A stretch of DNA of 64,000 bases. Source: Thermodesulfomicrobium sp. WS. GTDB lineage: Bacteria; Desulfobacterota; Desulfovibrionia; Desulfovibrionales; Desulfomicrobiaceae. Numbering within the stretch: position 1 is the first letter of the stretch; every line of letters starts with the position of its first letter. The DNA is taken from the NCBI RefSeq assembly GCF_027925145.1, contig NZ_AP027130.1:1178001-1242000 (forward strand), given 5' to 3'. A model generated the notes under the pieces. It ran no database searches and had not been told where the DNA came from. It worked only from the letters and a program-made list of their open reading frames with translations. Both the position numbers and the translations under genes were made by a program. Shown one piece after another: positions 1 through 64,000 of the stretch.

Positions 1-201
1 CACCTGCTCCACGCAGATGCGGATGACCCGCTTGTGTTCCTCGTGACTCAAGGTGGCGGATTCGCCGGTGGTGCCGCAGGGGACCACGCCATGGATGCCC
101 TGCTCGATCTGCCATTCGATGAGGTTCCGGTAGGCCTCTTCGTCGACGCGGCCCTGGGAAAACGGCGTGACCAGGGCGGTGAACGCTCCTTTGAATTCCA
201 T
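1..201 (-). CDS. dapA: 4-hydroxy-tetrahydrodipicolinate synthase, N-terminal part
   Basis: Only the first 67 codons lie in the window; the rest runs off its left edge. The protein starts [14 protein letters not shown] and continues to [17 protein letters not shown], which is the DapA N-terminus with the pyruvate-aldolase GTTGES motif. DapA condenses pyruvate with aspartate semialdehyde in the cytoplasm, the first committed step to diaminopimelate and lysine. The start at 201 is preceded by a good ribosome-binding site (GGGAGG about 8 bases upstream). It lies 33 bases after dapF on the same strand, so two DAP-pathway genes are adjacent and probably co-transcribed. Confidence 0.93.
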
Positions 202-234
202 GTTCCTGCCTCCCTTTGGCACGTGGGGTTGGGG

Positions 235-1053
235 TTATGGCGTGGGCGGTGCGGGCAGCTCCCCGCGAAAGACAAAGACCGCCTTGCCTCGGAGTTGGAG
301 TTGGGTGCCGCGCACCGTGACACCGAGCTCCTCGCCCCCGGAGGTGGTGAGGCGCACGGCTTCGTCGGTCAGCCCCAAGGCATGGGCCACCGCGGCCGTG
401 GCTGCCGCGCCGGTGCCGCAGGCGTAGGTCTCGGCCTCCACACCGCGCTCGTACGTGCGGAGGAGCAGCCGTCCTCGATCGATCACTTGGGCGAAGTTGG
501 CGTTGGTGCCGGCCGGGGCGAAGGCCGGGTGGAAACGCAGGGCGCGGCCCATGCGGGCCACGTCCACCGCCGCCACATCGGGGACCAAAACCACGGCGTG
601 GGGAACGCCGGTGTTGGCAAAGTGGACCGTTACGGTCGTGCCGTCCACGTCAAGGGCCATGTCCAGTTGCAGGTCTCTAAGCTCAGTGAGCTGCACCTGC
701 ACTTCATCGGTTTCGGCAAAGACCTGGGCGCGCACCGGACCGGCGTCGGTGGCCAAGGTCAACGTGGCCGGTGCCATGCCCAGCCGGTGGGCCAAGGCCG
801 CGGCGCAGCGCGAGCCATTGCCGCACATCTCCGCCCGGGAGCCGTCGGCATTGAAGAAATGCCAGCGGACGTCGGCACCCGCGTCTGCCGGCTCCAGGAC
901 GATGAGCCCGTCGGCGCCCACGGAAAAGGCGCGCCGACACAGGGCCTTGGCCCAGAGGGGCATGACTTCGGGGGACAATGCCAGCTCGCGGTTGTCCAGG
1001 AGGATGAAGTCATTGCCGCTGCCATGCATCTTATAAAAGGGGATCGTCTTCAT
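235..1053 (-). CDS. dapF: diaminopimelate epimerase
   Basis: A 272-residue protein, the usual length for DapF, starting MKTIPFYKMHGSGNDF. It interconverts LL- and meso-diaminopimelate, for lysine and peptidoglycan synthesis, using two cysteines as acid and base. Both cysteine motifs are present: EMCGNGSRCAA near residue 75 and YACGTGAAATAA near residue 211. The start at 1053 has an AGAGG ribosome-binding site five bases upstream. It follows the UshA-like gene (gap about 68 bases) and precedes dapA on the same strand. Confidence 0.96.
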   Translation of the reverse strand: MKTIPFYKMHGSGNDFILLDNRELALSPEVMPLWAKALCRRAFSVGADGLIVLEPADAGADVRWHFFNADGSRAEMCGNGSRCAAALAHRLGMAPATLTLATDAGPVRAQVFAETDEVQVQLTELRDLQLDMALDVDGTTVTVHFANTGVPHAVVLVPDVAAVDVARMGRALRFHPAFAPAGTNANFAQVIDRGRLLLRTYERGVEAETYACGTGAAATAAVAHALGLTDEAVRLTTSGGEELGVTVRGTQLQLRGKAVFVFRGELPAPPTP

Positions 1054-1121
1054 GAGTGCCTCTGGCAGGAGGGGTTAGAGGAAAAAGGAAAGAAAAACAA
1101 GGGACGGGACGCCCTGATTGA

Positions 1122-1934
1122 TTACGGCGCGGTGACGATTGCGGTGATCTCTGGGTCGTCTGCCACGAAGTGGGTGAGGGGGATGGCCGTGGCGGAAATG
1201 TTGTCTCCGGGCCGCCAGGTGGCCTTGGTCCCTGCAGGCGGAAACTTCTGGATGCGGATTTCTCCCACGGTCTTGCCGTCAGCGTAGGGACGCATCCACA
1301 CGGTAGCACCGTTGCCGACGAAAAGTCCGCCGGAACCAGGACCCGGCCCTGCGCCCAGCAGGATATCCAGGGCCTCGGGATGGGCCGTGAGCCAGGCCTC
1401 TTCCGCATCCGCCCCCCAGGCAGACACCCCGATGACCACCCCGGCCTTTTGGCGTGCCGCTTGGGCCATGCGGAAGGTGGCGTCGCCACGGCGGTCCGTT
1501 TCCGGCATTGCCGGAAACAGGATGATGGCGAGGGTGCCCTCGGGAGTCGTGTGCAAGGAGAGCGTGGGAGCGGCCCCAAACACCTGGCGGGAGAGGTCTG
1601 CCTTGGCGGCGCCGAGGGCCTCGTCTTCGGTGGGCGTGACGGCCACGAGGTCGTAGTCCAGGCGCGCAAATGCCTGGGCAAGACGGCGCAGATGCGCTGG
1701 CTCTGGAGCGCTTTCACCCAAGAATTCATGCGCTCCGGCGATGCGCACGGCATCGGGGCGCTCGTGAAAGATGGTGGCCCGCCGGGCCAGCCCGCCGAGG
1801 GTATGTCCCCCTCAAACCGGGCAGGGCAGGGCCTGGCCGCGGGTCTCGGCGGTGTAGAGGAGGGTTGTCTCCCCGTGGGCGGCAGAGCCCAGACAGACAA
1901 GGGCCGAGAGCAGAAGCAGGATGCGGGTGATCAT
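1122..1934 (-). CDS. exported UshA-like selenoprotein (in-frame UGA read as selenocysteine)
   Basis: Reading from the ATG at 1934 gives a signal peptide (MITRILLLLSALVCLGSAAHG), then LLYTAETRGQALPCPV, a TGA at 1814-1812, and without a frame change GGHTLGGLARRATIF and 208 further residues from the next ATG (1748). GGLARRA resembles the start of the UshA/5'-nucleotidase metallophosphatase fold. The UGA sits in a C-P-V-U motif (residues 38-41), a place where redox-active Cys or Sec would be expected. A SECIS-like hairpin follows at the right distance (separate entry). The start at 1934 overlaps the upstream stop as ATGA, so the pre-UGA segment is clearly part of the gene; there is no obvious SD, and translation is probably coupled. 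I recall UshA-like (seleno)protein families in deltaproteobacteria, but cannot check. The catalytic activity is unknown. The alternative is a nonsense pseudogene or a truncated cytoplasmic protein from 1748. Confidence 0.78.
1775..1814 (-). promoter_or_regulatory. UGA(Sec) codon with bacterial SECIS-like hairpin
   Basis: The UGA is at 1814-1812 on the minus strand. The mRNA then forms a 6-bp perfect stem, UGGCCC pairing with GGGCCA (1789-1784 and 1780-1775), closed by the loop GGC, or a five-base CGGCG loop if the top pair is open. The loop begins 29 nt after the UGA, practically the spacing in E. coli fdhF, and it has the conserved G at its first positions. Such hairpins bind SelB and direct selenocysteine insertion. 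A second small hairpin (GAGGG/CCCUC) includes the UGA itself. No selA, selB, selC or selD gene lies in this window. Confidence 0.7.
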
Positions 1935-2740
1935 GGTTGGCTCGGAAAGGGTTTGAGGATGGGAGAGCGGGCAATGAGCTCCTGCAGGCGCTCACGCCTG
2001 TGGGACAGGTCTTCGGCCATGGCGCGGGTGGCGCGGGCGGCCGGACAATCCGGGGCCAGGCGGAGAAAGGGGGTTTGTTCGCGCACTGCGTCGGCGATCT
2101 TGGGGTCCCGGGGGATGATGCCCATAAGCCGGATGCCCAAATCGAGGAATCGCCGGCAGGCGAGCTGGAGGCGCTCGAAGGCCGCCTGGCCTTCTTGGGG
2201 ATTTTCCGCCATGTTCACGATGACATGGAAGTTTTTGATGCCCCGCTGGGTGAGCAGCACCTTGATGAGGGCGTAGCCATCGGTCAGCGACGTGGGCTCC
2301 GGGGTGATGACCACGGCCCGCTCTTGCGGCATGGCGGCGAGGTTGATGACCGTGGGGCTGATGCCTGCACCCAGGTCGAGAAGAAGAAAGTCGTAGCCGG
2401 CAAAGAGCTCGTGCAAGCGGCCCATAAGCGCGGTCTGGGCGTCCTCGTCCATGTCGTCGAGGTCCGCCACCCCGGAGGCCGAAGGCAGCAGATCCACCTG
2501 GTCGTCCAGGGAGACGAGCACCTCTTCGGCGGGTACGCCCCGGGTGAGGTCATGGATGGTGTGCTCTGGGGCAATGCCGAGGAGCACGTCCACGTTGGCC
2601 AGACCCAGGTCCGCGTCCAGAAGCAGGACCCGATGCCCGAGACTTCCCAGGGCCAGGGCCGTGTTGAGGGCGATGTTGGTCTTGCCTACCCCCCCTTTGC
2701 CGCTGACGATGGCGATGCTCATGGTGCGGTTGGGCTGCAT
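1931..2740 (-). CDS. FlhG/MinD-family P-loop ATPase
   Basis: A 269-residue ParA/MinD-superfamily protein with the deviant Walker A motif GKGGVGKT at about residues 14-21, the switch region LLLDADLGLANVDVLLG, and a Walker B region YDFLLLDLGAG. The DADLGLANVDVLLG string is typical of FlhG (YlxH/FleN), which sets the number and place of flagella with FlhF. MinD itself or a related positioning ATPase is the alternative; no flhF or flagellar gene lies nearby. I saw no clear MinD-type C-terminal amphipathic helix. The start at 2740 has AAGGAG five bases upstream. Its stop overlaps the start of the selenoprotein gene (ATGA), and it follows a diguanylate cyclase by 9 bases. Confidence 0.85.
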   Translation of the reverse strand: MQPNRTMSIAIVSGKGGVGKTNIALNTALALGSLGHRVLLLDADLGLANVDVLLGIAPEHTIHDLTRGVPAEEVLVSLDDQVDLLPSASGVADLDDMDEDAQTALMGRLHELFAGYDFLLLDLGAGISPTVINLAAMPQERAVVITPEPTSLTDGYALIKVLLTQRGIKNFHVIVNMAENPQEGQAAFERLQLACRRFLDLGIRLMGIIPRDPKIADAVREQTPFLRLAPDCPAARATRAMAEDLSHRRERLQELIARSPILKPFPSQP

Positions 2741-2749
2741 AGGGGCTCC

Positions 2750-3574
2750 TTATTTGCGAAAGAGAAAACGTTTTTCATCGTGGTGCACCAGGGCGGCCTC
2801 TTCCTTCTCGCGCCCCAGTTCTTTGCCTGCCTCCACTCGGTTCTTGCCCGCTGCCTTGGCCGCGTACAGGGCGCGGTCGGCTTCTGCGTACAGGGCGTCC
2901 GGGCTGACGTCGCTGCCTTTGCCTCGGGCAGTGGCCACGCCGGCGGAGCAGGTCACGCTGAGGGGCTTTCCCTCCCACAGGATCGAGGTCTGTCGGATGG
3001 CCGCCAGGATGCGTTCCACCATGCCCATGGCGCGGGCGCGGCTGGTGGCCGGCAGGATGAGGGCGAACTCTTCGCCGCCCAGGCGGGCCGCGGTGTCCAG
3101 ACGGCGCACCGAGGTTTGCAGCGTGTGCGCCACGGCGCCCAGCACCGCGTCGCCGCAGGGGTGCCCGTAAGTGTCGTTGAAGCGTTTGAAATCATCCACG
3201 TCGAGGATGGCGAGGCTCACCGGCGCGCCGGTGCGCCGGGTGCGCTCCATCTCCAGGGCCAAGGCGGAGGTAAAAGCACCGCGGTTGGGAAGCCCGGTGA
3301 GGGGGTCGCGGTGGCGTTCGGCCTGCAAGGTTTCCAGGTGGCGGGTAAGCTCCGCCAAGGCCTCGGCCTCGGCGCCTGGGACGATGCGCAGCCAATGGCC
3401 AAGGCCGTGGGCCAGGGCCACCTGCCGCCAGGTTTCGTGGTCCAGGCCGGGCGCCAAGCGGGCGAGCACGGTATGGTCCGTACCGGAGGCGTGTTGGCGC
3501 ACGAGCGCGTCGATGCGCTGCAGCTCGGCGGTCAGCGCCTCGATGTGGGCAGGGTCAAGCGGCGCGTTGAGCAT
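2750..3574 (-). CDS. diguanylate cyclase (GGDEF)
   Basis: A soluble protein whose C-terminal half is a complete GGDEF domain: DPLTGLPNRGAF at the start, the GGEEF active site, and an inhibitory-site RxxD (RRLD) exactly five residues before it. It should make cyclic di-GMP and be subject to product inhibition. The N-terminal 100 residues are helical and match no sensor domain I recognise; no membrane segment is seen. The start is uncertain: 3574 (MLNAPLDPAH) gives the least overlap with prfB (20 bases), while ATG 3595 and GTG 3616 are also open, and none has a convincing ribosome-binding site. It lies between prfB and the FlhG-like gene, suggesting a link to motility. Confidence 0.88.
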   Translation of the reverse strand: MLNAPLDPAHIEALTAELQRIDALVRQHASGTDHTVLARLAPGLDHETWRQVALAHGLGHWLRIVPGAEAEALAELTRHLETLQAERHRDPLTGLPNRGAFTSALALEMERTRRTGAPVSLAILDVDDFKRFNDTYGHPCGDAVLGAVAHTLQTSVRRLDTAARLGGEEFALILPATSRARAMGMVERILAAIRQTSILWEGKPLSVTCSAGVATARGKGSDVSPDALYAEADRALYAAKAAGKNRVEAGKELGREKEEAALVHHDEKRFLFRK

Positions 3575-4671
3575 GGAGGTGGAGGAGGTAGGCATGGATG
3601 AAGCTATCCAGGGCACCGTCGAGCACGGCGTCCACGTTGCTGGTTTCCGTCCCGGTGCGGTGGTCTTTCACCAGCCGGTAGGGCTGGAGGGTGTAGGTGC
3701 GGATCTGCGAACCAAAGGCGATGGCCCCCTTGGCGGCGTATTCCGCCTGGCGCTCCGCGGCCCGTTTTTCCAGTTCCAGCTCCAAAAGTCGGGCCTTCAA
3801 GACCTTGAGGGCGGTTTCCTTGTTCTTGTGCTGGGACTTTTCATTCTGGCATTGGACCGCGATGCCTGTGGGCAGATGGGTGATGCGCACTGCGGAATCC
3901 GTGGTGTTCACCGACTGTCCGCCAGGGCCGGAAGAGCGGAAGATGTCGATGCGCAGGTCTTCCTCGCGGATTTCGATCGCGATCTCGTCACTGGCCGCTG
4001 GATACACGTCCACCGAGGCGAAAGAGGTATGCCGCCGGCCGCTGGCATCGAAGGGCGAGATGCGGATGAGGCGATGCGTGCCTTTTTCCGCCTTGAGGAG
4101 GCCATAGGCGTAGGGTCCGCTCACCTGCATGGTGACGCTTTTGATGCCGGCCTCGTCGCCCGGCAAGAAGTCCATGATTTCGGTGCGGAACCCTTTGCGC
4201 TCGGCAAAGCGGCGGTACATGCGCAGCAGCATTTCCGCCCAGTCCTGGGATTCGGTACCGCCTGCACCGGGGTGGATCTCGAGGATGGCGTCGGCCCCGT
4301 CTTCAGGCTCTCCAAGCAGGGTGCGCATTTGCACGCTTTCCAAGGCCCCTGCCAGGGTCTCGATGGCCTCGTTCAGGGCTTCGAGTACCTCCGGGGTTTC
4401 TTCCTCAGTGGCCAAGTCCAGCCACTCGCCCATGGCGGTGTGGGCGTCCCGCAACGCCTCCCAGGAGGCGATGGTGCTTTCCAGCTGGGTCTTTTCCCGC
4501 AAGACGGGGGTGAGGGCGTCTGGCCGGTCCCAAGCACCCGGGGCGGCGAGGAGTCGTTCGATTTCGTGCAAGCGCTCCGTATGCCGGGAGAGGTCAAAGA
4601 CGCCCCCAGAGGTCGTGGAATTGGGCGTCCAGGGCGGTGGCCCGTGCCTTGAGTTCAGGATATTGCAGCAT
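3555..4671 (-). CDS. prfB: peptide chain release factor 2, +1 programmed frameshift
   Basis: RF2 ends translation at UGA and UAA. The gene is in two frames: codons 1-25 run from ATG 4671 (MLQYPELKARATALDAQFHD...) to CTT at 4599-4597, followed by an in-frame TGA (4596-4594); after a +1 slip the second frame runs from GAC (4595) to 3555. The joined protein has 371 residues, close to E. coli RF2 (365). The peptide-anticodon motif SPF (ISPFDASGRRH) and the catalytic GGQ (SSGPGGQSVNTT) are both present. The start has AAGGA about nine bases upstream. It overlaps the lnt stop by 17 bases and the diguanylate cyclase start. Confidence 0.95.
4593..4608 (-). promoter_or_regulatory. prfB autoregulatory +1 frameshift site
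   Basis: On the minus strand the site reads TGG GGG CGT CTT TGA C. It has the classical elements: an internal SD-like G-run (4607-4603) three bases before the slippery CUU, then the UGA stop with C after it, the weakest termination context. When RF2 is scarce, ribosomes pause at UGA and slip +1 to make full-length RF2; when it is plentiful they stop after 25 codons. The arrangement matches the known bacterial prfB signal (CUU UGA C). Confidence 0.93.
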
Positions 4672-6220
4672 GGTGGTGTTTCCTTTTCAGGAGTTGGGGC
4701 CGGAGGAAGCGGACCAAGAGCCCGCCGACGGCGATGAGCATGAAGGCCCCGTGAATGCGCCAAAAATGCTGATGGTAAACGGTGGTGCTTGTCAATACAG
4801 GAAGTTCGGCGACCAGGACCGACGGCGTAAACTGGGGAAGGGTCTTGAGGATGGTCCCGTCCGGAGCGATGGCTGCGGTGATGCCGGTGTTGGTGGCGCG
4901 AAAGATGGCCCGGCCGGATTCCACGGCCCGCAGTGCGGTAAGCGCCAGGTGCTGGCGCGGGGCGGCGGAGTCACCGAACCAGGCGTCATTGCTGATGTTC
5001 ACCAAAATGGACGCCCCGTCGCGGATCCGGTCGCGGGCAAGCTCCGGGAAGATGGCCTCGTAGCAGATGAGCACGCCCAGACGCACGTCGCGGGAAAGGG
5101 GGAGCGGCGCGGTGGCGGCACTGGGCGCGAACTCGTAGTCTCCGGGCACGAGCTTGGAGAGAAAGGGGAGCCAGTTGCCCCAAGGGACGTACTCGCCGAA
5201 GGGCACGAGGTGTTCTTTGTCATACCACGCGACCTGCTTGCCGTCGCGGCCCAGCAGATAGGCGCGGTTGTGCAGAACGTAGGTGGGTGGCGCCGTTTCC
5301 ACCAGCGAATAGGCCGGGGCGCCGAAGAGCAGCGGTGTTTTCCAGGACGCGGCCTCGGCGTGGAGCCGGTCCACAAGCGGGCCGGGGTCTTGCGGATGGA
5401 AGGGAGTGGCGGTCTCCGGCCAGATGATGAGGTCTGGGTGGTTCTGTGCCGCTTGCCGGGAAAGACCAAGATAGGTGTCGAGGATGGCTTCCTGCAGCGT
5501 GGGGTCCCATTTTTGGCCTTGGTCGATATTGCCCTGCACCAAGGCGGCGGTGAGCGTCGCTAAAGGCTCGGGCAGCGGGAAGGCGAGGGGAAGGAGCATG
5601 ATCCCCGCAGGCACAAGGGCCCACAAGCGCCGCCGTCCTGTCCACAAGACGAGGATACTCCCTGCTGCGGCCAGCATCCCGGAGAGGCCAAAGGCCCCGA
5701 TCCAGCGGGCAAGGCCGAGGGTCCACGGCCAGGGGACCAGGGCTTGGGCAAGCACGAGCCATGGAAATCCGGTGAAGAGTACGCCCCGGCCAAGTTCGAG
5801 ACTTGCCCACACCGCCCCCAGGGTCATGGGGGTCCATGGGGACTGGGCGTGGTCCTTGAGGAAAAAGACGGCGAAGGAAAAGAGCCCGGCATAGGCCGCC
5901 AGCAGCGCGCCCAAGAGCACCGGGCAGGGCGCTGCCAGGAAGAAGGGGAGCCCTCCTTCCGTCTGTACCGGCACCATGACCCAGGTAAGGGCAAGGCTGT
6001 AGCCTGGAAGACTGACGGTAAGCCCCCAGCGCCAGGCCGCCCCAAGAGAGGGGGCGGATGCGCCCACCGCCGCAAGGGCCATGGGGAGCAGCACAATGGC
6101 TGGGGGAAAGGTTCCAGGCAGCAGCGAAAAACTCAAGGCGCAGGCGAGGGTGGCCCCGAGGGCGGCGCAAGCGAGCTTACGCCGCCACGGCGACCCGCAC
6201 CCAATGGATCTGCTTGGCAT
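4655..6220 (-). CDS. lnt: apolipoprotein N-acyltransferase
   Basis: A 521-residue inner-membrane enzyme that adds the third acyl chain to lipoproteins before Lol export. The N-terminal half is a series of hydrophobic segments; the C-terminal half is a nitrilase-like domain starting at ALVQGNIDQGQKWD. The catalytic triad is visible as Glu in IWPETATPF, Lys in KEHLVPFGEYVP, and Cys in LGVLICYEAIFPEL. ATG 6220 is chosen because AAGGA lies five bases before it; this start lies inside the 3' end of corC (44-base overlap). The frame is open further upstream but only as a shadow of corC. Order corC-lnt-prfB suggests one transcript. Confidence 0.93.
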   Translation of the reverse strand: MPSRSIGCGSPWRRKLACAALGATLACALSFSLLPGTFPPAIVLLPMALAAVGASAPSLGAAWRWGLTVSLPGYSLALTWVMVPVQTEGGLPFFLAAPCPVLLGALLAAYAGLFSFAVFFLKDHAQSPWTPMTLGAVWASLELGRGVLFTGFPWLVLAQALVPWPWTLGLARWIGAFGLSGMLAAAGSILVLWTGRRRLWALVPAGIMLLPLAFPLPEPLATLTAALVQGNIDQGQKWDPTLQEAILDTYLGLSRQAAQNHPDLIIWPETATPFHPQDPGPLVDRLHAEAASWKTPLLFGAPAYSLVETAPPTYVLHNRAYLLGRDGKQVAWYDKEHLVPFGEYVPWGNWLPFLSKLVPGDYEFAPSAATAPLPLSRDVRLGVLICYEAIFPELARDRIRDGASILVNISNDAWFGDSAAPRQHLALTALRAVESGRAIFRATNTGITAAIAPDGTILKTLPQFTPSVLVAELPVLTSTTVYHQHFWRIHGAFMLIAVGGLLVRFLRPQLLKRKHHHAAIS

Positions 6221-6995
6221 CGGCTTCCTTGATGGTGAATTCCACCTTGTCGATCTGGCAGACCTCTCCCGTGGAAGGAACTCGGCCCAGGTGTTCGGTG
6301 ATGTACCCGCCGACGGTTTCCACTTCTTCGGATTCCAGGCGGATGCCGGTTTCTTCGGCCAGGTCTTCCAGGGGGGTCCTCCCGGCCACCAGAAATGCCC
6401 CATCCTCTTGGGGCTGGATTTCCGCAGGCCGAGGCGGGTCGTATTCGTCCTCGATGTCGCCGACGATTTCTTCGAGCACGTCTTCCAAAGTCACCAAGCC
6501 GGCGGTGCCGCCGTATTCGTCCAGGACGATGGCCAGATGTTGTTTGTGGCTCTGGAAGTCGAGCAGGATGTCGCGGACGTTTTTCGTCTCCGGGATGAAC
6601 AGTGGCGGCCGCAAGACCGCTTCCAGCGAAGGCGGGGCGCTGGGTTCGTCCACGAAAAAGCGCAGCAGCTCTTTGCAATGGAGAATGCCGATGATCTGGT
6701 CTTTGGTCTCGCGGTACACCGGTAGCCGGGAATGACCGCTTTCAAAGACCTTGCGGGCGATCTCCGGGATGGTCTCGTCCACCTCCACACAGACGATGTC
6801 CGTGCGCGGGACCATGATTTCATAGGCCTGTTTGTCGGCCAATTGGAGGATATTGAGCATCATGGATGCCTCGTCCGTGGCGATTTCGCCGTCGTCCTTG
6901 GCCTCCATGATGGCGTCCTCCACCTGACAATCCGTCTTGCGGGAAAACAAGCGTTTGATGCCGTCCCACAGGCGACTGTCGGAACCTTCGTCCAT
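6177..6995 (-). CDS. corC: CorC/HlyC-family CBS-domain protein
   Basis: A 272-residue cytoplasmic protein with two CBS motifs (from EIMVPRTDIVCVEVDETI, and around LRPPLFIPETKNVRDIL to IVLDEYGGTAGLVTLEDVLEEIVGDI) and a C-terminal CorC_HlyC/transporter-associated domain (AFLVAGRTPLEDLAEETG). The family is linked to Mg2+/Co2+ efflux (CorC) or acts with CNNM-type proteins; the nucleotide ligand is not deducible. The start at 6995 has AGGAGG about nine bases upstream. In many bacteria corC sits directly upstream of lnt, as here. Confidence 0.92.
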   Translation of the reverse strand: MDEGSDSRLWDGIKRLFSRKTDCQVEDAIMEAKDDGEIATDEASMMLNILQLADKQAYEIMVPRTDIVCVEVDETIPEIARKVFESGHSRLPVYRETKDQIIGILHCKELLRFFVDEPSAPPSLEAVLRPPLFIPETKNVRDILLDFQSHKQHLAIVLDEYGGTAGLVTLEDVLEEIVGDIEDEYDPPRPAEIQPQEDGAFLVAGRTPLEDLAEETGIRLESEEVETVGGYITEHLGRVPSTGEVCQIDKVEFTIKEADAKQIHWVRVAVAA

Positions 6996-7013
6996 AAAGT
7001 ATGCTGCCTCCTG

Positions 7014-8018
7014 TTATCGGTCTGCCAGCTGGGCATGCTGGCGGTAGAGTTCCATGTGTCTGCGGAAGATCCAATCGCCCAGTTCCTTGACGCCTTGCTC
7101 TGGGTCCACCGGGGACCAGGAGAGGGGCGCATTGCCTGACCGGATGGCTGCGTGCTCGAATGCGTAGCCGTACAGCAAGCGGCTGGTCGCGTAGTCTTTG
7201 AATTGGTTGCGCAGCCGCGCTTCGAAGAAATAGGTCTCGGGCGCAGTCTCGCCTCGCAAGGTGATGCAGAGGCGCACGGTGTCGAGACTCACGCGCCGGC
7301 CGTCTGCTTGGGGGCGGGGCAGGCGTTGGGTGTCCACGGAGAGGCGCACGCCCCCGGCGGAGATGTCGATGATGCCGATGTGCGGAAAGGTGAGCAGGGG
7401 TTCGGGCCATGCCTGGGGATCGGCCATGAAAGGCAGTTCGGGTGGATCTGGCAGCCACAAGCGCAGGTCCAACAAATCGGCGCTGGGGAGCTCCAGGCGG
7501 AAGTGGCGGCGTTTTTGTCCCATCTCCAGGACACTGGGGGCGGCGAGTTCGATGCGGGAAAGGTCGTCGCTCGGATGCACGGCCACAATGGAGGTGCGGA
7601 AAAAATAGTATTCCGCTGGACCGTCTTTGGGCGCGAGATGGAAGTAGACGAGGGTATTGCGGCCCAACCAGGCAGGGGTGGGGTGCACGCCCCAAGGGAC
7701 TTCCAGGAGCACGGACTCCGGGGAGGTTTCCGCTAAGGTGCAGGGCATGGACGTGCGCATGCCGCCGTCATCGAAGCGTACGTCCATGCGGCTGCGGGAG
7801 AGCACTGCTTGTTGGAAGATGGCGTGGATGCGTTCCGGATCGGTGATGGCGAATGCCTTGCGGCGGCGTTCCTGGGACCTTCGCCACCAATCCATGGCCA
7901 GCCCGATGCCTGCCAGGCACGCCGCCCCTGCCGCCACCCAGAAGAGTGCGGAAGAGATGTCCTGGAACGTGAATCGTCCGTACTGAAAATCGCGGGCAAT
8001 CTGGTCGAGGGTCGGCAT
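7014..8018 (-). CDS. membrane-anchored PilZ-like c-di-GMP protein
   Basis: A 334-residue protein with one hydrophobic segment at about residues 24-43 (ALFWVAAGAACLAGIGLAM) and a long cytoplasmic part. Residues about 175-290 resemble a PilZ domain preceded by a YcgR-like module: the arginine motif (QKRRHFRLELP) and the distal D-x-S-x-x-G motif (IIDISAGGVRLS) that together hold c-di-GMP. It is probably an effector of the second messenger made by cyclases such as the one at 2750. Its output is unknown. No strong ribosome-binding site is seen before 8018. It lies between mnmG and corC. Confidence 0.75.
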   Translation of the reverse strand: MPTLDQIARDFQYGRFTFQDISSALFWVAAGAACLAGIGLAMDWWRRSQERRRKAFAITDPERIHAIFQQAVLSRSRMDVRFDDGGMRTSMPCTLAETSPESVLLEVPWGVHPTPAWLGRNTLVYFHLAPKDGPAEYYFFRTSIVAVHPSDDLSRIELAAPSVLEMGQKRRHFRLELPSADLLDLRLWLPDPPELPFMADPQAWPEPLLTFPHIGIIDISAGGVRLSVDTQRLPRPQADGRRVSLDTVRLCITLRGETAPETYFFEARLRNQFKDYATSRLLYGYAFEHAAIRSGNAPLSWSPVDPEQGVKELGDWIFRRHMELYRQHAQLADR

Positions 8019-8092
8019 AGAGGGGTTAGGCGCTGGAGTGGCGGATGGTCGCTGTCATGATACCGTCTTATGGAACGCTGTGTCGGCGTTCG

Positions 8093-10000
8093 TCAAGGCG
8101 CAGATTGCTCATGGCGTCGGCGCTTGGCGAGGGCGATTTCCACGCAGGCCAGCGCTGCTGGGGTGACTCCGGAAATGCGGCTGGCCTGCCCCAAGGTGCG
8201 GGGACGGATGCGGGTGAGCTTTTCCACCACCTCGCGGGAGAGGCCGGGGATGGCGCCGTAATCCAGGTCTTCGGGCAGCACCGTGGTCTCCCACAAGGCG
8301 CTTCGAGCGACCAGTTCCTCTTGGCGGGCAAGGTACCCGGCGTATTTGGCCTCGGTTTCGGCCTCTTCGAGGACGTCGGCGGGAAAATCGCCGATTTCCG
8401 GCCAGAACACGACAAGATCGGTGATGCGCGCCTCGGGCTGGCGCAGGAGATCCGCCAGGCTGGCTGCCCGCGGCGGCAGGGTGATGCCCACGGAGGCTGC
8501 GCGCTCGCGGCTTGCCGCGTCGGGGCGCACGCTGCGCTGCGAGAGTTCGTCCAGCAGACGGCGGACGCTGCGCTCCTTGGCCTCGAAGCGGCGCCAGCGT
8601 TCGTCGTCCACCAGCCCCAGGCGCCTACCCAAAGGGGTGAGACGGCGGTCGGCGTTGTCTTCGCGCAAAAGCAGCCGGTGCTCCGCTCGGGAGGTGAACA
8701 TGCGGTACGGCTCTTCGGTGCCTTTGGTGACCAGATCGTCCACCAGTACCGCCATGTATGCCTGGTCTCGTCCCAGCACCCAAGGCGCTTCGCCGCGCAG
8801 GCGGCAGGCGGCGTTGATGCCCGCCCATAGGCCCTGGGCCGCAGCCTCTTCGTATCCCGAGGTCCCGTTGATCTGCCCGGCCAGATAGAGGCCGTGGACG
8901 ACTTTGGTTTCCAGGGAGGCAAAAAGCTGGGTGGGAAACACGAAATCGTACTCAATGGCATAACCCGGCCGCACGATATGCGCCTTCTCCAGGCCGGGGA
9001 TGGTGGCGAGCATGGCCCGCTGCACGTCGATGGGCAGGCTGGTGGGGATGCCGTTGGGGTAGACTTCCGGGCTGTGGAGGCCTTCAGGTTCCACGAAGAT
9101 TTGGTGGCGCTCCTTGTCCGGGAAGCGGGCCACCTTGTCTTCGATGGAGGGGCAATAGCGCGCACCGGTGCCGGTGATGATGCCGGCGTACAGCGGAGAG
9201 CGGTGGAGATTCGTGCGGATGATCTCGTGCGTGGCGGGCGTGGTCCAGGTGATGTGGCACGGCACCTGGGGAAGCTTGGGACCGGTGGAGAGAAAACTGA
9301 AGGGCCGGGCCGGGTCGTCGCCGGGCTGGACCTCGAGACGGTCAAAGTCCACGGAACTTTTGGCCAGGCGCGGCACGGTCCCGGTCTTGAGGCGCCCAAG
9401 GCGCAGGCCCAGGGCCGCGAGGCTTGCGGAAAGCCCCTGACTTGGAGGGTCGCCGAAGCGGCCGCCGGGAAAATGGGTCAGTCCCACGTGGATGCGGCCT
9501 TGGAGAAACGTCCCGGTGGTCAGGATCACCGTGCGGGAGGGGATGTGTTCTCCCAGGCCCGTGACCACGCCGGTGACGCGCCCGTGCTCCACGGTGACCT
9601 GGTCGATGGTCTCTTGGCGCACCCAGAGGCGGGGCTGGGAAAAGATCGCCGCGCGCACCACGTGCAGGTAGGCGTCGCGGTCGATCTGGGCGCGACTGGA
9701 GCGCACGGCAGGTCCCTTACGGGTGTTGAGGCGGCGGAATTGGATGGCCGCTGCATCGGCAAAGAGGCCCATGGCACCGCCCAAGGCGTCGATCTCCTTG
9801 ACGAGATGTCCCTTGGCCAGTCCGCCGATGGCGGGGTTGCAGGACAAGTGCCCGATGCGGTCCACGTTGATGGTGGTGAGCAACACCGAAAAGCCCATGC
9901 GCGCGCAGGCCAGGGCGGCCTCGCAGCCGGCGTGTCCTGCACCGACGACGATGACGTCGAAGACCTCTGGGGGGGAGGACCAGGTAAATGCGGTGTTCAT
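8093..10000 (-). CDS. mnmG: tRNA uridine-5-carboxymethylaminomethyl modification enzyme
   Basis: A 635-residue FAD protein, near the usual 630. With MnmE it installs the cmnm5 group on wobble U34 of several tRNAs. Seen: the FAD-binding [14 protein letters not shown] at residues 15-28, the family signature [16 protein letters not shown], the [11 protein letters not shown] cysteine motif, and a C-terminal helical domain ending in [21 protein letters not shown], the MnmE/tRNA-binding tail. The start overlaps the M20 gene as ATGA. No mnmE is in the window. Confidence 0.97.
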
Positions 10001-11220
10001 GGGGCAAGCAGCATGCGGGCCAAGACCCGGGCATCCGCCAGGGTGTTGGCGATGGAGGCCTTTTCATCCGGCTGATGCGCAGTGCACAGCAGGGTGGACC
10101 AGACTGCCGCGGCAAATCCGTGCCGCCGCAGCTGCGCCGCCACGGTGCCGCCGCCGATCCCCACACACCGGGGCGTTTTGCCGCGGTCAGCCTGGATGGC
10201 CTCGGTAAGCAGACGCACCACCGCGCTGTCCGCTGGCGTGGGCGGGGCCGCTTCCTGGCGCAGCACCGGCGATATGGTGATCTGGACGCCGTATTGGGCA
10301 GCGGTGGCAGCGGCGAGCTGCGACATGGCGGCTTCCACCTCCTCCACGGCGATGGAAGGCAGGATCCGGCAGTCCACGTAGAACACGTCTTGGCCCGGCA
10401 CGGTGTTGATGTTGGGGACGTTGGCGTCTTTCTTGGTAGGGGTGAAGGTGGAGATGGACGGAGAAAAGAGGGGGTCTTCCTGGGGAAATCGCTTGGGGAG
10501 TTCCTCGGCCAGGGCCACGATGAGGTGGGCGGATGCCACCAGGGTGTTGGCCCCAAGCTGCGGCCGGGAGGCATGGCACTGTTTGCCCGTGACGGTGATT
10601 TGCACCCAGAGCATGCTTTTTTCCGCGATCTCGATGGCCAGTCCATCGGGCTCACCGGCATCGGGCACCACGAACATGTCCTCAGGGGCAAAGAGCTCCC
10701 GGTGGTGGGCTAGCAGAGCGTCAATCCCGTAGCGGTTGCCGGTTTCTTCGTCCGCCACCAGCAGGAGACCCACGGAAAAGTGGGGGCGTACGCTGGAACG
10801 TTGCAGGGCGTCCATGGCCACAAGTGCCGAAAGGATGGCCTGGTGGTTGTCTTCCACCCCACGGCCGATCATCGTGTCGCCATGCACCCGAAGGGTCCAC
10901 GGATCTCCAGTCCACAGGGCGAGATCTCCGGGAGGGACCACGTCGGTATGCGCCAGAATCCAGAGTGTCTGCGGCGTTTCTCCGGGCATACGGGCAACGA
11001 GATTGGGGCGCACACCGCAGGGAACGCGGGGATCCGGGGCGTCGAAACGTTGCAGCGAAAGTCCCATGGGGCCGAGGATGGCTTCGAGGGCCTGCACCTT
11101 CGCGAGCTCGCCGCTGCCACCGTTGTCGGGCCCTAAGGCCGGGAGGGCGACCAATTGCCGCTGCCAGGCGATGAGCTGCGCGGCGGACTCGTCAATATGG
11201 CGCAACACGGTATCCAGCAT
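9997..11220 (-). CDS. M20-family metallohydrolase (DapE/ArgE-like)
   Basis: A 407-residue di-zinc amidohydrolase. The metal ligands are in order: His in [13 protein letters not shown], bridging Asp in GRGVEDNHQ, catalytic and ligand Glu pair in [11 protein letters not shown], Asp in [10 protein letters not shown], and the late His in [10 protein letters not shown]; a dimerisation lid domain lies between about residues 190 and 310. Family members deacylate amino acids or dipeptides, for example succinyl-DAP (DapE), acetylornithine (ArgE) or Xaa-His dipeptides. The substrate cannot be fixed; there is no dapD-type gene alongside, although dapF and dapA are further along the run. AAGGAG sits five bases before the start. 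Confidence 0.88.
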
Positions 11221-11246
11221 GGCGTCTCCTTATCCGTGCGGCGGGC

Positions 11247-11275
11247 AAAAAGAAAGGCAGGACGAATCCTGCCTT
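11247..11275 (-). terminator. intrinsic terminator after the PxxKW gene
   Basis: On the minus strand a 9-bp perfect stem (AAGGCAGGA with TCCTGCCTT) closed by the stable UUCG loop is followed by TCTTTTTG. It lies 21 bases after the PxxKW stop and only 26 bases before the M20 start, leaving no room for a promoter between, so it probably attenuates read-through into the M20-mnmG genes. Confidence 0.75.
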
Positions 11276-11296
11276 GAGCTCCAGACCAGGCAAGGA

Positions 11297-11563
11297 TTAT
11301 TTGCCCTTGGCCGCGCGCTTGGATGCCTTGAGGGGGTTGATTTTTGCCTTGGTCTTGACCTCGCGCACGATATGGGTGGCAAAATTGCAATCCCCCAAGC
11401 GCCACTTGGCGGCCGGCTGCGGGTAGGTGTTGCAGAACTTGCCGCCGTCGAACTCTTGGATGCGGTTGCAGCCTTCACACTTATCAATAATTTCCTGCAT
11501 GATGATGCCAGCCACCTGGACTCCTTTGTCCGTGCGCACGGCATTACTGAAATCGACTGCCAT
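11297..11563 (-). CDS. PxxKW-family cysteine-rich protein
   Basis: An 88-residue small cytoplasmic protein, MAVDFSNAVRTDKGVQV at its start. It has a central cysteine cluster (CEGCNRIQEFDGGKFCNTYP) and the P-A-A-K-W motif followed by LGDCNFATH, the hallmark of the PxxKW cysteine-rich family that I know from Desulfovibrio and relatives. Four cysteines (CxxC, C, C) could bind zinc or an iron-sulfur cluster. The C-terminus is lysine-rich (KTKAKINPLKASKRAAKGK). The function is unknown. The start at 11563 is supported by GGAGG eight bases upstream; an in-frame upstream extension lacks such a site. Confidence 0.85.
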   Translation of the reverse strand: MAVDFSNAVRTDKGVQVAGIIMQEIIDKCEGCNRIQEFDGGKFCNTYPQPAAKWRLGDCNFATHIVREVKTKAKINPLKASKRAAKGK

Positions 11564-11676
11564 AAGGCGTTCCTCCGTTATGCTTGCCCTTGTTGGTTTT
11601 TTTGGCTGGGGCGTTGGATGCAGACCCGTTGCCATGAACCAAAATCCCTGGGGCCGTCAAGGGGCAAAACCTGCAC

Positions 11677-12561
11677 TCACGAAGAGGTGTTTTCCTCATC
11701 GTCGAGCAGGATGATGGCAAATTCGTCGTCTCCCTCGGATGCAGTTGCAGATGCCGCTGGCGGCGCGGATGGCGTCGCGGGCTTGGCGGCTGCGGCTGCC
11801 GCAGGCGGTGTGGGCGGGCCCAAGAGTTCCTCGAGTTCGGGGATGAACAGATCTTCGGACGCGGGTTTTTCCGCGCGTGCGGGGCTTGGCACGGTGGAAG
11901 CTGGGGCGTCTGGGGAGGAAGTCTTTGGCGCAGGCACAGGTTCTTCTTCGATTTCCAGCACCAAATCGAGTTCTGTTTCTGCTGCGCGCTCCGCAGGAGA
12001 TTGGGGCGAGGCCTCTTCTGGGGTAGGAATCTCCGGCTCCAGGAGGATGTGGTCGCTTGCCGGCATGTCGGCGCTTAAACGCTCGAGGAAGTCTTCTTCG
12101 GGAGTCACGTCGTCGAGTGGCTCCAAGGAGGGCTGCGACGCATTGGGGATGGGTTCGGTCATCAGCGGGATGTCCACTTCGATCTCGGGGAGCGGCTCCA
12201 CCGTGGGCGGCTCGGCGAGGCTCGGGACTTCGGGGAGGTCTTCCACCGTCCCCGAGGGGGGCGTTAAGGCAGAAGGGGGAGCGGCGTCTGAGGTAAACTG
12301 GGGAAGGTCGTCGATATCGATGAGCGCTGTCCCTGCCGGGATCTCGGGCTCTGGCGCGGGCGGAGGGGCGAGCAGGTCATCCACGTCGAGGAGGTCCGAG
12401 GCGATGGGTTCGGCCTGTGGCGTGGAGGAGAGCCACGGAAAGCCGTCGCTGCGCATCCAGTCAAGGCCCAGGGCCTTGCGGGACTCTTCCCAAGAAGTAT
12501 TGCATTTGGGGCACACCTTGAGGTGGTCCTGGGCGTGGTACCGGCATTTGGAACAGTACAT
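11677..12561 (-). CDS. zinc-ribbon protein with long acidic/proline-rich tail, unknown function
   Basis: A 294-residue protein with an N-terminal zinc ribbon (MYCSKCRYHAQD...KVCPKCNTSW, two CxxC knuckles in the first 22 residues) followed by about 250 residues of low-complexity acidic, proline- and alanine-rich sequence containing repeated short patches such as DVDDLLAPPP, DIDDLPQF, EEDFLERL and EELLGPP. The tail looks disordered and could carry short binding motifs. Its end is very acidic (EGDDEFAIILLDDEEN). GGGGG lies about six bases before the ATG at 12561. It is first in the minus-strand run, divergent from pcm. I do not recognise a family. Confidence 0.72.
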   Translation of the reverse strand: MYCSKCRYHAQDHLKVCPKCNTSWEESRKALGLDWMRSDGFPWLSSTPQAEPIASDLLDVDDLLAPPPAPEPEIPAGTALIDIDDLPQFTSDAAPPSALTPPSGTVEDLPEVPSLAEPPTVEPLPEIEVDIPLMTEPIPNASQPSLEPLDDVTPEEDFLERLSADMPASDHILLEPEIPTPEEASPQSPAERAAETELDLVLEIEEEPVPAPKTSSPDAPASTVPSPARAEKPASEDLFIPELEELLGPPTPPAAAAAAKPATPSAPPAASATASEGDDEFAIILLDDEENTSS

Positions 12562-12738
12562 ACAATGCCCCCGACGAATGGATTGGAACGAACGCTCTTG
12601 TGCTTAATGGGAAAGGCGAGGAAAATGCAAGAACAAGGATGGGGGCGTGTTCGACTCCGTGTGCGCCCGCGAGTTGACTTGGAAGGGGAAATCTGATTTG
12701 CAGGCTTGCTTTGCAAAAAAGTGGAGGTTTGGAAAAAA
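12562..12738. other. divergent intergenic region between the zinc-ribbon gene and pcm
   Basis: 177 bases that must hold promoters for two divergent gene runs. Toward pcm there is a TTGACT at 12674-12679 with only a weak -10 (TTTGCA) 17 bases on; toward the zinc-ribbon gene there is TTGCAT 17 bases from TTAAGC. Neither is convincing. No RNA gene or operator is recognised. Confidence 0.4.
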
Positions 12739-13389
12739 GTGTCTTTTTTCCGAGACTTGGATTATCGGCGCCAGCGCATGGTGGCATCCCAGATTCGCAG
12801 CCGGGGGGTGAGCGATGAGCGGGTGTTGGCGGCCATGGAAGCGGTGCCGCGGCACCTCTTCGTGGATGAAGCGCTGGCCTCTCAGGCCTACGAGGACCAC
12901 CCCGTACCCATCGGCCATGGCCAGACCTTATCGCAGCCGTACGTAGTGGCGCTCATGTCGTCCTTGTTGGAGGTGCATCCCAAGGATCGAATTTTGGAGA
13001 TCGGCACGGGCTCCGGGTATCAAGCGGCCGTGCTGGCGGCCATGGGGGCGGAAGTGTTCACCGTGGAGCGCATCAAGCCTCTGTACCAAACCGCTCGCAA
13101 TCGTCTTCTTGCCCTGCGCTATCCGCAGGTGCAGCTTCGTTTGAGTGATGGCACCCTAGGTTGGCCGGAGGCAGCGCCGTTTGACAAAATCATCGTGACC
13201 GCAGGCGGTCCGGAGATCCCGCTGCCACTGGTGGAGCAACTCGCCGATCCGGGGCTTTTGGTCATGCCGGTGGGACGAAATCGGCGGGAGCAGCGCTTGG
13301 TGCGCCTCGTGAAGCGGGCAGGACATATTCAGGAGGAAGACCACGGCGCGGTGGTGTTTGTGGACCTTGTGGGGGCATACGGATGGTAG
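12739..13389 (+). CDS. pcm: protein-L-isoaspartate O-methyltransferase
   Basis: A 216-residue SAM-dependent enzyme that repairs isoaspartyl residues in damaged proteins. The family motifs are clear: [37 protein letters not shown], and the SAM-binding [19 protein letters not shown] at 12739 ([15 protein letters not shown]) is chosen as start; GGAGG lies 11 bases upstream, and the resulting length fits the family (E. coli 208). The frame stays open to a TTG at 12706 without a site. Its end overlaps the following membrane protein gene by 7 bases. Confidence 0.93.
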
Positions 13390-13964
13390 CCTCGTGGCGG
13401 GAGCGTATGGAGCGAGCGGCGAGCAGCCCACGAGCCCAGTGGACGCTTGCCGTCGTCTCGGCGGCGGAGTCGGTTTTTTTTCCCATTCCTCCGGACCCGA
13501 TGCTCTTTGCCATGGGCCTGGCGTGTCCGGGGCGGGTGTTTGGCTACGCAGCGATAACGTTGCTCGCTTCGGTGTTCGGTGGTGTGGTGGGCTACGGCAT
13601 CGGGGCCTTTTTCATGGACTCCGTGGGGTGGCCGCTCATCGGTGCGCTGGGCATTGCGCGCCATTATGACACGGTGCGGGCCTGGTATGCGGCCTACGAT
13701 GCCTGGGCCGTGGTGGTTGCCGGTTTGACGCCGGTACCCTATAAATTGTGCACGCTGACGGCCGGGGCCTTTGGGATCCGTTTTTGGGTGTTTGTGGTGG
13801 CCTCCGTGATCGGTCGGGGGCTCCGCTTTTTGACAGTGGCCGCTTTGGTGTACTGGTGGGGAGAGCGCGCCCGGCAATTGGTGGAGCGGCGTTTGAATTG
13901 GATCGTTTCGGCTGGCGTCCTTGTGGTCATCGTGGCCGCCGTAGCCTTTGGGGTATTGCGTTAG
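13383..13964 (+). CDS. YqaA/DedA-type inner-membrane protein
   Basis: A 193-residue membrane protein with about five hydrophobic segments and the VTT/SNARE-associated signature region: [22 protein letters not shown] early and [20 protein letters not shown] after it, then [19 protein letters not shown]. DedA-superfamily proteins act in lipid carrier recycling and envelope homeostasis; the role of the YqaA branch is not known. The start overlaps the pcm stop. A pcm-YqaA neighbourhood fits an envelope/stress role. Confidence 0.82.
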
Positions 13965-13974
13965 GAGGTTGATT

Positions 13975-14880
13975 ATGGCTGCAAAATCAAGTTGTTCCTC
14001 GTGCGCTGGCGCGAAAAAACTGGGCCAGATCCAGGAAAGTCCAGAATCGGCCATGGAGCGGCAGGACCGGCAGATCGCCTCGACTCTGTCGCGCATCAAA
14101 TACAAATTGTTTGTCATGAGCGGTAAGGGAGGGGTGGGCAAGAGTTCCATCGCGGTCAATCTCGCCGCGGCCTTGGCGGTGCAGGGCTACCGTGTGGGGC
14201 TTTTGGACGTGGATATCCACGGGCCCAGTGTCCCGCATCTCTTGGGTCTCACGGGGCTTTTGGAAATCGAGCGCGACAAGGGTATCCTGCCCAAGCGGTA
14301 CAATGAGAACCTGGCCGTGGTTTCCATGGAGTCGCTCCTCAAGGATCCGGATCAAGCGGTGCTGTGGAAGGGCCCCATGAAGACTTCGGCCATTCGGCAG
14401 TTCATCTCGGATGTACTCTGGGGGGATTTGGACTTCTTGGTGGTGGATTCGCCCCCAGGTACTGGCGATGAGCCCATGACCGTGCTCAAGACCATGCCGG
14501 ACGCCTTGAGCATCGTGGTCACCACCCCGCAGGAGATCTCCCTGGCCGATGTGCGTAAGGCCATCAATTTTTTGCAGTACACGCGGGCCAATATTCTTGG
14601 CGTGGTGGAGAACATGAGCGGGCTGATTTGCCCGCATTGTGCGCAGGAGATCTCGCTCTTCAAGAAAGGCGGCGGCGAAGAGCTGGCCCGGAAATACGGG
14701 CTGCAATTCCTGGGCGCCATTCCTTTGGACCCTGCTACTGTGGTGGCGGGAGACCTGGGAAAGCCCGTGGTGCTTTTGGAGGGCGAATACCCGGCCAAAA
14801 CCGCCTTGTTGCAATTTGCCCAAAGGGTGGTACAGGCCATTGAAAGCAGTCTGGAGGCGGCATCCACGCCGGCCTCGTAA
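13975..14880 (+). CDS. Mrp/NBP35-family iron-sulfur carrier ATPase
   Basis: A 301-residue P-loop protein. The deviant Walker A (MSGKGGVGKSSIAVNLAAAL) and the family strings VDIHGPSVPHLLG and VVDSPPGTGDEPM are typical of Mrp/ApbC proteins, which carry and transfer Fe-S clusters in the cytoplasm. An N-terminal CSSCAG and a C-terminal CPHCAQE supply the CxxC pairs used for cluster binding in this family. The start at 13975 is fixed by AGGAGG six bases upstream. It resembles NBP35-type Mrp with the N-terminal cysteines rather than the MIP18-fused type. Confidence 0.92.
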   Translation: MAAKSSCSSCAGAKKLGQIQESPESAMERQDRQIASTLSRIKYKLFVMSGKGGVGKSSIAVNLAAALAVQGYRVGLLDVDIHGPSVPHLLGLTGLLEIERDKGILPKRYNENLAVVSMESLLKDPDQAVLWKGPMKTSAIRQFISDVLWGDLDFLVVDSPPGTGDEPMTVLKTMPDALSIVVTTPQEISLADVRKAINFLQYTRANILGVVENMSGLICPHCAQEISLFKKGGGEELARKYGLQFLGAIPLDPATVVAGDLGKPVVLLEGEYPAKTALLQFAQRVVQAIESSLEAASTPAS

Positions 14881-14906
14881 GCGACATCCTACGCGAGAGG
14901 GGCAGC

Positions 14907-15494
14907 ATGCGGTGGTGTGTGGCCGTGGTGATGGTTTGTGCACTGGCCGTTCCTTCCTGGGCAGAAGGGCGCTTTTATTATGCCATCAACCGCGACGGCT
15001 CGATCCACGTCAGCGACATGCCCCTGTCTCCGCGCTTCAAGCCCTTTCGTTTCACCCATTCTGTGAACTATATCCGGCGCGTGGCCTTGGGGATGCGCCG
15101 CAAGCAGGTGTCGTGGCCACAGGTGGAGCGTCTCGCCACGGTGGCCGCCACGCGCTATGGACTGGACCCGCGCTTGGTGCTTGCCATTATCGATGTCGAG
15201 TCCGGAGGCGATGCCGGCGCGGTGTCTCCCGCCGGGGCGCAGGGGATCATGCAGATCATGCCGGACACCGCTCGGGAATTGGATTTGGACGCCCCCTTTG
15301 ATCCAGAGGCCAACATTGACGCCGGGGTGCGGTACCTTCGGCAGATGTTTGAGCGTTTTGGTGAGCTGCGTTTGGCCGTGGCCGCGTACAATGCAGGCCC
15401 CGGCGCGGTGGAGCGCCATGGCGGCGTTCCGCCGTACCCGGAGACCCAGACCTATGTGCATCGTGTCCTTTCCCGCCTGCAGGCGAGCCGATAA
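14907..15494 (+). CDS. periplasmic lytic transglycosylase (SLT domain)
   Basis: A 195-residue exported protein. Residues 1-20 (RWCVAVVMVCALAVPSWAEG) are a signal peptide with likely cleavage after SWA. The rest is a Slt70/MltC-type catalytic domain: GLDPRLVLAIIDVESGGDAGAVSP with the catalytic Glu, GAQGIMQIMPDTA, NIDAGVRYL, and AVAAYNAGPGAVERHGGVPP. It cleaves peptidoglycan glycan strands to 1,6-anhydromuropeptides. An N-terminal ~60 residues (FYYAINRDGSIHVSDMPLSP) resemble the short DUF4124-like module found in such proteins. pgsA starts one base after its stop. Confidence 0.9.
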   Translation: MRWCVAVVMVCALAVPSWAEGRFYYAINRDGSIHVSDMPLSPRFKPFRFTHSVNYIRRVALGMRRKQVSWPQVERLATVAATRYGLDPRLVLAIIDVESGGDAGAVSPAGAQGIMQIMPDTARELDLDAPFDPEANIDAGVRYLRQMFERFGELRLAVAAYNAGPGAVERHGGVPPYPETQTYVHRVLSRLQASR

Positions 15495-15495
15495 C

Positions 15496-16035
15496 ATGTA
15501 TTCCATTCCCAATATCCTCACATTGCTTCGGGTGGCAGCCGTCCCCCTCCTGATGATTCTGCTTGCCATGCCCGGCCCGGTGGTCTGTCCGGTGGCGGCG
15601 GTGGTGTTTGCTTTGGCTGCCCTGACCGATTTGGCCGATGGGATGATCGCCCGCCGCTACAATCAGATCACCACGGTGGGGAAGTTTTTGGATCCTGTGG
15701 CGGACAAGGTGCTCGTGGTTTCGGCGCTGATCCTGCTGGCCGGGTTGCAATGGGTGCCGGCGTGGCTGGTGGTGGTCATCGTGGCGCGGGATATCTTGGT
15801 CACCGGCCTGCGAGCAGTGGCGGCTGAGCAAGGGGTGGTCATCGCCGCCGACCGGTACGGGAAATGGAAGACGGCGCTGCAAACCATCGCCCTGGTGCCG
15901 CTCATCTACCACTATCCTCTGTGGGGGGTGAACATGAGCGCCATCGGCATGGTTTTTTTGTATGGGGCCTTGGCGCTCACGGTCTATTCGGGGTGGAACT
16001 ACTTCGTTTCGTTCTCGGGAACGATTCGTCATTAG
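15496..16035 (+). CDS. pgsA: CDP-diacylglycerol-glycerol-3-phosphate 3-phosphatidyltransferase
   Basis: A 179-residue integral membrane enzyme making phosphatidylglycerol phosphate. The CDP-alcohol phosphotransferase signature is intact: DLADGMIARRYNQITTVGKF followed by LDPVADK, i.e. D-x2-DG-x2-AR-x8-G-x3-D-x3-D. It begins YSIPNILTLLRVAAVP, the usual PgsA start. It lies immediately after the transglycosylase gene, whose TAA ends one base before this ATG. Confidence 0.95.
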   Translation: MYSIPNILTLLRVAAVPLLMILLAMPGPVVCPVAAVVFALAALTDLADGMIARRYNQITTVGKFLDPVADKVLVVSALILLAGLQWVPAWLVVVIVARDILVTGLRAVAAEQGVVIAADRYGKWKTALQTIALVPLIYHYPLWGVNMSAIGMVFLYGALALTVYSGWNYFVSFSGTIRH

Positions 16036-16045
16036 AGGGGGATGT

Positions 16046-17128
16046 ATGGCGCAAATCGATGCCTTTTTCAAAATGATGCATGACCTCGGCGCGTCGGACT
16101 TGCATCTTTCGTCTGGCTCCCAGCCGATCATTCGCTTGCATGGAGATATGCAGCGGGTCAAATACAAGGTGTTGGAACACGACGAGCTCAAAAAACTCCT
16201 CTACGAGATTACCCCGGAGAACAAGATCAAGCAGTTCGAAGAAACGGGGGATGTGGATTTTTCCTACGAGGTGCCCCACGTGGCGCGGTACCGTGCCAAT
16301 TTTTTCATGCAAAAGCGTGGGATCGGCGCGGTCTTTCGCGAGATTCCCCAGAAGATCCTCACCGTGGACGAGTTGGGACTGCCGCCAATTCTCAAAAATT
16401 TGGCCATGCTCCCCAAAGGGTTGGTGTTGGTGACCGGCCCTACGGGCTCCGGTAAATCCACCACGTTGGCAGCCATCATCGATTACGCCAACAAGATGCG
16501 CAAAGACCACATTCTCACCATCGAGGACCCCATCGAATTCGTGCACGAGCCCCAAAACTGCCTCATCAACCAGCGTGAGGTGGGGCGCGATACCTTGAGC
16601 TTCAATGCCGCCTTGCGTGGGGCCCTGCGCGAAGACCCGGACATCATCCTGGTGGGTGAAATGCGGGACCTGGAGACCATCCAACTGGCCTTGGAAGCAG
16701 CGGAAACCGGCCATTTGGTGTTTGGCACCTTGCATACCATCTCGGCCTCCAAGACCATCGACCGTATCATCGAGGTCTTCCCCGGAGATCTCCAAGGCCA
16801 GGTGCGCTCAGGATTGGCGGATTCCCTGCGGGCCATCGTGGCCCAGAACCTTTTCAAACGTGTGGACAAACCGGGGCGCTGCGCGGCTTTGGAGATCCTC
16901 ATCGCCTTGCCAGCGGTGCGCAACCTCATCCGAGAAAACAAAATCTTCCAGATCAACTCGGTCATCGAGACCGGGAAGAAGTACGGCATGCAGAGCCTGG
17001 ATGACGCCATCATGCAGCTCCTTATGGCAGGCAAGATCGATGCGGAGCAGGCCTACAACAAGGCGGCCAACAAATCCAAATTCCGCGATTTTCTCACCAC
17101 GCCGCCACAAGATTTCACCGAGGTCTAG
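16046..17128 (+). CDS. pilT: type IV pilus retraction ATPase PilT
   Basis: A 360-residue hexameric ATPase of the GspE/PilT family. Seen: LGASDLHLSSGSQPIIRLHG at the N-terminus, Walker A GPTGSGKSTTLAAIID, Asp box EDPIEFVH, Walker B DPDIILVGEMRDLETI, and a His box HLVFGTLHTISASKTI. PilT depolymerises pili for twitching motility. The ATG at 16046 follows GAGGGGGA. A second PilT-type gene follows one base after its stop. No pilin or assembly genes are in the window. Confidence 0.94.
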   Translation: MAQIDAFFKMMHDLGASDLHLSSGSQPIIRLHGDMQRVKYKVLEHDELKKLLYEITPENKIKQFEETGDVDFSYEVPHVARYRANFFMQKRGIGAVFREIPQKILTVDELGLPPILKNLAMLPKGLVLVTGPTGSGKSTTLAAIIDYANKMRKDHILTIEDPIEFVHEPQNCLINQREVGRDTLSFNAALRGALREDPDIILVGEMRDLETIQLALEAAETGHLVFGTLHTISASKTIDRIIEVFPGDLQGQVRSGLADSLRAIVAQNLFKRVDKPGRCAALEILIALPAVRNLIRENKIFQINSVIETGKKYGMQSLDDAIMQLLMAGKIDAEQAYNKAANKSKFRDFLTTPPQDFTEV

Positions 17129-17129
17129 T

Positions 17130-18311
17130 ATGCAGCGCGCCGATCTTGACCACATTCTGCATCAGGCAATGCATTTTGCCCCAGACACTTCGGACCTCAT
17201 CTTCACGGTGGGAAAACCCATGCAGGCCGAGGTGCACGGCGAGCTTCAGGATGTCCCTTTGCAGCCCAATCCTGGGCCGCTTCTGCCCCGGCAGGTGGAG
17301 GCCATTGCCACCTGCCTTATGGGCCGCAATATCCGTTTGTACGAAGACCAGCTCCGTACCGGATCCTGCGATTTGTCGTATGAACTTGCCGGGGTGTGTC
17401 GCTTCCGTGTCAACGTCTTGAGCCAGAAGGGCTCGCTTGCCATCGTCATGCGCAAACTCACCGCTGAGGTTCCGACCATTGACCAGTTGCGGCTGCCGGC
17501 GGTCTTTCATGAAATGGCGCGGGAGAAATTTGGGCTCATTTTGGTCACTGGTGCCACGGGTTCGGGGAAATCCACCTCGCTCGCAGCGCTCATCGATGCG
17601 ATCAATGCACAATTCGCCAAACATATCGTGACATTGGAAGACCCCATCGAGTACGTGCACACCCACAAGCGCGGGACCGTCAACCAGCGGGAGCTGGGAC
17701 TGGACTTCGACTCGTTCGCCTCCGGCCTGCGGGCGGCCCTGCGTCAGGCCCCCAAGGTCATCCTCGTGGGCGAAATCCGCGACCGGGAAACCATCACGAT
17801 TGCCTTGGAGGCGGCGGAGACCGGTCACTTGGTGCTCGGGACCCTGCACACCTCGGATACCGGTCAGACCATCAACCGCATCATCGGCATGTTCGAGTTG
17901 GCCGAAGAACGGCTCATCCGCTCCCGTTTGGCGGAAAGTCTGAAGTTTATCGTCTCGCAGCGACTCATGCCCAAACGTGGCGGCGGCCGCGTGGCGGCTT
18001 TTGAAATCCTCAAAACCAACTTGCGTATCCGTGATCTCATCTATAACGGCGAGACCGAAGACAAGACTTTTTACCAAGTGGTGGAGTCCGGGTCGGCCTA
18101 CGGCATGATCACCTTTGACCAATATCTGAGCGATCTTTTTGCGCAGGGTATCATTACCGAGGACGTGGCCATGACCAATGCCTCGGACAAATCCAAACTG
18201 GCGCAGATGATCGACAAGATCAAGGCCGCCCGCGGAGAAAAAGTGACCAACATCGATGGGTTGGAGTTGGATTTGGACTACGAGAAAAAGGTTGTGGAAC
18301 GACCCAGCTAA
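17130..18311 (+). CDS. second PilT/PilU-type twitching ATPase
   Basis: A 393-residue paralogue of the preceding PilT, with Walker A GATGSGKSTSLAALID, EDPIEYVHTHKRG, Walker B APKVILVGEIRDRETI, and HLVLGTLHTSDTGQTINRIIGMF. A tandem PilT plus PilU-like pair is common where both act on the same pilus. The C-terminal extension (NIDGLELDLDYEKKVVERP) is longer than in PilT, as in PilU proteins. The start at 17130 overlaps nothing and is one base after the pilT TAG. The assignment as PilU rather than a second PilT is inference. Confidence 0.85.
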   Translation: MQRADLDHILHQAMHFAPDTSDLIFTVGKPMQAEVHGELQDVPLQPNPGPLLPRQVEAIATCLMGRNIRLYEDQLRTGSCDLSYELAGVCRFRVNVLSQKGSLAIVMRKLTAEVPTIDQLRLPAVFHEMAREKFGLILVTGATGSGKSTSLAALIDAINAQFAKHIVTLEDPIEYVHTHKRGTVNQRELGLDFDSFASGLRAALRQAPKVILVGEIRDRETITIALEAAETGHLVLGTLHTSDTGQTINRIIGMFELAEERLIRSRLAESLKFIVSQRLMPKRGGGRVAAFEILKTNLRIRDLIYNGETEDKTFYQVVESGSAYGMITFDQYLSDLFAQGIITEDVAMTNASDKSKLAQMIDKIKAARGEKVTNIDGLELDLDYEKKVVERPS

Positions 18312-18320
18312 GGAGGGGGC

Positions 18321-18932
18321 ATGGAGATCCGTTGTCCGCAGTGTGACGCCCGGTTCGCGTTGCCTCCAGAGCGTATTCCCGAGGCACGGCGCTTCAAGGT
18401 GAGCTGCCCGCAATGCAAGCATCCCATCGTGGTGGAGCGTCCTGAGGCGAACAAGCCGCAATCGCCTGCGGCAGTGCCCGATGAGCCCGAGTATTTTCCT
18501 CATGATGCCCATGTGGTCTTTGTGTATGTCCAGCAGGCGGCCCTGCATCATCGTATCTGTGACTATATTCGCAACCATGGTGGATACGTGTCGGAAGCCC
18601 GCAGTATTCCGGAGGCGATAGCGAAAATCCGCGCCAACTATTACCACGAGATGATTTTTCAAGACGATGAGGAAGGACGACAGCTTTTGGAGATCATTGC
18701 AACGTGGAATGGTCTTCGGCGGCGGGAAGTAAACGTCATCTTGGTGGAGTCAAACCGCCGCACCTTGTCGCCGATGGATGCATTCTTGACTGGGGTGAAT
18801 GCGGTGATCTCCAGTAAGGACTCTGCGGAAATCGAAAAGTTTTTGGATCTTGCTCGAGATGCGTACAAGGCTGCTATGGAGCCGTGGAGGATTGCGGCGG
18901 CGCATGTCCACGGGGTGGGGATTGAGTCATGA
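18321..18932 (+). CDS. MJ0042-type zinc-ribbon protein with receiver-like C-terminal domain
   Basis: A 203-residue soluble protein. The first 40 residues are an MJ0042-type zinc finger (IRCPQCDARFALP...FKVSCPQCKHPIVV). After a proline-rich linker, residues about 65-195 look like a degenerate receiver fold (HVVFVYVQQAALHHRICDYI, then MIFQDDEEGRQLLEII and VNVILVESNRRTLSPMDAFL), resembling CheY-like order but without a clear phosphoacceptor. It follows the two pilT genes by 9 bases, so it may act with the pilus motor; this is inference. GGAGG lies upstream of the start. It overlaps the ftsB-like gene by 4 bases. Confidence 0.7.
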   Translation: MEIRCPQCDARFALPPERIPEARRFKVSCPQCKHPIVVERPEANKPQSPAAVPDEPEYFPHDAHVVFVYVQQAALHHRICDYIRNHGGYVSEARSIPEAIAKIRANYYHEMIFQDDEEGRQLLEIIATWNGLRRREVNVILVESNRRTLSPMDAFLTGVNAVISSKDSAEIEKFLDLARDAYKAAMEPWRIAAAHVHGVGIES

Positions 18933-19201
18933 TATGGCGGATGCTGATCGGATGCCTTGTGGTGGTGGATCTGATTTTTGTGTATCGGATCGTGCATCCA
19001 GAGATCGGAATTCCTGCGTATCGGGATCTTCGGCAGCGCACGCAGGAACTGCGAGAAAAAATCCAACAGATTGATTCGGAAAATAGAGAGCTCAGTGCGG
19101 AGATTCGTGTTTTGCGGCAGGACGAACAATATGTCCGCCGTCTGGTGCGGCGTGAACTCCTGTATGCGGAACAAGATGAAATCATGTACATTTTCAAGTG
19201 A
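18929..19201 (+). CDS. FtsB/DivIC-type septum formation protein
   Basis: A 90-residue single-pass membrane protein: hydrophobic residues 2-20 (WRMLIGCLVVVDLIFVYRI), then a coiled coil of about 45 residues (RQRTQELREKIQQIDSENRE onward) and a C-terminal RRELLYAEQDEIMYIF, the layout and ending typical of FtsB/DivIC. These proteins bridge FtsL and FtsQ in the divisome. It overlaps the preceding gene as ATGA and the TPR gene as TGATG. Confidence 0.8.
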   Translation: MIWRMLIGCLVVVDLIFVYRIVHPEIGIPAYRDLRQRTQELREKIQQIDSENRELSAEIRVLRQDEQYVRRLVRRELLYAEQDEIMYIFK

Positions 19202-19932
19202 TGGACCTCATGAACACCGAAACATTGGCGCTCTTTGAAGAGCTCGCGGCGCAGGACCCGGGATCGAGTATTTTTTTACATGTGGCGCGGCTGTTTCGTG
19301 CTCATGGAGACGCCGCCCGGGCAGCAGCGGTGCTGCGGCGGGGGCTGAGTACGCACCCTGGGCATATCGAAGCAGGCCTGCTTTTGGCCGACACCTTGGC
19401 GGAGCTCGGGGAAAGCGATGGGGATATGGTCCACGAAACCGGAGAGCGCCTGCTGCGTTTTCCGCGCTTCTGGCAGGCCTTGAGCCAGACGAGCGCCGAG
19501 CGTGGCGCCGTGGACCTTGCCGTGGTGGCAGGGCTCATGGCCCTTCTGGCCCAAGGGGAGAAGGTCCAATGGGGGCAGATCCTTTTGCATGGGGTGCGGG
19601 AATCCTTGGCCGCCGTGGAGGTGTCTGCCTCGCGCGAGCCAGAGACCGACTTGGACGCCGATGAAGTGACGCAGTTTTGTCTCAACGCCAGCATCCGCAC
19701 CAAGACCATGGCCAAGCTTTTCTCCATGCATGGCGAACATGAACAGGCGCTTGCCATTTATGAGGAATTGTTGGCCAAGGCCCAGAGCCCTGAGGAGCGC
19801 AACGAGTTGCAGCAGCTTCGGGATGCCGAGCGCCACCAAGCGGGCTTGGAGCCGGATCGGCAATCGCAAATGTTTTCGCTTCTCGACCAGCTGGCAACAC
19901 GTTTGGAAACCAGAACCATGGCGAGGTCATGA
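19201..19932 (+). CDS. TPR-repeat protein, unknown function
   Basis: A 243-residue helical cytoplasmic protein with TPR-like repeats, for example FLHVARLFRAHGDAARAAAV near residue 22 and AKLFSMHGEHEQALAIYEEL near residue 173. No signal peptide or membrane segment. ATG 19201 shares a base with the stop of the ftsB-like gene; GTG 19198 is also possible. The end overlaps the lipoprotein gene as ATGA. I recognise no specific family; its place between division and lipoprotein genes gives no firm function. Confidence 0.7.
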   Translation: MDLMNTETLALFEELAAQDPGSSIFLHVARLFRAHGDAARAAAVLRRGLSTHPGHIEAGLLLADTLAELGESDGDMVHETGERLLRFPRFWQALSQTSAERGAVDLAVVAGLMALLAQGEKVQWGQILLHGVRESLAAVEVSASREPETDLDADEVTQFCLNASIRTKTMAKLFSMHGEHEQALAIYEELLAKAQSPEERNELQQLRDAERHQAGLEPDRQSQMFSLLDQLATRLETRTMARS

Positions 19933-20621
19933 TGCGCATCGGGATACTTTTGACAGTACTGGTGATGCTCTGCGCGTGCCAGCCGCTCCATGTGACGAAA
20001 TTATACTATGACGAATATATCAATCCCAAGGCATCCATCGATTATCAAGCACAAGAAAACGTCGCCATTCCTACCGAGGTGCTGGACGCATTCGTCCGTA
20101 TGGATGGTGTTGTGGTCCGTGTGGCTGATGCCTTGGCAAAGGTGGAATCCTTCCCCGACGATATGTGGCTGGCCGCAGTGGGAGGCAGTTTCCCTGAAGT
20201 GCGCCAATGGGCTGTGCTCGACCGGTATTTTTTGGCCAAAAATGGGGTCCTGCTCTCTGAGGATGGGCCGATTCAGTCCTTTGCCGAGCAGGTGGGGGGT
20301 CAGGCATACGCCTTGGGTGCCGTGGTGCTCCCCGAGGGGGTGACTTTGGTGCGCAAGTTCACGGACGGGGCCGGAGAAGAAGGGTTCGTGGTCGCCGTGC
20401 TCGATCCTGCCCTGGTGCATCAAAGCCCGTGGAGCGCAGTCGTGGTCGGCGACCAGGTCGCGTATGGGGCGCTGGGTGCAGAGGCCCTGCAGCAGCTGGT
20501 GCAGGATCTCCAGAGGTCCAAGGCCTTTTCTGGGTCGCGTCCCGTAGCAGGAACACAGTATCGCTGGTTGATGAGCGCTCGCGATCACATGCGTATTGCC
20601 TACGTCTATCAGCAGAAGTGA
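19929..20621 (+). CDS. lipoprotein of unknown function
   Basis: A 230-residue protein with a lipoprotein signal peptide: [17 protein letters not shown], with Cys17 as the likely lipidation site. Residues 45-75 ([20 protein letters not shown]) and 100-190 look like a mixed alpha/beta sensor-type domain resembling a Cache/PDC fold, but this is weak. It is probably anchored in the outer membrane (residue after Cys is Gln, not Asp). It lies in the operon before fbp, with 7 bases between. Confidence 0.65.
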
Positions 20622-20628
20622 GGAATCT

Positions 20629-21654
20629 ATGCGTCAAGTAACGACTGTCGTCGAACATTTGCTGTTGCAGCAAAAGGAACGGCCGCTGGCTTCAGGTCGT
20701 TTTACGCGTTTGCTGACCGAGCTCATCTTGGCCGCCAAGATTATCGACCGCGAGGTCTCCAAAGCGGGACTCTTGGACGTGCTTGGCGGCACGGGCGAGG
20801 TCAATGTGCAGGGCGAGATGGTGCAGAAACTCGATGATTTTGCCAATCGCGTCATCATTCGCCGCATGGAGCGGGTTGGCGTGCTGTGTGCCATGGTTTC
20901 CGAGGAAAATGCGGATGTCATTGAAATTCCTCATCAATATCCGCAGGGAGACTACATCTTGGTGTTTGATCCCCTGGATGGCTCGGCCAATATTGACGCC
21001 AATGTGAGCATTGGAACGATTTTTAGCATCTATCGCCGCCAAGGTGGATCGGCAACGGGCGTTACCTTGAGTGATGTATTGCAGAAAGGATCCATGCAGG
21101 TTGCGGCGGGGTATTTTATCTACGGATCATCGACGATGCTTGTGTACACCACAGGCAACGGTGTCCATGGGTTTACCCTTGATCCAAGCGTTGGAGAATT
21201 TTTACTTTCCCACCCGGATATCCGTATTCCGGAGCAAGGAAAAATCTATTCGGTCAACGAGGGCTATACACCGTACTGGGATCCCACGACACGTAAGGCC
21301 GTGGAGTATTTTCGCTCCTGTGACAATGCGTTAGGCCGACCGTATAGTCTCCGTTATATTGGTTCTCTGGTTTCGGATATTCATCGCAATCTGATTTACG
21401 GGGGGATCTTCCTCTATCCTGCTGATTGTCGGGATCCCAAAAAGCCTACAGGAAAGTTGCGCCTCATGTGCGAGGCCAATCCTATGGCCATGATCGTGGA
21501 GCAGGCGGGGGGCATGGCCTTGGATGGTCGGCGCCGGATTCTCGATATTGAGCCCGATGAACTCCACCAGCGCACCCCTTTGGTCATTGGCTCCAAGAAT
21601 GATGTGCTCGCGGTACAGCGCATTTATGCCGAGGCCGATGCTGAGGCGCGCTAG
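20629..21654 (+). CDS. fbp: fructose-1,6-bisphosphatase, class I
   Basis: A 341-residue enzyme that removes the 1-phosphate from fructose-1,6-bisphosphate in gluconeogenesis. The metal and phosphate site [20 protein letters not shown] is complete, with SEENADVI before it and [20 protein letters not shown] near the end. This suits an organism that grows on lactate or other C3 substrates. It begins at 20629, 7 bases after the lipoprotein stop, with AGGA upstream. tsaD starts two bases after its stop. Confidence 0.96.
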
Positions 21655-21656
21655 GC

Positions 21657-22712
21657 ATGCGGGTCTTGGGTATTGAGACTTCCTGCGACGAATCTGCGGT
21701 CGCGCTGTGGGACGGCGGCGTGCGCGCCTGCCGCACCCAAAGTCAAATTCCCATGCATGCCGTGTTTGGCGGCGTGGTGCCGGAGCTCGCTTCGCGTGAG
21801 CATTTGCGGGTACTGCCTGCTTTGGTGGAGCAGACCTTGGCCGAGGCCGGGCTGGGGGCCGCGGATGTGGATTTGATTGCGGTGACTCGGGGACCGGGGC
21901 TTTTGGGGGCGCTTTTGGTGGGCGTGGCCTTTGCCAAGGCCATGGCGGTTGCCGTGGACCGGCCGATCTTGGGGATCGATCATCTCCAGGCCCACCTCAT
22001 GGCTGCATTTGTGGATCAAGATCCGGTGTTTCCCGCAGTAGGGTTGCTCGTGTCCGGCGGCCATACGGCGCTCTATGCCATGCACGATGTGGATCGCATG
22101 GAGCTTTTGGGGCGCACCCTCGACGACGCAGCCGGCGAGGCCTTCGACAAGATCGCCAAGCTCCTCAATCTGCCGTATCCTGGGGGCGCGTATCTCGACG
22201 CCTTGGCGCAGCGCGGAAGCGTTTCCCGCCCGTTTCTCCCGCGGCCGTTTTTGGACAACGACCATTGTGACTTCAGCTTCAGTGGCCTCAAAACCGCGGC
22301 CGGGATCTGGATTCGGGACCATGGGATTTCCCCCTTGGAATACAGCACCTTTGACGCCACAGCGGTCCCCGCGGCGGTCTGCGACCTGTGCGCCGAGGTC
22401 AATCAGGCCGTGGTGGACACCTTGGTGGAAAAGACCCGTCGCGCCTTGGTGCGTTTTCCCGAGGCTCGTGCCTTGGTGGTGGCGGGCGGCGTTGCCGCCA
22501 ATACCGCAGTGCGGGCGGCGTGTGCCGCCTTGGCGTGCGAGTATGGTCTGGCCTTTTTCGTCCCGCCCCTTGCCTATTGCGGGGACAATGGGGCTATGGT
22601 AGCTTTTCTCGGTCATCTTTTGGGGACGCGCGGCTATCGGCATGACCTGTCCTTCGAGGCCATCCCCCGAGGGCGTCGCATTCCCCATGATGTTCTTCGA
22701 ACCTCAAGCTAA
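21657..22712 (+). CDS. tsaD: tRNA N6-adenosine threonylcarbamoyltransferase
   Basis: A 351-residue ASKHA-fold protein that transfers the threonylcarbamoyl group to A37 of ANN-decoding tRNAs with TsaB and TsaE. Seen: [19 protein letters not shown] at the start, metal ligands in [10 protein letters not shown] (HxxxH), [32 protein letters not shown], and [13 protein letters not shown]. The length is normal. It lies two bases after fbp and 11 before trxA. Confidence 0.97.
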
Positions 22713-22723
22713 AGGAGTCTGTC

Positions 22724-23044
22724 ATGGCTGCTCAGGTTACTGATGCCACCTTCCAAACCGAAGTGCTCCAATGCGATCTTCCTGTGCTCGTGGATTTTTG
22801 GGCACCCTGGTGTGGCCCGTGTCGGGCCATTGCCCCGGTCATCGACGAGTTGACCCAGGAGTTCGCCGGCCAGGTCAAGATTTTGAAAATGAATGTGGAC
22901 GAAAATCCGGCTACGCCGAGCACCTACGGAATCCGCGCCATCCCGACATTGATCCTGTTCAAGAAGGGCGAGGTGATCGAGCAGGTGACCGGCGCGGTAT
23001 CCAAGGCGAGCCTCAAACAGATGTTGAGTGACAAGGCCCTGTAA
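22724..23044 (+). CDS. trxA: thioredoxin
   Basis: A 106-residue thioredoxin with the active site [15 protein letters not shown] and the cis-proline [14 protein letters not shown]. It is reduced by the neighbouring thioredoxin reductase. AAAGGAG lies ahead of the start at 22724. Its TAA overlaps the trxB ATG (TAATG), so the pair is translationally coupled. Confidence 0.97.
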
Positions 23045-23958
23045 TGTGGGATTGTTTGGTCATCGGTGGAGGTCCGGCGGGTATGACCGCCGGCCTCTAT
23101 CTGGCTCGTTCTGGGGTGCGGGCTGCGGTGGTGGAGCGGTTTGCCGCAGGCGGCCAGGTGCTCAACACCGAGCGCATCGATAATTACCCCGGCTTTCCAG
23201 AAGGGATCTTGGGCTACGAGCTCGCTGCCCTCATGGAAAAAGGCCTGGAGCGCTTCGGCCTGGAGCGCTTGACGGGCGAGGTGCGTGAAGTGGAGCCGGG
23301 GGTGCCGCTGCGGGTGCACATCGATGCCGCGGTGCACGAGGCCAAGAGTGTGATCGTCTGCTCGGGCGCCACTTGGCGCAAGCTCGGCGTGCCTGGAGAA
23401 GAGCGGCTGACCGGCAAGGGGGTTTCCTACTGCGCGCTGTGCGATGGTTTTTTCTTCAAGGATAAAACCATCGCCTGCATCGGTGGCGGGGATACCGCCT
23501 TGGAAGAGAGCCTGTATTTGCAAAAACTCGCGCGCAAGATCTATCTTATTCATCGTCGAGACGCTTTTCGGGGCACCAAGATATACCAAGACAAGGTGCT
23601 CGCCTCTCCAACCATTGAGGTGCTCTGGAATACGGTGGTGGAGTCCATTGAGGGGGAAGATGCGGTGCGCGAGATCGCGCTGCGCAATGTCGTCACCGAC
23701 GTCCGCTCGACCCTGGCGGTGGAGGGTGTTTTTGTGTTTGTGGGCAATCGTCCTTTGGCGGATTTCCTCCCTCCGACAGTGGAACGCGATGCTGCGGGGT
23801 TTGTGGTGACGGATATGGAGATGGCTACGACGGTGCCCGGTATTTTTGCCGCGGGTGATGTGCGCGCCAAGACATGCCGTCAAGTGACTACTGCGGTGGG
23901 AGATGGCGCTGTGGCCGCTTTTTCTGTTCTCTCGTATTTGGAACATACCCATGTATAA
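23044..23958 (+). CDS. trxB: thioredoxin reductase
   Basis: A 304-residue FAD/NADPH flavoprotein. FAD site VIGGGPAGMTAGLYLARSG, redox motif SYCALCDGFFF (CxxC written CALC rather than the usual CATC), NADPH-binding IGGGDTALEESLYL, and the C-terminal GIFAAGDVRAKTCRQVTTAV. It reduces TrxA in the cytoplasm. The C-terminus overlaps the bamD start by 8 bases. Confidence 0.96.
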   Translation: MWDCLVIGGGPAGMTAGLYLARSGVRAAVVERFAAGGQVLNTERIDNYPGFPEGILGYELAALMEKGLERFGLERLTGEVREVEPGVPLRVHIDAAVHEAKSVIVCSGATWRKLGVPGEERLTGKGVSYCALCDGFFFKDKTIACIGGGDTALEESLYLQKLARKIYLIHRRDAFRGTKIYQDKVLASPTIEVLWNTVVESIEGEDAVREIALRNVVTDVRSTLAVEGVFVFVGNRPLADFLPPTVERDAAGFVVTDMEMATTVPGIFAAGDVRAKTCRQVTTAVGDGAVAAFSVLSYLEHTHV

Positions 23959-24664
23959 AATTTTTCTTGTGGGCCTCGTGAGTGTGATTCTTTCTGGATG
24001 TGGCGTCATCGATTATTATTTTCTCACGCCGCCCGAGGACACGGCGCAGGAGTTGTATCAGAACGCCCAGGCATCCATGCAAGAGAAGGACTATGCCGCG
24101 GCCATCGAATCGCTGGTGAAGCTCGGGGACCGCTATCCCTTTAGTCCGTATTCCATTCAGGGCCGCATCATGTTGGGAGATGCGTATTTTCTCAACAAAC
24201 AATACCGAGAGGCCATCGATACCTACGATGAATTCCTCTCCTTGCATCCGCGAAGCGAGCAGGTCCCGTATGTGTTGTTCCAGCTTGGGGTGAGCAAATA
24301 CGAGGTGCAGCCCGCCATCGATCTGCCTCAGGATCAGGTGGCTGAGGCCATCGAGCACTTCCAGCGCATCATCCAGACCTATCCCGAGACGCCGTATGCG
24401 GCCGAGGCGCGGCAGTACATCGAAAAATGCCGGCGGCGTTTGGCGGAACACGAGCTCTATATCGCCAACTTTTACTGGGAATCTGGGTCCTATAAGGCCG
24501 CCTGGCTGCGCTATGACGCCATCTTTCGGGAGTATGGCGATATTGCGGATGTGGCCAGCCTTGCCGATAGTCGGCGCAAGGCAGCGTTTGTCAAATACCA
24601 AGAAACTGCGGTGGGAGAAGAACTCTCGCCAAGCCGTTGGAAGAAGTGGCTTGATTGGCTCTAA
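23951..24664 (+). CDS. bamD: outer-membrane assembly lipoprotein BamD
   Basis: A 237-residue lipoprotein: signal peptide MYKIFLVGLVSVILSGC with the lipidated Cys17, then TPR-type repeats of the BamD/YfiO kind (AQELYQNAQASMQEKDYAAA, QGRIMLGDAYFLNKQYREA, EAIEHFQRIIQTYPETPYAA). It is an essential part of the BAM complex inserting beta-barrel proteins. ATG 23951 lies within the end of trxB. The last codons (KKWLDWL) and stop are part of a 32-bp direct repeat (next entry). Confidence 0.9.
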   Translation: MYKIFLVGLVSVILSGCGVIDYYFLTPPEDTAQELYQNAQASMQEKDYAAAIESLVKLGDRYPFSPYSIQGRIMLGDAYFLNKQYREAIDTYDEFLSLHPRSEQVPYVLFQLGVSKYEVQPAIDLPQDQVAEAIEHFQRIIQTYPETPYAAEARQYIEKCRRRLAEHELYIANFYWESGSYKAAWLRYDAIFREYGDIADVASLADSRRKAAFVKYQETAVGEELSPSRWKKWLDWL

Positions 24665-24732
24665 ATGCGGGTTCATCCATGGCCCCAACGGGGCGTGGGT
24701 GAAGAAGTGGCTTGACTGGGTTTAAATGCGGG
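24640..24732 (+). repeat. imperfect 32-bp direct repeat at the bamD 3' end
   Basis: Copy 1 (24640-24671) spans the last codons of bamD, its TAA and ATGCGGG; copy 2 (24701-24732) lies 29 bases downstream. They match at 29 of 32 positions by my count; the differences are at 24655, 24659 and 24661. Both copies read KKWLDW(L/V) followed by TAA. The second copy is out of bamD's frame and not preceded by a gene, so it looks like a tail duplication. Confidence 0.85.
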
Positions 24733-24768
24733 CGGTGTCTTCTGCCGCCGCTGTGGCGGGGCGTTGTT

Positions 24769-24805
24769 GGCGGTGGGTGCAGGCCCGCCGCTTTTTTTTT
24801 TTTTT
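24769..24805 (+). terminator. intrinsic terminator after bamD
   Basis: A short GC stem (GGCGG at 24769-24773 with CCGCC at 24785-24789) is followed by a run of fourteen T (24792-24805). It closes the long pcm-bamD run. An additional hairpin CCGCC/GGCGG lies just upstream (about 24745-24759). Confidence 0.7.
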
Positions 24806-24832
24806 GAGGGGGAGGTCTGAGGCGGCGGGAAA

Positions 24833-24861
24833 TGATCCGGGAGCAGGGTGCCCCCGGATCA
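24833..24861. terminator. hairpin between convergent bamD and the nitronate monooxygenase gene
   Basis: A perfect 9-bp stem, TGATCCGGG with CCCGGATCA, and an 11-base loop lies 20 bases after the monooxygenase stop. On the minus strand it is followed by TTT. It probably terminates that gene; the missing U-run on the plus side suggests it acts mainly on the minus strand. Confidence 0.6.
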
Positions 24862-24880
24862 CGGAGAGACTGGCGGCGAG

Positions 24881-25981
24881 CTAGGCTGCGCACGGTTCCG
24901 GGCTGGAGTCCGCCACGGCGGCGGCAAAGCCTTGCCGCAGGGAATCAATGAGCTCCCGCACGGAGATGATCTTGTCCACGCGCCAGGCATTGGCGCCGGC
25001 AAAGGCGAACCCGTGCTTGAGGAGCCCTTTTTTGGCATTGGTGAGCGCCATGCCGATGCAGTACGGGCTCTTGGTGTAGTCACAGGTGGAGACACAGTGG
25101 AAGGGGCAGGTGAAGGGCTTTTTGAGCCCGCGTTTGACGTCTTCCAGGAAGGAGCTGATGATGGCCCGGCCGGGAAGGCCCACGGGGCTTTGGATGATCT
25201 CAATGTCCTCGGGCTTGGCCTGGATGTAGGCCTCCTTGAAGCGCGGGTCGGCGTCGCATTCGTGGGTGGCCACGAAGCGGGTGCCCATTTGTACCCCTGC
25301 GGCACCAAGCTCAAGGAATTTGTGGATGTCCGCGCCCTCGTACACGCCGCCGGCAGCGATGACCGGGATGGGGCGTTGGGCCCGTTCTTCGAACTCCCGT
25401 ACCGTGGCCACGACTTCCGGAACGATACGCTCCAGGGCGAAGGCAGGGTCTTGGATTTGTTCGGGTTTGAAGCCCAAGTGGCCGCCGGCCTTGGGCCCTT
25501 CCACCACGAAGGCATCCGGCAGGCGGTCAAACTTCTGCAGCCATTTTTTGCAGATGATGGCCGCGGCCCGGGCGGAAGACACGATGGGCACGAGCTTGGT
25601 CTTTGCCCCTTCGAGATAGCTGGGCAGATCCAAGGGCAGTCCTGCGCCCGCAAAGATGACATCGACCCCTTCCTTGATGGAAGTGCGCACCATATCGCTG
25701 AAATTGGTGAGCGCTACCATGATGTTGACCCCAAGGATGCCGTCGGCCTTTTGCCGGGCGGCGCGAATCTCGCGAGTGAGGGCGCGGACATTGGCCTCCC
25801 GGTAATTGGAGCCGATATCCGGCTCGCCCATGCCGATCATGGCTGCGGCGATAACGCCGATGCCGCCTTCTTTCATGACCGCAGATGCCAGGTTGGACAG
25901 GGAAATGCCCACGCCCATGCCGCCTTGGACAATGGGGATGCGGGCGATGAGATCGCCGATACGCAAGCTTGGAAATTCCAT
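24881..25981 (-). CDS. nitronate monooxygenase/NPD-type FMN protein
   Basis: A 366-residue TIM-barrel flavoprotein of the 2-nitropropane dioxygenase-like family: PIVQGGMGVGISLSNLASAV at the N-terminus, the active-site His in GPKAGGHLGF, PVIAAGGVYEGADI, and GVQMGTRFVATHE. It may oxidise nitronates or be one of many flavoproteins with other roles. Odd: a cysteine cluster near residues 292-308 of form C-x3-C-x3-C-x7-C (CPFHCVSTCDYTKSPYC), which could hold a metal or an Fe-S cluster. The start at 25981 has GAGG eight bases upstream; the open frame further upstream is not coding. A promoter lies at 26054-26082. Confidence 0.87.
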   Translation of the reverse strand: MEFPSLRIGDLIARIPIVQGGMGVGISLSNLASAVMKEGGIGVIAAAMIGMGEPDIGSNYREANVRALTREIRAARQKADGILGVNIMVALTNFSDMVRTSIKEGVDVIFAGAGLPLDLPSYLEGAKTKLVPIVSSARAAAIICKKWLQKFDRLPDAFVVEGPKAGGHLGFKPEQIQDPAFALERIVPEVVATVREFEERAQRPIPVIAAGGVYEGADIHKFLELGAAGVQMGTRFVATHECDADPRFKEAYIQAKPEDIEIIQSPVGLPGRAIISSFLEDVKRGLKKPFTCPFHCVSTCDYTKSPYCIGMALTNAKKGLLKHGFAFAGANAWRVDKIISVRELIDSLRQGFAAAVADSSPEPCAA

Positions 25982-26025
25982 ACAGATACCTCGTCGAAGT
26001 TGGCCAGATGGCGAAAGAGAAGATG

Positions 26026-26045
26026 CCTTGAGCATTGGCTCAAGG
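26026..26045. promoter_or_regulatory. 20-bp dyad at the transcription start of the nitronate monooxygenase gene
   Basis: A perfect inverted repeat, CCTTGAGC-ATTG-GCTCAAGG. It begins at about the expected +2 of the promoter at 26054-26082 and lies about 45-65 bases before the start codon. It could be an operator for a dimeric repressor, or a 5' hairpin on the mRNA. Confidence 0.55.
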
Positions 26046-26053
26046 TGGGGGTG

Positions 26054-26082
26054 GCTATAGAAGCTTTTGGAAGCCTGGTCAA
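26054..26082 (-). promoter_or_regulatory. sigma-70-type promoter of the nitronate monooxygenase gene
   Basis: On the minus strand: TTGACC (26082-26077), 17-base spacer, TATAGC (26059-26054). The predicted start near 26047 gives a leader of about 66 bases. It makes the gene independent of the cobS transcript upstream. Confidence 0.7.
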
Positions 26083-26150
26083 ATAGGCAGGCAGCGATGG
26101 TCGATAGGGGAGCAGTAGGCACGGGAGCGACGATGCGTTTGAGCTATCGC

Positions 26151-26897
26151 TCAGGAGCATACCAGCACCATGGTCTCGGTCCAGACAATGGCGGCTCCGA
26201 GAAAATCGCCGTTGAGTCCTTGGTGGCGGCGGGCAAGGCGCAGGAGAAGTCCAAGACCGATGCTCGAGGCCCCAAGTGCCGCTAGGAGTCGGGTCAGGGG
26301 CATGGCGAGACCGGCAAGAAGGCCTGCGGCCAGAAGGTTGGCGCCAAGGGCTGGGGGCGTTGCGCCGCGCAGTGTGAGGCTTCCCAGCCCTGGCCTGGCC
26401 CATGGTCGCCCTGCAGAGGCGAGGGCGAGGCAGGCCAAGCGGCCGAGGCACGGGGCAAGGAAAATGGGTTCGAGGCGCGCCGCCGCGCAGAGGTTCCCCA
26501 GGGCCGCCCCTTGCAGTCCCACCCCGAGGACCATGGCGAGGACCCCGAAGGCGCCCATGCGGCTATCTTTGACAATGGCCCAGAAGCGGTCGCCTTCTGC
26601 TCGAGCCCCCCAGGCGTCGGCTACGTCCGCCAGTCCGTCCCAATGGAGTCCTCGGGTAAGGGCCGCGCATACCCCGACGAGGGCAAATCCCGCCACGAGC
26701 GGAGGAAGCAGCATGTGCATGGCCCAGGCCGCTGCGGCAAGCAGCGCGCCAAGCACAGCTCCCACGAGGGGATAGAACGGGACGCTGGAGATGATGTCCG
26801 CTTCCGAGCAGGCCTGGCGCGGTCCTGGGAAGATGGTGAGAAAGGCTAGGGCCAGGTGGATGCGGCGCCAGAGGCGGCTGATGGGCGCGGCGTTCAT
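26151..26897 (-). CDS. cobS: adenosylcobinamide-GDP ribazoletransferase (cobalamin synthase)
   Basis: A 248-residue membrane enzyme of late cobalamin synthesis: joins adenosylcobinamide-GDP and alpha-ribazole. Start RRIHLALAFLTIFPGP is the usual CobS N-terminus, and HWDGLADVADAWGAR contains the conserved DGLAD metal motif. Several hydrophobic, alanine-rich segments follow. The gene stands apart from other cobalamin genes and is coupled by an ATGA overlap to the SAM hydrolase gene upstream. I see no cobalamin riboswitch in front. Confidence 0.9.
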   Translation of the reverse strand: MNAAPISRLWRRIHLALAFLTIFPGPRQACSEADIISSVPFYPLVGAVLGALLAAAAWAMHMLLPPLVAGFALVGVCAALTRGLHWDGLADVADAWGARAEGDRFWAIVKDSRMGAFGVLAMVLGVGLQGAALGNLCAAARLEPIFLAPCLGRLACLALASAGRPWARPGLGSLTLRGATPPALGANLLAAGLLAGLAMPLTRLLAALGASSIGLGLLLRLARRHQGLNGDFLGAAIVWTETMVLVCS

Positions 26898-27661
26898 GCC
26901 GGGGTGGAGGGATCGGCTGGGACGAGGAAGACCAATGCCCCGGCACCCAGCCCCAGCAGGTGCGCGGCTGATGCCTCCCGCAGGGCAATCTCCCAGACCC
27001 CCTGGCTTCCCCGGAGCACCCCGAGCTCTTGGGGGGCCAGGTCGCTGTAGGTGCGCACGACGCGCGCGGGCCGTCCTTGCACCAGGATACGGGCGGGCAG
27101 TGGCGTGTTGGCCGGAAGCTCGAGCAGACAATTGCCGAAGCGGTCCACATGCGCCACCCGGGTAAGGATCTGCCCGGGGGAAGGCGCTGGCGGTGCAGGA
27201 AGGCTCACAAGGGGCTGCGTCCCCCACGGCGTTGCCACAGCGATCGGCGGATCCCCCAGGGCGAGGCGCACCGCCACGGGGGCGAGGACGTCCCGGCCGT
27301 GGAAGGTGGCGCTGGGCGCTTCAGGCATGGAGATGCGCCAGAGCGTCCCTTGGTGGGCCAGGGGTGCAAGCAGGCCGTTGTCCGGGGCGAGGATACGGAG
27401 CTCCGGGGTATCCCAAAGCACCATGGCCCGCTCGGTGCCCACTCCCGGGTCCACCACGGCGAGTACGATGCTTTGAGCCGGTAGATAGGGGATGCTGGCT
27501 GTAAGGAGAAAGGCCGCCTCGCAGACGGCGTGGGCCGTAATGTCGTGCGTGAGGTCGATGATGGCGGCGTCGCGGCAGCCTGCCAGGAGCACGGCCTTCA
27601 TCTGACCCACGTAGGGGCTGGCGTAGCCGAAATCGGTGAGGAGCACAAAGACCGGGCGCAT
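26894..27661 (-). CDS. S-adenosyl-L-methionine hydrolase (adenosine-forming) / DUF62 family
   Basis: A 255-residue protein of the chlorinase/fluorinase fold. VFVLLTDFGYASPYVGQMKA at the start, DLTHDITAHAV, VVDPGVGTERA and the C-terminal DRFGNCLLEL are typical of the hydroxide adenosyltransferases, which hydrolyse SAM to adenosine and methionine. The halogenase-specific insertion is not evident. Its pairing with cobS by ATGA overlap is noted; the physiological purpose is unclear. Confidence 0.87.
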   Translation of the reverse strand: MRPVFVLLTDFGYASPYVGQMKAVLLAGCRDAAIIDLTHDITAHAVCEAAFLLTASIPYLPAQSIVLAVVDPGVGTERAMVLWDTPELRILAPDNGLLAPLAHQGTLWRISMPEAPSATFHGRDVLAPVAVRLALGDPPIAVATPWGTQPLVSLPAPPAPSPGQILTRVAHVDRFGNCLLELPANTPLPARILVQGRPARVVRTYSDLAPQELGVLRGSQGVWEIALREASAAHLLGLGAGALVFLVPADPSTPA

Positions 27662-27800
27662 GGGCTCTGTCTACGGCGACGGTGGGGGGATTGTCGAGAG
27701 GCCGCGGCTTGCTTTCCCCGCGGGGGGCGGCTACCACAACGCGCCACAGGCGTTGCGGCGAAGGTCGCTCCAACCTGGATTTTTGCTGCAAGGAACCCTC

Positions 27801-28982
27801 ATGACTGCGACAGACTCATCCTCGTTGCCCGCTTCGGTCACCTCCATCACGCTTCCTGGGCGGGAAGTGTATCTCGTTGGTACTGCCCACGTATCCCGGC
27901 AAAGCGTCGAGGATGTGCGCCATACGATCCAGGCCGTGCGCCCGGATACGGTTTGCGTGGAGCTGTGTCCTGCCCGCTACCAATCGCTGTCCGACCCCGA
28001 GTCCTGGCGTCGGATGGATGTGTACCGGGTCATCCGGCAGGGCAAGGCGGCGTTTTTGCTCGTGCAACTTATCCTTCAGGCCATGTACCGACGCATCGGG
28101 GATCGCTTGGGAGTGCAGCCGGGCGCCGAAATGCTCGCTGCCGTGGAGCTTGCCCGAACCCATGGGGCGCAGCTGGTACTGGCGGACCGTGACGTGCAAG
28201 TGACCTTGAAGCGCGTCTGGGGCGGCATGGGCTGGTGGACCAAGATGCGGTTTTTTGGCCAGCTGTTGTGGAGCATCTTTGACGATGAGGAGGTGGATGC
28301 CGCTTCGGTGGAGCGCCTCAAAGAGTCCGACGCCCTGACGGCGGCCATGGCGGAATTGGCGGAAGGATTTCCCGAGATCAAGGCCAGGCTCATCGACGAG
28401 CGGGACCGGTATTTGGCGGAAAAGATTCGCCAAGCCCCGGGAGAGCGCATCGTTGCCGTGGTGGGGGCCGGGCACGTGCCGGGCATTGTGCGCCATATCG
28501 AAGAGCCGTGCGATCTCGCCCCGCTGGAGGAAGTACCGCCGCCATCGCCGTGGCGTCGGGCTGCGGCCTGGCTCATCCCTGCGCTCATCGTCGCCTTGGT
28601 GGTGCTCGGTTTTTTTCGTGGCGGCGCGGCCTTGACCGGTGAGGCGGTGCTCATCTGGTTTGGGGTGCACGGCACGCTTTCGGCATTGGGTGCTGCCGTG
28701 GCCTTGGGCCACCCGTTGGCGGTGCTCTCGGCCCTGGTGGCCTCGCCGTTTACCAGCCTCAACCCCATGATCGCTGCCGGCTGGGTGGCGGGGCTCGTGC
28801 AGGCGTGGGCGCGCAAACCTACGGTGGCGGACCTGGAGGCCTTGCCCCAGAGCATCCTTACGGTGCGTGGTTTTTGGACCAACCCGGTCAGCCGCATCCT
28901 GCTCGTGGTGGTGTTCGCCAACATGGGAAGCTCACTCGGGACGTTGATTTCCGGCGGCTGGATCTTTGCGAAGGTGTTGTGA
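27801..28982 (+). CDS. TraB/TiKi-family membrane protein
   Basis: A 393-residue protein. The N-terminal domain carries the TraB motifs GTAHVSRQSVEDV, the cysteine-glutamate region DTVCVELCPARYQ, and VVGAGHVPGIV. The C-terminal 130 residues hold about three to four hydrophobic segments (LIPALIVALVVLGFF onward). TraB-type proteins are proposed membrane-anchored metalloproteases or regulators; no precise role is known. ATG 27801 has AAGGA eight bases upstream. The next gene overlaps by TGATG. Confidence 0.83.
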   Translation: MTATDSSSLPASVTSITLPGREVYLVGTAHVSRQSVEDVRHTIQAVRPDTVCVELCPARYQSLSDPESWRRMDVYRVIRQGKAAFLLVQLILQAMYRRIGDRLGVQPGAEMLAAVELARTHGAQLVLADRDVQVTLKRVWGGMGWWTKMRFFGQLLWSIFDDEEVDAASVERLKESDALTAAMAELAEGFPEIKARLIDERDRYLAEKIRQAPGERIVAVVGAGHVPGIVRHIEEPCDLAPLEEVPPPSPWRRAAAWLIPALIVALVVLGFFRGGAALTGEAVLIWFGVHGTLSALGAAVALGHPLAVLSALVASPFTSLNPMIAAGWVAGLVQAWARKPTVADLEALPQSILTVRGFWTNPVSRILLVVVFANMGSSLGTLISGGWIFAKVL

Positions 28983-29584
28983 TGGGCGCATCGCTTGCGG
29001 ATCGTCAGGCATTGGTGCTGGCCGCGGAAGAGGCCCTCGCGGCCCGGCTTGCGCAGGCGGTTTTGCCGCGGCCCAAGCCTTCGGCGTGGATGATTCTGCT
29101 TCCGCCGCTTTTCGTGTTTTTTGCCTTGGACATGCAGCGCCATAAGAAGGAAGCGAAGATCTTTGCCGATGGGTTTCTCTTGACCAAGCGCTTGGCCCTG
29201 AAGCGTGCAGGAGAGGCAGCCCGGGATGGTGCGGCCCCTGCACTGGTCTTCCCGGACCCGCCCTTTGAGGTTGGGAGTCCTGCGGCTTGGGAGCGCATCC
29301 GGGCCGCGCAGGCCAAGGAAGTAGCGCTCCTTGAGGAGCACTATGGTCGCCTGCTGGCGGCCCAAGGCGCTACCTTCGCAGGTCTGGTGCAGAGCGCCTA
29401 CGGCACCCCAGGGGAATATCTCGCCTTTTGCAATGCCCTGCGTCAGGCGGAGGCTGCGGTCAACGCCTGCATGCTCGAAGAGATCCACACCACCGCCGCA
29501 GCGCAAGAGGCCGTCGTGGCCATGGAAAACGCCTTGGAAGAGCTGCGGCTCGAGCAAATGCGCCGCATTTTTGGCATGCGCTAA
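28982..29584 (+). CDS. unknown protein, one hydrophobic segment, coupled to the TraB gene
   Basis: A 200-residue protein I do not recognise. It has a central hydrophobic stretch (AWMILLPPLFVFFALDMQ, residues about 35-53), flanked by long helical alanine-rich regions that look coiled-coil-like (residues 95-200). It starts MGASLADRQALVLAAEEA. The start shares a base with the TraB stop, so the two are translationally coupled and may work together. No catalytic motif is visible. Confidence 0.65.
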   Translation: MGASLADRQALVLAAEEALAARLAQAVLPRPKPSAWMILLPPLFVFFALDMQRHKKEAKIFADGFLLTKRLALKRAGEAARDGAAPALVFPDPPFEVGSPAAWERIRAAQAKEVALLEEHYGRLLAAQGATFAGLVQSAYGTPGEYLAFCNALRQAEAAVNACMLEEIHTTAAAQEAVVAMENALEELRLEQMRRIFGMR

Positions 29585-29605
29585 GCTTGTCTTTCGTTTT
29601 TTGGG

Positions 29606-29645
29606 TATTATGTTTCCTGAAGGAAGATGCCCAGGCGTCTTCAGG
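29606..29645 (+). promoter_or_regulatory. leader hairpin over the ribosome-binding site of the small gene at 29654
   Basis: A TATTAT (29606-29611) that could be a -10 box lies just before a hairpin: CCTGAA (29616-29621) pairs with TTCAGG (29640-29645), and GATGCC with GGCGTC above a CA loop, with a GGAA bulge. The 3' arm overlaps the start of the AGGAGG site of the downstream ATG. Translational control is possible. No good -35 is seen. Confidence 0.4.
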
Positions 29646-29653
29646 AGGCAGTC

Positions 29654-29884
29654 ATGTATATCGCCACCGCACGCATTCCGCGTCACGCTTATGAAGAAAA
29701 TAGCGAAGCTCGCCGCAAGATTGACGGAGTACTGTCCCATTTGCGGGAGCTTGCCTTGGATGTGGGTATGGACCCCGACCGCAATGTGGTGATCCAGCGC
29801 CTTGATGACGAGATCCGTGTGGGGATCTCGCCGGAGTTGGATCTCTACCTGCGTGAGTCCCCGGGGGAGTGGAACCCCAACTAG
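29654..29884 (+). CDS. small conserved-looking protein, unknown function
   Basis: A 76-residue soluble protein starting MYIATARIPRHAYEENSEAR, rich in charged residues and ending LYLRESPGEWNPN. No cysteines, membrane segments or motif I recognise. A strong AGGAGG (seven bases upstream) supports translation. It is the last plus-strand gene before the strong terminator at 29905. Confidence 0.65.
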   Translation: MYIATARIPRHAYEENSEARRKIDGVLSHLRELALDVGMDPDRNVVIQRLDDEIRVGISPELDLYLRESPGEWNPN

Positions 29885-29904
29885 CCCGTCACGAGGGCAG
29901 AGCA

Positions 29905-29944
29905 CCAAGGCCCCCTGGAGTCATCCGGCTCCAGGGGGCTTTGG
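29905..29944. terminator. strong bidirectional terminator between the small gene and cydB
   Basis: A 16-bp stem, CCAAGGCCCCCTGGAG with CTCCAGGGGGCTTTGG, with one G-U pair and an 8-base loop. It separates convergent genes and closes both the plus-strand run and the oxygen-defence operon on the minus strand. Confidence 0.88.
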
Positions 29945-29960
29945 CGTGGAGGGAGGGGGC

Positions 29961-30986
29961 TTAGTAGGCGTTGTCGTGGGAGAGGTCGCGCTCGTCCATC
30001 TTGTGGGAGAAGGTGCGGTACATCCACACCTGGTAGAGCGCCACCACCGGCACGAAGATCAGGGCCACCAGCAGCATGATAGACAACGTCTTGGTGCTGG
30101 AGGCGGCGTTGAACGCGGTGACGGATGCTGCCGGGTCCAGGCTGGAGGGCAGGATATTGGGATAGAGCCCGGTCACCCCGAAGAGGGTAAGGCCGGCGAT
30201 GAGCCCTGCGGACAGGGCCCAGGCCTTCCAGCCCGCGCCTTTTTGGATTTCCTTGCGCACCAGCACGAGACACCCCACGGGGATGGCCAGAAGCACCAGA
30301 AGCAGCGGGTTGGTGAGGTAGTTGCGCAAAAGGCCCGTCAACGGCACGGTCAGGACCACAAACAGGGCGATGACCGCCGCCAGGATGGGGTAGATGCGCC
30401 CGGCCATGGCCACGGCCCGGTCATGGAGCTCTCCATGGGTGCGCAGGGCGAGCCACAGGCAGCCGTGCAGGGCAAACAGGAGCACGAAGAGCACGCCGCC
30501 CGCAAGGCCATAGGGGTTGAGCAGGGAGAAGAAACTGCCCTGGAAGATGCCTTGCGTGTCCAAGGGAAGGCCCTGGAAGATGTTGGCAAAGGCAACACCC
30601 AAGAGCAGGGCGGGCAGGAAGCTGCCGAGGGTCATGGCCCAGTCCCACAAGGCGCGCCAATAGGGGCAGTCGCGTAGATGGCGGAACTCGAAGGCCACGC
30701 CGCGGACGATGAGGGCGATGAGCAGCAGCATGAGCGGCGTGTAGAGACCGCTGAACATGATGGCATAGGCCCTGGGGAAGGCGGCGAAGGTGACGCCTCC
30801 GGCAGTGATGAGCCATACCTCGTTGCCGTCCCAGAAGGGGCCCATGGCGTTCAAGATGGTGCGGCGGTCGGTATCGGTTTTGCCCAGGATCGGCAGCAGT
30901 GTGCCCAGACCCAGGTCAAAGCCGTCCAGCACGAAATACACCGCCCAAAGAATTCCCCAGACGAGAAACCAGATGGTCTCCAGCAT
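29961..30986 (-). CDS. cydB: cytochrome bd oxidase subunit II
   Basis: A 341-residue membrane protein. It begins MLETIWFLVWGILWAVYFVL with the DGFDLGLGTLLP and MGPFWDGNEVWLITAGG sequences typical of CydB and has about eight to nine hydrophobic segments. Together with CydA it reduces oxygen to water with quinol. Twelve bases separate it from cydA. Confidence 0.96.
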   Translation of the reverse strand: MLETIWFLVWGILWAVYFVLDGFDLGLGTLLPILGKTDTDRRTILNAMGPFWDGNEVWLITAGGVTFAAFPRAYAIMFSGLYTPLMLLLIALIVRGVAFEFRHLRDCPYWRALWDWAMTLGSFLPALLLGVAFANIFQGLPLDTQGIFQGSFFSLLNPYGLAGGVLFVLLFALHGCLWLALRTHGELHDRAVAMAGRIYPILAAVIALFVVLTVPLTGLLRNYLTNPLLLVLLAIPVGCLVLVRKEIQKGAGWKAWALSAGLIAGLTLFGVTGLYPNILPSSLDPAASVTAFNAASSTKTLSIMLLVALIFVPVVALYQVWMYRTFSHKMDERDLSHDNAY

Positions 30987-30998
30987 GGCACGTCCTCC

Positions 30999-32312
30999 TT
31001 ACGCAGGCTTGGGGCCCTTGCGGGCGTAGATGGTGAGCATGGCGATGTCCGCTGCGCCGAGCAGGGCGTAGAGCACGGTGAGCGCCACCAGCGAGAAGGC
31101 CACTTGGCTTGCGGCCACGGGGGATACGGCGTCGGCGGTCCGCATGAGGCCGTAGACGATCCAGGGTTGGCGTCCCACTTCCGCCACCATCCAGCCGGCT
31201 TCCAAGGCCAGATAGGGGATGGGGATGGCGTAGGGCAAAAGACGCAGGAGCGTGGAGGAGTGCTCCAGGCGGTTGCGGGAGAGCCAGGCCCAGGCCGCCA
31301 GGGCGATCATGAGGGTGCCCAGACCCACCATGGCGCGGAAGGAGAGGAAGGTGAGGAGCACCGGCGGCCGGTCTTCCTTGGGCCATTCCTTGAGCCCTTG
31401 GACCGGCGCAGTGAAGGAGCCGTGGGCGAGAAAGGACAGGCCACCGGGAATGCCCAAGGCCTCGATGGCATTTTGCTCGTTGTCTTCATCCGGGAGCACC
31501 AAGAGATACATGGGCGCGCCCTCACCCTTTTGCGGAGTCTCCCACAGGGCTTCCATGGCCGCCAGCTTGGCCGGCTGGATGCGGGTGACTTCCTGGGCGT
31601 GGTGATGGCCTTGGATGGCCACGACGAGGGAAAAGATCAACGCAAAGAGAGAACCCAAGCGGAAGGAGCGGGTGAAGAAATCGGTTTCGTTCTTGCGCAG
31701 CAGATGAAAGGCGGAGATCCCCATGACGAAAAAGCCAGCCAGGGCAAAGGCCCCGGACAGGGTGTGGATGTACTGCTGCCAGGCAAAGCCGTTGGTGATG
31801 ACTGCGAGAAAACTCTCCAGCTCGGCGCGGCCGTTTTGCAGGACGTAGCCCACGGGGTGCTGCATGAAGCCGTTGGCGAGCAGGATCCACAGCGCGGAGA
31901 TATTGGAGGCTGCAGCCACAAGCCAGATACAGGCGGCGTGCATCTTGGCAGAAAGTTTGTCCCAGCCGAAGATCCAGGCCCCAAGAAAGGTGGATTCCAG
32001 GAAAAAGGCCAGGGTCGCCTCGATGGCCAGTAGCGAGCCAAAGATGTCGCCCACGTAGGCCGAGTAGCGGGACCAGTTGGTGCCAAACTGGAATTCCAGG
32101 GTAATGCCGGTGACGATGCCGAGCACGAAGTTGATGACGAAGAGCTTGCCCCAGAACTGGGTCATGCGTTTGTACACCGGGTCCCCGGTGCGCACATACT
32201 TGGTCTCCATGATGGCCACCAGAATGGAGAGCCCCAAGGTCAGGGGCACGAAAATGAAATGGAACAGGGTGGCCATGGCGAATTGCAGACGCGAGAGCCA
32301 CAGTACGTCCAT
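30999..32312 (-). CDS. cydA: cytochrome bd oxidase subunit I
   Basis: A 437-residue subunit with the quinol and haem sites. LSRLQFAMATLFHFIFVPLT carries the high-spin haem ligand region, GITLEFQFGTNWSRYS and the ESTFLGAWIFGWD region the conserved acidic residues, and GRQPWIVYGLMRT the Q-loop end. The length is that of the short Q-loop type. In a sulfate reducer it serves oxygen scavenging and limited respiration. It stands downstream of roo and a HEAT-like gene in one operon. Confidence 0.96.
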   Translation of the reverse strand: MDVLWLSRLQFAMATLFHFIFVPLTLGLSILVAIMETKYVRTGDPVYKRMTQFWGKLFVINFVLGIVTGITLEFQFGTNWSRYSAYVGDIFGSLLAIEATLAFFLESTFLGAWIFGWDKLSAKMHAACIWLVAAASNISALWILLANGFMQHPVGYVLQNGRAELESFLAVITNGFAWQQYIHTLSGAFALAGFFVMGISAFHLLRKNETDFFTRSFRLGSLFALIFSLVVAIQGHHHAQEVTRIQPAKLAAMEALWETPQKGEGAPMYLLVLPDEDNEQNAIEALGIPGGLSFLAHGSFTAPVQGLKEWPKEDRPPVLLTFLSFRAMVGLGTLMIALAAWAWLSRNRLEHSSTLLRLLPYAIPIPYLALEAGWMVAEVGRQPWIVYGLMRTADAVSPVAASQVAFSLVALTVLYALLGAADIAMLTIYARKGPKPA

Positions 32313-32328
32313 AGCAATCTCCTTAGGG

Positions 32329-33039
32329 TTAGGGGTGGGAAGGGCCGGACTTGCCCAGCGCGGCGAGGGCCTCGGCGGCCAGGGTGCCGACCGTGGTCGA
32401 GCTCAGGGTGCGCTGGCGGTAGATCTCCAGGGATGCGGGGTCGTGGACGCTGGCCTGAAGCCCTGGCACGGCCTCGGCAAGGCGCAGGTTCCCGGCAGCC
32501 CATGCGGCAAGGCCGCGGATGCCGGCATCGGGCTCATGGAGGGCGGCGATGATATCCGGGGCTGCGTCGACCACGTGTTCGGGACGCACCTCGGCAAGAC
32601 GGCCCAGACCCCAGAAGGCCCCGCGGCGCAAGGGGGCGTATTCCAGAAAGCAGTCCGGGCAGTCGTCTGCGGCTTCGTGGATGTAGGCCCGCAGGATCTT
32701 GGCATATTCGTTTGCCATGCGGGGGCTTTGCGCCATGATCTCGGCCATGGCCTCGGGCGCTCCCCAGCCGATGCCGCCGGACTCGTCGTTGAGGCTCCAG
32801 AGAAAGCGGCGCATGACCACCCGGGCGGATTCCGGGGCGGCCTCGGCCATGGCAGCCACCACCAGGCCAAAGGCCGTCACCGCATGCCAGCGCACCAGGG
32901 GATCTGGATGGAGGAGGGCCCCAAAGAGCCCTCCCAGCACGTGTTCGCCGGGTACCGCCAGGAGTTCGTGCAGGCGCGCCTCCCATTGGGGATGGGCGAG
33001 GAGCTCCAAAACCCAGGTTTTGCGCTGGCGGCGGTTCAT
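32329..33039 (-). CDS. HEAT-repeat-like protein (resembles DVU0298 family)
   Basis: A 236-residue helical protein without signal peptide. It has an N-terminal PLVRWHAVTAFGLVVAAMAE, LNDESGGIGWGAPEAMAEIM, then repeats of HEAT/PBS-lyase-like helices ending AWAAGNLRLAEAVPGLQASV. Members of this family occur in Desulfovibrio; I recall the name DVU0298 family, but not a proven function. The Cys pair CPDC at about residue 129 is a possible metal site. The gene sits between roo and cydA, with 9 and 16 bases to its neighbours, suggesting a role in oxygen response or assembly. Confidence 0.72.
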   Translation of the reverse strand: MNRRQRKTWVLELLAHPQWEARLHELLAVPGEHVLGGLFGALLHPDPLVRWHAVTAFGLVVAAMAEAAPESARVVMRRFLWSLNDESGGIGWGAPEAMAEIMAQSPRMANEYAKILRAYIHEAADDCPDCFLEYAPLRRGAFWGLGRLAEVRPEHVVDAAPDIIAALHEPDAGIRGLAAWAAGNLRLAEAVPGLQASVHDPASLEIYRQRTLSSTTVGTLAAEALAALGKSGPSHP

Positions 33040-33048
33040 GGATGTTCC

Positions 33049-34257
33049 TTAGGCGCGGCTTTGCACGCGTTCGATGATGGCCTGGCCCACGCGGCGGCCC
33101 AAGTCCTTGCACTCGGCAAGCTTGGCGTGATCGGGCACGTTCTTGGCCTTGACCCCGGGTTCCACCACATCCACCTTGGCGCTCTTGAGCCATTCGGTGA
33201 TGGCGGCGACCGACTCACCACTCCAGCCGTAGGACCCGAAGGCGGCCCCGATGCGACCTGCCGGCCGGAGCCCCTTCATGTAGGTGAGGAAGTCGGCCAT
33301 AAGGGGAAGGATGCCGTTATTGTGGGTGGGAGAGCCGCACACGATGCCCGTGGCTGTGGCCAGCTCCGCCATGACGTCGCTGTGGTGGTATTCTTTGAGG
33401 CTCATGACCCGCACCCCCACACCGGTTTCCATGATGCCATCGGCAATGGCCTTGGCCATCTTTTCCGTGGAGTGCCACATGGTGTCATACACCACCACGG
33501 CGCGCTTACCGGTCTTCTGCTCGGCGTAGGCCTGATAGGCCGCCAGGATGTCCGCCACGTGCGAGCGCCAGATGATGCCGTGGTCCGGGGCGATCATGTC
33601 GATCTGCCAGCCGCGTTTGCCCACCTCGGCGAGCACTTCCAGAACCCGCGTCGAATACGGCAGCACGATGTTGTGGTAGTAGTGAGACGTGGCGCTCATG
33701 AGGCGACCGAAGTCCACCTCGTCGTCAAAGCGTTCGCTGGTGGCCAGGTTTTGGCCAAAGGCGTCGTTGGAGATGAGGAGCTTGTCCTCCGGGATGTAGG
33801 AGAACATGGAGTCCGGCCAATGGAGCATGCGCGTCTCCAGGAAATGGACGGTGCGTGCGCCCAAGGATAGCGTGTCTCCTGTTCCCACCACATGGTAGGG
33901 CCAGTCGGGCTGATGGAAGTGATCGAGCAGCATGCGGTGTCCCATCTTGGAGCAGACGACTTTTTCGGGCCGGATATGCTCCATGAGGAAGGGCATGGCA
34001 CCCGCATGATCGGGCTCGATGTGGTTGCACACGATATAGTCGATCTTTTCCAGGGGGATGATGGAGCGGATCTGGTGGTAGAGATCCCACTGGAATTTTT
34101 GCGGTGCAGAGTCGAAGAGGGTGATCTTGTCGTCCAGCACGAGGTAGGCGTTGTAGGTCGTGCCTTCCGGAGAACGGGAATATCCATGGAAATCGTGGAT
34201 ATTCCAATCAACCACGCCGACCCAGTAGACGTTTTTCTTGATTTCAATGGCAGCCAT
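33049..34257 (-). CDS. roo: rubredoxin:oxygen oxidoreductase (FprA-family flavodiiron protein)
   Basis: A 402-residue protein, the same length as the known Desulfovibrio ROO. N-terminal metallo-beta-lactamase-like domain with the di-iron motif CNHIEPDHAGAMP (H-x-E-x-D-H), then later ligands in SNDAFGQNL and MIAPDHGIIW; C-terminal flavodoxin domain with VYDTMWHSTEKMAKAI. It reduces oxygen to water (and possibly NO) using rubredoxin. ATG 34257 is chosen because GGGGA lies six bases upstream; a TTG at 34269 is also open. Rubredoxin is 12 bases upstream. Confidence 0.95.
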   Translation of the reverse strand: MAAIEIKKNVYWVGVVDWNIHDFHGYSRSPEGTTYNAYLVLDDKITLFDSAPQKFQWDLYHQIRSIIPLEKIDYIVCNHIEPDHAGAMPFLMEHIRPEKVVCSKMGHRMLLDHFHQPDWPYHVVGTGDTLSLGARTVHFLETRMLHWPDSMFSYIPEDKLLISNDAFGQNLATSERFDDEVDFGRLMSATSHYYHNIVLPYSTRVLEVLAEVGKRGWQIDMIAPDHGIIWRSHVADILAAYQAYAEQKTGKRAVVVYDTMWHSTEKMAKAIADGIMETGVGVRVMSLKEYHHSDVMAELATATGIVCGSPTHNNGILPLMADFLTYMKGLRPAGRIGAAFGSYGWSGESVAAITEWLKSAKVDVVEPGVKAKNVPDHAKLAECKDLGRRVGQAIIERVQSRA

Positions 34258-34269
34258 CGTGGTCCCCAA

Positions 34270-34431
34270 TTAGTTTTCTTTGACGAAATCGGCTTTGCTG
34301 GCCCCACATACGGGGCACTCCCAGTCTTCGGGCAGGTCTTCGAAGGCCGTCCCTGGGGCGATGCCGCTGTCGGGGTCACCTTTGGCAGGGTCATACACAT
34401 AGCCACACAGGGTGCACACGTATTTGCTCAT
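34270..34431 (-). CDS. rub: rubredoxin
   Basis: A 53-residue iron protein found by translation (too short to be listed with longer frames). [19 protein letters not shown] and [14 protein letters not shown] carry the four cysteine ligands in two CxxCG knuckles, the standard rubredoxin. It hands electrons to ROO encoded immediately downstream. An AAAGGAG ribosome-binding site precedes the start. Confidence 0.96.
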
Positions 34432-34464
34432 GGGTTGCTCCTTTGGATGAAGTTGAGGGTTGAA

Positions 34465-34503
34465 GGATAGTTCCCCATATAGCTCAACGGGGTGGCACTA
34501 TCC
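34465..34503. other. inverted repeat between perR and rub
   Basis: GGATAGT (34465-34471) pairs with ACTATCC (34497-34503); CCCC/GGGG inside strengthens it. The right arm covers the perR stop codon. There is no T-run on the minus strand, so it could be a processing or stabilising hairpin, or a regulator site between the regulator gene and the oxygen-reduction genes. Confidence 0.5.
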
Positions 34504-34935
34504 AGCATTTTTTTCTTGAGGAGGGGTCGGTTCCTCCTGGCACTGCTGGCATTGGGGACAGATGCCCGTAAGCTCCAGCTCGTAGCCCGTGACGTGGTAT
34601 GGGGTGTCCAGGGCGTGCAGGTCCATGGAAAGGGCAAGCGGCTGCCAGATGTCGTCCACCCGGCCGCATACCTGGCAGCGGATGTGATGGTGCGGCCGCA
34701 TGTCCGCATCGAAGCGCCGCTGCTGTGAGGCCATCTCCAGCACGCGCACCAAGCCCAGGTCTGCCAGCACATCCAAGTTGCGGTACACCGTTCCCAGGCT
34801 GATGCGGGGCAGCCGACGCTTGGCCATGGCGTACACTTCTTCAGCGGTGGGGTGGGTCGTGACGCTGCGAAGCTCTTCCAGGATCACTTGGCGCTGGCTG
34901 GTGAGGCGCATGTCTTTTTTGAGATACTCGCGCAT
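34498..34935 (-). CDS. perR: peroxide-responsive Fur-family repressor (PerR-type)
   Basis: A 145-residue winged-helix repressor. DNA-binding part RLTSQRQVILEELRSV and RISLGTVYRNLDVLADLGLV. Comparison with PerR: His in HPTAEEVY, Asp in QRRFDADM, the His pair in RPHHHIRC and Asp in GRVDDI are all in place, as expected for a PerR-type Fe site; the Asp where Fur has Glu favours PerR over Fur. The structural zinc cysteines are CQVC and CPQC. The promoter carries a Fur-box-like dyad, so it is probably autoregulated. Confidence 0.83.
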   Translation of the reverse strand: MREYLKKDMRLTSQRQVILEELRSVTTHPTAEEVYAMAKRRLPRISLGTVYRNLDVLADLGLVRVLEMASQQRRFDADMRPHHHIRCQVCGRVDDIWQPLALSMDLHALDTPYHVTGYELELTGICPQCQQCQEEPTPPQEKNAG

Positions 34936-34950
34936 GGCGACCTCCTTGAT

Positions 34951-34969
34951 GTTGATGAGAATTTTTATT
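34951..34969. promoter_or_regulatory. Fur/PerR-box-like sequence at the perR promoter
   Basis: GTTGATGAGAATTTTTATT matches the 19-bp Fur consensus at about 13 positions. It overlaps the -10 box of the perR promoter. A PerR site is also possible, since Fur and PerR sites are similar. Confidence 0.5.
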
Positions 34970-34990
34970 GGTAAGTGAGGTGCCCGTCAA
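34962..34990 (-). promoter_or_regulatory. sigma-70-type promoter of the perR-rub-roo-cyd operon
   Basis: On the minus strand: TTGACG (34990-34985), 17-base spacer, TAAAAA (34967-34962). The expected start gives a leader of about 20 bases to the perR ATG, where AAGGAGG serves as ribosome-binding site. Confidence 0.65.
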
Positions 34991-35011
34991 GGTGCAGCAG
35001 GGGTTTTTTCG

Positions 35012-36010
35012 CTACGCAGCGACACGGGCGCGCCAGTGGAGGATGCTGGCGGCGGTGGCTTGGGGATCCAAGCGGTCCAGGCAGGTGGCGCCGCCCGGGC
35101 ATGGGGTTTGGCCGTGGAGCGAGCACGGGGCCTTGGGACATGGGGCGGTGAGGATGTGGTGGCGCGCTCCTGCCGGGGCAAATCCCCAATGGGCGGTGGT
35201 GGGGCCAAAGAGGGCGAACACCGGGGTGTCCACCCCCCAGGCCAGGTGCATGGGGCCGGAGTCGCCGGTGACAAGTCCCTGGCAGAGGGAAAGCAGCGCC
35301 ATGGTCTGCCGCAGGCTGTCACGGCTGGTGCGGTCCACGGGGCTGTGGGCGATGAGCGGGGTGGAACTGTGGCCGATGACGAGGCAGGGGACGCCGGCTT
35401 CCTGGAGGGTGCGCAGCAGGATGCGCCACCAGGCGGGCTTTGGGGTCTTGGCGGGGTGGGTGGCGTAGGGGTGCAGGGCCAGGGGACGGCAGAGCCCGAG
35501 GCCCTCGAGCAGGGCGCGCGCCCAGGCTAGTTCTTCCGGGGAGGGAAAGAGGCGCGGCGCAAGGCTCGTACGCGTCGGGGCCTGCGGCTCCAGGGCCAGG
35601 GCGTAGCGCTGGGGCACGGAGGCGGCGAGGAGGCGTGCGCCCATGCCGGGGTGGTGGGTGGCGCGAAAGAGGCGTCGGGTCAGGGTGAATTTGGGATAGC
35701 GGTGCACCGGGCCGTGCCAGAGCATCTGGAGCAGACGGGTGCGCAGGGTACCGTGGAGGTCGATGAGGGGGGAGCCGGCAAAGCGGCGTGCCAGGGCGCG
35801 TGCGCAGCGCAGCCAGCCATGGGCGCTGCGGTGTGCTTCGGTGACCGCGATGACGTCGCGCACTGCCGGATGGCCGGCAAAGAGAGGAGTGAGGGCGTCA
35901 CGGGTGACCACGGTGAACGTCATGCCTCGGGTTTGGTGCCAGAAGTGGAGCACCCCGGTGGTGAGGGTCACGTCGCCCAGGGCGCTCAGGCGGATCATCA
36001 CCGCGTGCAT
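35012..36010 (-). CDS. glycosyltransferase family 9 (heptosyltransferase-like)
   Basis: A 332-residue GT-B enzyme. MHAVMIRLSALGDVTLTTGV is the standard ADP-heptose:LPS heptosyltransferase start, and LVTGDSGPMHLAWGVDTPVF and ALFGPTTAHWGF the C-terminal donor site. It should extend the LPS inner core. ATG 36010 is preferred (GGAGG four bases upstream), although 35998 would give a TGATG overlap with the gene before. A C-terminal cysteine-rich insertion (CPKAPCSLHGQTPCPGG) is usual for part of this family. Confidence 0.88.
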   Translation of the reverse strand: MHAVMIRLSALGDVTLTTGVLHFWHQTRGMTFTVVTRDALTPLFAGHPAVRDVIAVTEAHRSAHGWLRCARALARRFAGSPLIDLHGTLRTRLLQMLWHGPVHRYPKFTLTRRLFRATHHPGMGARLLAASVPQRYALALEPQAPTRTSLAPRLFPSPEELAWARALLEGLGLCRPLALHPYATHPAKTPKPAWWRILLRTLQEAGVPCLVIGHSSTPLIAHSPVDRTSRDSLRQTMALLSLCQGLVTGDSGPMHLAWGVDTPVFALFGPTTAHWGFAPAGARHHILTAPCPKAPCSLHGQTPCPGGATCLDRLDPQATAASILHWRARVAA

Positions 36011-37125
36011 GGCGCCTCCAGGATCTCCCGGTAGATGGCGGCAAGGCGGGCGGCCACGGCCTGGGGGTGAAAGTTGGCGACCACATGGGCGCGGCCGGCC
36101 TGACGCAAGTTTTCGGCCAGGGCGCTGTCTTCGAGGACGCGGGCCATGGCCTGCGCCAGGCGTTCGGCGTCTGCCGGCGGGGTGTAGATGGCCCCAGGGC
36201 CGCCGGCTTCGGCAAAGCAGGAGCCTGTGGAGGTGAGCACCGGGGTGCCGCAGGCCAAGGCCTCGACGATGGGAAGGCCGAAGCCTTCGGCCTCGGAGGG
36301 ATAGGCGAGGAGTTGTGCCGCCCCGTAGAGCCCGGGCAAAAGCTCTGCCGCCACATGGCCGAGGAACGTCGCCGATACCCCAAGGCGCTGCGCCTGCTGG
36401 CGCAAGGAGGACTCCAGCGGCCCGGCGCCCGCCAGGACCAGGGCCGGGCGCTGGGGGCGCGGAAGCCTTCCTACGGCCTCCACCAGCGTCGCCGCACCCT
36501 TGCGGGGGATGAGGCTTCCCACGAAGAGGACGAAATCGCGGGCAAGGCCAAGGCGCTGGCGCACCGCGGGCGGCGCCACCGGGGGCGGGCCGAAGTAGAC
36601 CTCCGGGCAGGCCTGGTAGGCCACGCGGATGCGCTCGGCAGGGACGGCCAGGCGCTCCATGAGCTCCTGCCGGGTGGCCTGGCTGATGGCCAGGATGCAA
36701 TGGGCCTTGGCGATGCTCGCCTGGTATTTCAGGCGGTAGAGGAGCCGGTCCACTGCCGGGTAGCGGTGCGGGTGGGAAAGAAAGAGCAGATCATGTACCG
36801 TGACCACGGAGCGCACGCCGCGGGGAAGCGGGACAAGCGGCAGTTCGTGGGAGAGACCGTGGTAGATGTGGACCCCGGCGCGGGCCACGTCCCTGGGCAG
36901 GGCGAAGCTTCGCCACAGCGGGGCGAGGCTTCGGGGAAGGCGCGGGGCGACCACCTCGACTTGCGCCGGCACCTGTGGGGCAAAGGGACCGGTGGCCGTG
37001 GGGGTGAAGAGCACCAGGCGCAGACCTTTCTGGTAGCGGGCCAGGGCCTGGATGGTGGTGCGGGCGTAGGTGCCCAGGCCCGTGGCATTGGTGAAGAAGC
37101 GCTTGGCGTCCAATCCGATGATCAC
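35998..37125 (-). CDS. glycosyltransferase family 4
   Basis: A 375-residue GT-B glycosyltransferase of family 4. N-terminal MIIGLDAKRFFTNATGLGTY, middle FVLFVGSLIPRKGAATLVEAV, and the donor-binding YPSEAEGFGLPIVEALACG with the E-x7-E motif. It probably adds a hexose to LPS or another surface glycan. It overlaps gmhB by 4 bases and the GT9 gene by 13. Confidence 0.9.
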   Translation of the reverse strand: MIIGLDAKRFFTNATGLGTYARTTIQALARYQKGLRLVLFTPTATGPFAPQVPAQVEVVAPRLPRSLAPLWRSFALPRDVARAGVHIYHGLSHELPLVPLPRGVRSVVTVHDLLFLSHPHRYPAVDRLLYRLKYQASIAKAHCILAISQATRQELMERLAVPAERIRVAYQACPEVYFGPPPVAPPAVRQRLGLARDFVLFVGSLIPRKGAATLVEAVGRLPRPQRPALVLAGAGPLESSLRQQAQRLGVSATFLGHVAAELLPGLYGAAQLLAYPSEAEGFGLPIVEALACGTPVLTSTGSCFAEAGGPGAIYTPPADAERLAQAMARVLEDSALAENLRQAGRAHVVANFHPQAVAARLAAIYREILEAPCTR

Positions 37126-37724
37126 CGCTCCTCCCGGGCAGCCAGCAGGGCTTTGAGCACTGCGGCCAGGCTCGAGGCCTGCAGATCAGGCCATTGGGGG
37201 TGCGCGGGAAGCGCCATGAGGTCGCCCGCAAGGGGCGGAAGCCCCAGGCGCTTGGCGTGCGCCTCGCCGTGGCCGGTGCGCACCAAGGCGGTCATGCAGC
37301 CTTGGCTTCGGCCGAAGGCCACGTCCGAGATCTTGTCCCCCACCACCAAGGTGGAGCCGGGATCAAGCCCGTGCTCCTGGTCCAAGGCCTCCCATTGCCC
37401 TGGGGCCGGCTTGCGGCAACGGCAGTCCTCTTCTGGGGCGTGCGGACAAAAGGCGGCGCCGGCAAGGGTAATGCCTTGGGCAGCCAACAGCTCCGTGAGG
37501 CGGGCCTGCACGCGGGCGAGGTCCGCCTCGCGGAAGATCCCCCGGCCGATACCGCTTTGGTTGGAGACGAGGAAAAACCGCACCCCCAGCTGGCACAGAC
37601 GGGCCATGGGGGCGGTTACTGCGGGGATGAGGCGCACGGCATCCGGGTCGCAGAGGTAGTGGCACTCCTCGATGAGGGTGCCGTCCCGGTCGAGCAGTAC
37701 GGTATCGATGGCGGCAAGCGGCAT
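37122..37724 (-). CDS. gmhB: D-glycero-D-manno-heptose-1,7-bisphosphate 7-phosphatase
   Basis: A 200-residue HAD-superfamily phosphatase. Nucleophile motif LLDRDGTLIEECHYL, motif II LVSNQSGIGRG, the zinc-binding FCPHAPEEDCRCRKP that marks GmhB/HisB-N proteins, and the acidic motif VVGDKISDVAFG. It acts in ADP-heptose synthesis, matching the heptosyltransferase two genes on. Confidence 0.93.
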   Translation of the reverse strand: MPLAAIDTVLLDRDGTLIEECHYLCDPDAVRLIPAVTAPMARLCQLGVRFFLVSNQSGIGRGIFREADLARVQARLTELLAAQGITLAGAAFCPHAPEEDCRCRKPAPGQWEALDQEHGLDPGSTLVVGDKISDVAFGRSQGCMTALVRTGHGEAHAKRLGLPPLAGDLMALPAHPQWPDLQASSLAAVLKALLAAREER

Positions 37725-37771
37725 GGGGGCCTTGTGGCCGGGGATGCGGCCAAGGTCAACTGTCCGCGGGG

Positions 37772-38818
37772 CTAGCGGAGCTGGAAACGGATGGGGACGC
37801 GCACCCAGGCGGCCACGGTTTGGCCGTGGTGCCTGCCCGGAGAAAACTGCCAGCGCGAAAGCGCCTCCGTCACCGCCTCCTCGAAGATTTCGGGCGGGGT
37901 GGCGGATTCGATGACCACCGCCTGCACCGCGCCGGTGGTCCCTACGAGCACCCGGGCCGTGACCATGCCCTGGATGCCTTGGCGCCGGGCCAGGAGGGGA
38001 TAGACCGGGTCCCGGCGGCGGATAAGGCGCGGCGGGGTATCTATGCGCTCGGCGTCCCAGGCGCCGCCATCACCGCCACCCCCGCCGCCAGGCCCCGTCA
38101 TCCCCCCGCCGCCAGGGCCAGTACCCCATGGTGCCCCTGCCCCCTCTGGCGATCCTGTGGCCGCGGCTCCTTCCCCGAATCCGGCGTCCGCGGCAGGGCT
38201 TGGGGGCGCGGCTTCGGGGGATTTTGGGGCGGTGGATGCAGTGTCTTCAGTCGGTAGGGGAAAAACGGCGGACGTGGGCTTGGGGGCGGAGCGCTGGGGG
38301 GCTGGGCGGGGCGTGGTGGCCGTGGCTTTGGGGCGCGCTGGGGATGGGGCGGCAACGGGTTTGGGGAGCGGCAGCGGCGCTGAAGGGCTGCTTTCCTGGG
38401 GAGCGGAAGCGGTGCGGGGTGCCACAGGCGGCCTTTGGGGGTGCGGCGCTGCCGGCGCAGGTCCTTGGGCCATCGGGGCCCCTGGGGAAGAACCCTTGCC
38501 GGGGGAGGCAGGCGATGCCCCCGGGCCAAGACCCCAGGAAAGCACCAGGACTGGGGGCGGGGAAGATGGCTGGGGCGGCTTGCGGCAGTCCACGGCCGCT
38601 ACCGCAGCCAGGTGCATGAGGAGCGCGGCCGCGAGGCATGCCAGCGCCGGGATGCGGCACGGTGCGGGGGCGTGGGGTTCCACCGGGCCGCTTGGGGCCG
38701 CGGGCGCGTCTGCCAGTGCCGCACCATCCAGATCCATTTCCCACGCATCAAACATGTCGTCTGTGAGGGGGAGATACGGCATGTCGTGGTGGGTGGAAGA
38801 AGGATGTGCGCTGGGCAT
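37772..38818 (-). CDS. TonB-family energy transducer
   Basis: A 348-residue protein: about 50 cytoplasmic residues, one membrane segment (IPALACLAAALLMHLAAVAA), a long proline/alanine-rich spacer of about 130 residues, a glycine tract (GTGPGGGGMTGPGGGGGGDG), and a C-terminal TonB fold (RRRDPVYPLLARRQGIQGMV, EALSRWQFSPGRH). It links the ExbBD proton motor to outer-membrane transporters. The N-terminal cytoplasmic extension is longer than in E. coli TonB. No exbB, exbD or receptor is beside it. It is followed by gmhB after 47 bases. Confidence 0.85.
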   Translation of the reverse strand: MPSAHPSSTHHDMPYLPLTDDMFDAWEMDLDGAALADAPAAPSGPVEPHAPAPCRIPALACLAAALLMHLAAVAAVDCRKPPQPSSPPPVLVLSWGLGPGASPASPGKGSSPGAPMAQGPAPAAPHPQRPPVAPRTASAPQESSPSAPLPLPKPVAAPSPARPKATATTPRPAPQRSAPKPTSAVFPLPTEDTASTAPKSPEAAPPSPAADAGFGEGAAATGSPEGAGAPWGTGPGGGGMTGPGGGGGGDGGAWDAERIDTPPRLIRRRDPVYPLLARRQGIQGMVTARVLVGTTGAVQAVVIESATPPEIFEEAVTEALSRWQFSPGRHHGQTVAAWVRVPIRFQLR

Positions 38819-38854
38819 AATCGGAACAATTCCTTGATACCGAATGTCGCACCC

Positions 38855-38884
38855 GTGCTACGCGGCAGCCTGGTCTGTGGTCAA
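38855..38884 (-). promoter_or_regulatory. possible sigma-70 promoter of the tonB-like gene
   Basis: TTGACC (38884-38879), 18-base spacer, TAGCAC (38860-38855) on the minus strand. The predicted start is about 30 bases before the ATG at 38818. The -10 is weak. Confidence 0.4.
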
Positions 38885-38912
38885 GGCGTGGGGCCGGCGC
38901 GTTGCCGGGCGC

Positions 38913-38945
38913 AAAAAACGCCCCGGAGGTTGGAGCTCCGGGGCG
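38913..38945 (-). terminator. intrinsic terminator of the lut operon
   Basis: A 10-bp GC stem, CGCCCCGGAG with CTCCGGGGCG, a 7-base loop and six T after it on the minus strand (38918-38913). It lies 25 bases after the lutAB stop. Confidence 0.9.
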
Positions 38946-38970
38946 CTGGTGGGGACGGCCTTGGGCCGTG

Positions 38971-41106
38971 CTATTTGTCCTTGAGGTGGGCGGCGAGCAC
39001 CTCGGCCATGTGCCGGACTTCGAAGCCGTGGCCGTGTTGGATGGCCCCGCCGCGCAGTTGCATGACGCAGCCCGGACATTCGGTGACCAAGGTCTCGGCA
39101 TGGGTGCGGGCCACGTCAGCCAGTTTGAGCTTGAGGATGTTCTCCGACACCCCCGGGAACTTGGCGGAATAGGTGCCGCCAAAGCCGCAGCACACCTGCT
39201 CGAGCTCCGCCGGGGCGTATTCGTAGCCCGCGGTCTTGAGGAGCTGCCGTGGCTCTTCGGTGACGCCCATGCCGCGGCACAGGTGGCAGGGGGCGTGGAG
39301 CGTGGCCCGTTCCATGGTCTGCTGGAAGAGCTCCGGGCCTACGTTCAGGCTGGAGACGAATGCCGAAAAGGGCATGACCTTGGCGGCAAAGGCCTGCACT
39401 TCCGGACTGTCTCCCAAGAGGTGCCCGTAGCCGTGGGCAAGATGCGAGGCGCACGAGGCGCACAGGGTGACGATGGCGTCGTAGTCGCCGGCAAGGGCCG
39501 CCATGTTCTGCCGCGCCACGTCCTGGGCCGCGGCCTTCTCGCCCATGGTGGAGAGGGGAAGCCCGCAGCAGCTCTGCTCCATGGGGAAGTCCACGGCCAC
39601 CCCCAGTCGTCCCAGGACCTGCAGCGCGGCTTCCAGTTGTTCCGGATACACGAAGTCCTGCACGCAGCCCGAGAACAGGGCGATGCGCTTGACGGGCCGC
39701 TCCACCTGGGGACGCAGGCGGGCGAAGCGGTCGCGGAAGGGGACCTCGGCAATGGCGGGCAGTGCCCGAAAGCCGTGATCCTTGGCGAAGATCTCCGGCA
39801 GGTGCCGGATGTAGCCGCCCTCGGCCACGGGTTTTTGGGCGAACTTGGCCGCCCGCAGAAGCCCATGGAAGAATTTGCGGTTTTTCATGGCCATGGACAA
39901 AAGCGCCGAGCTCATGGGCCGGCCCTCTTCTTCGTTGATGCGGGCGCGGATTTCCTGGATGAGCAGGGGCAGATCGATGCCCGCGGCGCAGATGTTCTTG
40001 CAGGCCTGACAGTTGATGCAGTTTTGCGCCAGGGTCTTGGCCTTGTCCTTGCCGTGGAAGAAGTAGGTGAGGATGAGGCCGATGGCGCCGATGTAGATAT
40101 GCCCCATGGCGTGGCCGCCCACCATGCGGTACACCGGGCACACGTTGGCGCAGGCCCCGCAGCGCACGCAGCGCAGCACCTGTTTGAAGAGCGGGTCCTT
40201 GGCCAGGGCGCTTCTGCCGTTGTCGAGGAAGATGACGTGCATCTCCTTGGTGCCGTTGGGCGCAGCCGCACAGGGATTGGCCCCGGTGATCCAGGTGACG
40301 TAGCTGGTGATGGCCTGGCCGGTGGCGTTCTTGGGCAGCACCCGGAGGATGTGCAGGGCGTCTTCCAGGGTGGCGCACAGCTTGTCGATGCCGGTGAGCA
40401 CCACGTGCACCCGCGGCAGGGTGGAGACCAGGCGGGCGTTGCCTTCGTTGGTGACGATGCCGATGGTGCCGGTCTCGGCGATGGCGAAATTGGCGCCGCT
40501 GATGCCCATGTCCGCGGCGGCGTACTTGGGCCGCAGTTCGCGGCGGGCCACCTTCACCAGGCGCTGGATGTCCGTGGGCTGGGTCTGGCGGGTCACTTGC
40601 GAGAAGAGGTCCGCCACCTGGTAGCGGGAAAGGTGGATGGCGGGCATGACCATGTGGCTCGGGCCTTCGTGGCGCAGCTGGATGATCCACTCGCCGAGAT
40701 CCGTCTCCGTGACCTCGAAGCCTTCGGCCTCCAGGGTGTGGTTGAGCAGGGTCTCCTCGGCGGTCATGGACTTGGATTTCACCACCGTGCGGCAGCCGGC
40801 CTCCTTGCCGATGCGGGTCACCAAGGCGTTGGCCTCGGCGGCGTCCTTGGCCAGGTGCACGTGCACCCCGCGTTTTTCCGCCTCGGCCTTGAACTGGGCA
40901 AAGAGCGCGTCCAGGCGCTTCAGGCCCTGGTCTTTGACCTCCGCCACCTTGGCGATGAGGGCGGCCACGTCGTATTCCCGGAAGGCGTTGGCGCGGCCCG
41001 TGGGATAGGCGGTGGCGAACTTGTCCATGGCCTCGCGCAGGAAGGCGTTGTCCAGGGCGGCGCGGATGTCTTTGGTGTAATCGCGAAGGGTCTTGGCGGT
41101 ATGCAT
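38971..41106 (-). CDS. LutA-LutB fusion, L-lactate utilisation iron-sulfur protein
   Basis: A 711-residue cytoplasmic protein. Residues 60-310 are a LUD (LutB-type) domain (GISGANFAIAETGTIGIVTN); residues about 335-410 carry two 4Fe-4S motifs (LRCVRCGACANVCPVY, CINCQACKNICAAG); the rest holds two CCG domains as in LutA/GlcF (EQSCCGLPLSTMGEK, HAPCHLCRGMGV, VCCGFGGTYSAKFPGV, CPGCVMQLRGG). With LutC it should oxidise L-lactate to pyruvate, feeding electrons to the membrane. Elsewhere LutA and LutB are separate; the fused form is known from Desulfovibrio. Its ATG overlaps the lutC stop (TAATG). Confidence 0.9.
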   Translation of the reverse strand: MHTAKTLRDYTKDIRAALDNAFLREAMDKFATAYPTGRANAFREYDVAALIAKVAEVKDQGLKRLDALFAQFKAEAEKRGVHVHLAKDAAEANALVTRIGKEAGCRTVVKSKSMTAEETLLNHTLEAEGFEVTETDLGEWIIQLRHEGPSHMVMPAIHLSRYQVADLFSQVTRQTQPTDIQRLVKVARRELRPKYAAADMGISGANFAIAETGTIGIVTNEGNARLVSTLPRVHVVLTGIDKLCATLEDALHILRVLPKNATGQAITSYVTWITGANPCAAAPNGTKEMHVIFLDNGRSALAKDPLFKQVLRCVRCGACANVCPVYRMVGGHAMGHIYIGAIGLILTYFFHGKDKAKTLAQNCINCQACKNICAAGIDLPLLIQEIRARINEEEGRPMSSALLSMAMKNRKFFHGLLRAAKFAQKPVAEGGYIRHLPEIFAKDHGFRALPAIAEVPFRDRFARLRPQVERPVKRIALFSGCVQDFVYPEQLEAALQVLGRLGVAVDFPMEQSCCGLPLSTMGEKAAAQDVARQNMAALAGDYDAIVTLCASCASHLAHGYGHLLGDSPEVQAFAAKVMPFSAFVSSLNVGPELFQQTMERATLHAPCHLCRGMGVTEEPRQLLKTAGYEYAPAELEQVCCGFGGTYSAKFPGVSENILKLKLADVARTHAETLVTECPGCVMQLRGGAIQHGHGFEVRHMAEVLAAHLKDK

Positions 41107-41735
41107 TAGGCTTCCTCCACCAGCAGGATGTGCAGTTCCAAAGGTCCATGGACCCCAAGGGCCAGGACGCGCTCGATGTCCGCCGTGCGGCTGGCGCCGG
41201 TGATCAAGGCCAGGTAATTGGGGTTTCGCCCCAGCATGCGGCGCAGATCGTCGGCGATGCTTTCCGCCGTGGGCGCGATGCGGTTTTTGGGCAGCACCGC
41301 CACGTGGATTTCGCCGAGCATGGTGGCCAGGCGCACTTCCTCGCTCACGGAATCGAGCACCAAGGTGCCGGTTTCGGCAATGCCGTACTGGCAGACGGTA
41401 AAGCCGATATCCACCCCCCCGAGATGCTCGCGCAGGCTGTTTTCGATGACGGAGATGCCGTTTTCTTTGGCCCGGGCCACGAGAAGCTCGCGGGTGGCGG
41501 CATCGATCCCAGGGGCGGCGATGATCTTGCCCCACTCTTTGAGGCCGCACAGATCCCGTCCCACCGGGGAGAGGGATTCGTCGCAGCCGGAGACGAGGAT
41601 CTGGCAGGCCTCTTTGTGGACGCACAGATCCACGGTGTAGGCCACAGCCTCGGCCATGGTCTCCACTTCGCTCACCACGGCCGAGACCGCTTCGGCCTTG
41701 GCACGGAAACGTTCCACCATTGCACTCTGTTCCAT
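41106..41735 (-). CDS. lutC: LutC/YkgG-type lactate utilisation protein
   Basis: A 209-residue LUD-domain protein with KENGISVIENSLREHLGGVD, TVCQYGIAETGTLVLDSVSE, and NPNYLALITGASRTADIERV. It is a subunit of the LutABC lactate dehydrogenase. ATG 41735 has AAGGAG six bases upstream; the open frame continues upstream through the promoter and is not coding. It is coupled to lutAB. Confidence 0.9.
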   Translation of the reverse strand: MEQSAMVERFRAKAEAVSAVVSEVETMAEAVAYTVDLCVHKEACQILVSGCDESLSPVGRDLCGLKEWGKIIAAPGIDAATRELLVARAKENGISVIENSLREHLGGVDIGFTVCQYGIAETGTLVLDSVSEEVRLATMLGEIHVAVLPKNRIAPTAESIADDLRRMLGRNPNYLALITGASRTADIERVLALGVHGPLELHILLVEEA

Positions 41736-41771
41736 GCAGGACTCCTTGAACAAAAAGGTTTGTTCGCCGTC

Positions 41772-41787
41772 TGCCGGAATCGTGCCA
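41772..41787 (-). promoter_or_regulatory. sigma-54-type promoter of the lut operon
   Basis: On the minus strand TGGCACGATTCCGGCA: the -24 element TGGCACG is exact, the GG and GC are 12 bases apart as required, and only the TT of TTGCA is replaced (CGGCA). A start about 12 bases on leaves a leader of about 25 bases before lutC. Upstream is a dyad, GCAAA-AATA-TTTGC (41808-41821), a possible activator site. An enhancer-binding protein gene is not in the window. Confidence 0.65.
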
Positions 41788-41868
41788 GAAAGCCTATGGT
41801 AAAAATCGCAAAAATATTTGCTGGTTGATTGAAGGCCGGTCGCGGCGGGAAGCGGGTGGGCCGCCCGC

Positions 41869-41908
41869 ATTGGGGGATTTGCCCCAGGGGGTGGGGCAAG
41901 TCCCCCAA

Positions 41909-41909
<1 letters not shown>
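41869..41909. terminator. strong hairpin after msbA
   Basis: A 17-bp stem (ATTGGGGGA, U-G, TTGCCCC with GGGGCAA, TCCCCCAAT) and a 7-base loop starts at the msbA stop codon and separates it from the lut promoter region. It has no T-run on either strand. Confidence 0.6.
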
Positions 41910-43665
<1,756 letters not shown>

Positions 43666-43669
<4 letters not shown>

Positions 43670-44670
43670 GCAAGAGGTACCTCGAAAGAGTGCAGATCCG
43701 GGTGGGGAGGAACGCTGCGGAAGCGTTTGCCAAAGAGCCGCGCCCCCCAGGTGGTGGCGTGCATGGCCAGGCGCCGGCGCAGCCAGCCCACGCTTTTGCG
43801 GCGGCCCACGCCGATGCGCTGCACCCGGAAGGGATCAGTGCCTGGCGCGTTGGGGCCGCGCTCCAGGGTGAAGGCCCCCACGTGGCCGCTTGCGCGCGCC
43901 GCCTGGGTGGAGGTGGCGTCAAAATGGCCCCAGGGCCAGCACAGCCATACCGCCGCATTGCCGGTGACTTCTTGGATGACTTCCCGGGAGCGGGCAAGCT
44001 CCGTCAGACAGTCCGTGGCGCGGGCTTCTGGGCTTCGGCGGGTGAGACGCACGGCGTGCGGGAGTTCTTCGGGCCAGAAGCCGTCGTAGGCATAGGCGCT
44101 TCCCAGGGCAAAGACCGGGTAGCGCGGGTCTTCGGTACGGTAGATGCCGGCCACGGCCCAGTGGCAGCCTTGGCCCACGGTGCCGGTGGGGACATGGCTG
44201 ATGAAGCAGCCCTGGTGCCGGGCGGTGTGGTTGTGCACCTCGAAGCCGAAGTCCTCCACCAGGGCGCGCACTTCGCTTGCGCGCAGGAAATGGGAGAAAT
44301 CCTGCTGCCGCAGGGCCAGGCGCAGGCCATGGGAGAGCTTGGCCGGGGCAGGGCATTGGCTTGGGGTACGCGCCGGCCCTTGGCCCAAAAAGTCGGTGAT
44401 GGCGAAGAAGACGCCGTGCAGTCCAAGGCGCCGAAGGCGCGGGGCCACCTCGGTCCACATGCTGACGTGGCAGTCGTCGAAGGTGAGCATGAGGCTGCGC
44501 TCCGGCACCGGCGTTTTTCCCGTGAGTACGGCCAAAAGCTCCGCACAGGAGAGGGTGCGCCAGCCGCTGCGCACGATCTCCTGCAGATGGGCCTCGAAGA
44601 GTTCGGCCGGGTGCCCGCCGGGGGTGCCCACGTCGTGGTAGCAGAGCACGGGAATGGATCTCGGGATCAC
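43666..44670 (-). CDS. polysaccharide deacetylase family protein
   Basis: A 334-residue NodB-type deacetylase: VLCYHDVGTPGG, the metal motif LMLTFDDCHVSMW (first Asp pair), FEVHNHTARHQGCF (H-x3-H), and CWPWGHFDATSTQ. No signal peptide, so it could act on lipid-linked or cytoplasmic-side glycan. It begins with GTG at 44670, overlapping the preceding glycosyltransferase (GTGA), and overlaps msbA by 4 bases. Confidence 0.85.
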
Positions 44671-45704
44671 TCTTCGCCTCCGTCAAGACCGTAGATGGCA
44701 AGCAGGCGGGCTGTGCGCGTCGGCACGGAAAAGTCCCCGGCACGCCTTTGGGCCGCAGTCGCCAGCAGCAAGCGCTCGCTGGGGACATCCAAAAGCCGGC
44801 CCACGGCCTGGGCGATGGCCTCGGGGTCTTCAGGGGTGGTGAGGATGCCGTCGCGACCGTGGGTGAGGATTTCCGGCACTCCGCCCACAGCGGTGGCCAC
44901 AGGTGCGGCCCCGCAGGCCATGGCCTCCAAGAGGGCGTTGGGCTGGCTTTCCTGACGCGAGGCGAGCACGAAGATGCTGGTGGCAGAAAGCACGCGCAGC
45001 ACCTCCGCGTGGGCTACGGCGCCGTGAAAACAGGTGCGCTCCACGGCCGGCCCCAGGAGCGCCTCCCAACGGGAATCTGCGTGGGTCCCCACCACGTGCA
45101 CCGCGAAGTCGCGGCGCCGCCGGGCGAGGCTGGCCATGGCCCTGAGGAAAATGTCGAGTCCTTTGTAGGGCTTGGTGCCGCCCACGAAGGTCACCCACGG
45201 CGGGCTGGGGCGGGTGGCGGGGTTGGGGCAGCCCTCGGGCATGGCGATGGCGTTGGGGACCCTGTGGATCTTGCGTTGGGGGATCCACAGACGGCGCAGC
45301 ACCGTGGCTGCTGCCTCAGAGTTGCAGATGATGCCGTCGAGCTGCGGAAGGAAGAACAACGGAAAACTCCCTGGCACGAAGACCACCCCGCGGTTGAGAA
45401 ACAGCCGAAAGCGCGCGCCAAGCAATTTGGCGAAGAGAAAGGCTTTGTACACCCGGCTATGGAAACAATGCACCACATCGGGTTGGGTGTGGGCAAGAAT
45501 GCGGCGCGCTTGCAATAGGCCCAGACGAGGGCCTGACGGGATGCAGGCGACCGCGGCATCCAAGGTGCCGCCGAGTTTGCGGCCCGTGGGGGCGATGACC
45601 GTGACCGTATGTCCGCTTGCGGCCAGGGCATTGGCCGCCAGCGCCAGTTGGCGGTTGCCGCCGGAGAGTTTGTCGGAATTGGTGGCAAAAAGGATGGAAG
45701 GCAC
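44667..45704 (-). CDS. glycosyltransferase family 4 (second)
   Basis: A 345-residue GT-B enzyme: SILFATNSDKLSGGNRQLAL at the start, VTFVGGTKPYKGLDIFLRAM, and the donor motif VLASRQESQPNALLEAMACG. GTG at 45704 is chosen since GGAG lies six bases before it; the frame is open about 80 codons upstream but that part does not look like protein. Heads an operon with the deacetylase and msbA, suggesting LPS or other envelope glycan work. Confidence 0.85.
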   Translation of the reverse strand: MPSILFATNSDKLSGGNRQLALAANALAASGHTVTVIAPTGRKLGGTLDAAVACIPSGPRLGLLQARRILAHTQPDVVHCFHSRVYKAFLFAKLLGARFRLFLNRGVVFVPGSFPLFFLPQLDGIICNSEAAATVLRRLWIPQRKIHRVPNAIAMPEGCPNPATRPSPPWVTFVGGTKPYKGLDIFLRAMASLARRRRDFAVHVVGTHADSRWEALLGPAVERTCFHGAVAHAEVLRVLSATSIFVLASRQESQPNALLEAMACGAAPVATAVGGVPEILTHGRDGILTTPEDPEAIAQAVGRLLDVPSERLLLATAAQRRAGDFSVPTRTARLLAIYGLDGGEE

Positions 45705-46169
45705 GCAAGACTCCAGGGGAGGACATGGTGGGGGCTTGCGCCCCGGCACGGCTCGCATGGTCAAGGCCGGGCCCGAGGTCAAGGGGCAAGCACAGGACAG
45801 CGCAGCTTCCTTGGGCGAGTGCAGTGCAGGTTGAAGGGGAAAACGCATTTTTGCGACGACGATGCTCTGTCCTACCTTGGTGGAGTGAGCCAATAGGATC
45901 GCTTTTCGTGGGCGCGCGGTGCATCTGGGGGGATGGCGCAATCAACGGAAGCAGATGCGTTGCCTGCGCAGATCTCCGTATCCGTCTATGGTCAAGCCGC
46001 GAGTTGGTGCTTTACTCGCGGCAGACGTGCGTTTTTCGGGCTGCCTGGTTGCGCCTGCAGGCGGTATGGTGCAATGGTTTCCTCGACCATAGGGCCGTGC
46101 GCCGCCGCTCCTGCGGGCAGCGGGCGCAGTCCGCTGCGGAGAAAGACCTGTTTCGTGAAGGAGGAAACC
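45705..46169. other. 465-bp intergenic region ahead of transaldolase
   Basis: Divergent control region between the glycosyltransferase gene and tal, with no convincing gene. Two things stand out on the plus strand: a weak sigma-54-like match, TTGGTGC...TCGC (46004-46019) with GG and GC 12 bases apart, and a hairpin in the tal leader, GCAGCGG (46117-46123) with CCGCTGC (46131-46137). No tRNA, riboswitch or terminator is recognised. Confidence 0.4.
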
Positions 46170-47276
46170 ATGACCAAACTCCATGCCCTTGCGGCATTGG
46201 GCCAGTCCATCTGGTACGACAACATCCATCGCTCCCTTGTGGAGAGCAGCGGGCTTGCCGCTCTCATCGAGGCCGGGATCCGCGGGGTGACCTCCAACCC
46301 TTCCATCTTTGAAAAGGCCATCGTGGGCAGCACCGATTACGATGCCGCCATCAGGGCCTTGGCGGCTCGCGGCATGGGCGCAGCACAGATCGCCGAGACC
46401 TTGATGGTGGAGGACATCCAGCGCGCCGCGGACCTGCTGCGCCCGGTCTACGAAGAAAGCGCAGGCGACGACGGCTATGTGAGCCTCGAGGTGAGCCCCG
46501 CCCTTGCCCACGACACCCCGGGCACCATTGCCGAGGCCCTGCGGCTTTGGCGCGCCGTGGACCGGCCCAACCTGATGATCAAGGTCCCGGCAACGCCTGC
46601 GGGGATCGCCGCCATCACGGCCCTTATCCGCCAAGGGGTGAGCGTCAACGTGACCTTGATCTTCGGGCTTGGCGCCTACCGCGCCGTGGCCGAGGCCTAT
46701 ATCGCCGGGCTTGCGCAATGGCTTGCCGCCGGAGGGAGTGCCCGGCAGGTGGCCTCGGTGGCCTCGTTTTTTGTCAGCCGCATCGATTCCGCCGTGGACG
46801 CGCTCTTGGAGGTGCGTGGCGCCCGTCACCTGCAGGGGACCATCGCCATCGCCTGCGCCAAGGTGGCGTACCGCACGATGCAGGAGATCTTTTCCAGCCC
46901 GCGCTGGAGTACCTTGGAGCGTGAGGGCGCGCGGGCGCAGCGCCTGCTTTGGGCGAGCACGAGCACCAAGAACCCTGCCTACCCGGACACCCTGTACGTG
47001 GACGCCCTCATTGGCGGCCGCACGGTGAATACCCTGCCTCCGGCCACCCTGGAGGCCTTTTGGGATCACGGCACCGTCGCGCCCACGCTGTCCCAGGGCC
47101 TGGATGCGGCCTACGAGCAATTGGCGGCCTTGGCCGCATTGGGCATTGACCTGGAGGCCGTGGAAAAGCAGCTCCAGGAGGAAGGTGTGGCGGCGTTTGC
47201 CCGCTCCTTCGACGCCTTGCTGGCCAAAGTCGCGGCCAAGAGCGCCCAGCTCGCCCCTGGGGCGTGCGGCGCTTGA
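46170..47276 (+). CDS. tal: transaldolase
   Basis: A 368-residue enzyme of the pentose-phosphate pathway moving a dihydroxyacetone unit. GQSIWYDNIHRSL, GVTSNPSIFEKAI, LMIKVPATPAGIAAI with the Schiff-base lysine region, SVNVTLIFGLGAY and LLWASTSTKNPAYPD. It is the longer class seen with this start (about 360-370 residues) rather than the E. coli TalB length. The ATG at 46170 has GGAGG five bases upstream; the open frame upstream is the leader. Confidence 0.93.
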   Translation: MTKLHALAALGQSIWYDNIHRSLVESSGLAALIEAGIRGVTSNPSIFEKAIVGSTDYDAAIRALAARGMGAAQIAETLMVEDIQRAADLLRPVYEESAGDDGYVSLEVSPALAHDTPGTIAEALRLWRAVDRPNLMIKVPATPAGIAAITALIRQGVSVNVTLIFGLGAYRAVAEAYIAGLAQWLAAGGSARQVASVASFFVSRIDSAVDALLEVRGARHLQGTIAIACAKVAYRTMQEIFSSPRWSTLEREGARAQRLLWASTSTKNPAYPDTLYVDALIGGRTVNTLPPATLEAFWDHGTVAPTLSQGLDAAYEQLAALAALGIDLEAVEKQLQEEGVAAFARSFDALLAKVAAKSAQLAPGACGA

Positions 47277-47483
47277 GGGAATCAGGAGGTTTTGGGCTGG
47301 TTGCCGAGGGCGGGGCCAGCGCCGACGGGGCAATCCCCGCACGTTTTGGGGTTCACGGCAGCGCCGCCTGCGCGTCCTTCGGAGCATGGGCTGCAACGAA
47401 AACGAACGAATGGGTTGCAAGCAATCGGATGCTTGGGCAAGGAAAAGATGCGTGTCACCTTCAAACCGCTGGGGAGGAGCCAC

Positions 47484-49532
47484 ATGAAAAACCTCAAGCT
47501 CGGAGTCAAAATCGGTCTGGGTTTTGCCCTGGTTTTGGCCATCATGGCCACGCTCGGGGGGATCACCTTCTTTGGGGCGCGTCAGGTCGCGGACGGGGCG
47601 GATCACATGGCCAATGCGTATGTGCCTGAGGTGGGCATTGCCGCGGACGTGCAGGCCAACACCCAGTCCATGATGTACGCGTGGCGCGGGTATGCCTTTA
47701 CCAAGGAGAGGCGGTTTCTCGACCAGGGCCGCGCCGCCATCGAGGAATTGAAAAAGTCTCTGGCCGAGGCGGATGATTTGTCCGTCAAACGGCCGGACTT
47801 GGTGAAGCTCAAGGAGGCAATTGCCCCCCTCAAGGCCAAGGCCCATGAGTACTTCCAGTTGGCCGACGCCAGCGTGGCCGCCACCGAGGCCCAAGAGAGA
47901 GCCATGGCGCGGATGCAGGAACTCGCTGGAGAGTACATGCGCCAATGCTATGCCTTTTTGGAGAGTCAAAATCAGGCCATGGCGAAGGAAGTAGCTGAGG
48001 GTGCTTCGGCGGAGCGTCTGCGGGAGCGCTTGGATAAGGTTACCTGGATCAATGATCTCATCGACATGGGCAATGCCGTGATCCAAGCCACCTACCAAGG
48101 CCAGGTGGAACGCAAGCCTGAACGCATGGAACAGGCAATGTCCAATTTCGAGAAGATGGCGGCCACCGTGGACAAATTGCGGACCATCACCCGCCAGGAG
48201 GTCAACCTGAAGCAGCTTGCCTCCATCCAGCAGGCGGCCCTTGCCTACCGCGACGAGATGCGCGCCCTGCGTGCCGCCTGGGTGCAATTGGAAGATCTGA
48301 ACCGGCAGCGCACCGCCAAGGGAGAGGAAGTCCTGCAGGCAGCGGCGGCGCTCCTTGCCGCCGGGCGGCAGGGGATCGCGCACTTGGCACAGGGTTCCGT
48401 GGCACAGGCTTCGACCATGATCACCACGACTGGGGTCGGGCTTGCTGTGGGGCTTGTCCTCGCGGCGGCCATTGCCGTGTTGCTTACCCGGTCCATCACC
48501 GGACCGGTGAGCCAGGGCGTGGCCTTTGCCCGTAAGCTCGCGGAAGGGGATCTCACCGCTAGCGTGGACGTGGATCAGAAGGACGAGATCGGCACCCTCG
48601 CCCAGGCCCTGCGGGAGATGAGCGAGCGCTTGCGGGAGGTGGTCTCCCAGGTGCAGAGCGCGGCGGACAACGTGGCCTCGGGCTCGGAGGAATTGTCCGC
48701 TTCGGCGCAGCAGCTTTCTCAAGGCACGACCGAACAGGCGGCCTCCATCGAGGAAGTGAGCTCGAGCATGGAGCAGATGAGCGCCAATATCCGGCAAAAC
48801 GCGGACAATGCCTCGCAAACCGAGAAGATTGCCGTGCAGGCGGCCAAAGACGCCCAGTTTAGCGGTGAGGTGGTCTCCCAGGCCGTGGACGCCATGAAGA
48901 AGATTGCGGAGAAAATCTCCATCATCGAGGAGATCGCCCGGCAGACCAATCTCTTGGCCCTCAATGCGGCCATCGAGGCCGCTCGGGCAGGAGAGCACGG
49001 CAAAGGCTTTGCCGTGGTGGCCGCCGAGGTGCGCAAACTGGCCGAGCGCAGCGGGGCGGCAGCGGCGGAAATCAGCGAATTGTCCTCGTCCACCGTGGGC
49101 GTGGCGGATCAGGCAGGGCGGATGCTGGCCAAGCTCGTGCCGGATATCCAGCGCACCGCCGAGCTGGTGCAGGAGATTTCCGCCGCCAGCAAGGAGCAGA
49201 GCGCGGGCGTTGCCCAGATCACCACTGCCATCCAGCAACTGGATCAGGTCGTGCAGCAGAACGCCGCTGCCAGCGAAGAGATGGCCTCCACTTCGGAGGA
49301 GCTCTCCAGCCAGGCCGAACAGTTGCAGAGCACCATCGGCTTCTTCCATCTTGGCGGGGCTTCTCGGGTAAGCCGTCATGTTGCTCGTGTCGCTTCCAAG
49401 CGGCAGCCAGCCATCAAGGCGGCCCCATTGCCCGCCCCCAAGGCAGCCCCCAAGGCAGCCCCCAAGGCGGAAGGCGGCATTGCCTTGGACCTGGGCCGGG
49501 ACGCCGAGGACGATGAGTTTGAACGCTTCTAA
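47484..49532 (+). CDS. methyl-accepting chemotaxis protein
   Basis: A 682-residue transducer: membrane segment near residues 8-30 ([20 protein letters not shown]), a helical periplasmic domain of about 280 residues, second segment ([17 protein letters not shown]), HAMP, then the signalling domain with the tip [20 protein letters not shown]. The C-terminal tail has a 12-base tandem repeat (about 49436-49470) giving [10 protein letters not shown]. No NWETF-type ending. The start at 47484 has GGAGGAG upstream. It heads the chemotaxis run. Confidence 0.93.
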
Positions 49533-49548
49533 CCCGATGGAGCCGACC

Positions 49549-50028
49549 ATGAGCGAGAGTAGCGCCAAGCAATACCTGACCTTTACCTTGGGGGGAGAGA
49601 CCTTCGCCTTGGAGACGGAACGGGTGCGGGAAGTGATCGAGCTTGCCCCCATCACGCGCATCCCCCAGACTCCGGAGTTTTTGCGCGGGGTCATCAATCT
49701 GCGCGGGCATGCCGTGCCGGTGGTGGACTTGCGCCTGCAGTTCGCCTTGGCGGAGGTGCGGGACACGGTGAATACCTGTATCATCATCGTGGAGACGCAG
49801 ATGGATGGAGAGCGGATGGCCATGGGTGCCATCGTGGATTCGGTGCGGGAGGTGTTTGAAATGGACGATGCCGATATCAGCCCACCGCCGCGCATGGGCG
49901 CGAGCGTCAAATCCGAGTTCTTGCGCGGCATGGGCAAAAAGGACGACGCATTCATCATGATTCTCGATATCGACCGGGTCTTCTCTCCCGAGGAACTGGC
50001 GGTGGTGCAAGGGAGCGTTGGCGCGTGA
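49549..50028 (+). CDS. cheW: chemotaxis coupling protein
   Basis: A 159-residue CheW, coupling receptors to CheA. YLTFTLGGETFALETERVRE, ITRIPQTPEFLRGVINLRGH, and AVPVVDLR are typical. ATG 49549 is chosen for the GGAG six bases upstream; ATG 49537 is also possible. Its stop overlaps the next gene as GTGA. Confidence 0.95.
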   Translation: MSESSAKQYLTFTLGGETFALETERVREVIELAPITRIPQTPEFLRGVINLRGHAVPVVDLRLQFALAEVRDTVNTCIIIVETQMDGERMAMGAIVDSVREVFEMDDADISPPPRMGASVKSEFLRGMGKKDDAFIMILDIDRVFSPEELAVVQGSVGA

Positions 50029-51758
50029 GCGAGATACCCCTTTCCCATGTCCCCAGTGTGGATGCCTTGGAGGCCGCTTTGCGCGCCCTGGCATCGCGGG
50101 CTGCTGCCCCGGTGCTGGAGCGGGAAGCGGCCTTCTTGGCCTTGGGGCAGGGGGTGTTTGGGCTGCATGCCCAGATGCGGGATTTGGCGGCGCGGGCTCA
50201 AGACTTGGCGGCGCGGCTGGGTGGGGTCGAGCTCACCGAAGTGGTGGGGGGGCTTGAAGCCGAGCTCGAGAGGCTTCGACAAACGGCCCAGACTGGCGAC
50301 AACGAAGGCGTGGCCCTCTTGCGCGAGGCGGCCGTGGCCCTGGAGGGCCTGCGCCGGAAGACGGCGCCGCTCATGCGGTTGGTGAAGACCCTCACCATGT
50401 TGGGGATTGCCGTGAAGATCGAAAGCGCCCGCATGGGTGAGGAAGGCCGTGGTTTTGCCGCCTTGGCCGGAGACGTGGAGTCCCTTGCCCGCCGCATTCC
50501 CGAACATGCCGCCAGCATCACCTCCGAGACCACGGCCATGGCCGCAGAACTCACCCAACAGACCCGCTTGGCGGAGATCCGTTTGGTCCAAGAACATACC
50601 CTGGTGGCCACGGTGCTGGAGCGCTTGAGCGCGGAGATTGTGCTTTTGCGCACGCTTGTCACCCGCATTGGGGAACTGGGGACCACCATCCCGCGCTCGG
50701 CCGAGGCGGCATCCTCCCACATGAACGCCCTGGTGGCTTCGGTACAATTCCACGACATGGCCCGTCAGCGCCTCATGCATGTGGACCAGGCCCTGACCCA
50801 GGCGTGCGCGGCGGCTGATGCCCTCGAACAGACCGCCGCCGAAGACGTGTGGGGCATTGCCGCCTTCATGGTGGAGGTGGCGCGCCTGCAGGCGCGCCAG
50901 GTGGATGCCTGCGCCAAGGATTTCGCCCAGGCCCTGGCGGAATTTGCCCAGCACACCCAAGCCCTGGGACAGGAGGCCTTCGCGCTCGCCCAAGCCGCGG
51001 CAGCGTGCTTTGGCGGTGCGCAGGGTTCGGTGCTGGACGGCGTGCAGCGGGAAATGGCGACCCTGGAGCACCATGTGGCCCAGGCCGCGGACCAAGAGGC
51101 GGCTTTGGCCGCAGAGTTGCGTCAGGCCCAGCAGCGGTTGGCGGGGTTGGAACAATGGGTGGAAGGCATCGAAGATATCGGTGCCGAGATCGAGATCGTG
51201 GCCCTCAATGCCAGCATCCGGGCGGCGCGCACGGGGAGCACGGGCCGGTGCCTTGGGGTCATCGCCTCGGCCATTCAGGAGATGTCGGTGGAGACCCGCG
51301 GTCATACCCGCGCCTTGGGCAGGGCCTTGGAAGAGATCGTTGCCGTGGCCGCCCGCCTGCGCACCCGCGAGCATGCCACAGGCATGGTGGCAGGTGTGCA
51401 GCGGTTTTCGGAACTGGTGCAGCGCATGGCTGCCGTGGCCGCTGCCACCGACGCCGAGCTTGCGGCCATGGCGGCCCTTGCCACGAAGGTGCAGGACTTG
51501 AGCAAGGCGCTCCAAACCCTGGTGCAGGAGCAGCATGCCGCAGTGGCGGAGATGGAAGCCCTGGTGGGCGACCTGGAAGCGGCCGTGGCGCCGTGGGAAG
51601 TCCATGCCCAAGCCCTCGCCAAGGCTCACCAGCCCGAGGCCCTGGCTGCCCTTGTGCACCGCTACACCATGGAGAGCGAGCGTATGGTGCACCACGGGGC
51701 CCATGGCGATGTGGAAGACGGCCTTGGCGATGACGCCGACAATATCGAGCTTTTTTGA
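50025..51758 (+). CDS. soluble MCP-like protein with two degenerate signalling tips
   Basis: A 577-residue all-helical protein with no membrane segment. Two regions each resemble the MCP hairpin tip: AVKIESARMGEEGRGFAALA near residue 126 and EIEIVALNASIRAARTGSTG near residue 388, each followed by a helix like the MCP return arm. The linking part is helical and HAMP or sensor modules are not evident. It ends DDADNIELF, an acidic tail. GTG start at 50025, coupled to cheW. It may act as a scaffold or methylated regulator; the role is unknown. Confidence 0.75.
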   Translation: MSEIPLSHVPSVDALEAALRALASRAAAPVLEREAAFLALGQGVFGLHAQMRDLAARAQDLAARLGGVELTEVVGGLEAELERLRQTAQTGDNEGVALLREAAVALEGLRRKTAPLMRLVKTLTMLGIAVKIESARMGEEGRGFAALAGDVESLARRIPEHAASITSETTAMAAELTQQTRLAEIRLVQEHTLVATVLERLSAEIVLLRTLVTRIGELGTTIPRSAEAASSHMNALVASVQFHDMARQRLMHVDQALTQACAAADALEQTAAEDVWGIAAFMVEVARLQARQVDACAKDFAQALAEFAQHTQALGQEAFALAQAAAACFGGAQGSVLDGVQREMATLEHHVAQAADQEAALAAELRQAQQRLAGLEQWVEGIEDIGAEIEIVALNASIRAARTGSTGRCLGVIASAIQEMSVETRGHTRALGRALEEIVAVAARLRTREHATGMVAGVQRFSELVQRMAAVAAATDAELAAMAALATKVQDLSKALQTLVQEQHAAVAEMEALVGDLEAAVAPWEVHAQALAKAHQPEALAALVHRYTMESERMVHHGAHGDVEDGLGDDADNIELF

Positions 51759-51777
51759 AACATTGAGGAGGACCGAG

Positions 51778-52089
51778 ATGTTCCATGCCCATCTGGACCC
51801 GCACTGTGCGACCCTCACCCTGCACGGTGACCTTGGCATCGAGCATGCCCAGGAGATCCAGCAGCACCTGCTGGCCGCCCTGCCCAAGGCGGGGACCCTG
51901 ACCCTTCACCTGGCGGCCGACCGCGTGGACTCCAGCTTTGTGCAGCTTTTGATCGCCTTGCAGCGGGAGGCGGCCGCCCGGGACATCGGCCTGAAGGTGT
52001 ATGATGCTGGGGGCATGGTGGCGGCGTGGTGCCAGCGTTTGGGGGCTGGGAGCTTGTGGAAGAACCTTGGCGCGGAGGTGGCGGGATGA
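51778..52089 (+). CDS. STAS-domain protein
   Basis: A 103-residue protein with STAS-like order: ATLTLHGDLGIEHAQEIQQH, TLTLHLAADRVDSSFVQLLI, then RDIGLKVYDAGGMVAAWCQR. The Ser in VDSSFVQLL is at the position phosphorylated in SpoIIAA-type antagonists. STAS proteins within chemotaxis clusters are usually partners of kinases or phosphatases. A strong GAGGAG site supports the start at 51778; the stop overlaps cheY as ATGA. Confidence 0.8.
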   Translation: MFHAHLDPHCATLTLHGDLGIEHAQEIQQHLLAALPKAGTLTLHLAADRVDSSFVQLLIALQREAAARDIGLKVYDAGGMVAAWCQRLGAGSLWKNLGAEVAG

Positions 52090-52445
52090 AACGGATCCTG
52101 ACGGTGGACGATTCTTCCAGTGTGCGCCAGATGGTGCGGCTGACCTTGGAGGATGCCGGATTCGAGGTGGTGGAGGCCGTGGACGGCAAGGATGCCTTGG
52201 GTAAGCTCAACCCGGCGCCGGATTTGGTCATCACCGACCTCAATATGCCCAACCTGGATGGCATTGGTCTGATCCGCGCCCTGCGCGCCGAGGCCGCCAC
52301 CCGCTTTACCCCCATCCTCATGCTCACCACCGAATCCCAGGAGGCCAAGAAGCAGGAAGGCAAGGCCGCTGGGGCGACGGGATGGATCGTCAAGCCCTTC
52401 AAACCGGATCAGCTGGTGGCGGTTGTGCGCAAAGTGCTGCGTTAG
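52086..52445 (+). CDS. cheY: CheY-type response regulator
   Basis: A 119-residue receiver: acidic pocket LTVDDSS, phosphoacceptor in LVITDLNMPNLDG, Thr in MLTTESQ, Lys in GWIVKPFKP. It is a stand-alone receiver between the STAS gene and cheA, so probably the CheA output to the motor. Starts within the previous gene as ATGA. Confidence 0.93.
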   Translation: MKRILTVDDSSSVRQMVRLTLEDAGFEVVEAVDGKDALGKLNPAPDLVITDLNMPNLDGIGLIRALRAEAATRFTPILMLTTESQEAKKQEGKAAGATGWIVKPFKPDQLVAVVRKVLR

Positions 52446-52453
52446 GAGGGACC

Positions 52454-54517
52454 ATGTCTATGGATCAGAGAGCCGCCCTGCACCGTCAGGCCTTTGTGGA
52501 CGAGGCCGTGGATCTGCTGGCTGAGTGGGAGACATGCATGCTCGCCCTGGAGCAGAGCCCGGATGCGCAGACCGTGGACCGGCTGTTCCGTGCCGTGCAT
52601 ACCCTGAAGGGCGCGGGCGGCATGTTCGGCTTCGAGGATTTGGCCGCCTTTCTCCACCACGCCGAGACCCTGCTCGACCGAGTGCGGGCAGGGGAGGTAG
52701 CCGTCAGTCGGCCTTTGGTGGACCTGTTTCTCGCGTGCCGCGACCATGCCGCAGCCATCCTCGATGGACGGGGGGATGCGGGCGTTACCCAGGGGCTGGT
52801 GGATCAGCTGGCCGCATGGGGTGCTCCCGGGCAGTCTCTGCCCGGTCCTGCCCAGCGTTCTTCCGGTGCAGCGCCCAGCGCGGCGGCGCCGACGCCTGCC
52901 GAGGAGCAGCCCCGGCTGTGGCGCATCCGCTTTCGCCCCCAGGAAAATATCTTTCGCACCGGCCTGGATCCGGCGAGTTTGGTGGAGGAGCTCATGGGGC
53001 TGGGAAGCGCTCAGGTGGTGCTGCTTGGCGATGCCGTGCCCCCATTGAGCGCCCTGGACCCCGAGTCCTGCGCCCTGGCGTGGGAGGTCCTGCTCACCAC
53101 CACCGCTGCCGAGCCCACCATCCGTGATGTGTTCATCTTTGTGGAGGGCGATGCCGAAGTGCGGGTGGAGCCGGTGCCCGTGGAAGACGCCCCCCCTCGG
53201 TTGGGCGAGCTCCTTGCCCGGCGGGGAGATGCCGCCCCGGAGGCCATCGAGGCGGCCCTGGCCCATCGCAAGCCCGTGGGCGAGGTCCTGGTGGAAGCCG
53301 GTGTGGTGGCCCCGGCCCAGGTGGAAGCGGCCCTCGCCGAGCAGCGCAGCATCAAGCAGTTGAAAGACGCCTCAGCAGCGGCCGAGGCCGCCACGGTGCG
53401 GGTCCCGGCCGCCAAGCTGGACGCGCTGGTGGACCTGGTAGGGGAGTTGGTGACCGCCCAGGCGCGGCTCAGCCAAGTGGCCATGGAGCAGGGCAGCGGG
53501 GCCTTGTCCGCGGTGGCGGAGGAGATGGAGCGCCTCACCGACGCCTTGCGCGATACGTCATTGAGCCTGCGCATGCTTCCCATCGGCTCGACCTTCGCCC
53601 GTTTCCGCCGTCTGGTGCGGGACTTGTCCACAGAACTTGGCAAGGACATCGCGCTCGTCACCGTGGGCGAAGACACCGAACTCGACAAGACCATGCTCGA
53701 GCGCCTGGGGGACCCCCTGGTGCATCTTTTGCGCAACAGCGTGGATCACGGCATCGAGCCCCCCCATGAGCGTCAACGCCAGGGCAAACCTGCTCAAGGC
53801 ACCATCCGCCTGGTGGCCGAACATGCCGGTGGCGAGGTGGTTTTGACCATCGAGGATGACGGCCGCGGCATCGATGTGGAGCGGGTTCGGGCCAAGGCCC
53901 TGGAAAAGGGGATTATTTCTGCGGACGTGACGCTCAGTCACGAGGAATGCCTCCAGCTCATCTTTGCCCCGGGGCTCTCCACGGCCCAAAAAGTGTCCAA
54001 CGTTTCCGGCCGCGGGGTGGGCATGGACGTGGTCAAGCGCAATATCGAGGCCCTGCGCGGCCGTATTTCCATTGCCAGCACCCTGGGGCAGGGCACCACC
54101 ATCACCATCCGTCTGCCGCTCACCCTGGCCATTATCGATGGCCTGTTGGTGCGGGTGCAGGACGCCTTCTTCGTGCTTCCCCTGGCCGCTGTGGAGGAAT
54201 GCGTGGAGCTCACCGCCGAGGCCAAGGCCGCCTCGTCGGCGCGGCTCATCGCCTTGCGTGGGGACTTGGTGCCGTATGTGGAGGTGCGCCAGGTGTTCGG
54301 TGTGCCGGGCACACCGCCTCCCATCGAGCAGGCGGTCATCGTCCGGGTCTTGGATCGGCTGGTGGGCGTGGTGGTGGACGCCGTGGTGGGTGAGCATCAG
54401 ACGGTCATCAAGAGTCTGGGCCGGGTCTTCCAGCACGTGCGCGGGGTTTCCGGGGCCACGATCCTTGGTGACGGCACCATTGCCCTCATCGTGGACCTTG
54501 CTGCCTTGGTGCTATGA
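52454..54517 (+). CDS. cheA: chemotaxis histidine kinase CheA with a GspE-N/MshEN-like insert
   Basis: A 687-residue kinase. Hpt with His49 (FRAVHTLKGAGGMFGF), a domain RIRFRPQENIFRTGLDPASL near residue 157, then an insert at about residues 250-300 with tandem motifs RLGELLARRGDAAPEAIEAA and PVGEVLVEAGVVAPAQVEAA resembling T2SS ATPase N-terminal (GspE-N/MshEN) repeats; then dimerisation helix, HATPase with HLLRNSVDHGIEPPHE and GRGVGMDVVKRN, and a CheW-like end. AGGAGGG precedes the start. The insert is an unusual addition to standard CheA. Overlaps cheR as ATGA. Confidence 0.93.
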   Translation: MSMDQRAALHRQAFVDEAVDLLAEWETCMLALEQSPDAQTVDRLFRAVHTLKGAGGMFGFEDLAAFLHHAETLLDRVRAGEVAVSRPLVDLFLACRDHAAAILDGRGDAGVTQGLVDQLAAWGAPGQSLPGPAQRSSGAAPSAAAPTPAEEQPRLWRIRFRPQENIFRTGLDPASLVEELMGLGSAQVVLLGDAVPPLSALDPESCALAWEVLLTTTAAEPTIRDVFIFVEGDAEVRVEPVPVEDAPPRLGELLARRGDAAPEAIEAALAHRKPVGEVLVEAGVVAPAQVEAALAEQRSIKQLKDASAAAEAATVRVPAAKLDALVDLVGELVTAQARLSQVAMEQGSGALSAVAEEMERLTDALRDTSLSLRMLPIGSTFARFRRLVRDLSTELGKDIALVTVGEDTELDKTMLERLGDPLVHLLRNSVDHGIEPPHERQRQGKPAQGTIRLVAEHAGGEVVLTIEDDGRGIDVERVRAKALEKGIISADVTLSHEECLQLIFAPGLSTAQKVSNVSGRGVGMDVVKRNIEALRGRISIASTLGQGTTITIRLPLTLAIIDGLLVRVQDAFFVLPLAAVEECVELTAEAKAASSARLIALRGDLVPYVEVRQVFGVPGTPPPIEQAVIVRVLDRLVGVVVDAVVGEHQTVIKSLGRVFQHVRGVSGATILGDGTIALIVDLAALVL

Positions 54518-55356
54518 GTGGCATCCCTACCATGACCGAAAGCGAGCTCACCGCGCTGGGAAAGCTCATCTACCAGGAGCTGGGTATCGTCGTCACCCCG
54601 GCCAAGAAGACGATGCTGGAAGCGCGGCTCTACCGCCGCCTGCGGGCGCTGGGACTCCGTTCGTATGGCGAGTACCTGGACTACTTGCGCTCGGTGCGGG
54701 GCATGGAAGTGGAGATGCCGCAGCTGACCAGTTGCGTCACTACCAATACCACCTGCTTTCTGCGCGAGGCCCAGCATGTGGCTTTTCTTACGGATACCGT
54801 GCTGCCGGAGTTCGTGGCCGCCCACCCCGGCGAGACCTTCCGCCTGTGGAGCGCGGGATGCTCCTCAGGGGAGGAGCCATACACCTTGGCCATGGCCATG
54901 AGCGAGTTCGCCGAGCGGCATCCACGGTTTTCTTTCACCATTCTGGCCACGGACATCTCGAACCGCGTCCTGGAAGAGGCGCAGCGCGCCGTCTATCCCA
55001 TGGAAGACGTGGACTGCCTGCCGCTGGCGTGGAAGCGCAAGTATCTTTTGCGCAGCAAGGACCGTTCCCGCAATCTGGTGCGGGTCGCGCCGGAGATCCG
55101 CCGGCTGGTGCAGTTTCGGCGCCTCAACTTCATGGAGCCCTTTGCCCTGCGGGAGCTCATGCACACCATCTTTTGCCGGAACGTCATGATATACTTCGAT
55201 CGCGCCACCCAAGGCCAATTGGTGGCCAAATTGTGCAACGTGTTGGTGCCGGGCGGCTATCTCTTCATCGGGCATTCCGAAAGCCTCACCGGCCACGATG
55301 TGCCCCTGCGCCAGCGCGCTCCAGCGGTGTACCAGCGCTTGGCCGCCAAAGACTAG
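54514..55356 (+). CDS. cheR: chemotaxis protein methyltransferase
   Basis: A 280-residue SAM-dependent MCP glutamate methyltransferase. N-terminal helical domain, then [20 protein letters not shown] (SAM site), ILATDISNRVLEEAQRAVYP, HTIFCRNVMIYFDRATQ and LFIGHSESLTG. Coupled to cheA. Its TAG is shared with the stop of convergent cheD in the palindrome CTAG. Confidence 0.95.
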   Translation: MSGIPTMTESELTALGKLIYQELGIVVTPAKKTMLEARLYRRLRALGLRSYGEYLDYLRSVRGMEVEMPQLTSCVTTNTTCFLREAQHVAFLTDTVLPEFVAAHPGETFRLWSAGCSSGEEPYTLAMAMSEFAERHPRFSFTILATDISNRVLEEAQRAVYPMEDVDCLPLAWKRKYLLRSKDRSRNLVRVAPEIRRLVQFRRLNFMEPFALRELMHTIFCRNVMIYFDRATQGQLVAKLCNVLVPGGYLFIGHSESLTGHDVPLRQRAPAVYQRLAAKD

Positions 55357-55940
55357 CTTCGGGGATCATCGCCATGAGATTGGGGTGCCTTGACGCCGTG
55401 TGGGGCAGGGGAGCGGACCGATGCGGTGCTTGGAGCGATTTCCTCAAAACGCCGCAGACGTTTGAGCAACACTTCTCCTGTCCCCGAATGGAAAAGGAGT
55501 TTGGAGCCGCAGTCTCCGCCCAGGCGCTCCGCCACTACGGGGATGCCGAGCTCGGCCATCAGGGATCGGGCGGCGTCGGCGTTGCGCGTGCCCACGGCGC
55601 TGTCGTTTTTTTGGCCCATGGAGACGGCGCCGCCGAAGAGTTTCGCCACCAAGGCGTTGGGAGAGATGCCGCGGCGGGCAAAGAGCCGCACCAGATGCCC
55701 GGTTCCGGCGTCCACGTAGCGGAAAGGGGAATTTCCGTCCTCGTCGAGAGGGGGCGCGGGCTGGTGGGGGAGAAAGGCATGGAAGATGCCGCCCACCTGG
55801 TGCTCGGGGGCATAAAGCACCACGGCGACGCAGGAGCCGAGCACCGTGTGCACCACGGTGGGCCGGACAAAGAGGCCGCCTTGGCCGATATGGAGGTAGC
55901 GCTGGGGGAGTCCTTGCCAGCGAGGGTCCCAAATATCCAT
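55353..55940 (-). CDS. cheD: chemoreceptor glutamine deamidase CheD
   Basis: A 195-residue protein, opposite in strand to the rest. Catalytic Cys in TVLGSCVAVVLY and His in GGIFHAFLP, with NALVAKLFGGAVSMG and a GTRNADAARSLM region. CheD deamidates receptor glutamines and works with CheC. The start at 55940 (AGAGG upstream) is preferred to 55982. It converges on cheR and is head-to-head with the CheR-like gene. Confidence 0.88.
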   Translation of the reverse strand: MDIWDPRWQGLPQRYLHIGQGGLFVRPTVVHTVLGSCVAVVLYAPEHQVGGIFHAFLPHQPAPPLDEDGNSPFRYVDAGTGHLVRLFARRGISPNALVAKLFGGAVSMGQKNDSAVGTRNADAARSLMAELGIPVVAERLGGDCGSKLLFHSGTGEVLLKRLRRFEEIAPSTASVRSPAPHGVKAPQSHGDDPRS

Positions 55941-55980
55941 GACGGGTGTGCCTCTCGAGGGAATGTGTGGTCCCAAGTAC

Positions 55981-56652
55981 ATGATGTCGGAGATTGAGTC
56001 GAGCTTTCAGTCCGTTTGGGCGCAGGAACTTCCCCATATCCTGGCGGCGCTCACGCCGGTCACCGGGCTGGTGCACGATCCGGAGTTGTGCGCTGCCCTG
56101 GACGAATTGGTGGCTCGGCGTGGACTGGGAATCCGCCGGGTGGTGGTGCTGAGCGCAGATCCAGGCCTGGAGGCGTACACCGTGGCCATGCGTCTTTCGT
56201 GGCATTGGCGGCACACGCCGCAACCCCCGTTCCAGGTGTTGGGACTGCTGCTGTGCCATGAGGATCTGCAGACCGCCCGGCGCGGGGTCTATCCCATGGA
56301 GGTCCTGCCTTCTCCGGTGCCGTCATGGCTTTCCCCGTGGATTACCCGCCATCGTCGCCAGCCGAGGGTGCGCATCGCGCCTGCAGTGCGCTTTCGGGTG
56401 CGGTTCCGCCACCTGCCTTGGCCCTGCGCCGTGCGTTTGCGAGAGGCGGCGGATCTCCTTTGGTGTTGCGGGGTGTTCGAGCCTTTCGTTTCGCCGTTGG
56501 GGGGCCGCTTGGTGCTGGAAGCAGCGCGGGTGGTGCGGCCGGGAGGTTTTGTCATCACCGATGTGTCCCTTGGAGGGGACTGCCGCGAGCGCGGTCTGCG
56601 CCCCCTTGCCCCAGGGGTGTACCAAACCGTCCATTGGTGGAGGGTGTCATGA
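55981..56652 (+). CDS. degenerate CheR-like protein
   Basis: A 223-residue protein whose order of motifs parallels CheR but with changed key residues. [20 protein letters not shown] is aligned with the SAM motif [16 protein letters not shown] of CheR but has lost the [27 protein letters not shown] parallels [40 protein letters not shown] parallels the C-terminal GGYLFIGHSE. It is probably inactive or altered. Start uncertain (55939 and 55963 also open). Coupled to cheB as ATGA. Confidence 0.65.
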
Positions 56653-57707
56653 AGATTCGTGTGCTCGTCGTGGATGATTCCGCCTTGGTGCGCCAGACCT
56701 TGTGTGCCATTTTGGAGAGCGATCCGGACATCGAGGTCATGGCCACGGCCAGCGATCCCTTGGCTGCGGCGGAAATCCTGCGTCAGCAGGTGCCTGACGT
56801 CATCACCCTGGACATCGAGATGCCGCGCATGGATGGTCTGACCTTTTTGCGCAAGCTCATGAGCCAGCACCCCCTGCCCGTGGTCATCTGTTCCTCCCTG
56901 GCCGAGAGCGGGGCCGAGACCACCTTGAAGGCCCTGGAATACGGGGCGGTATCCATCATCCAGAAGCCCAAGATCGGCACCAAGCAATTTCTGGAAGAAT
57001 CCCGGGTGCTCATCTGCGATGAGGTCAAGGCAGCGGCCCGGGCCAAAGTGCGGCAGTACACCCCTTCCCCGCCGGTGACCCCGAAGTTGTCCGCGGACGT
57101 CATGCTCCCCAAGCCCGGGGCGCAGGCCATGATCGAAACCACGGAGAAGGTGGTGGCCATTGGCGCATCCACCGGAGGCACCGAGGCCTTGGCCCGGCTG
57201 TTGTCCGCCCTGCCCGCCCATGTCCCAGGGATCGTGGTGGTGCAGCACATGCCGGAGAAATTCACCCGCGCCTTTGCCCAGCGTCTGGACGGATTGTGCG
57301 CCATCAGCGTCAAGGAGGCCGAGGACGGCGATCCCGTGCTGCGCGGCCATGCCCTCATCGCCCCTGGCGGTCGCCATATGTTGCTTTCCCGAAGTGGGGC
57401 CCGCTATTTCGTGAAGATCAAGGACGGCCCACTGGTCTCCCGGCACCGCCCTTCGGTGGACGTGCTGTTTCGTTCCACGGCGCGGTATGCCGGCAAAAAC
57501 GCCCTGGGGATCATCATGACGGGTATGGGGGACGATGGGGCGCGCGGCATGCGGGAAATGCACGATGCCGGCGCCTACACCATCGCCCAGGATGAGGCCA
57601 GCTGTGTGGTCTTTGGCATGCCCAAAGAAGCCATCGCCGCCGGCGGGGTGGACGAGGTCCTTCCGTTGGACGCCATCCCAGCGGCCATCCTGCGTGTCTG
57701 CAGGTAA
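56649..57707 (+). CDS. cheB: chemotaxis response regulator and methylesterase CheB
   Basis: A 352-residue protein: receiver domain ([29 protein letters not shown]), linker, and methylesterase with catalytic Ser in [13 protein letters not shown], His in [12 protein letters not shown], and Asp in [12 protein letters not shown]. It removes methyl groups from MCPs when phosphorylated. Starts within the CheR-like gene. Confidence 0.96.
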
Positions 57708-57760
57708 CGATGGCTGCCCAGAATGCGTGGATTTTTTTCTTATTGACGGCAAAGTCCCGC

Positions 57761-57790
57761 TTGTGGTGTTGAGTACCGGCTCAATATCCT
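57761..57790 (+). promoter_or_regulatory. possible promoter for the Hpt-receiver genes
   Basis: TTGTGG (57761-57766), 18-base spacer, TATCCT (57785-57790) in the 104-base gap after cheB. Weak -35; a small dyad TTGAG/CTCAA lies in the spacer. This may start a second transcript. Confidence 0.35.
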
Positions 57791-57811
57791 TGAAGGAAGA
57801 AGGAGTTTTCG

Positions 57812-58555
57812 ATGCTTGATTGGAACGGGATGGAGCGGCGCTTGGGGAGAGCGCTGGCCGTGCGCTACGGCACGAGTCTTCTGGCCGAGATGCCGCGACG
57901 CCTGGAAGAGGCGCACGAGGCCCTGGCGCACGAGGACCTTTCGCGTCTGGAGCGGGCCGCCCACAGCCTGAAGGGCATGTGCGCCAACCTCGGGGCCGAA
58001 GCGGCCCGGGCCGCGGCCTTGGCCGTGGAAACCGCGGCCAGAAGCGGGGAGCGGGAGCTTTTGCCGCACCGCATGGTTCGCATGGCACAGGAGATATCCG
58101 GGCTGCTCGGCGCCCTGGAGCACAACGTGCAGCGGGCACGGCAGCCTCAAGAGGAGGGGGACATGCATATTCTCGTGGCAGAAGACGATTTTTCGGCGCG
58201 GCTCATACTGCAGCGCATGCTCAAGGAGTATGGCACGGTGGATGTGACCGTGGACGGCCGGGAGGCGGTGGAGGCCTTTCGTGCTGCACTCAATGCGGGG
58301 ACTCCCTATTCGGTGGTGTGTCTGGACATCATGATGCCGGAGATGGACGGGATGGAGGCCTTGCGCCAGATGCGCGCCATAGAGGCGCAGCACGGTATCC
58401 GGTCCACGCAAGGGGCCAAGATCATCATGACCACGGCTTTGGACGACCCCAAGAACGTGGTGGAGGCCTTCAAGGGGCTGTGCGATACCTATTTGGTCAA
58501 ACCCATCGACAAAGAGGCCCTGCATCTGGCCCTTGTGCGCGTGGGCGTCATTTGA
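57812..58555 (+). CDS. Hpt-receiver protein (first)
   Basis: A 247-residue phosphorelay protein. Hpt domain in residues 1-105 with LERAAHSLKGMCANLG; receiver domain in 115-247: HILVAEDDFSARLILQRML, phosphoacceptor VCLDIMMPEMDGME, TTALDDPKNVV and TYLVKPIDKEALHLAL. AAGGAG six bases before the ATG. The order Hpt then receiver in one chain suggests transfer or a sink between CheA-like kinases. The next gene is a longer version of the same plan. Confidence 0.85.
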   Translation: MLDWNGMERRLGRALAVRYGTSLLAEMPRRLEEAHEALAHEDLSRLERAAHSLKGMCANLGAEAARAAALAVETAARSGERELLPHRMVRMAQEISGLLGALEHNVQRARQPQEEGDMHILVAEDDFSARLILQRMLKEYGTVDVTVDGREAVEAFRAALNAGTPYSVVCLDIMMPEMDGMEALRQMRAIEAQHGIRSTQGAKIIMTTALDDPKNVVEAFKGLCDTYLVKPIDKEALHLALVRVGVI

Positions 58556-58567
58556 GGAGCGTTCGTC

Positions 58568-59608
58568 ATGGATGAATTGCAGGAAATCTTGAACGAGTTT
58601 GTGGATGAAGCCACGGAAGTCTTGGGAAACGTCATGGTGGACCTCATGGATTTGGAAAACGGCCACGATGACGAAGTGGTGAACCGCGTGTACCGGGCCT
58701 TCCACTCGGTGAAAGGCAACGCCGGGATGCTGGGCATGGAGCGTCTTTCGGCCTTTGCGCACAAGGCCGAGGACGTGCTTTCCTTGGTGCGCGAGCGCCG
58801 TCTGGAGCCGGACAAGGAACTGGTGAGTCTGCTTTTGCGGGCCGTGGACGCCATGACCGCCATCCTTGAAGACGCCCGCTGCGGCGGCGGTGATGGCCGG
58901 GATGTGAGCGAACTGGCGCAGCAGTTGGCTGCGGTGGTGGAGCGGGTGGGGCCGCCCAAAGGCAAGAAACGCTCCCCCAGTGCAGTGGAGTTGGAGTGCC
59001 GCATGTCCGAAAAGATGCTGGAAAAGGAGCCCAGCGAGACCGTGCCCGAGCCCAGCGTGGCTGCTTCCCCAAAGAAGGCGCCAGCCCCGTTGGCGCCGCA
59101 AGAACCCCGCCCCGAGCCGCAACCGCAGCGTCCCTTGCAGCCTCGGAAGACTTCGCAGCCCAAGCGTCCGGCGCGGAACGGCTCGGGTCCGCTCCATATC
59201 TTGGTGGTGGAGGACGACTTTTCCGCCCGCCAGATCTTGATGAATTTCTTGACCCAATTTGGCGTCTGCCACGTGGCCAAAGACGGGCTCGAGGCCATCC
59301 ATGCCTTCATCCGGGGCCATGAGGTCGGCCAACCCTATGACCTCATTTGCATGGACATCAAGATGCCGGTCATGGATGGCCTTCTTGCGGTGCGCACCAT
59401 GCGGGAGATCGAACGCGGCAAGGGCATCGAAGGCACCGCGGAGGAGGCGGCCATTGTCATCACCAGTTCGGTGGAAGATCCGGTGGCCATCATCAAGGCC
59501 TGCTACGAGTGCGGGGCGAACTATTACTTCCTCAAACCGTTGGACATGGATCAGGTGCGGCGGCAGTTGTTCAAGCTGGGGCTGGTGGCCTTGCCAAGCG
59601 AGGGATGA
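58568..59608 (+). CDS. Hpt-receiver protein (second, long linker)
   Basis: A 346-residue protein with Hpt (YRAFHSVKGNAGMLGMERLS), a proline-rich linker of about 80 residues (residues 130-205), and a receiver (HILVVEDDFSARQILMNFLT, ICMDIKMPVMDGLLAVR, TSSVEDPVAIIKACYE, YYFLKPLDM). It shares EDDFSAR and the overall plan with the preceding gene, so the two probably arose by duplication or have parallel roles. Confidence 0.85.
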   Translation: MDELQEILNEFVDEATEVLGNVMVDLMDLENGHDDEVVNRVYRAFHSVKGNAGMLGMERLSAFAHKAEDVLSLVRERRLEPDKELVSLLLRAVDAMTAILEDARCGGGDGRDVSELAQQLAAVVERVGPPKGKKRSPSAVELECRMSEKMLEKEPSETVPEPSVAASPKKAPAPLAPQEPRPEPQPQRPLQPRKTSQPKRPARNGSGPLHILVVEDDFSARQILMNFLTQFGVCHVAKDGLEAIHAFIRGHEVGQPYDLICMDIKMPVMDGLLAVRTMREIERGKGIEGTAEEAAIVITSSVEDPVAIIKACYECGANYYFLKPLDMDQVRRQLFKLGLVALPSEG

Positions 59609-59610
59609 CC

Positions 59611-62600
59611 ATGGCGACTCCAAGCTACTACGTGGGTATCGGCGCCTCGGCCGGGGGGCTGGAGGCCATCGAGCACTTCTTCCGTACCATGCCCCGGCAC
59701 TCGGGCTTGGCCTTTATCATTGTCCAGCACCTGTCGCCGGACTACAAGAGCCTGATGGTGGAGCTCCTCTCCAAGAAGACCACCATCCCCGTATACCGCG
59801 CCGAGGACGGCATGGAGGTGGAGGCGGACACCATCTACCTCATTCCACCCAAGAAGAATCTCTACATCTTCCATGGCCGGTTGGTGCTCAACGAACAGGA
59901 GACGACCCGGGGCATCAATCTGCCCATCGATATCTTTTTGCGCTCCCTTGCCGAAGATCAGGGGGAAAAGGCCATTGCCGTCATCCTTTCCGGCACGGGC
60001 AGCGATGGTATGCGCGGGGTGCGGGCGGTCAAGGAGCATGGCGGCATGGTCATGGTCCAGGACGAGTCCACCGCCAAGTTCGACGGCATGCCCAAAGCCG
60101 CCATCTCCACCGGCCTGGTGGATTTCATCCTGCCGCCCGAGGACATGGCGGCGCAGCTTTTGGCCTTTGTCCGGCGGGAACCTTTGCTGGTGGAGAGCGG
60201 GCACGAGGACGGGTCCGAGAAGCATGGCATCACCAAGCTCTTTGCCTTGCTCAAGAATCGAACCAAGGTGGATTTCTCCTACTACAAGCCCAGCACCGTG
60301 AACCGCCGCATCGAGCGGCGCATGATGGTCACCCGCACCACGAGTCTCAAGGAATATATCGAATACGTCCAGTCGCATCCGGCGGAGATCGATGTCCTCT
60401 ACAAAGAGCTGCTCATCGGCGTGACCAGCTTCTTCCGGGACCCTGAGGCCTTTGAGTACTTGGCCCAGGAATGTCTGCCCGCACTCTTCCAATCCATTAC
60501 CGACCGCGAGGTGCGCTTCTGGGTGGCAGGGTGTTCGTCCGGGGAAGAGGCCTACAGCCTCGCCATCTTGGCGCGCGAGTGCATGGACGCCACCGGCGAG
60601 CACAAGCCGGTGAAGATCTTTGCCACGGATTTGGACCAAAAAGCCATTCAGGTGGCCGCCGCCGGGGTGTATCCCGAGAGCATCGCCGCTGATGTGAGCC
60701 CGGGGCTTTTGGGCAAATACTTTCACAAAAACGGCGATTCCTTCCAGGTGGCGCGCAGTGTGCGCGAGATGGTGGTCTTTGCCCGCCACAACCTCATCTC
60801 CGATCCGCCCTTTACCAAGATCGATCTCATCAGTTGCCGCAATCTGCTCATCTATCTTCAGCCCGCTATCCAGCACAAGGTGTTCGAACACTTCAATTTT
60901 TCCTTGAATGCCGGCGGGATCCTCTTCCTTGGCTCCAGCGAGACCGTGGGGGATGCTGCCGGATATTTCGAGCCGGTGCACCACAAGTTCAAGATCTTTC
61001 GCTCCGTGGGCAAGCAGAGCCCGGCCAAGGGGACGGACTTCAAGCCCCTGTCCGCGCCTTTGCCCGGGGGGCTGAACTATGCTCCCTATTTCCAGATGCG
61101 TCAGGGGCTCGGTTCGGCGGATGAGCGGGTGCTCGAGCGCTTTCTTTTGGGGATCGAGGGGGACGTGCTGCCGCTTTCGGTCATCGTCACCGAGGGCCTG
61201 GAGGTGGTGCACATCTTCGGGGATGCCTCCAGCGTGTTCCGCATCCCTTCCGGACGGCTGTCCATGGAGCTCTCCTCCTTGGCGCGCAAGGACTTGTCGG
61301 TGCTGCTGACAAGCTTGGTGCAAAAGGCCTTCCGCAGCGGCGAACAGCAGGAGACCACTGTCATGGTGGGGGAGGGGGATGCCCGGGAGGCCATGACCAT
61401 CCGCGTGCGGTTGTTGCCCCAGCGCAAGGGATATTCCAATCTGGCGGCGCTGCTGTTTTTGCCGGCGGCATCCGTGCAGCATGAAGGCAGCCCCGTCGTG
61501 TATGACCTCAGCAAGGAGAGCGAGGAACGTATCCGCGACCTGGAGGCCGAACTGCAGCTTACCCGCGAAAATCTTCAGGCCACCATCGAGGAGTTGGAGA
61601 CCTCCAACGAGGAGTTGCAGGCAACCAACGAGGAACTTCTGGCCTCCAACGAGGAGCTGCAATCCACCAACGAGGAACTCCAATCCACCAACGAAGAGCT
61701 CCATACAGTCAATTCCGAGTACCAGAACAAGATCTACGAGCTCATGGCCTTGCACCACGACATCGACAACATTCTCAGTGCCACAGGCATCGGCATCCTC
61801 CTCGTGGACGAGAACAAGGCCATCCGGCGCTTTTCCCCGCCCATTACCCGCATCTTTTCCATCCTCGACCAGGACCTGGGCCGTCCCTTTACCCATATCA
61901 CCCACAGCCTCGAAGACGTGTCCTTGGCGGCCTTGGTGGACGAAGTCATGACCACCCAGAAGCCTGTGGCGCGCGAGGTGCGCGTCCGCGGCACCGCGCA
62001 AGTCTACCACATGCAGATCAGTCCGTATTCCGTGGGCCCGTCGGACTTTGCCGGGGTGGTGCTCTCCTTTTGGGACGTTACCGCCTCGGTGCGCATGCGC
62101 CAGGAGCTCTCCGTGTTGGAACATCGCCTGCGCGAGGCCATGCGCCTGGCGCGCCTGGGCTTTTGGGTGGGCCATGGGGTGGGGCTGGACCAATATTGGG
62201 ACGAGGAGACCTTTGCCGTGTTCGGTCTGCCCCCCAAGAACGCCATGACCCTGACGGAGATCGTGGATCTCTTCGATGCCGAGTACCGGCCTTTGGTGCA
62301 CGACGCCTTGTTCCGTCTGGGCAAGGAGCGCACACCGGTGGACATGATCGCCCGGTTGCGTGCGGACTTGGGCCCCAAATGGATCCGCATTCTGGGGCGC
62401 TGGGAAGAGGACCCCAAAGGCCCTGAGGTGCGTGGGGTCTATCAGGACATCACCCACGTGCAGGAACTGCGCGAGCGCTTGGCGGTGCTGGAGCGCGGGC
62501 AAGGCCGTGGGCATGAGAGCGTGTACCGCTATTTCTTCGACACCCTTGCCCACGGGGCCGTGATCCAGGACGCCCACGGCCGGATTGTGGATGCCAATCC

Positions 62601-62925
62601 CGCGGCCGAGGCCATTTTGGGCCGCAGCCTTGCCGCCATGCAGGGTCGTACCTCCGAGGACGATGAGTGGCGGGCCATCCGTGAGGATGGCACCCCTTTT
62701 CCCGGTGCCGAGCACCCGGCCATGGTGGCCTTGCGTGAGGGGCGAGAGGTCCTGGACGTGTCCATGGGCGTCTGGCGTCCGTCGGACCAGCGCTGGGTGT
62801 GGATCCGCATCAACTCCTATCCGGTGTTCTGTGATGGCGAGTCTCGGCCCTGTCGGGTGTTCACCGTGTTCGAAGAGGTGCGTCCCCAGGAAACGGCGGG
62901 GGCAGCGTCCAGGGAGCAGCGATGA
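59611..62925 (+). CDS. CheB-CheR-PAS hybrid chemotaxis protein
   Basis: A 1104-residue multidomain protein. CheB methylesterase-like ([44 protein letters not shown]), CheR ([53 protein letters not shown]), then a coiled coil of tandem heptads (repeats NEELQxTNEELxS, DNA 61585-61715), and at least two PAS-type modules ([36 protein letters not shown]). It lacks a clear kinase domain; the downstream histidine kinase is probably its partner. ATG 59611 has GAGGG seven bases upstream; ATG 59605 overlaps the previous stop. Confidence 0.9.
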
Positions 62926-64000
62926 GCGAGGCCAGACGTCAGCGTATCGATGCCTTGCGGCTCCGCGTGGAGTCCTTGGCGTGTGACGGCCGCATCAGCC
63001 CCGAGGACGCCGCGTTGGTAGAGGAACTGGTCACCGAGCTTGCGGTGTACAAGGGTGAGCTGGAGGTGCAAAACGAGACCCTGCGGGAGACTCTGGCGGA
63101 GCTGGAGGCCTCGCGCGCTCGTTTCCAGCGCCTCTTTCAGTATGCACCCATCGGCTATGCGGTGCTCGACGGCACCGGCGTGGTGTGCGAGGCCAACATC
63201 GCTTTGGCTGCCCTGGCAGACATGCCGCAGGCGCGGATCTGTGGTCGGCACTTTTCCCGATTGCTCGCCCCGGAAACGGTCCCGGCCTTTATCCTGCGTC
63301 TGCGTGAGGTGATGGCTCAGGGCGGGGAGCGCAGTGTGAACGCGGTGTTGGTCCACCAGGACGGCGCAAGCACGCCGGTACGTCTGGTGCTTTTTTGTGA
63401 CGCCGAAGCCTGCGCCGGGGAGAATACCCAGGTGCTGCTGGCGGTCATCGACATGACCCTGGTGCGGCGGCGGGAGGCCGAGCTCTCTGCCGCCCTGGAG
63501 GCGGCCAAGGCCGCGGACCGGGCCAAGAGTGAATTTTTGGCCACCATGAGCCACGAACTGCGCACCCCCCTCAATGGCATCCTGGGGATGCTCCAGCTTC
63601 TGGAAGGTACGGCCCTTTCCGAAGAGCAGCGTTTTTACGTGACCCAGGCCGGGGGCGCCTCCCGGCATTTGGTGCGGCTGCTTTCCGATGTCCTGGATTT
63701 TGCCCGTCTGGATACCGGGCGCCCGGAGCCGGTGGTGGAGCGTTTTGCCGTGCGCGAGGACGTGCTGGAGCCGGTGCAGGGAACCTTGGGCCTGGAAGCG
63801 GCGGGCAAAGGGCTTGCGCTGCGTCTGGAGACGGCCCCGGAACTTGCGCCCTGGTGGCGGGGAGACGGCAGCCGGCTGCGGCAAATCCTCCTCAATCTCG
63901 TGGGCAATGCCATCAAGTACACCTCCGAGGGCGAGGTCTCGGTGTGGGTGGAGGCATGTCCGCGGGGGCTGCGGCTCTGGGTGGAGGACACGGGCCCGGG
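62922..64000 (+). CDS. PAS sensor histidine kinase, 3' end beyond the window
   Basis: The first 359 codons of a hybrid-type or plain sensor kinase, with no signal peptide. A coiled coil ([14 protein letters not shown] to [11 protein letters not shown]), a PAS domain ([19 protein letters not shown]), HisKA with the phosphorylated His ([20 protein letters not shown]) and the start of the ATPase domain ([27 protein letters not shown]) where the window ends. It overlaps the CheB-CheR hybrid as ATGA. Whether it ends in a receiver domain cannot be seen. Confidence 0.88.

Follow-up and report, generated by a model that had tools for sequence, protein, structure and literature searches.

A double-tip, chemoreceptor-like protein with a CheZ-like motif encoded beside cheY in Thermodesulfomicrobium: a candidate receptor-shaped phosphatase

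The gene and its che cluster

The window analysed is a stretch of 64,000 nucleotides from Thermodesulfomicrobium sp. WS (contig NZ_AP027130.1, positions 1,178,001 to 1,242,000 of the forward strand). It contains a che cluster with the order MCP, cheW, the gene for a protein of 577 amino acids, STAS, cheY, cheA and cheR, with cheD on the opposite strand. The MCP gene (47484..49532, + strand) encodes an ordinary receptor with a 4HB/CHASE3-like sensor, HAMP and MCPsignal domains and the tail EDDEFERF, and cheW (49537..50028, +) a single CheW domain. The gene for the 577-aa protein (50025..51758, +) has a GTG start at 50025-50027, which overlaps the cheW stop at 50026-50028; this 4-bp stop/start overlap is the coupling to cheW that a sequence-only reading of the locus had proposed. 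3′ of it are genes for a STAS-domain protein (51778..52089, +), CheY with a single receiver domain (52086..52445, +), CheA (52454..54517, +), CheR (54514..55356, +) and CheD (55353..55982, − strand), all assigned by Pfam. Beyond cheD come genes for a CheR-like protein, CheB, an Hpt-receiver protein and a CheB-CheR-PAS hybrid of ~1,190 aa, the last two (58568-62925, 3′ of cheB) being possibly a second output of the cluster. A promoter and terminator scan gave nothing exceeding shuffles.

Translation of the 50025-51758 frame gives a chain ending DDADNIELF, as the same reading had stated, and also soluble as it had held: the peak 19-residue hydropathy is 1.46, without a membrane helix. Pfam finds no sensor domain in it. 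Relatives are present in 73 of 297 genomes of the class (E ≤ 1e-15; two of the 73, G169 and G295, count on a partial match only), and since its last two residues, L576 and F577, are also identical in 50/50 distinct orthologues, the protein is not a chance frame. A plasmid search with it gave no match.

When only ORFs similar to the che proteins of the window are considered, cheY and/or cheA is next downstream in 47 of 50 distinct loci for the double-tip form described below (own locus excluded), with cheY in 45. The exceptions are L009 and L013, which end soon after the gene, L017, where the cluster is upstream, and L073 and L079, which proceed directly to cheA. Within the che cluster of the window there is no cheZ, cheC or cheX. 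The genome has three CheA genes, one CheZ gene at 1921 kb and CheX/CheC-type matches at 301 and 1717 kb; that the 577-aa protein is the only candidate phosphatase of the genome is ruled out by this ordinary CheZ and the two CheX-type proteins. Three Geobacter genomes are described as without cheZ by BLAST (PMC2577667), and other Geobacter/Trichlorobacter records carry a gene for a protein of the 577-aa type. In D. vulgaris, motility halos are reported to require the cheA3 operon (PMC3944678), and that operon may be the equivalent of the present cluster.

Two tips, an internal duplication and the fold

Pfam MCPsignal matches the 577-aa protein in two stretches (E 2.4e-15, 57.3 bits; cut-off 34.6). 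Each half taken separately also exceeds the cut-off, with 34.9 bits for half 1 and 35.2 bits for half 2, and because no Pfam family beats MCPsignal in either, an unrelated origin of the halves is not indicated and the suggestion of two degenerate MCP tips stands. Tip 1, residues ~118-156 (50376..50492, +; TLTMLGIAVKIESARMGEEGRGFAALAGDVESLAR), is supported by this match and by conservation, and tip 2 lies at residues ~380-424 (51162..51296, +). Their degeneration is complementary: tip 1 retains E-S-A-R-x-G..G-x-G-F, whereas tip 2 retains A-L-N-A and has EAAR changed. Across the double-tip clade the canonical MCP tip is changed in both, whereas it is intact in the single-tip relatives.

Judged by profile alignment, the halves go back to an old tandem duplication. 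With 50 aligned relatives, hhalign of residues 30-270 against 280-535 gave E 3.7e-10 and probability 96.7 over 219 columns, and placed tip on tip and the QFHD region of half 1 on a degenerate second copy in half 2. The latter (residues 478-527; 51456..51605, +) has lost the D and the Q and is presumably inactivated. With two MCP-like hairpins in one chain, the protein would be expected to build by itself the four-helix bundle for which an ordinary receptor has to dimerise. An AlphaFold2 model (8 sequences, pLDDT 80.4, pTM 0.53) consists of long helices, with no break by DSSP at tip 1. VIA-align matched it to 8a3k, a designed single-chain antiparallel four-helix bundle, over 127 residues with rmsd 2.0 and Z 14.7, though helical bundles may score ~Z 13 from common arrangement alone. 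The match covers model residues 106..435, i.e. ~31 residues outside each tip, symmetrically, and the model thus suggests a four-helix bundle of one chain with both tips at the same end. In structure comparisons of the model generic helical bundles dominate and CheZ is not among the matches listed, which is uninformative.

The tip hairpins and coiled-coil bundle are what the protein shares with ordinary MCPs (PF00015), but it is without their sensor, membrane segment and CheR-tether consensus, and has in addition a DxxxQ motif. DosM of the V. cholerae F9 system is likewise described as having two tandem MCP signalling segments without a sensor domain (PMC7534058, PMC9321776). By that description, however, DosM is a rod with a signalling domain at each end and a triple CheW in its cluster, whereas in the 577-aa protein the modelled tips are apparently at the same end, the tips are degenerate and the neighbouring cheW is single-domain. 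Membership of the DosM type was set aside on the grounds of the cheW and of the tips.

The CheZ-like motif and the C-terminal tail

Outside the tips, the most conserved stretch of the protein is QFHDMARQ, residues 241-248. It is the core of a CheZ-like motif, residues 239-253 (50739..50783, +; SVQFHDMARQRLMHV), in which D244 is encoded by 50754-50756 and Q248 by 50766-50768. Q241, D244, R247, Q248 and H252 are identical in 50/50 distinct orthologues, as are Y, T and M at 547-549, R553, L576 and F577, and H243 is present in 49/50. These orthologues came from single-protein or full-length profile searches and are less biased than the wider set of 101 distinct members (score at least 50, all fetched loci pooled). 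In that set the D and Q of DxxxQ are present in 101/101, a figure which is partly selected because the profile that collected the single-tip members contains the motif. Besides Q241 only these two are unchanged in the wider family (DxxRQ, DMATQ, DITKQ, DRVSQ, DIIVQ), with F at 242 in 92 and R at 247 in 95 of the 101. Below that score are 47 ORFs, ordinary MCPs with some CheZ among them; the D and Q are present in 8 of these, 7 of which have the LTG of CheZ between. Of the 81 members measured, 67 have a tip-to-motif spacing of 99 residues.

Counted from residue 242 along a helix, D244, R247, Q248, E251, H252 and E255 fall together on one polar face with hydrophobic residues opposite. In the AlphaFold2 model the helix breaks at 240-241, directly before the motif, and this counts against a phosphatase reading. 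In CheZ an unbroken helix is expected at the corresponding place.

Some variation at the motif may be recorded. L073 and L079, the two loci with cheA directly after the gene and no cheY between, have S for F (QSHDIVRQ). Residue 243 is H in double-tip forms and mostly Q in single-tip forms, and many double-tip forms add HxH at the place in half 2 that matches 243, though the 577-aa protein and its nearest relative, L007, are without it. H243 and the half-2 HxH are a possible metal or signal site. A metal-binding reading that takes in H252 as well is less attractive for the 577-aa protein, given the lack of HxH in it and in L007.

The published CheZ signature is AxxFQ followed by DxxxQ (PMC7750401), and 15 CheZ sequences of the same bacterial family have SFQDLTGQ. 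In 1kmi_Z the DxxxQ is D143/Q147, in numbering counted from the alignment. Alignment of the family profile with that of CheZ by hhalign scored 36.7 (E 4.7e-4) and superposed both the D and the Q of the two motifs, compared with 25.8 for the best of 100 column shuffles and 27.6 for the best of 100 heptad-block shuffles. Without residues 236-256 the score fell to 21.8. A second, weaker CheZ alignment (E 0.064) lands on the degenerate copy in half 2.

An HMM of the 15 CheZ sequences was run against the 1,201 ORFs in the collected loci that are 180 aa or longer, dozens of MCPs included. Among its best 60 matches, the 17 CheZ ORFs were followed by 22 rows at the motif, from 21 distinct genes, every one a member of the family of the 577-aa protein (E 7.9e-8 to 0.011), with no ordinary MCP or other ORF among these 60; the 577-aa protein itself is also absent from them. 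Reciprocally, the family HMM matches 8 of the 17 CheZ ORFs at E ≤ 1e-5. With curated models the CheZ signal of the family stays below cut-off. PF04344 at E ≤ 0.5 matched 7 of 9 relatives, 6 of them across the motif and all below cut-off (22.5 bits for the best of the 9, cut-off 30.7); L118 was matched at a different place, and L117 and L130 were without a match. It also reaches L016 at the motif (5.9e-4, below cut-off), and gave no match in three gamma-proteobacterial members. With NF041271, a curated CheZ model, 3 of 4 relatives were matched at the motif, again below cut-off. The 577-aa protein alone has no CheZ match in Pfam at E ≤ 1, and among the best 60 PDB matches of the half-1 profile, which were MCPs and generic helical proteins, there was no CheZ.

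The likeness to CheZ (PF04344, 1kmi_Z) lies in a helical hairpin bundle whose C-terminal helix carries F-[QH]-D-x-x-x-Q, in an acidic C-terminal peptide with a hydrophobic end, and in a function tied to cheY. CheZ is ~215-250 aa and without an MCP tip, whereas the 577-aa protein is a receptor-sized bundle with MCP tips, made of one chain with one motif kept and one lost, and its tail is DNIELF and not of the DDLLxxLG type (the CheZ of this genome ends VDDLLAQLGL).

That tail, residues 572-577 (51738..51755, +), is a single copy in the 577-aa protein, and its form [VIF]x[LFY]F is present at the C-terminus of 97 of the 101 members. Many Desulfomicrobium-type relatives (L021, L023 and others) have DDNVELF in tandem repeats within their C-terminal ~100 aa, up to 8 copies per protein, and these repeats suggest multivalent docking of an abundant partner. 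That the partner is CheY is a guess by analogy. A CheR tether was rejected as the main reading of the tail, an [HFYW]xx[HFYW] C-terminus being found in only 1 of the 101 members. The MCP encoded a short way upstream ends DDEFERF (49510-49532), which fits the CheR-tether pattern, and so two tail types are present in one cluster. Shortly before the tail is the conserved segment RYTMESER (residues 546-553; 51660..51683, +); its Y, T, M and R553 are those invariant among the 50 orthologues, and a Y[TV]M..[QE]R is retained before the tail by the majority of single-tip relatives.

The wider family and a proposed function

A half-1 profile was searched against 395 genomes of the phylum, and 20 matches, chosen as frames shorter than the double-tip form, were fetched. 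They are of about 410-490 aa with a normal MCP tip in the alignment, and 19 of the 20 have an N-terminal hydrophobic stretch within the first 130 residues (19-residue mean 1.77 to 2.73); in the other, L136, it lies later because the frame is longer. All 20 have DxxxQ ~100 residues past the tip, as QFQDITRQ and variants such as DMATQ and DITKQ. A CheY-like ORF is present in 20/20 of these loci and CheA in 18/20, the other two being 3-kb contigs. At E ≤ 1e-17, a cut-off set after weaker matches proved mostly ordinary MCPs, the profile has matches in 63 of the 395 genomes, the motif having been read in part of the 63. In a FastTree tree with 12 ordinary MCPs as the root, the double-tip forms fall in one clade (support 0.952; three fragments, taken as cut by locus or contig ends, are included) with single-tip forms outside. 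On this sequence tree a single duplication, with loss of the membrane anchor, is therefore likely.

Proteins of this single-tip kind seem to extend to the gamma-proteobacteria. The McpA-like receptors found in stage 1 and 2 F7 clusters are described as an uncategorised class that arrays can form without; their C-terminus is conserved and, in P. aeruginosa, has valine in place of the CheR-tether aromatic (PMC7184735). By the same account organisms with an McpA-like receptor have cheZ in F6 and not F7 clusters, and stage 3 retains the F6 cheY/cheZ pair but has lost the mcpA-like gene. A Vibrio chromid record has cheA, two cheW, an MCP, cheR, cheD and another ORF (PAS-rich for the MCP and CheB-like for the last ORF are our own readings), followed by a 400-codon frame with QFTDIIVQ and the end VELF, which fits the McpA-like receptor of an F7 cluster. 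Plasmids of Aeromonas sp. BC14 and Pseudomonas sp. HR96 (L141, L142) have clusters in the order MCP, response regulator, STAS, CheA, MCP, in which the DxxxQ protein comes first; these members have QFQDRVSQ and end VTFF or ITFF. The McpA-like/CttP receptors (PA0180, VCA1088; PMC7184735, PMC7534058) are described as beside a che cluster with V or I at the CheR-tether aromatic, and the Vibrio F7 member has DxxxQ at the same place and the VELF end, PA0180 being compared by description. The 577-aa protein is also beside a che cluster and has a conserved C-terminus without CheR tether. However, McpA-like/CttP receptors are membrane-anchored with a single normal tip, whereas it is soluble and duplicated, with degenerate tips and no transmembrane segment.

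The reading favoured here, with a probability of roughly 0.6, is that the 577-aa protein is a receptor-shaped CheY-P phosphatase of CheZ type, docked to the array by its tips and with NIELF as a docking peptide. In its favour are the motif and its register, the family-wide conservation, the CheZ profile matches in both directions, the polar helix face, the cheY/cheA neighbourhood, the lack of cheZ, cheC and cheX in the cluster, and the confinement of cheZ to F6 clusters in organisms with an McpA-like receptor. Against it are the missing CheZ match of the protein alone, curated matches below cut-off in relatives, the absence of CheZ among the best 60 PDB matches of half 1, the other candidate phosphatases of the genome, the helix break and the different tail. 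Its two partial tips would dock it to the CheA/CheW array, so that the off-enzyme would sit beside the kinase. The invariant Q-F-H-D-x-x-R-Q, which lies on the descending helix of hairpin 1 at ~100 residues from the tip, would take the part of F-Q-D143-x-x-x-Q147 of CheZ: by analogy, D244 and Q248 would enter the receiver of phosphorylated CheY, whose gene is the second one downstream, and hold the water in position for hydrolysis. The NIELF tail may be a tether for CheY, comparable with the C-terminus of CheZ, or else for some other array protein.

Rather unlikely is a docking platform or phosphate sink whose DxxRQ surface and NIELF tail would hold CheY or another receiver at the array non-catalytically. 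The invariance of both motif and tail and the constant cheY neighbourhood agree with it, and up to 8 tail repeats in relatives are what multivalent docking would predict. However, binding alone would need no exact D and Q while R, F and H vary, and in both spacing and register the D...Q matches the catalytic pair of CheZ.

The sequence-only reading saw a purely structural array part, acting through its two tips as nucleator, cap or CheW titrator. Its description of a soluble, two-tip, cheW-coupled protein holds, and the two MCPsignal halves, the translational coupling to cheW and the precedent of DosM as a double-tip scaffold (PMC7534058, PMC9321776) speak for it; but it left out the invariant DxxRQ, YTM, R553 and L-F C-terminus. 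The tips are degenerate, yet these non-tip features do not vary, and a capping or titrating protein has no need of a CheZ-type active-site motif or of a fixed place beside cheY. As the whole function this is quite improbable, though docking to the array by the tips may be how the 577-aa protein is positioned, and the earlier idea then one part of the mechanism. It is very improbable that the protein is an unusual cytoplasmic chemoreceptor, sensing for instance through the His-rich level of H243 and H252 (49/50 and 50/50) and signalling normally to CheA, since despite its place in the MCP signalling superfamily it is without a Pfam sensor domain, its tips are changed at positions which single-tip relatives keep, and those relatives mostly have Q, not H, at 243.

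A broader and tentative extension of the phosphatase reading, which we consider possible though short of even odds, is that a whole superfamily filed as MCPs would be receptor-shaped CheY-P phosphatases and not sensors, with CheZ as a shortened, tip-less member. Its members would be the soluble double-tip form and, in Desulfobacterota-type genomes, Nitrospirota MAGs and gamma-proteobacteria, the membrane-anchored single-tip form encoded next to cheY-cheA, to which the McpA-like/CttP receptors of F7 systems would belong. This would explain the role of McpA-like receptors, the conserved C-termini and F7 systems without cheZ. No report of a CheZ motif in a chemoreceptor was found in the titles and abstract openings of the open-access PMC papers listed.

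If the phosphatase reading is true, chemosensory systems without cheZ beside cheY would have a phosphatase, and the McpA-like receptors, the role of whose C-terminus has been called ‘important yet unclear’ (PMC7184735), would have a testable function. It would also suggest how the off-enzyme can be placed directly at the kinase, and that CheZ may have arisen from chemoreceptors. The CheZ active-site signature on a chain of two degenerate tips suggests that in many bacteria the enzyme which terminates the signal is kept on a receptor-shaped scaffold.
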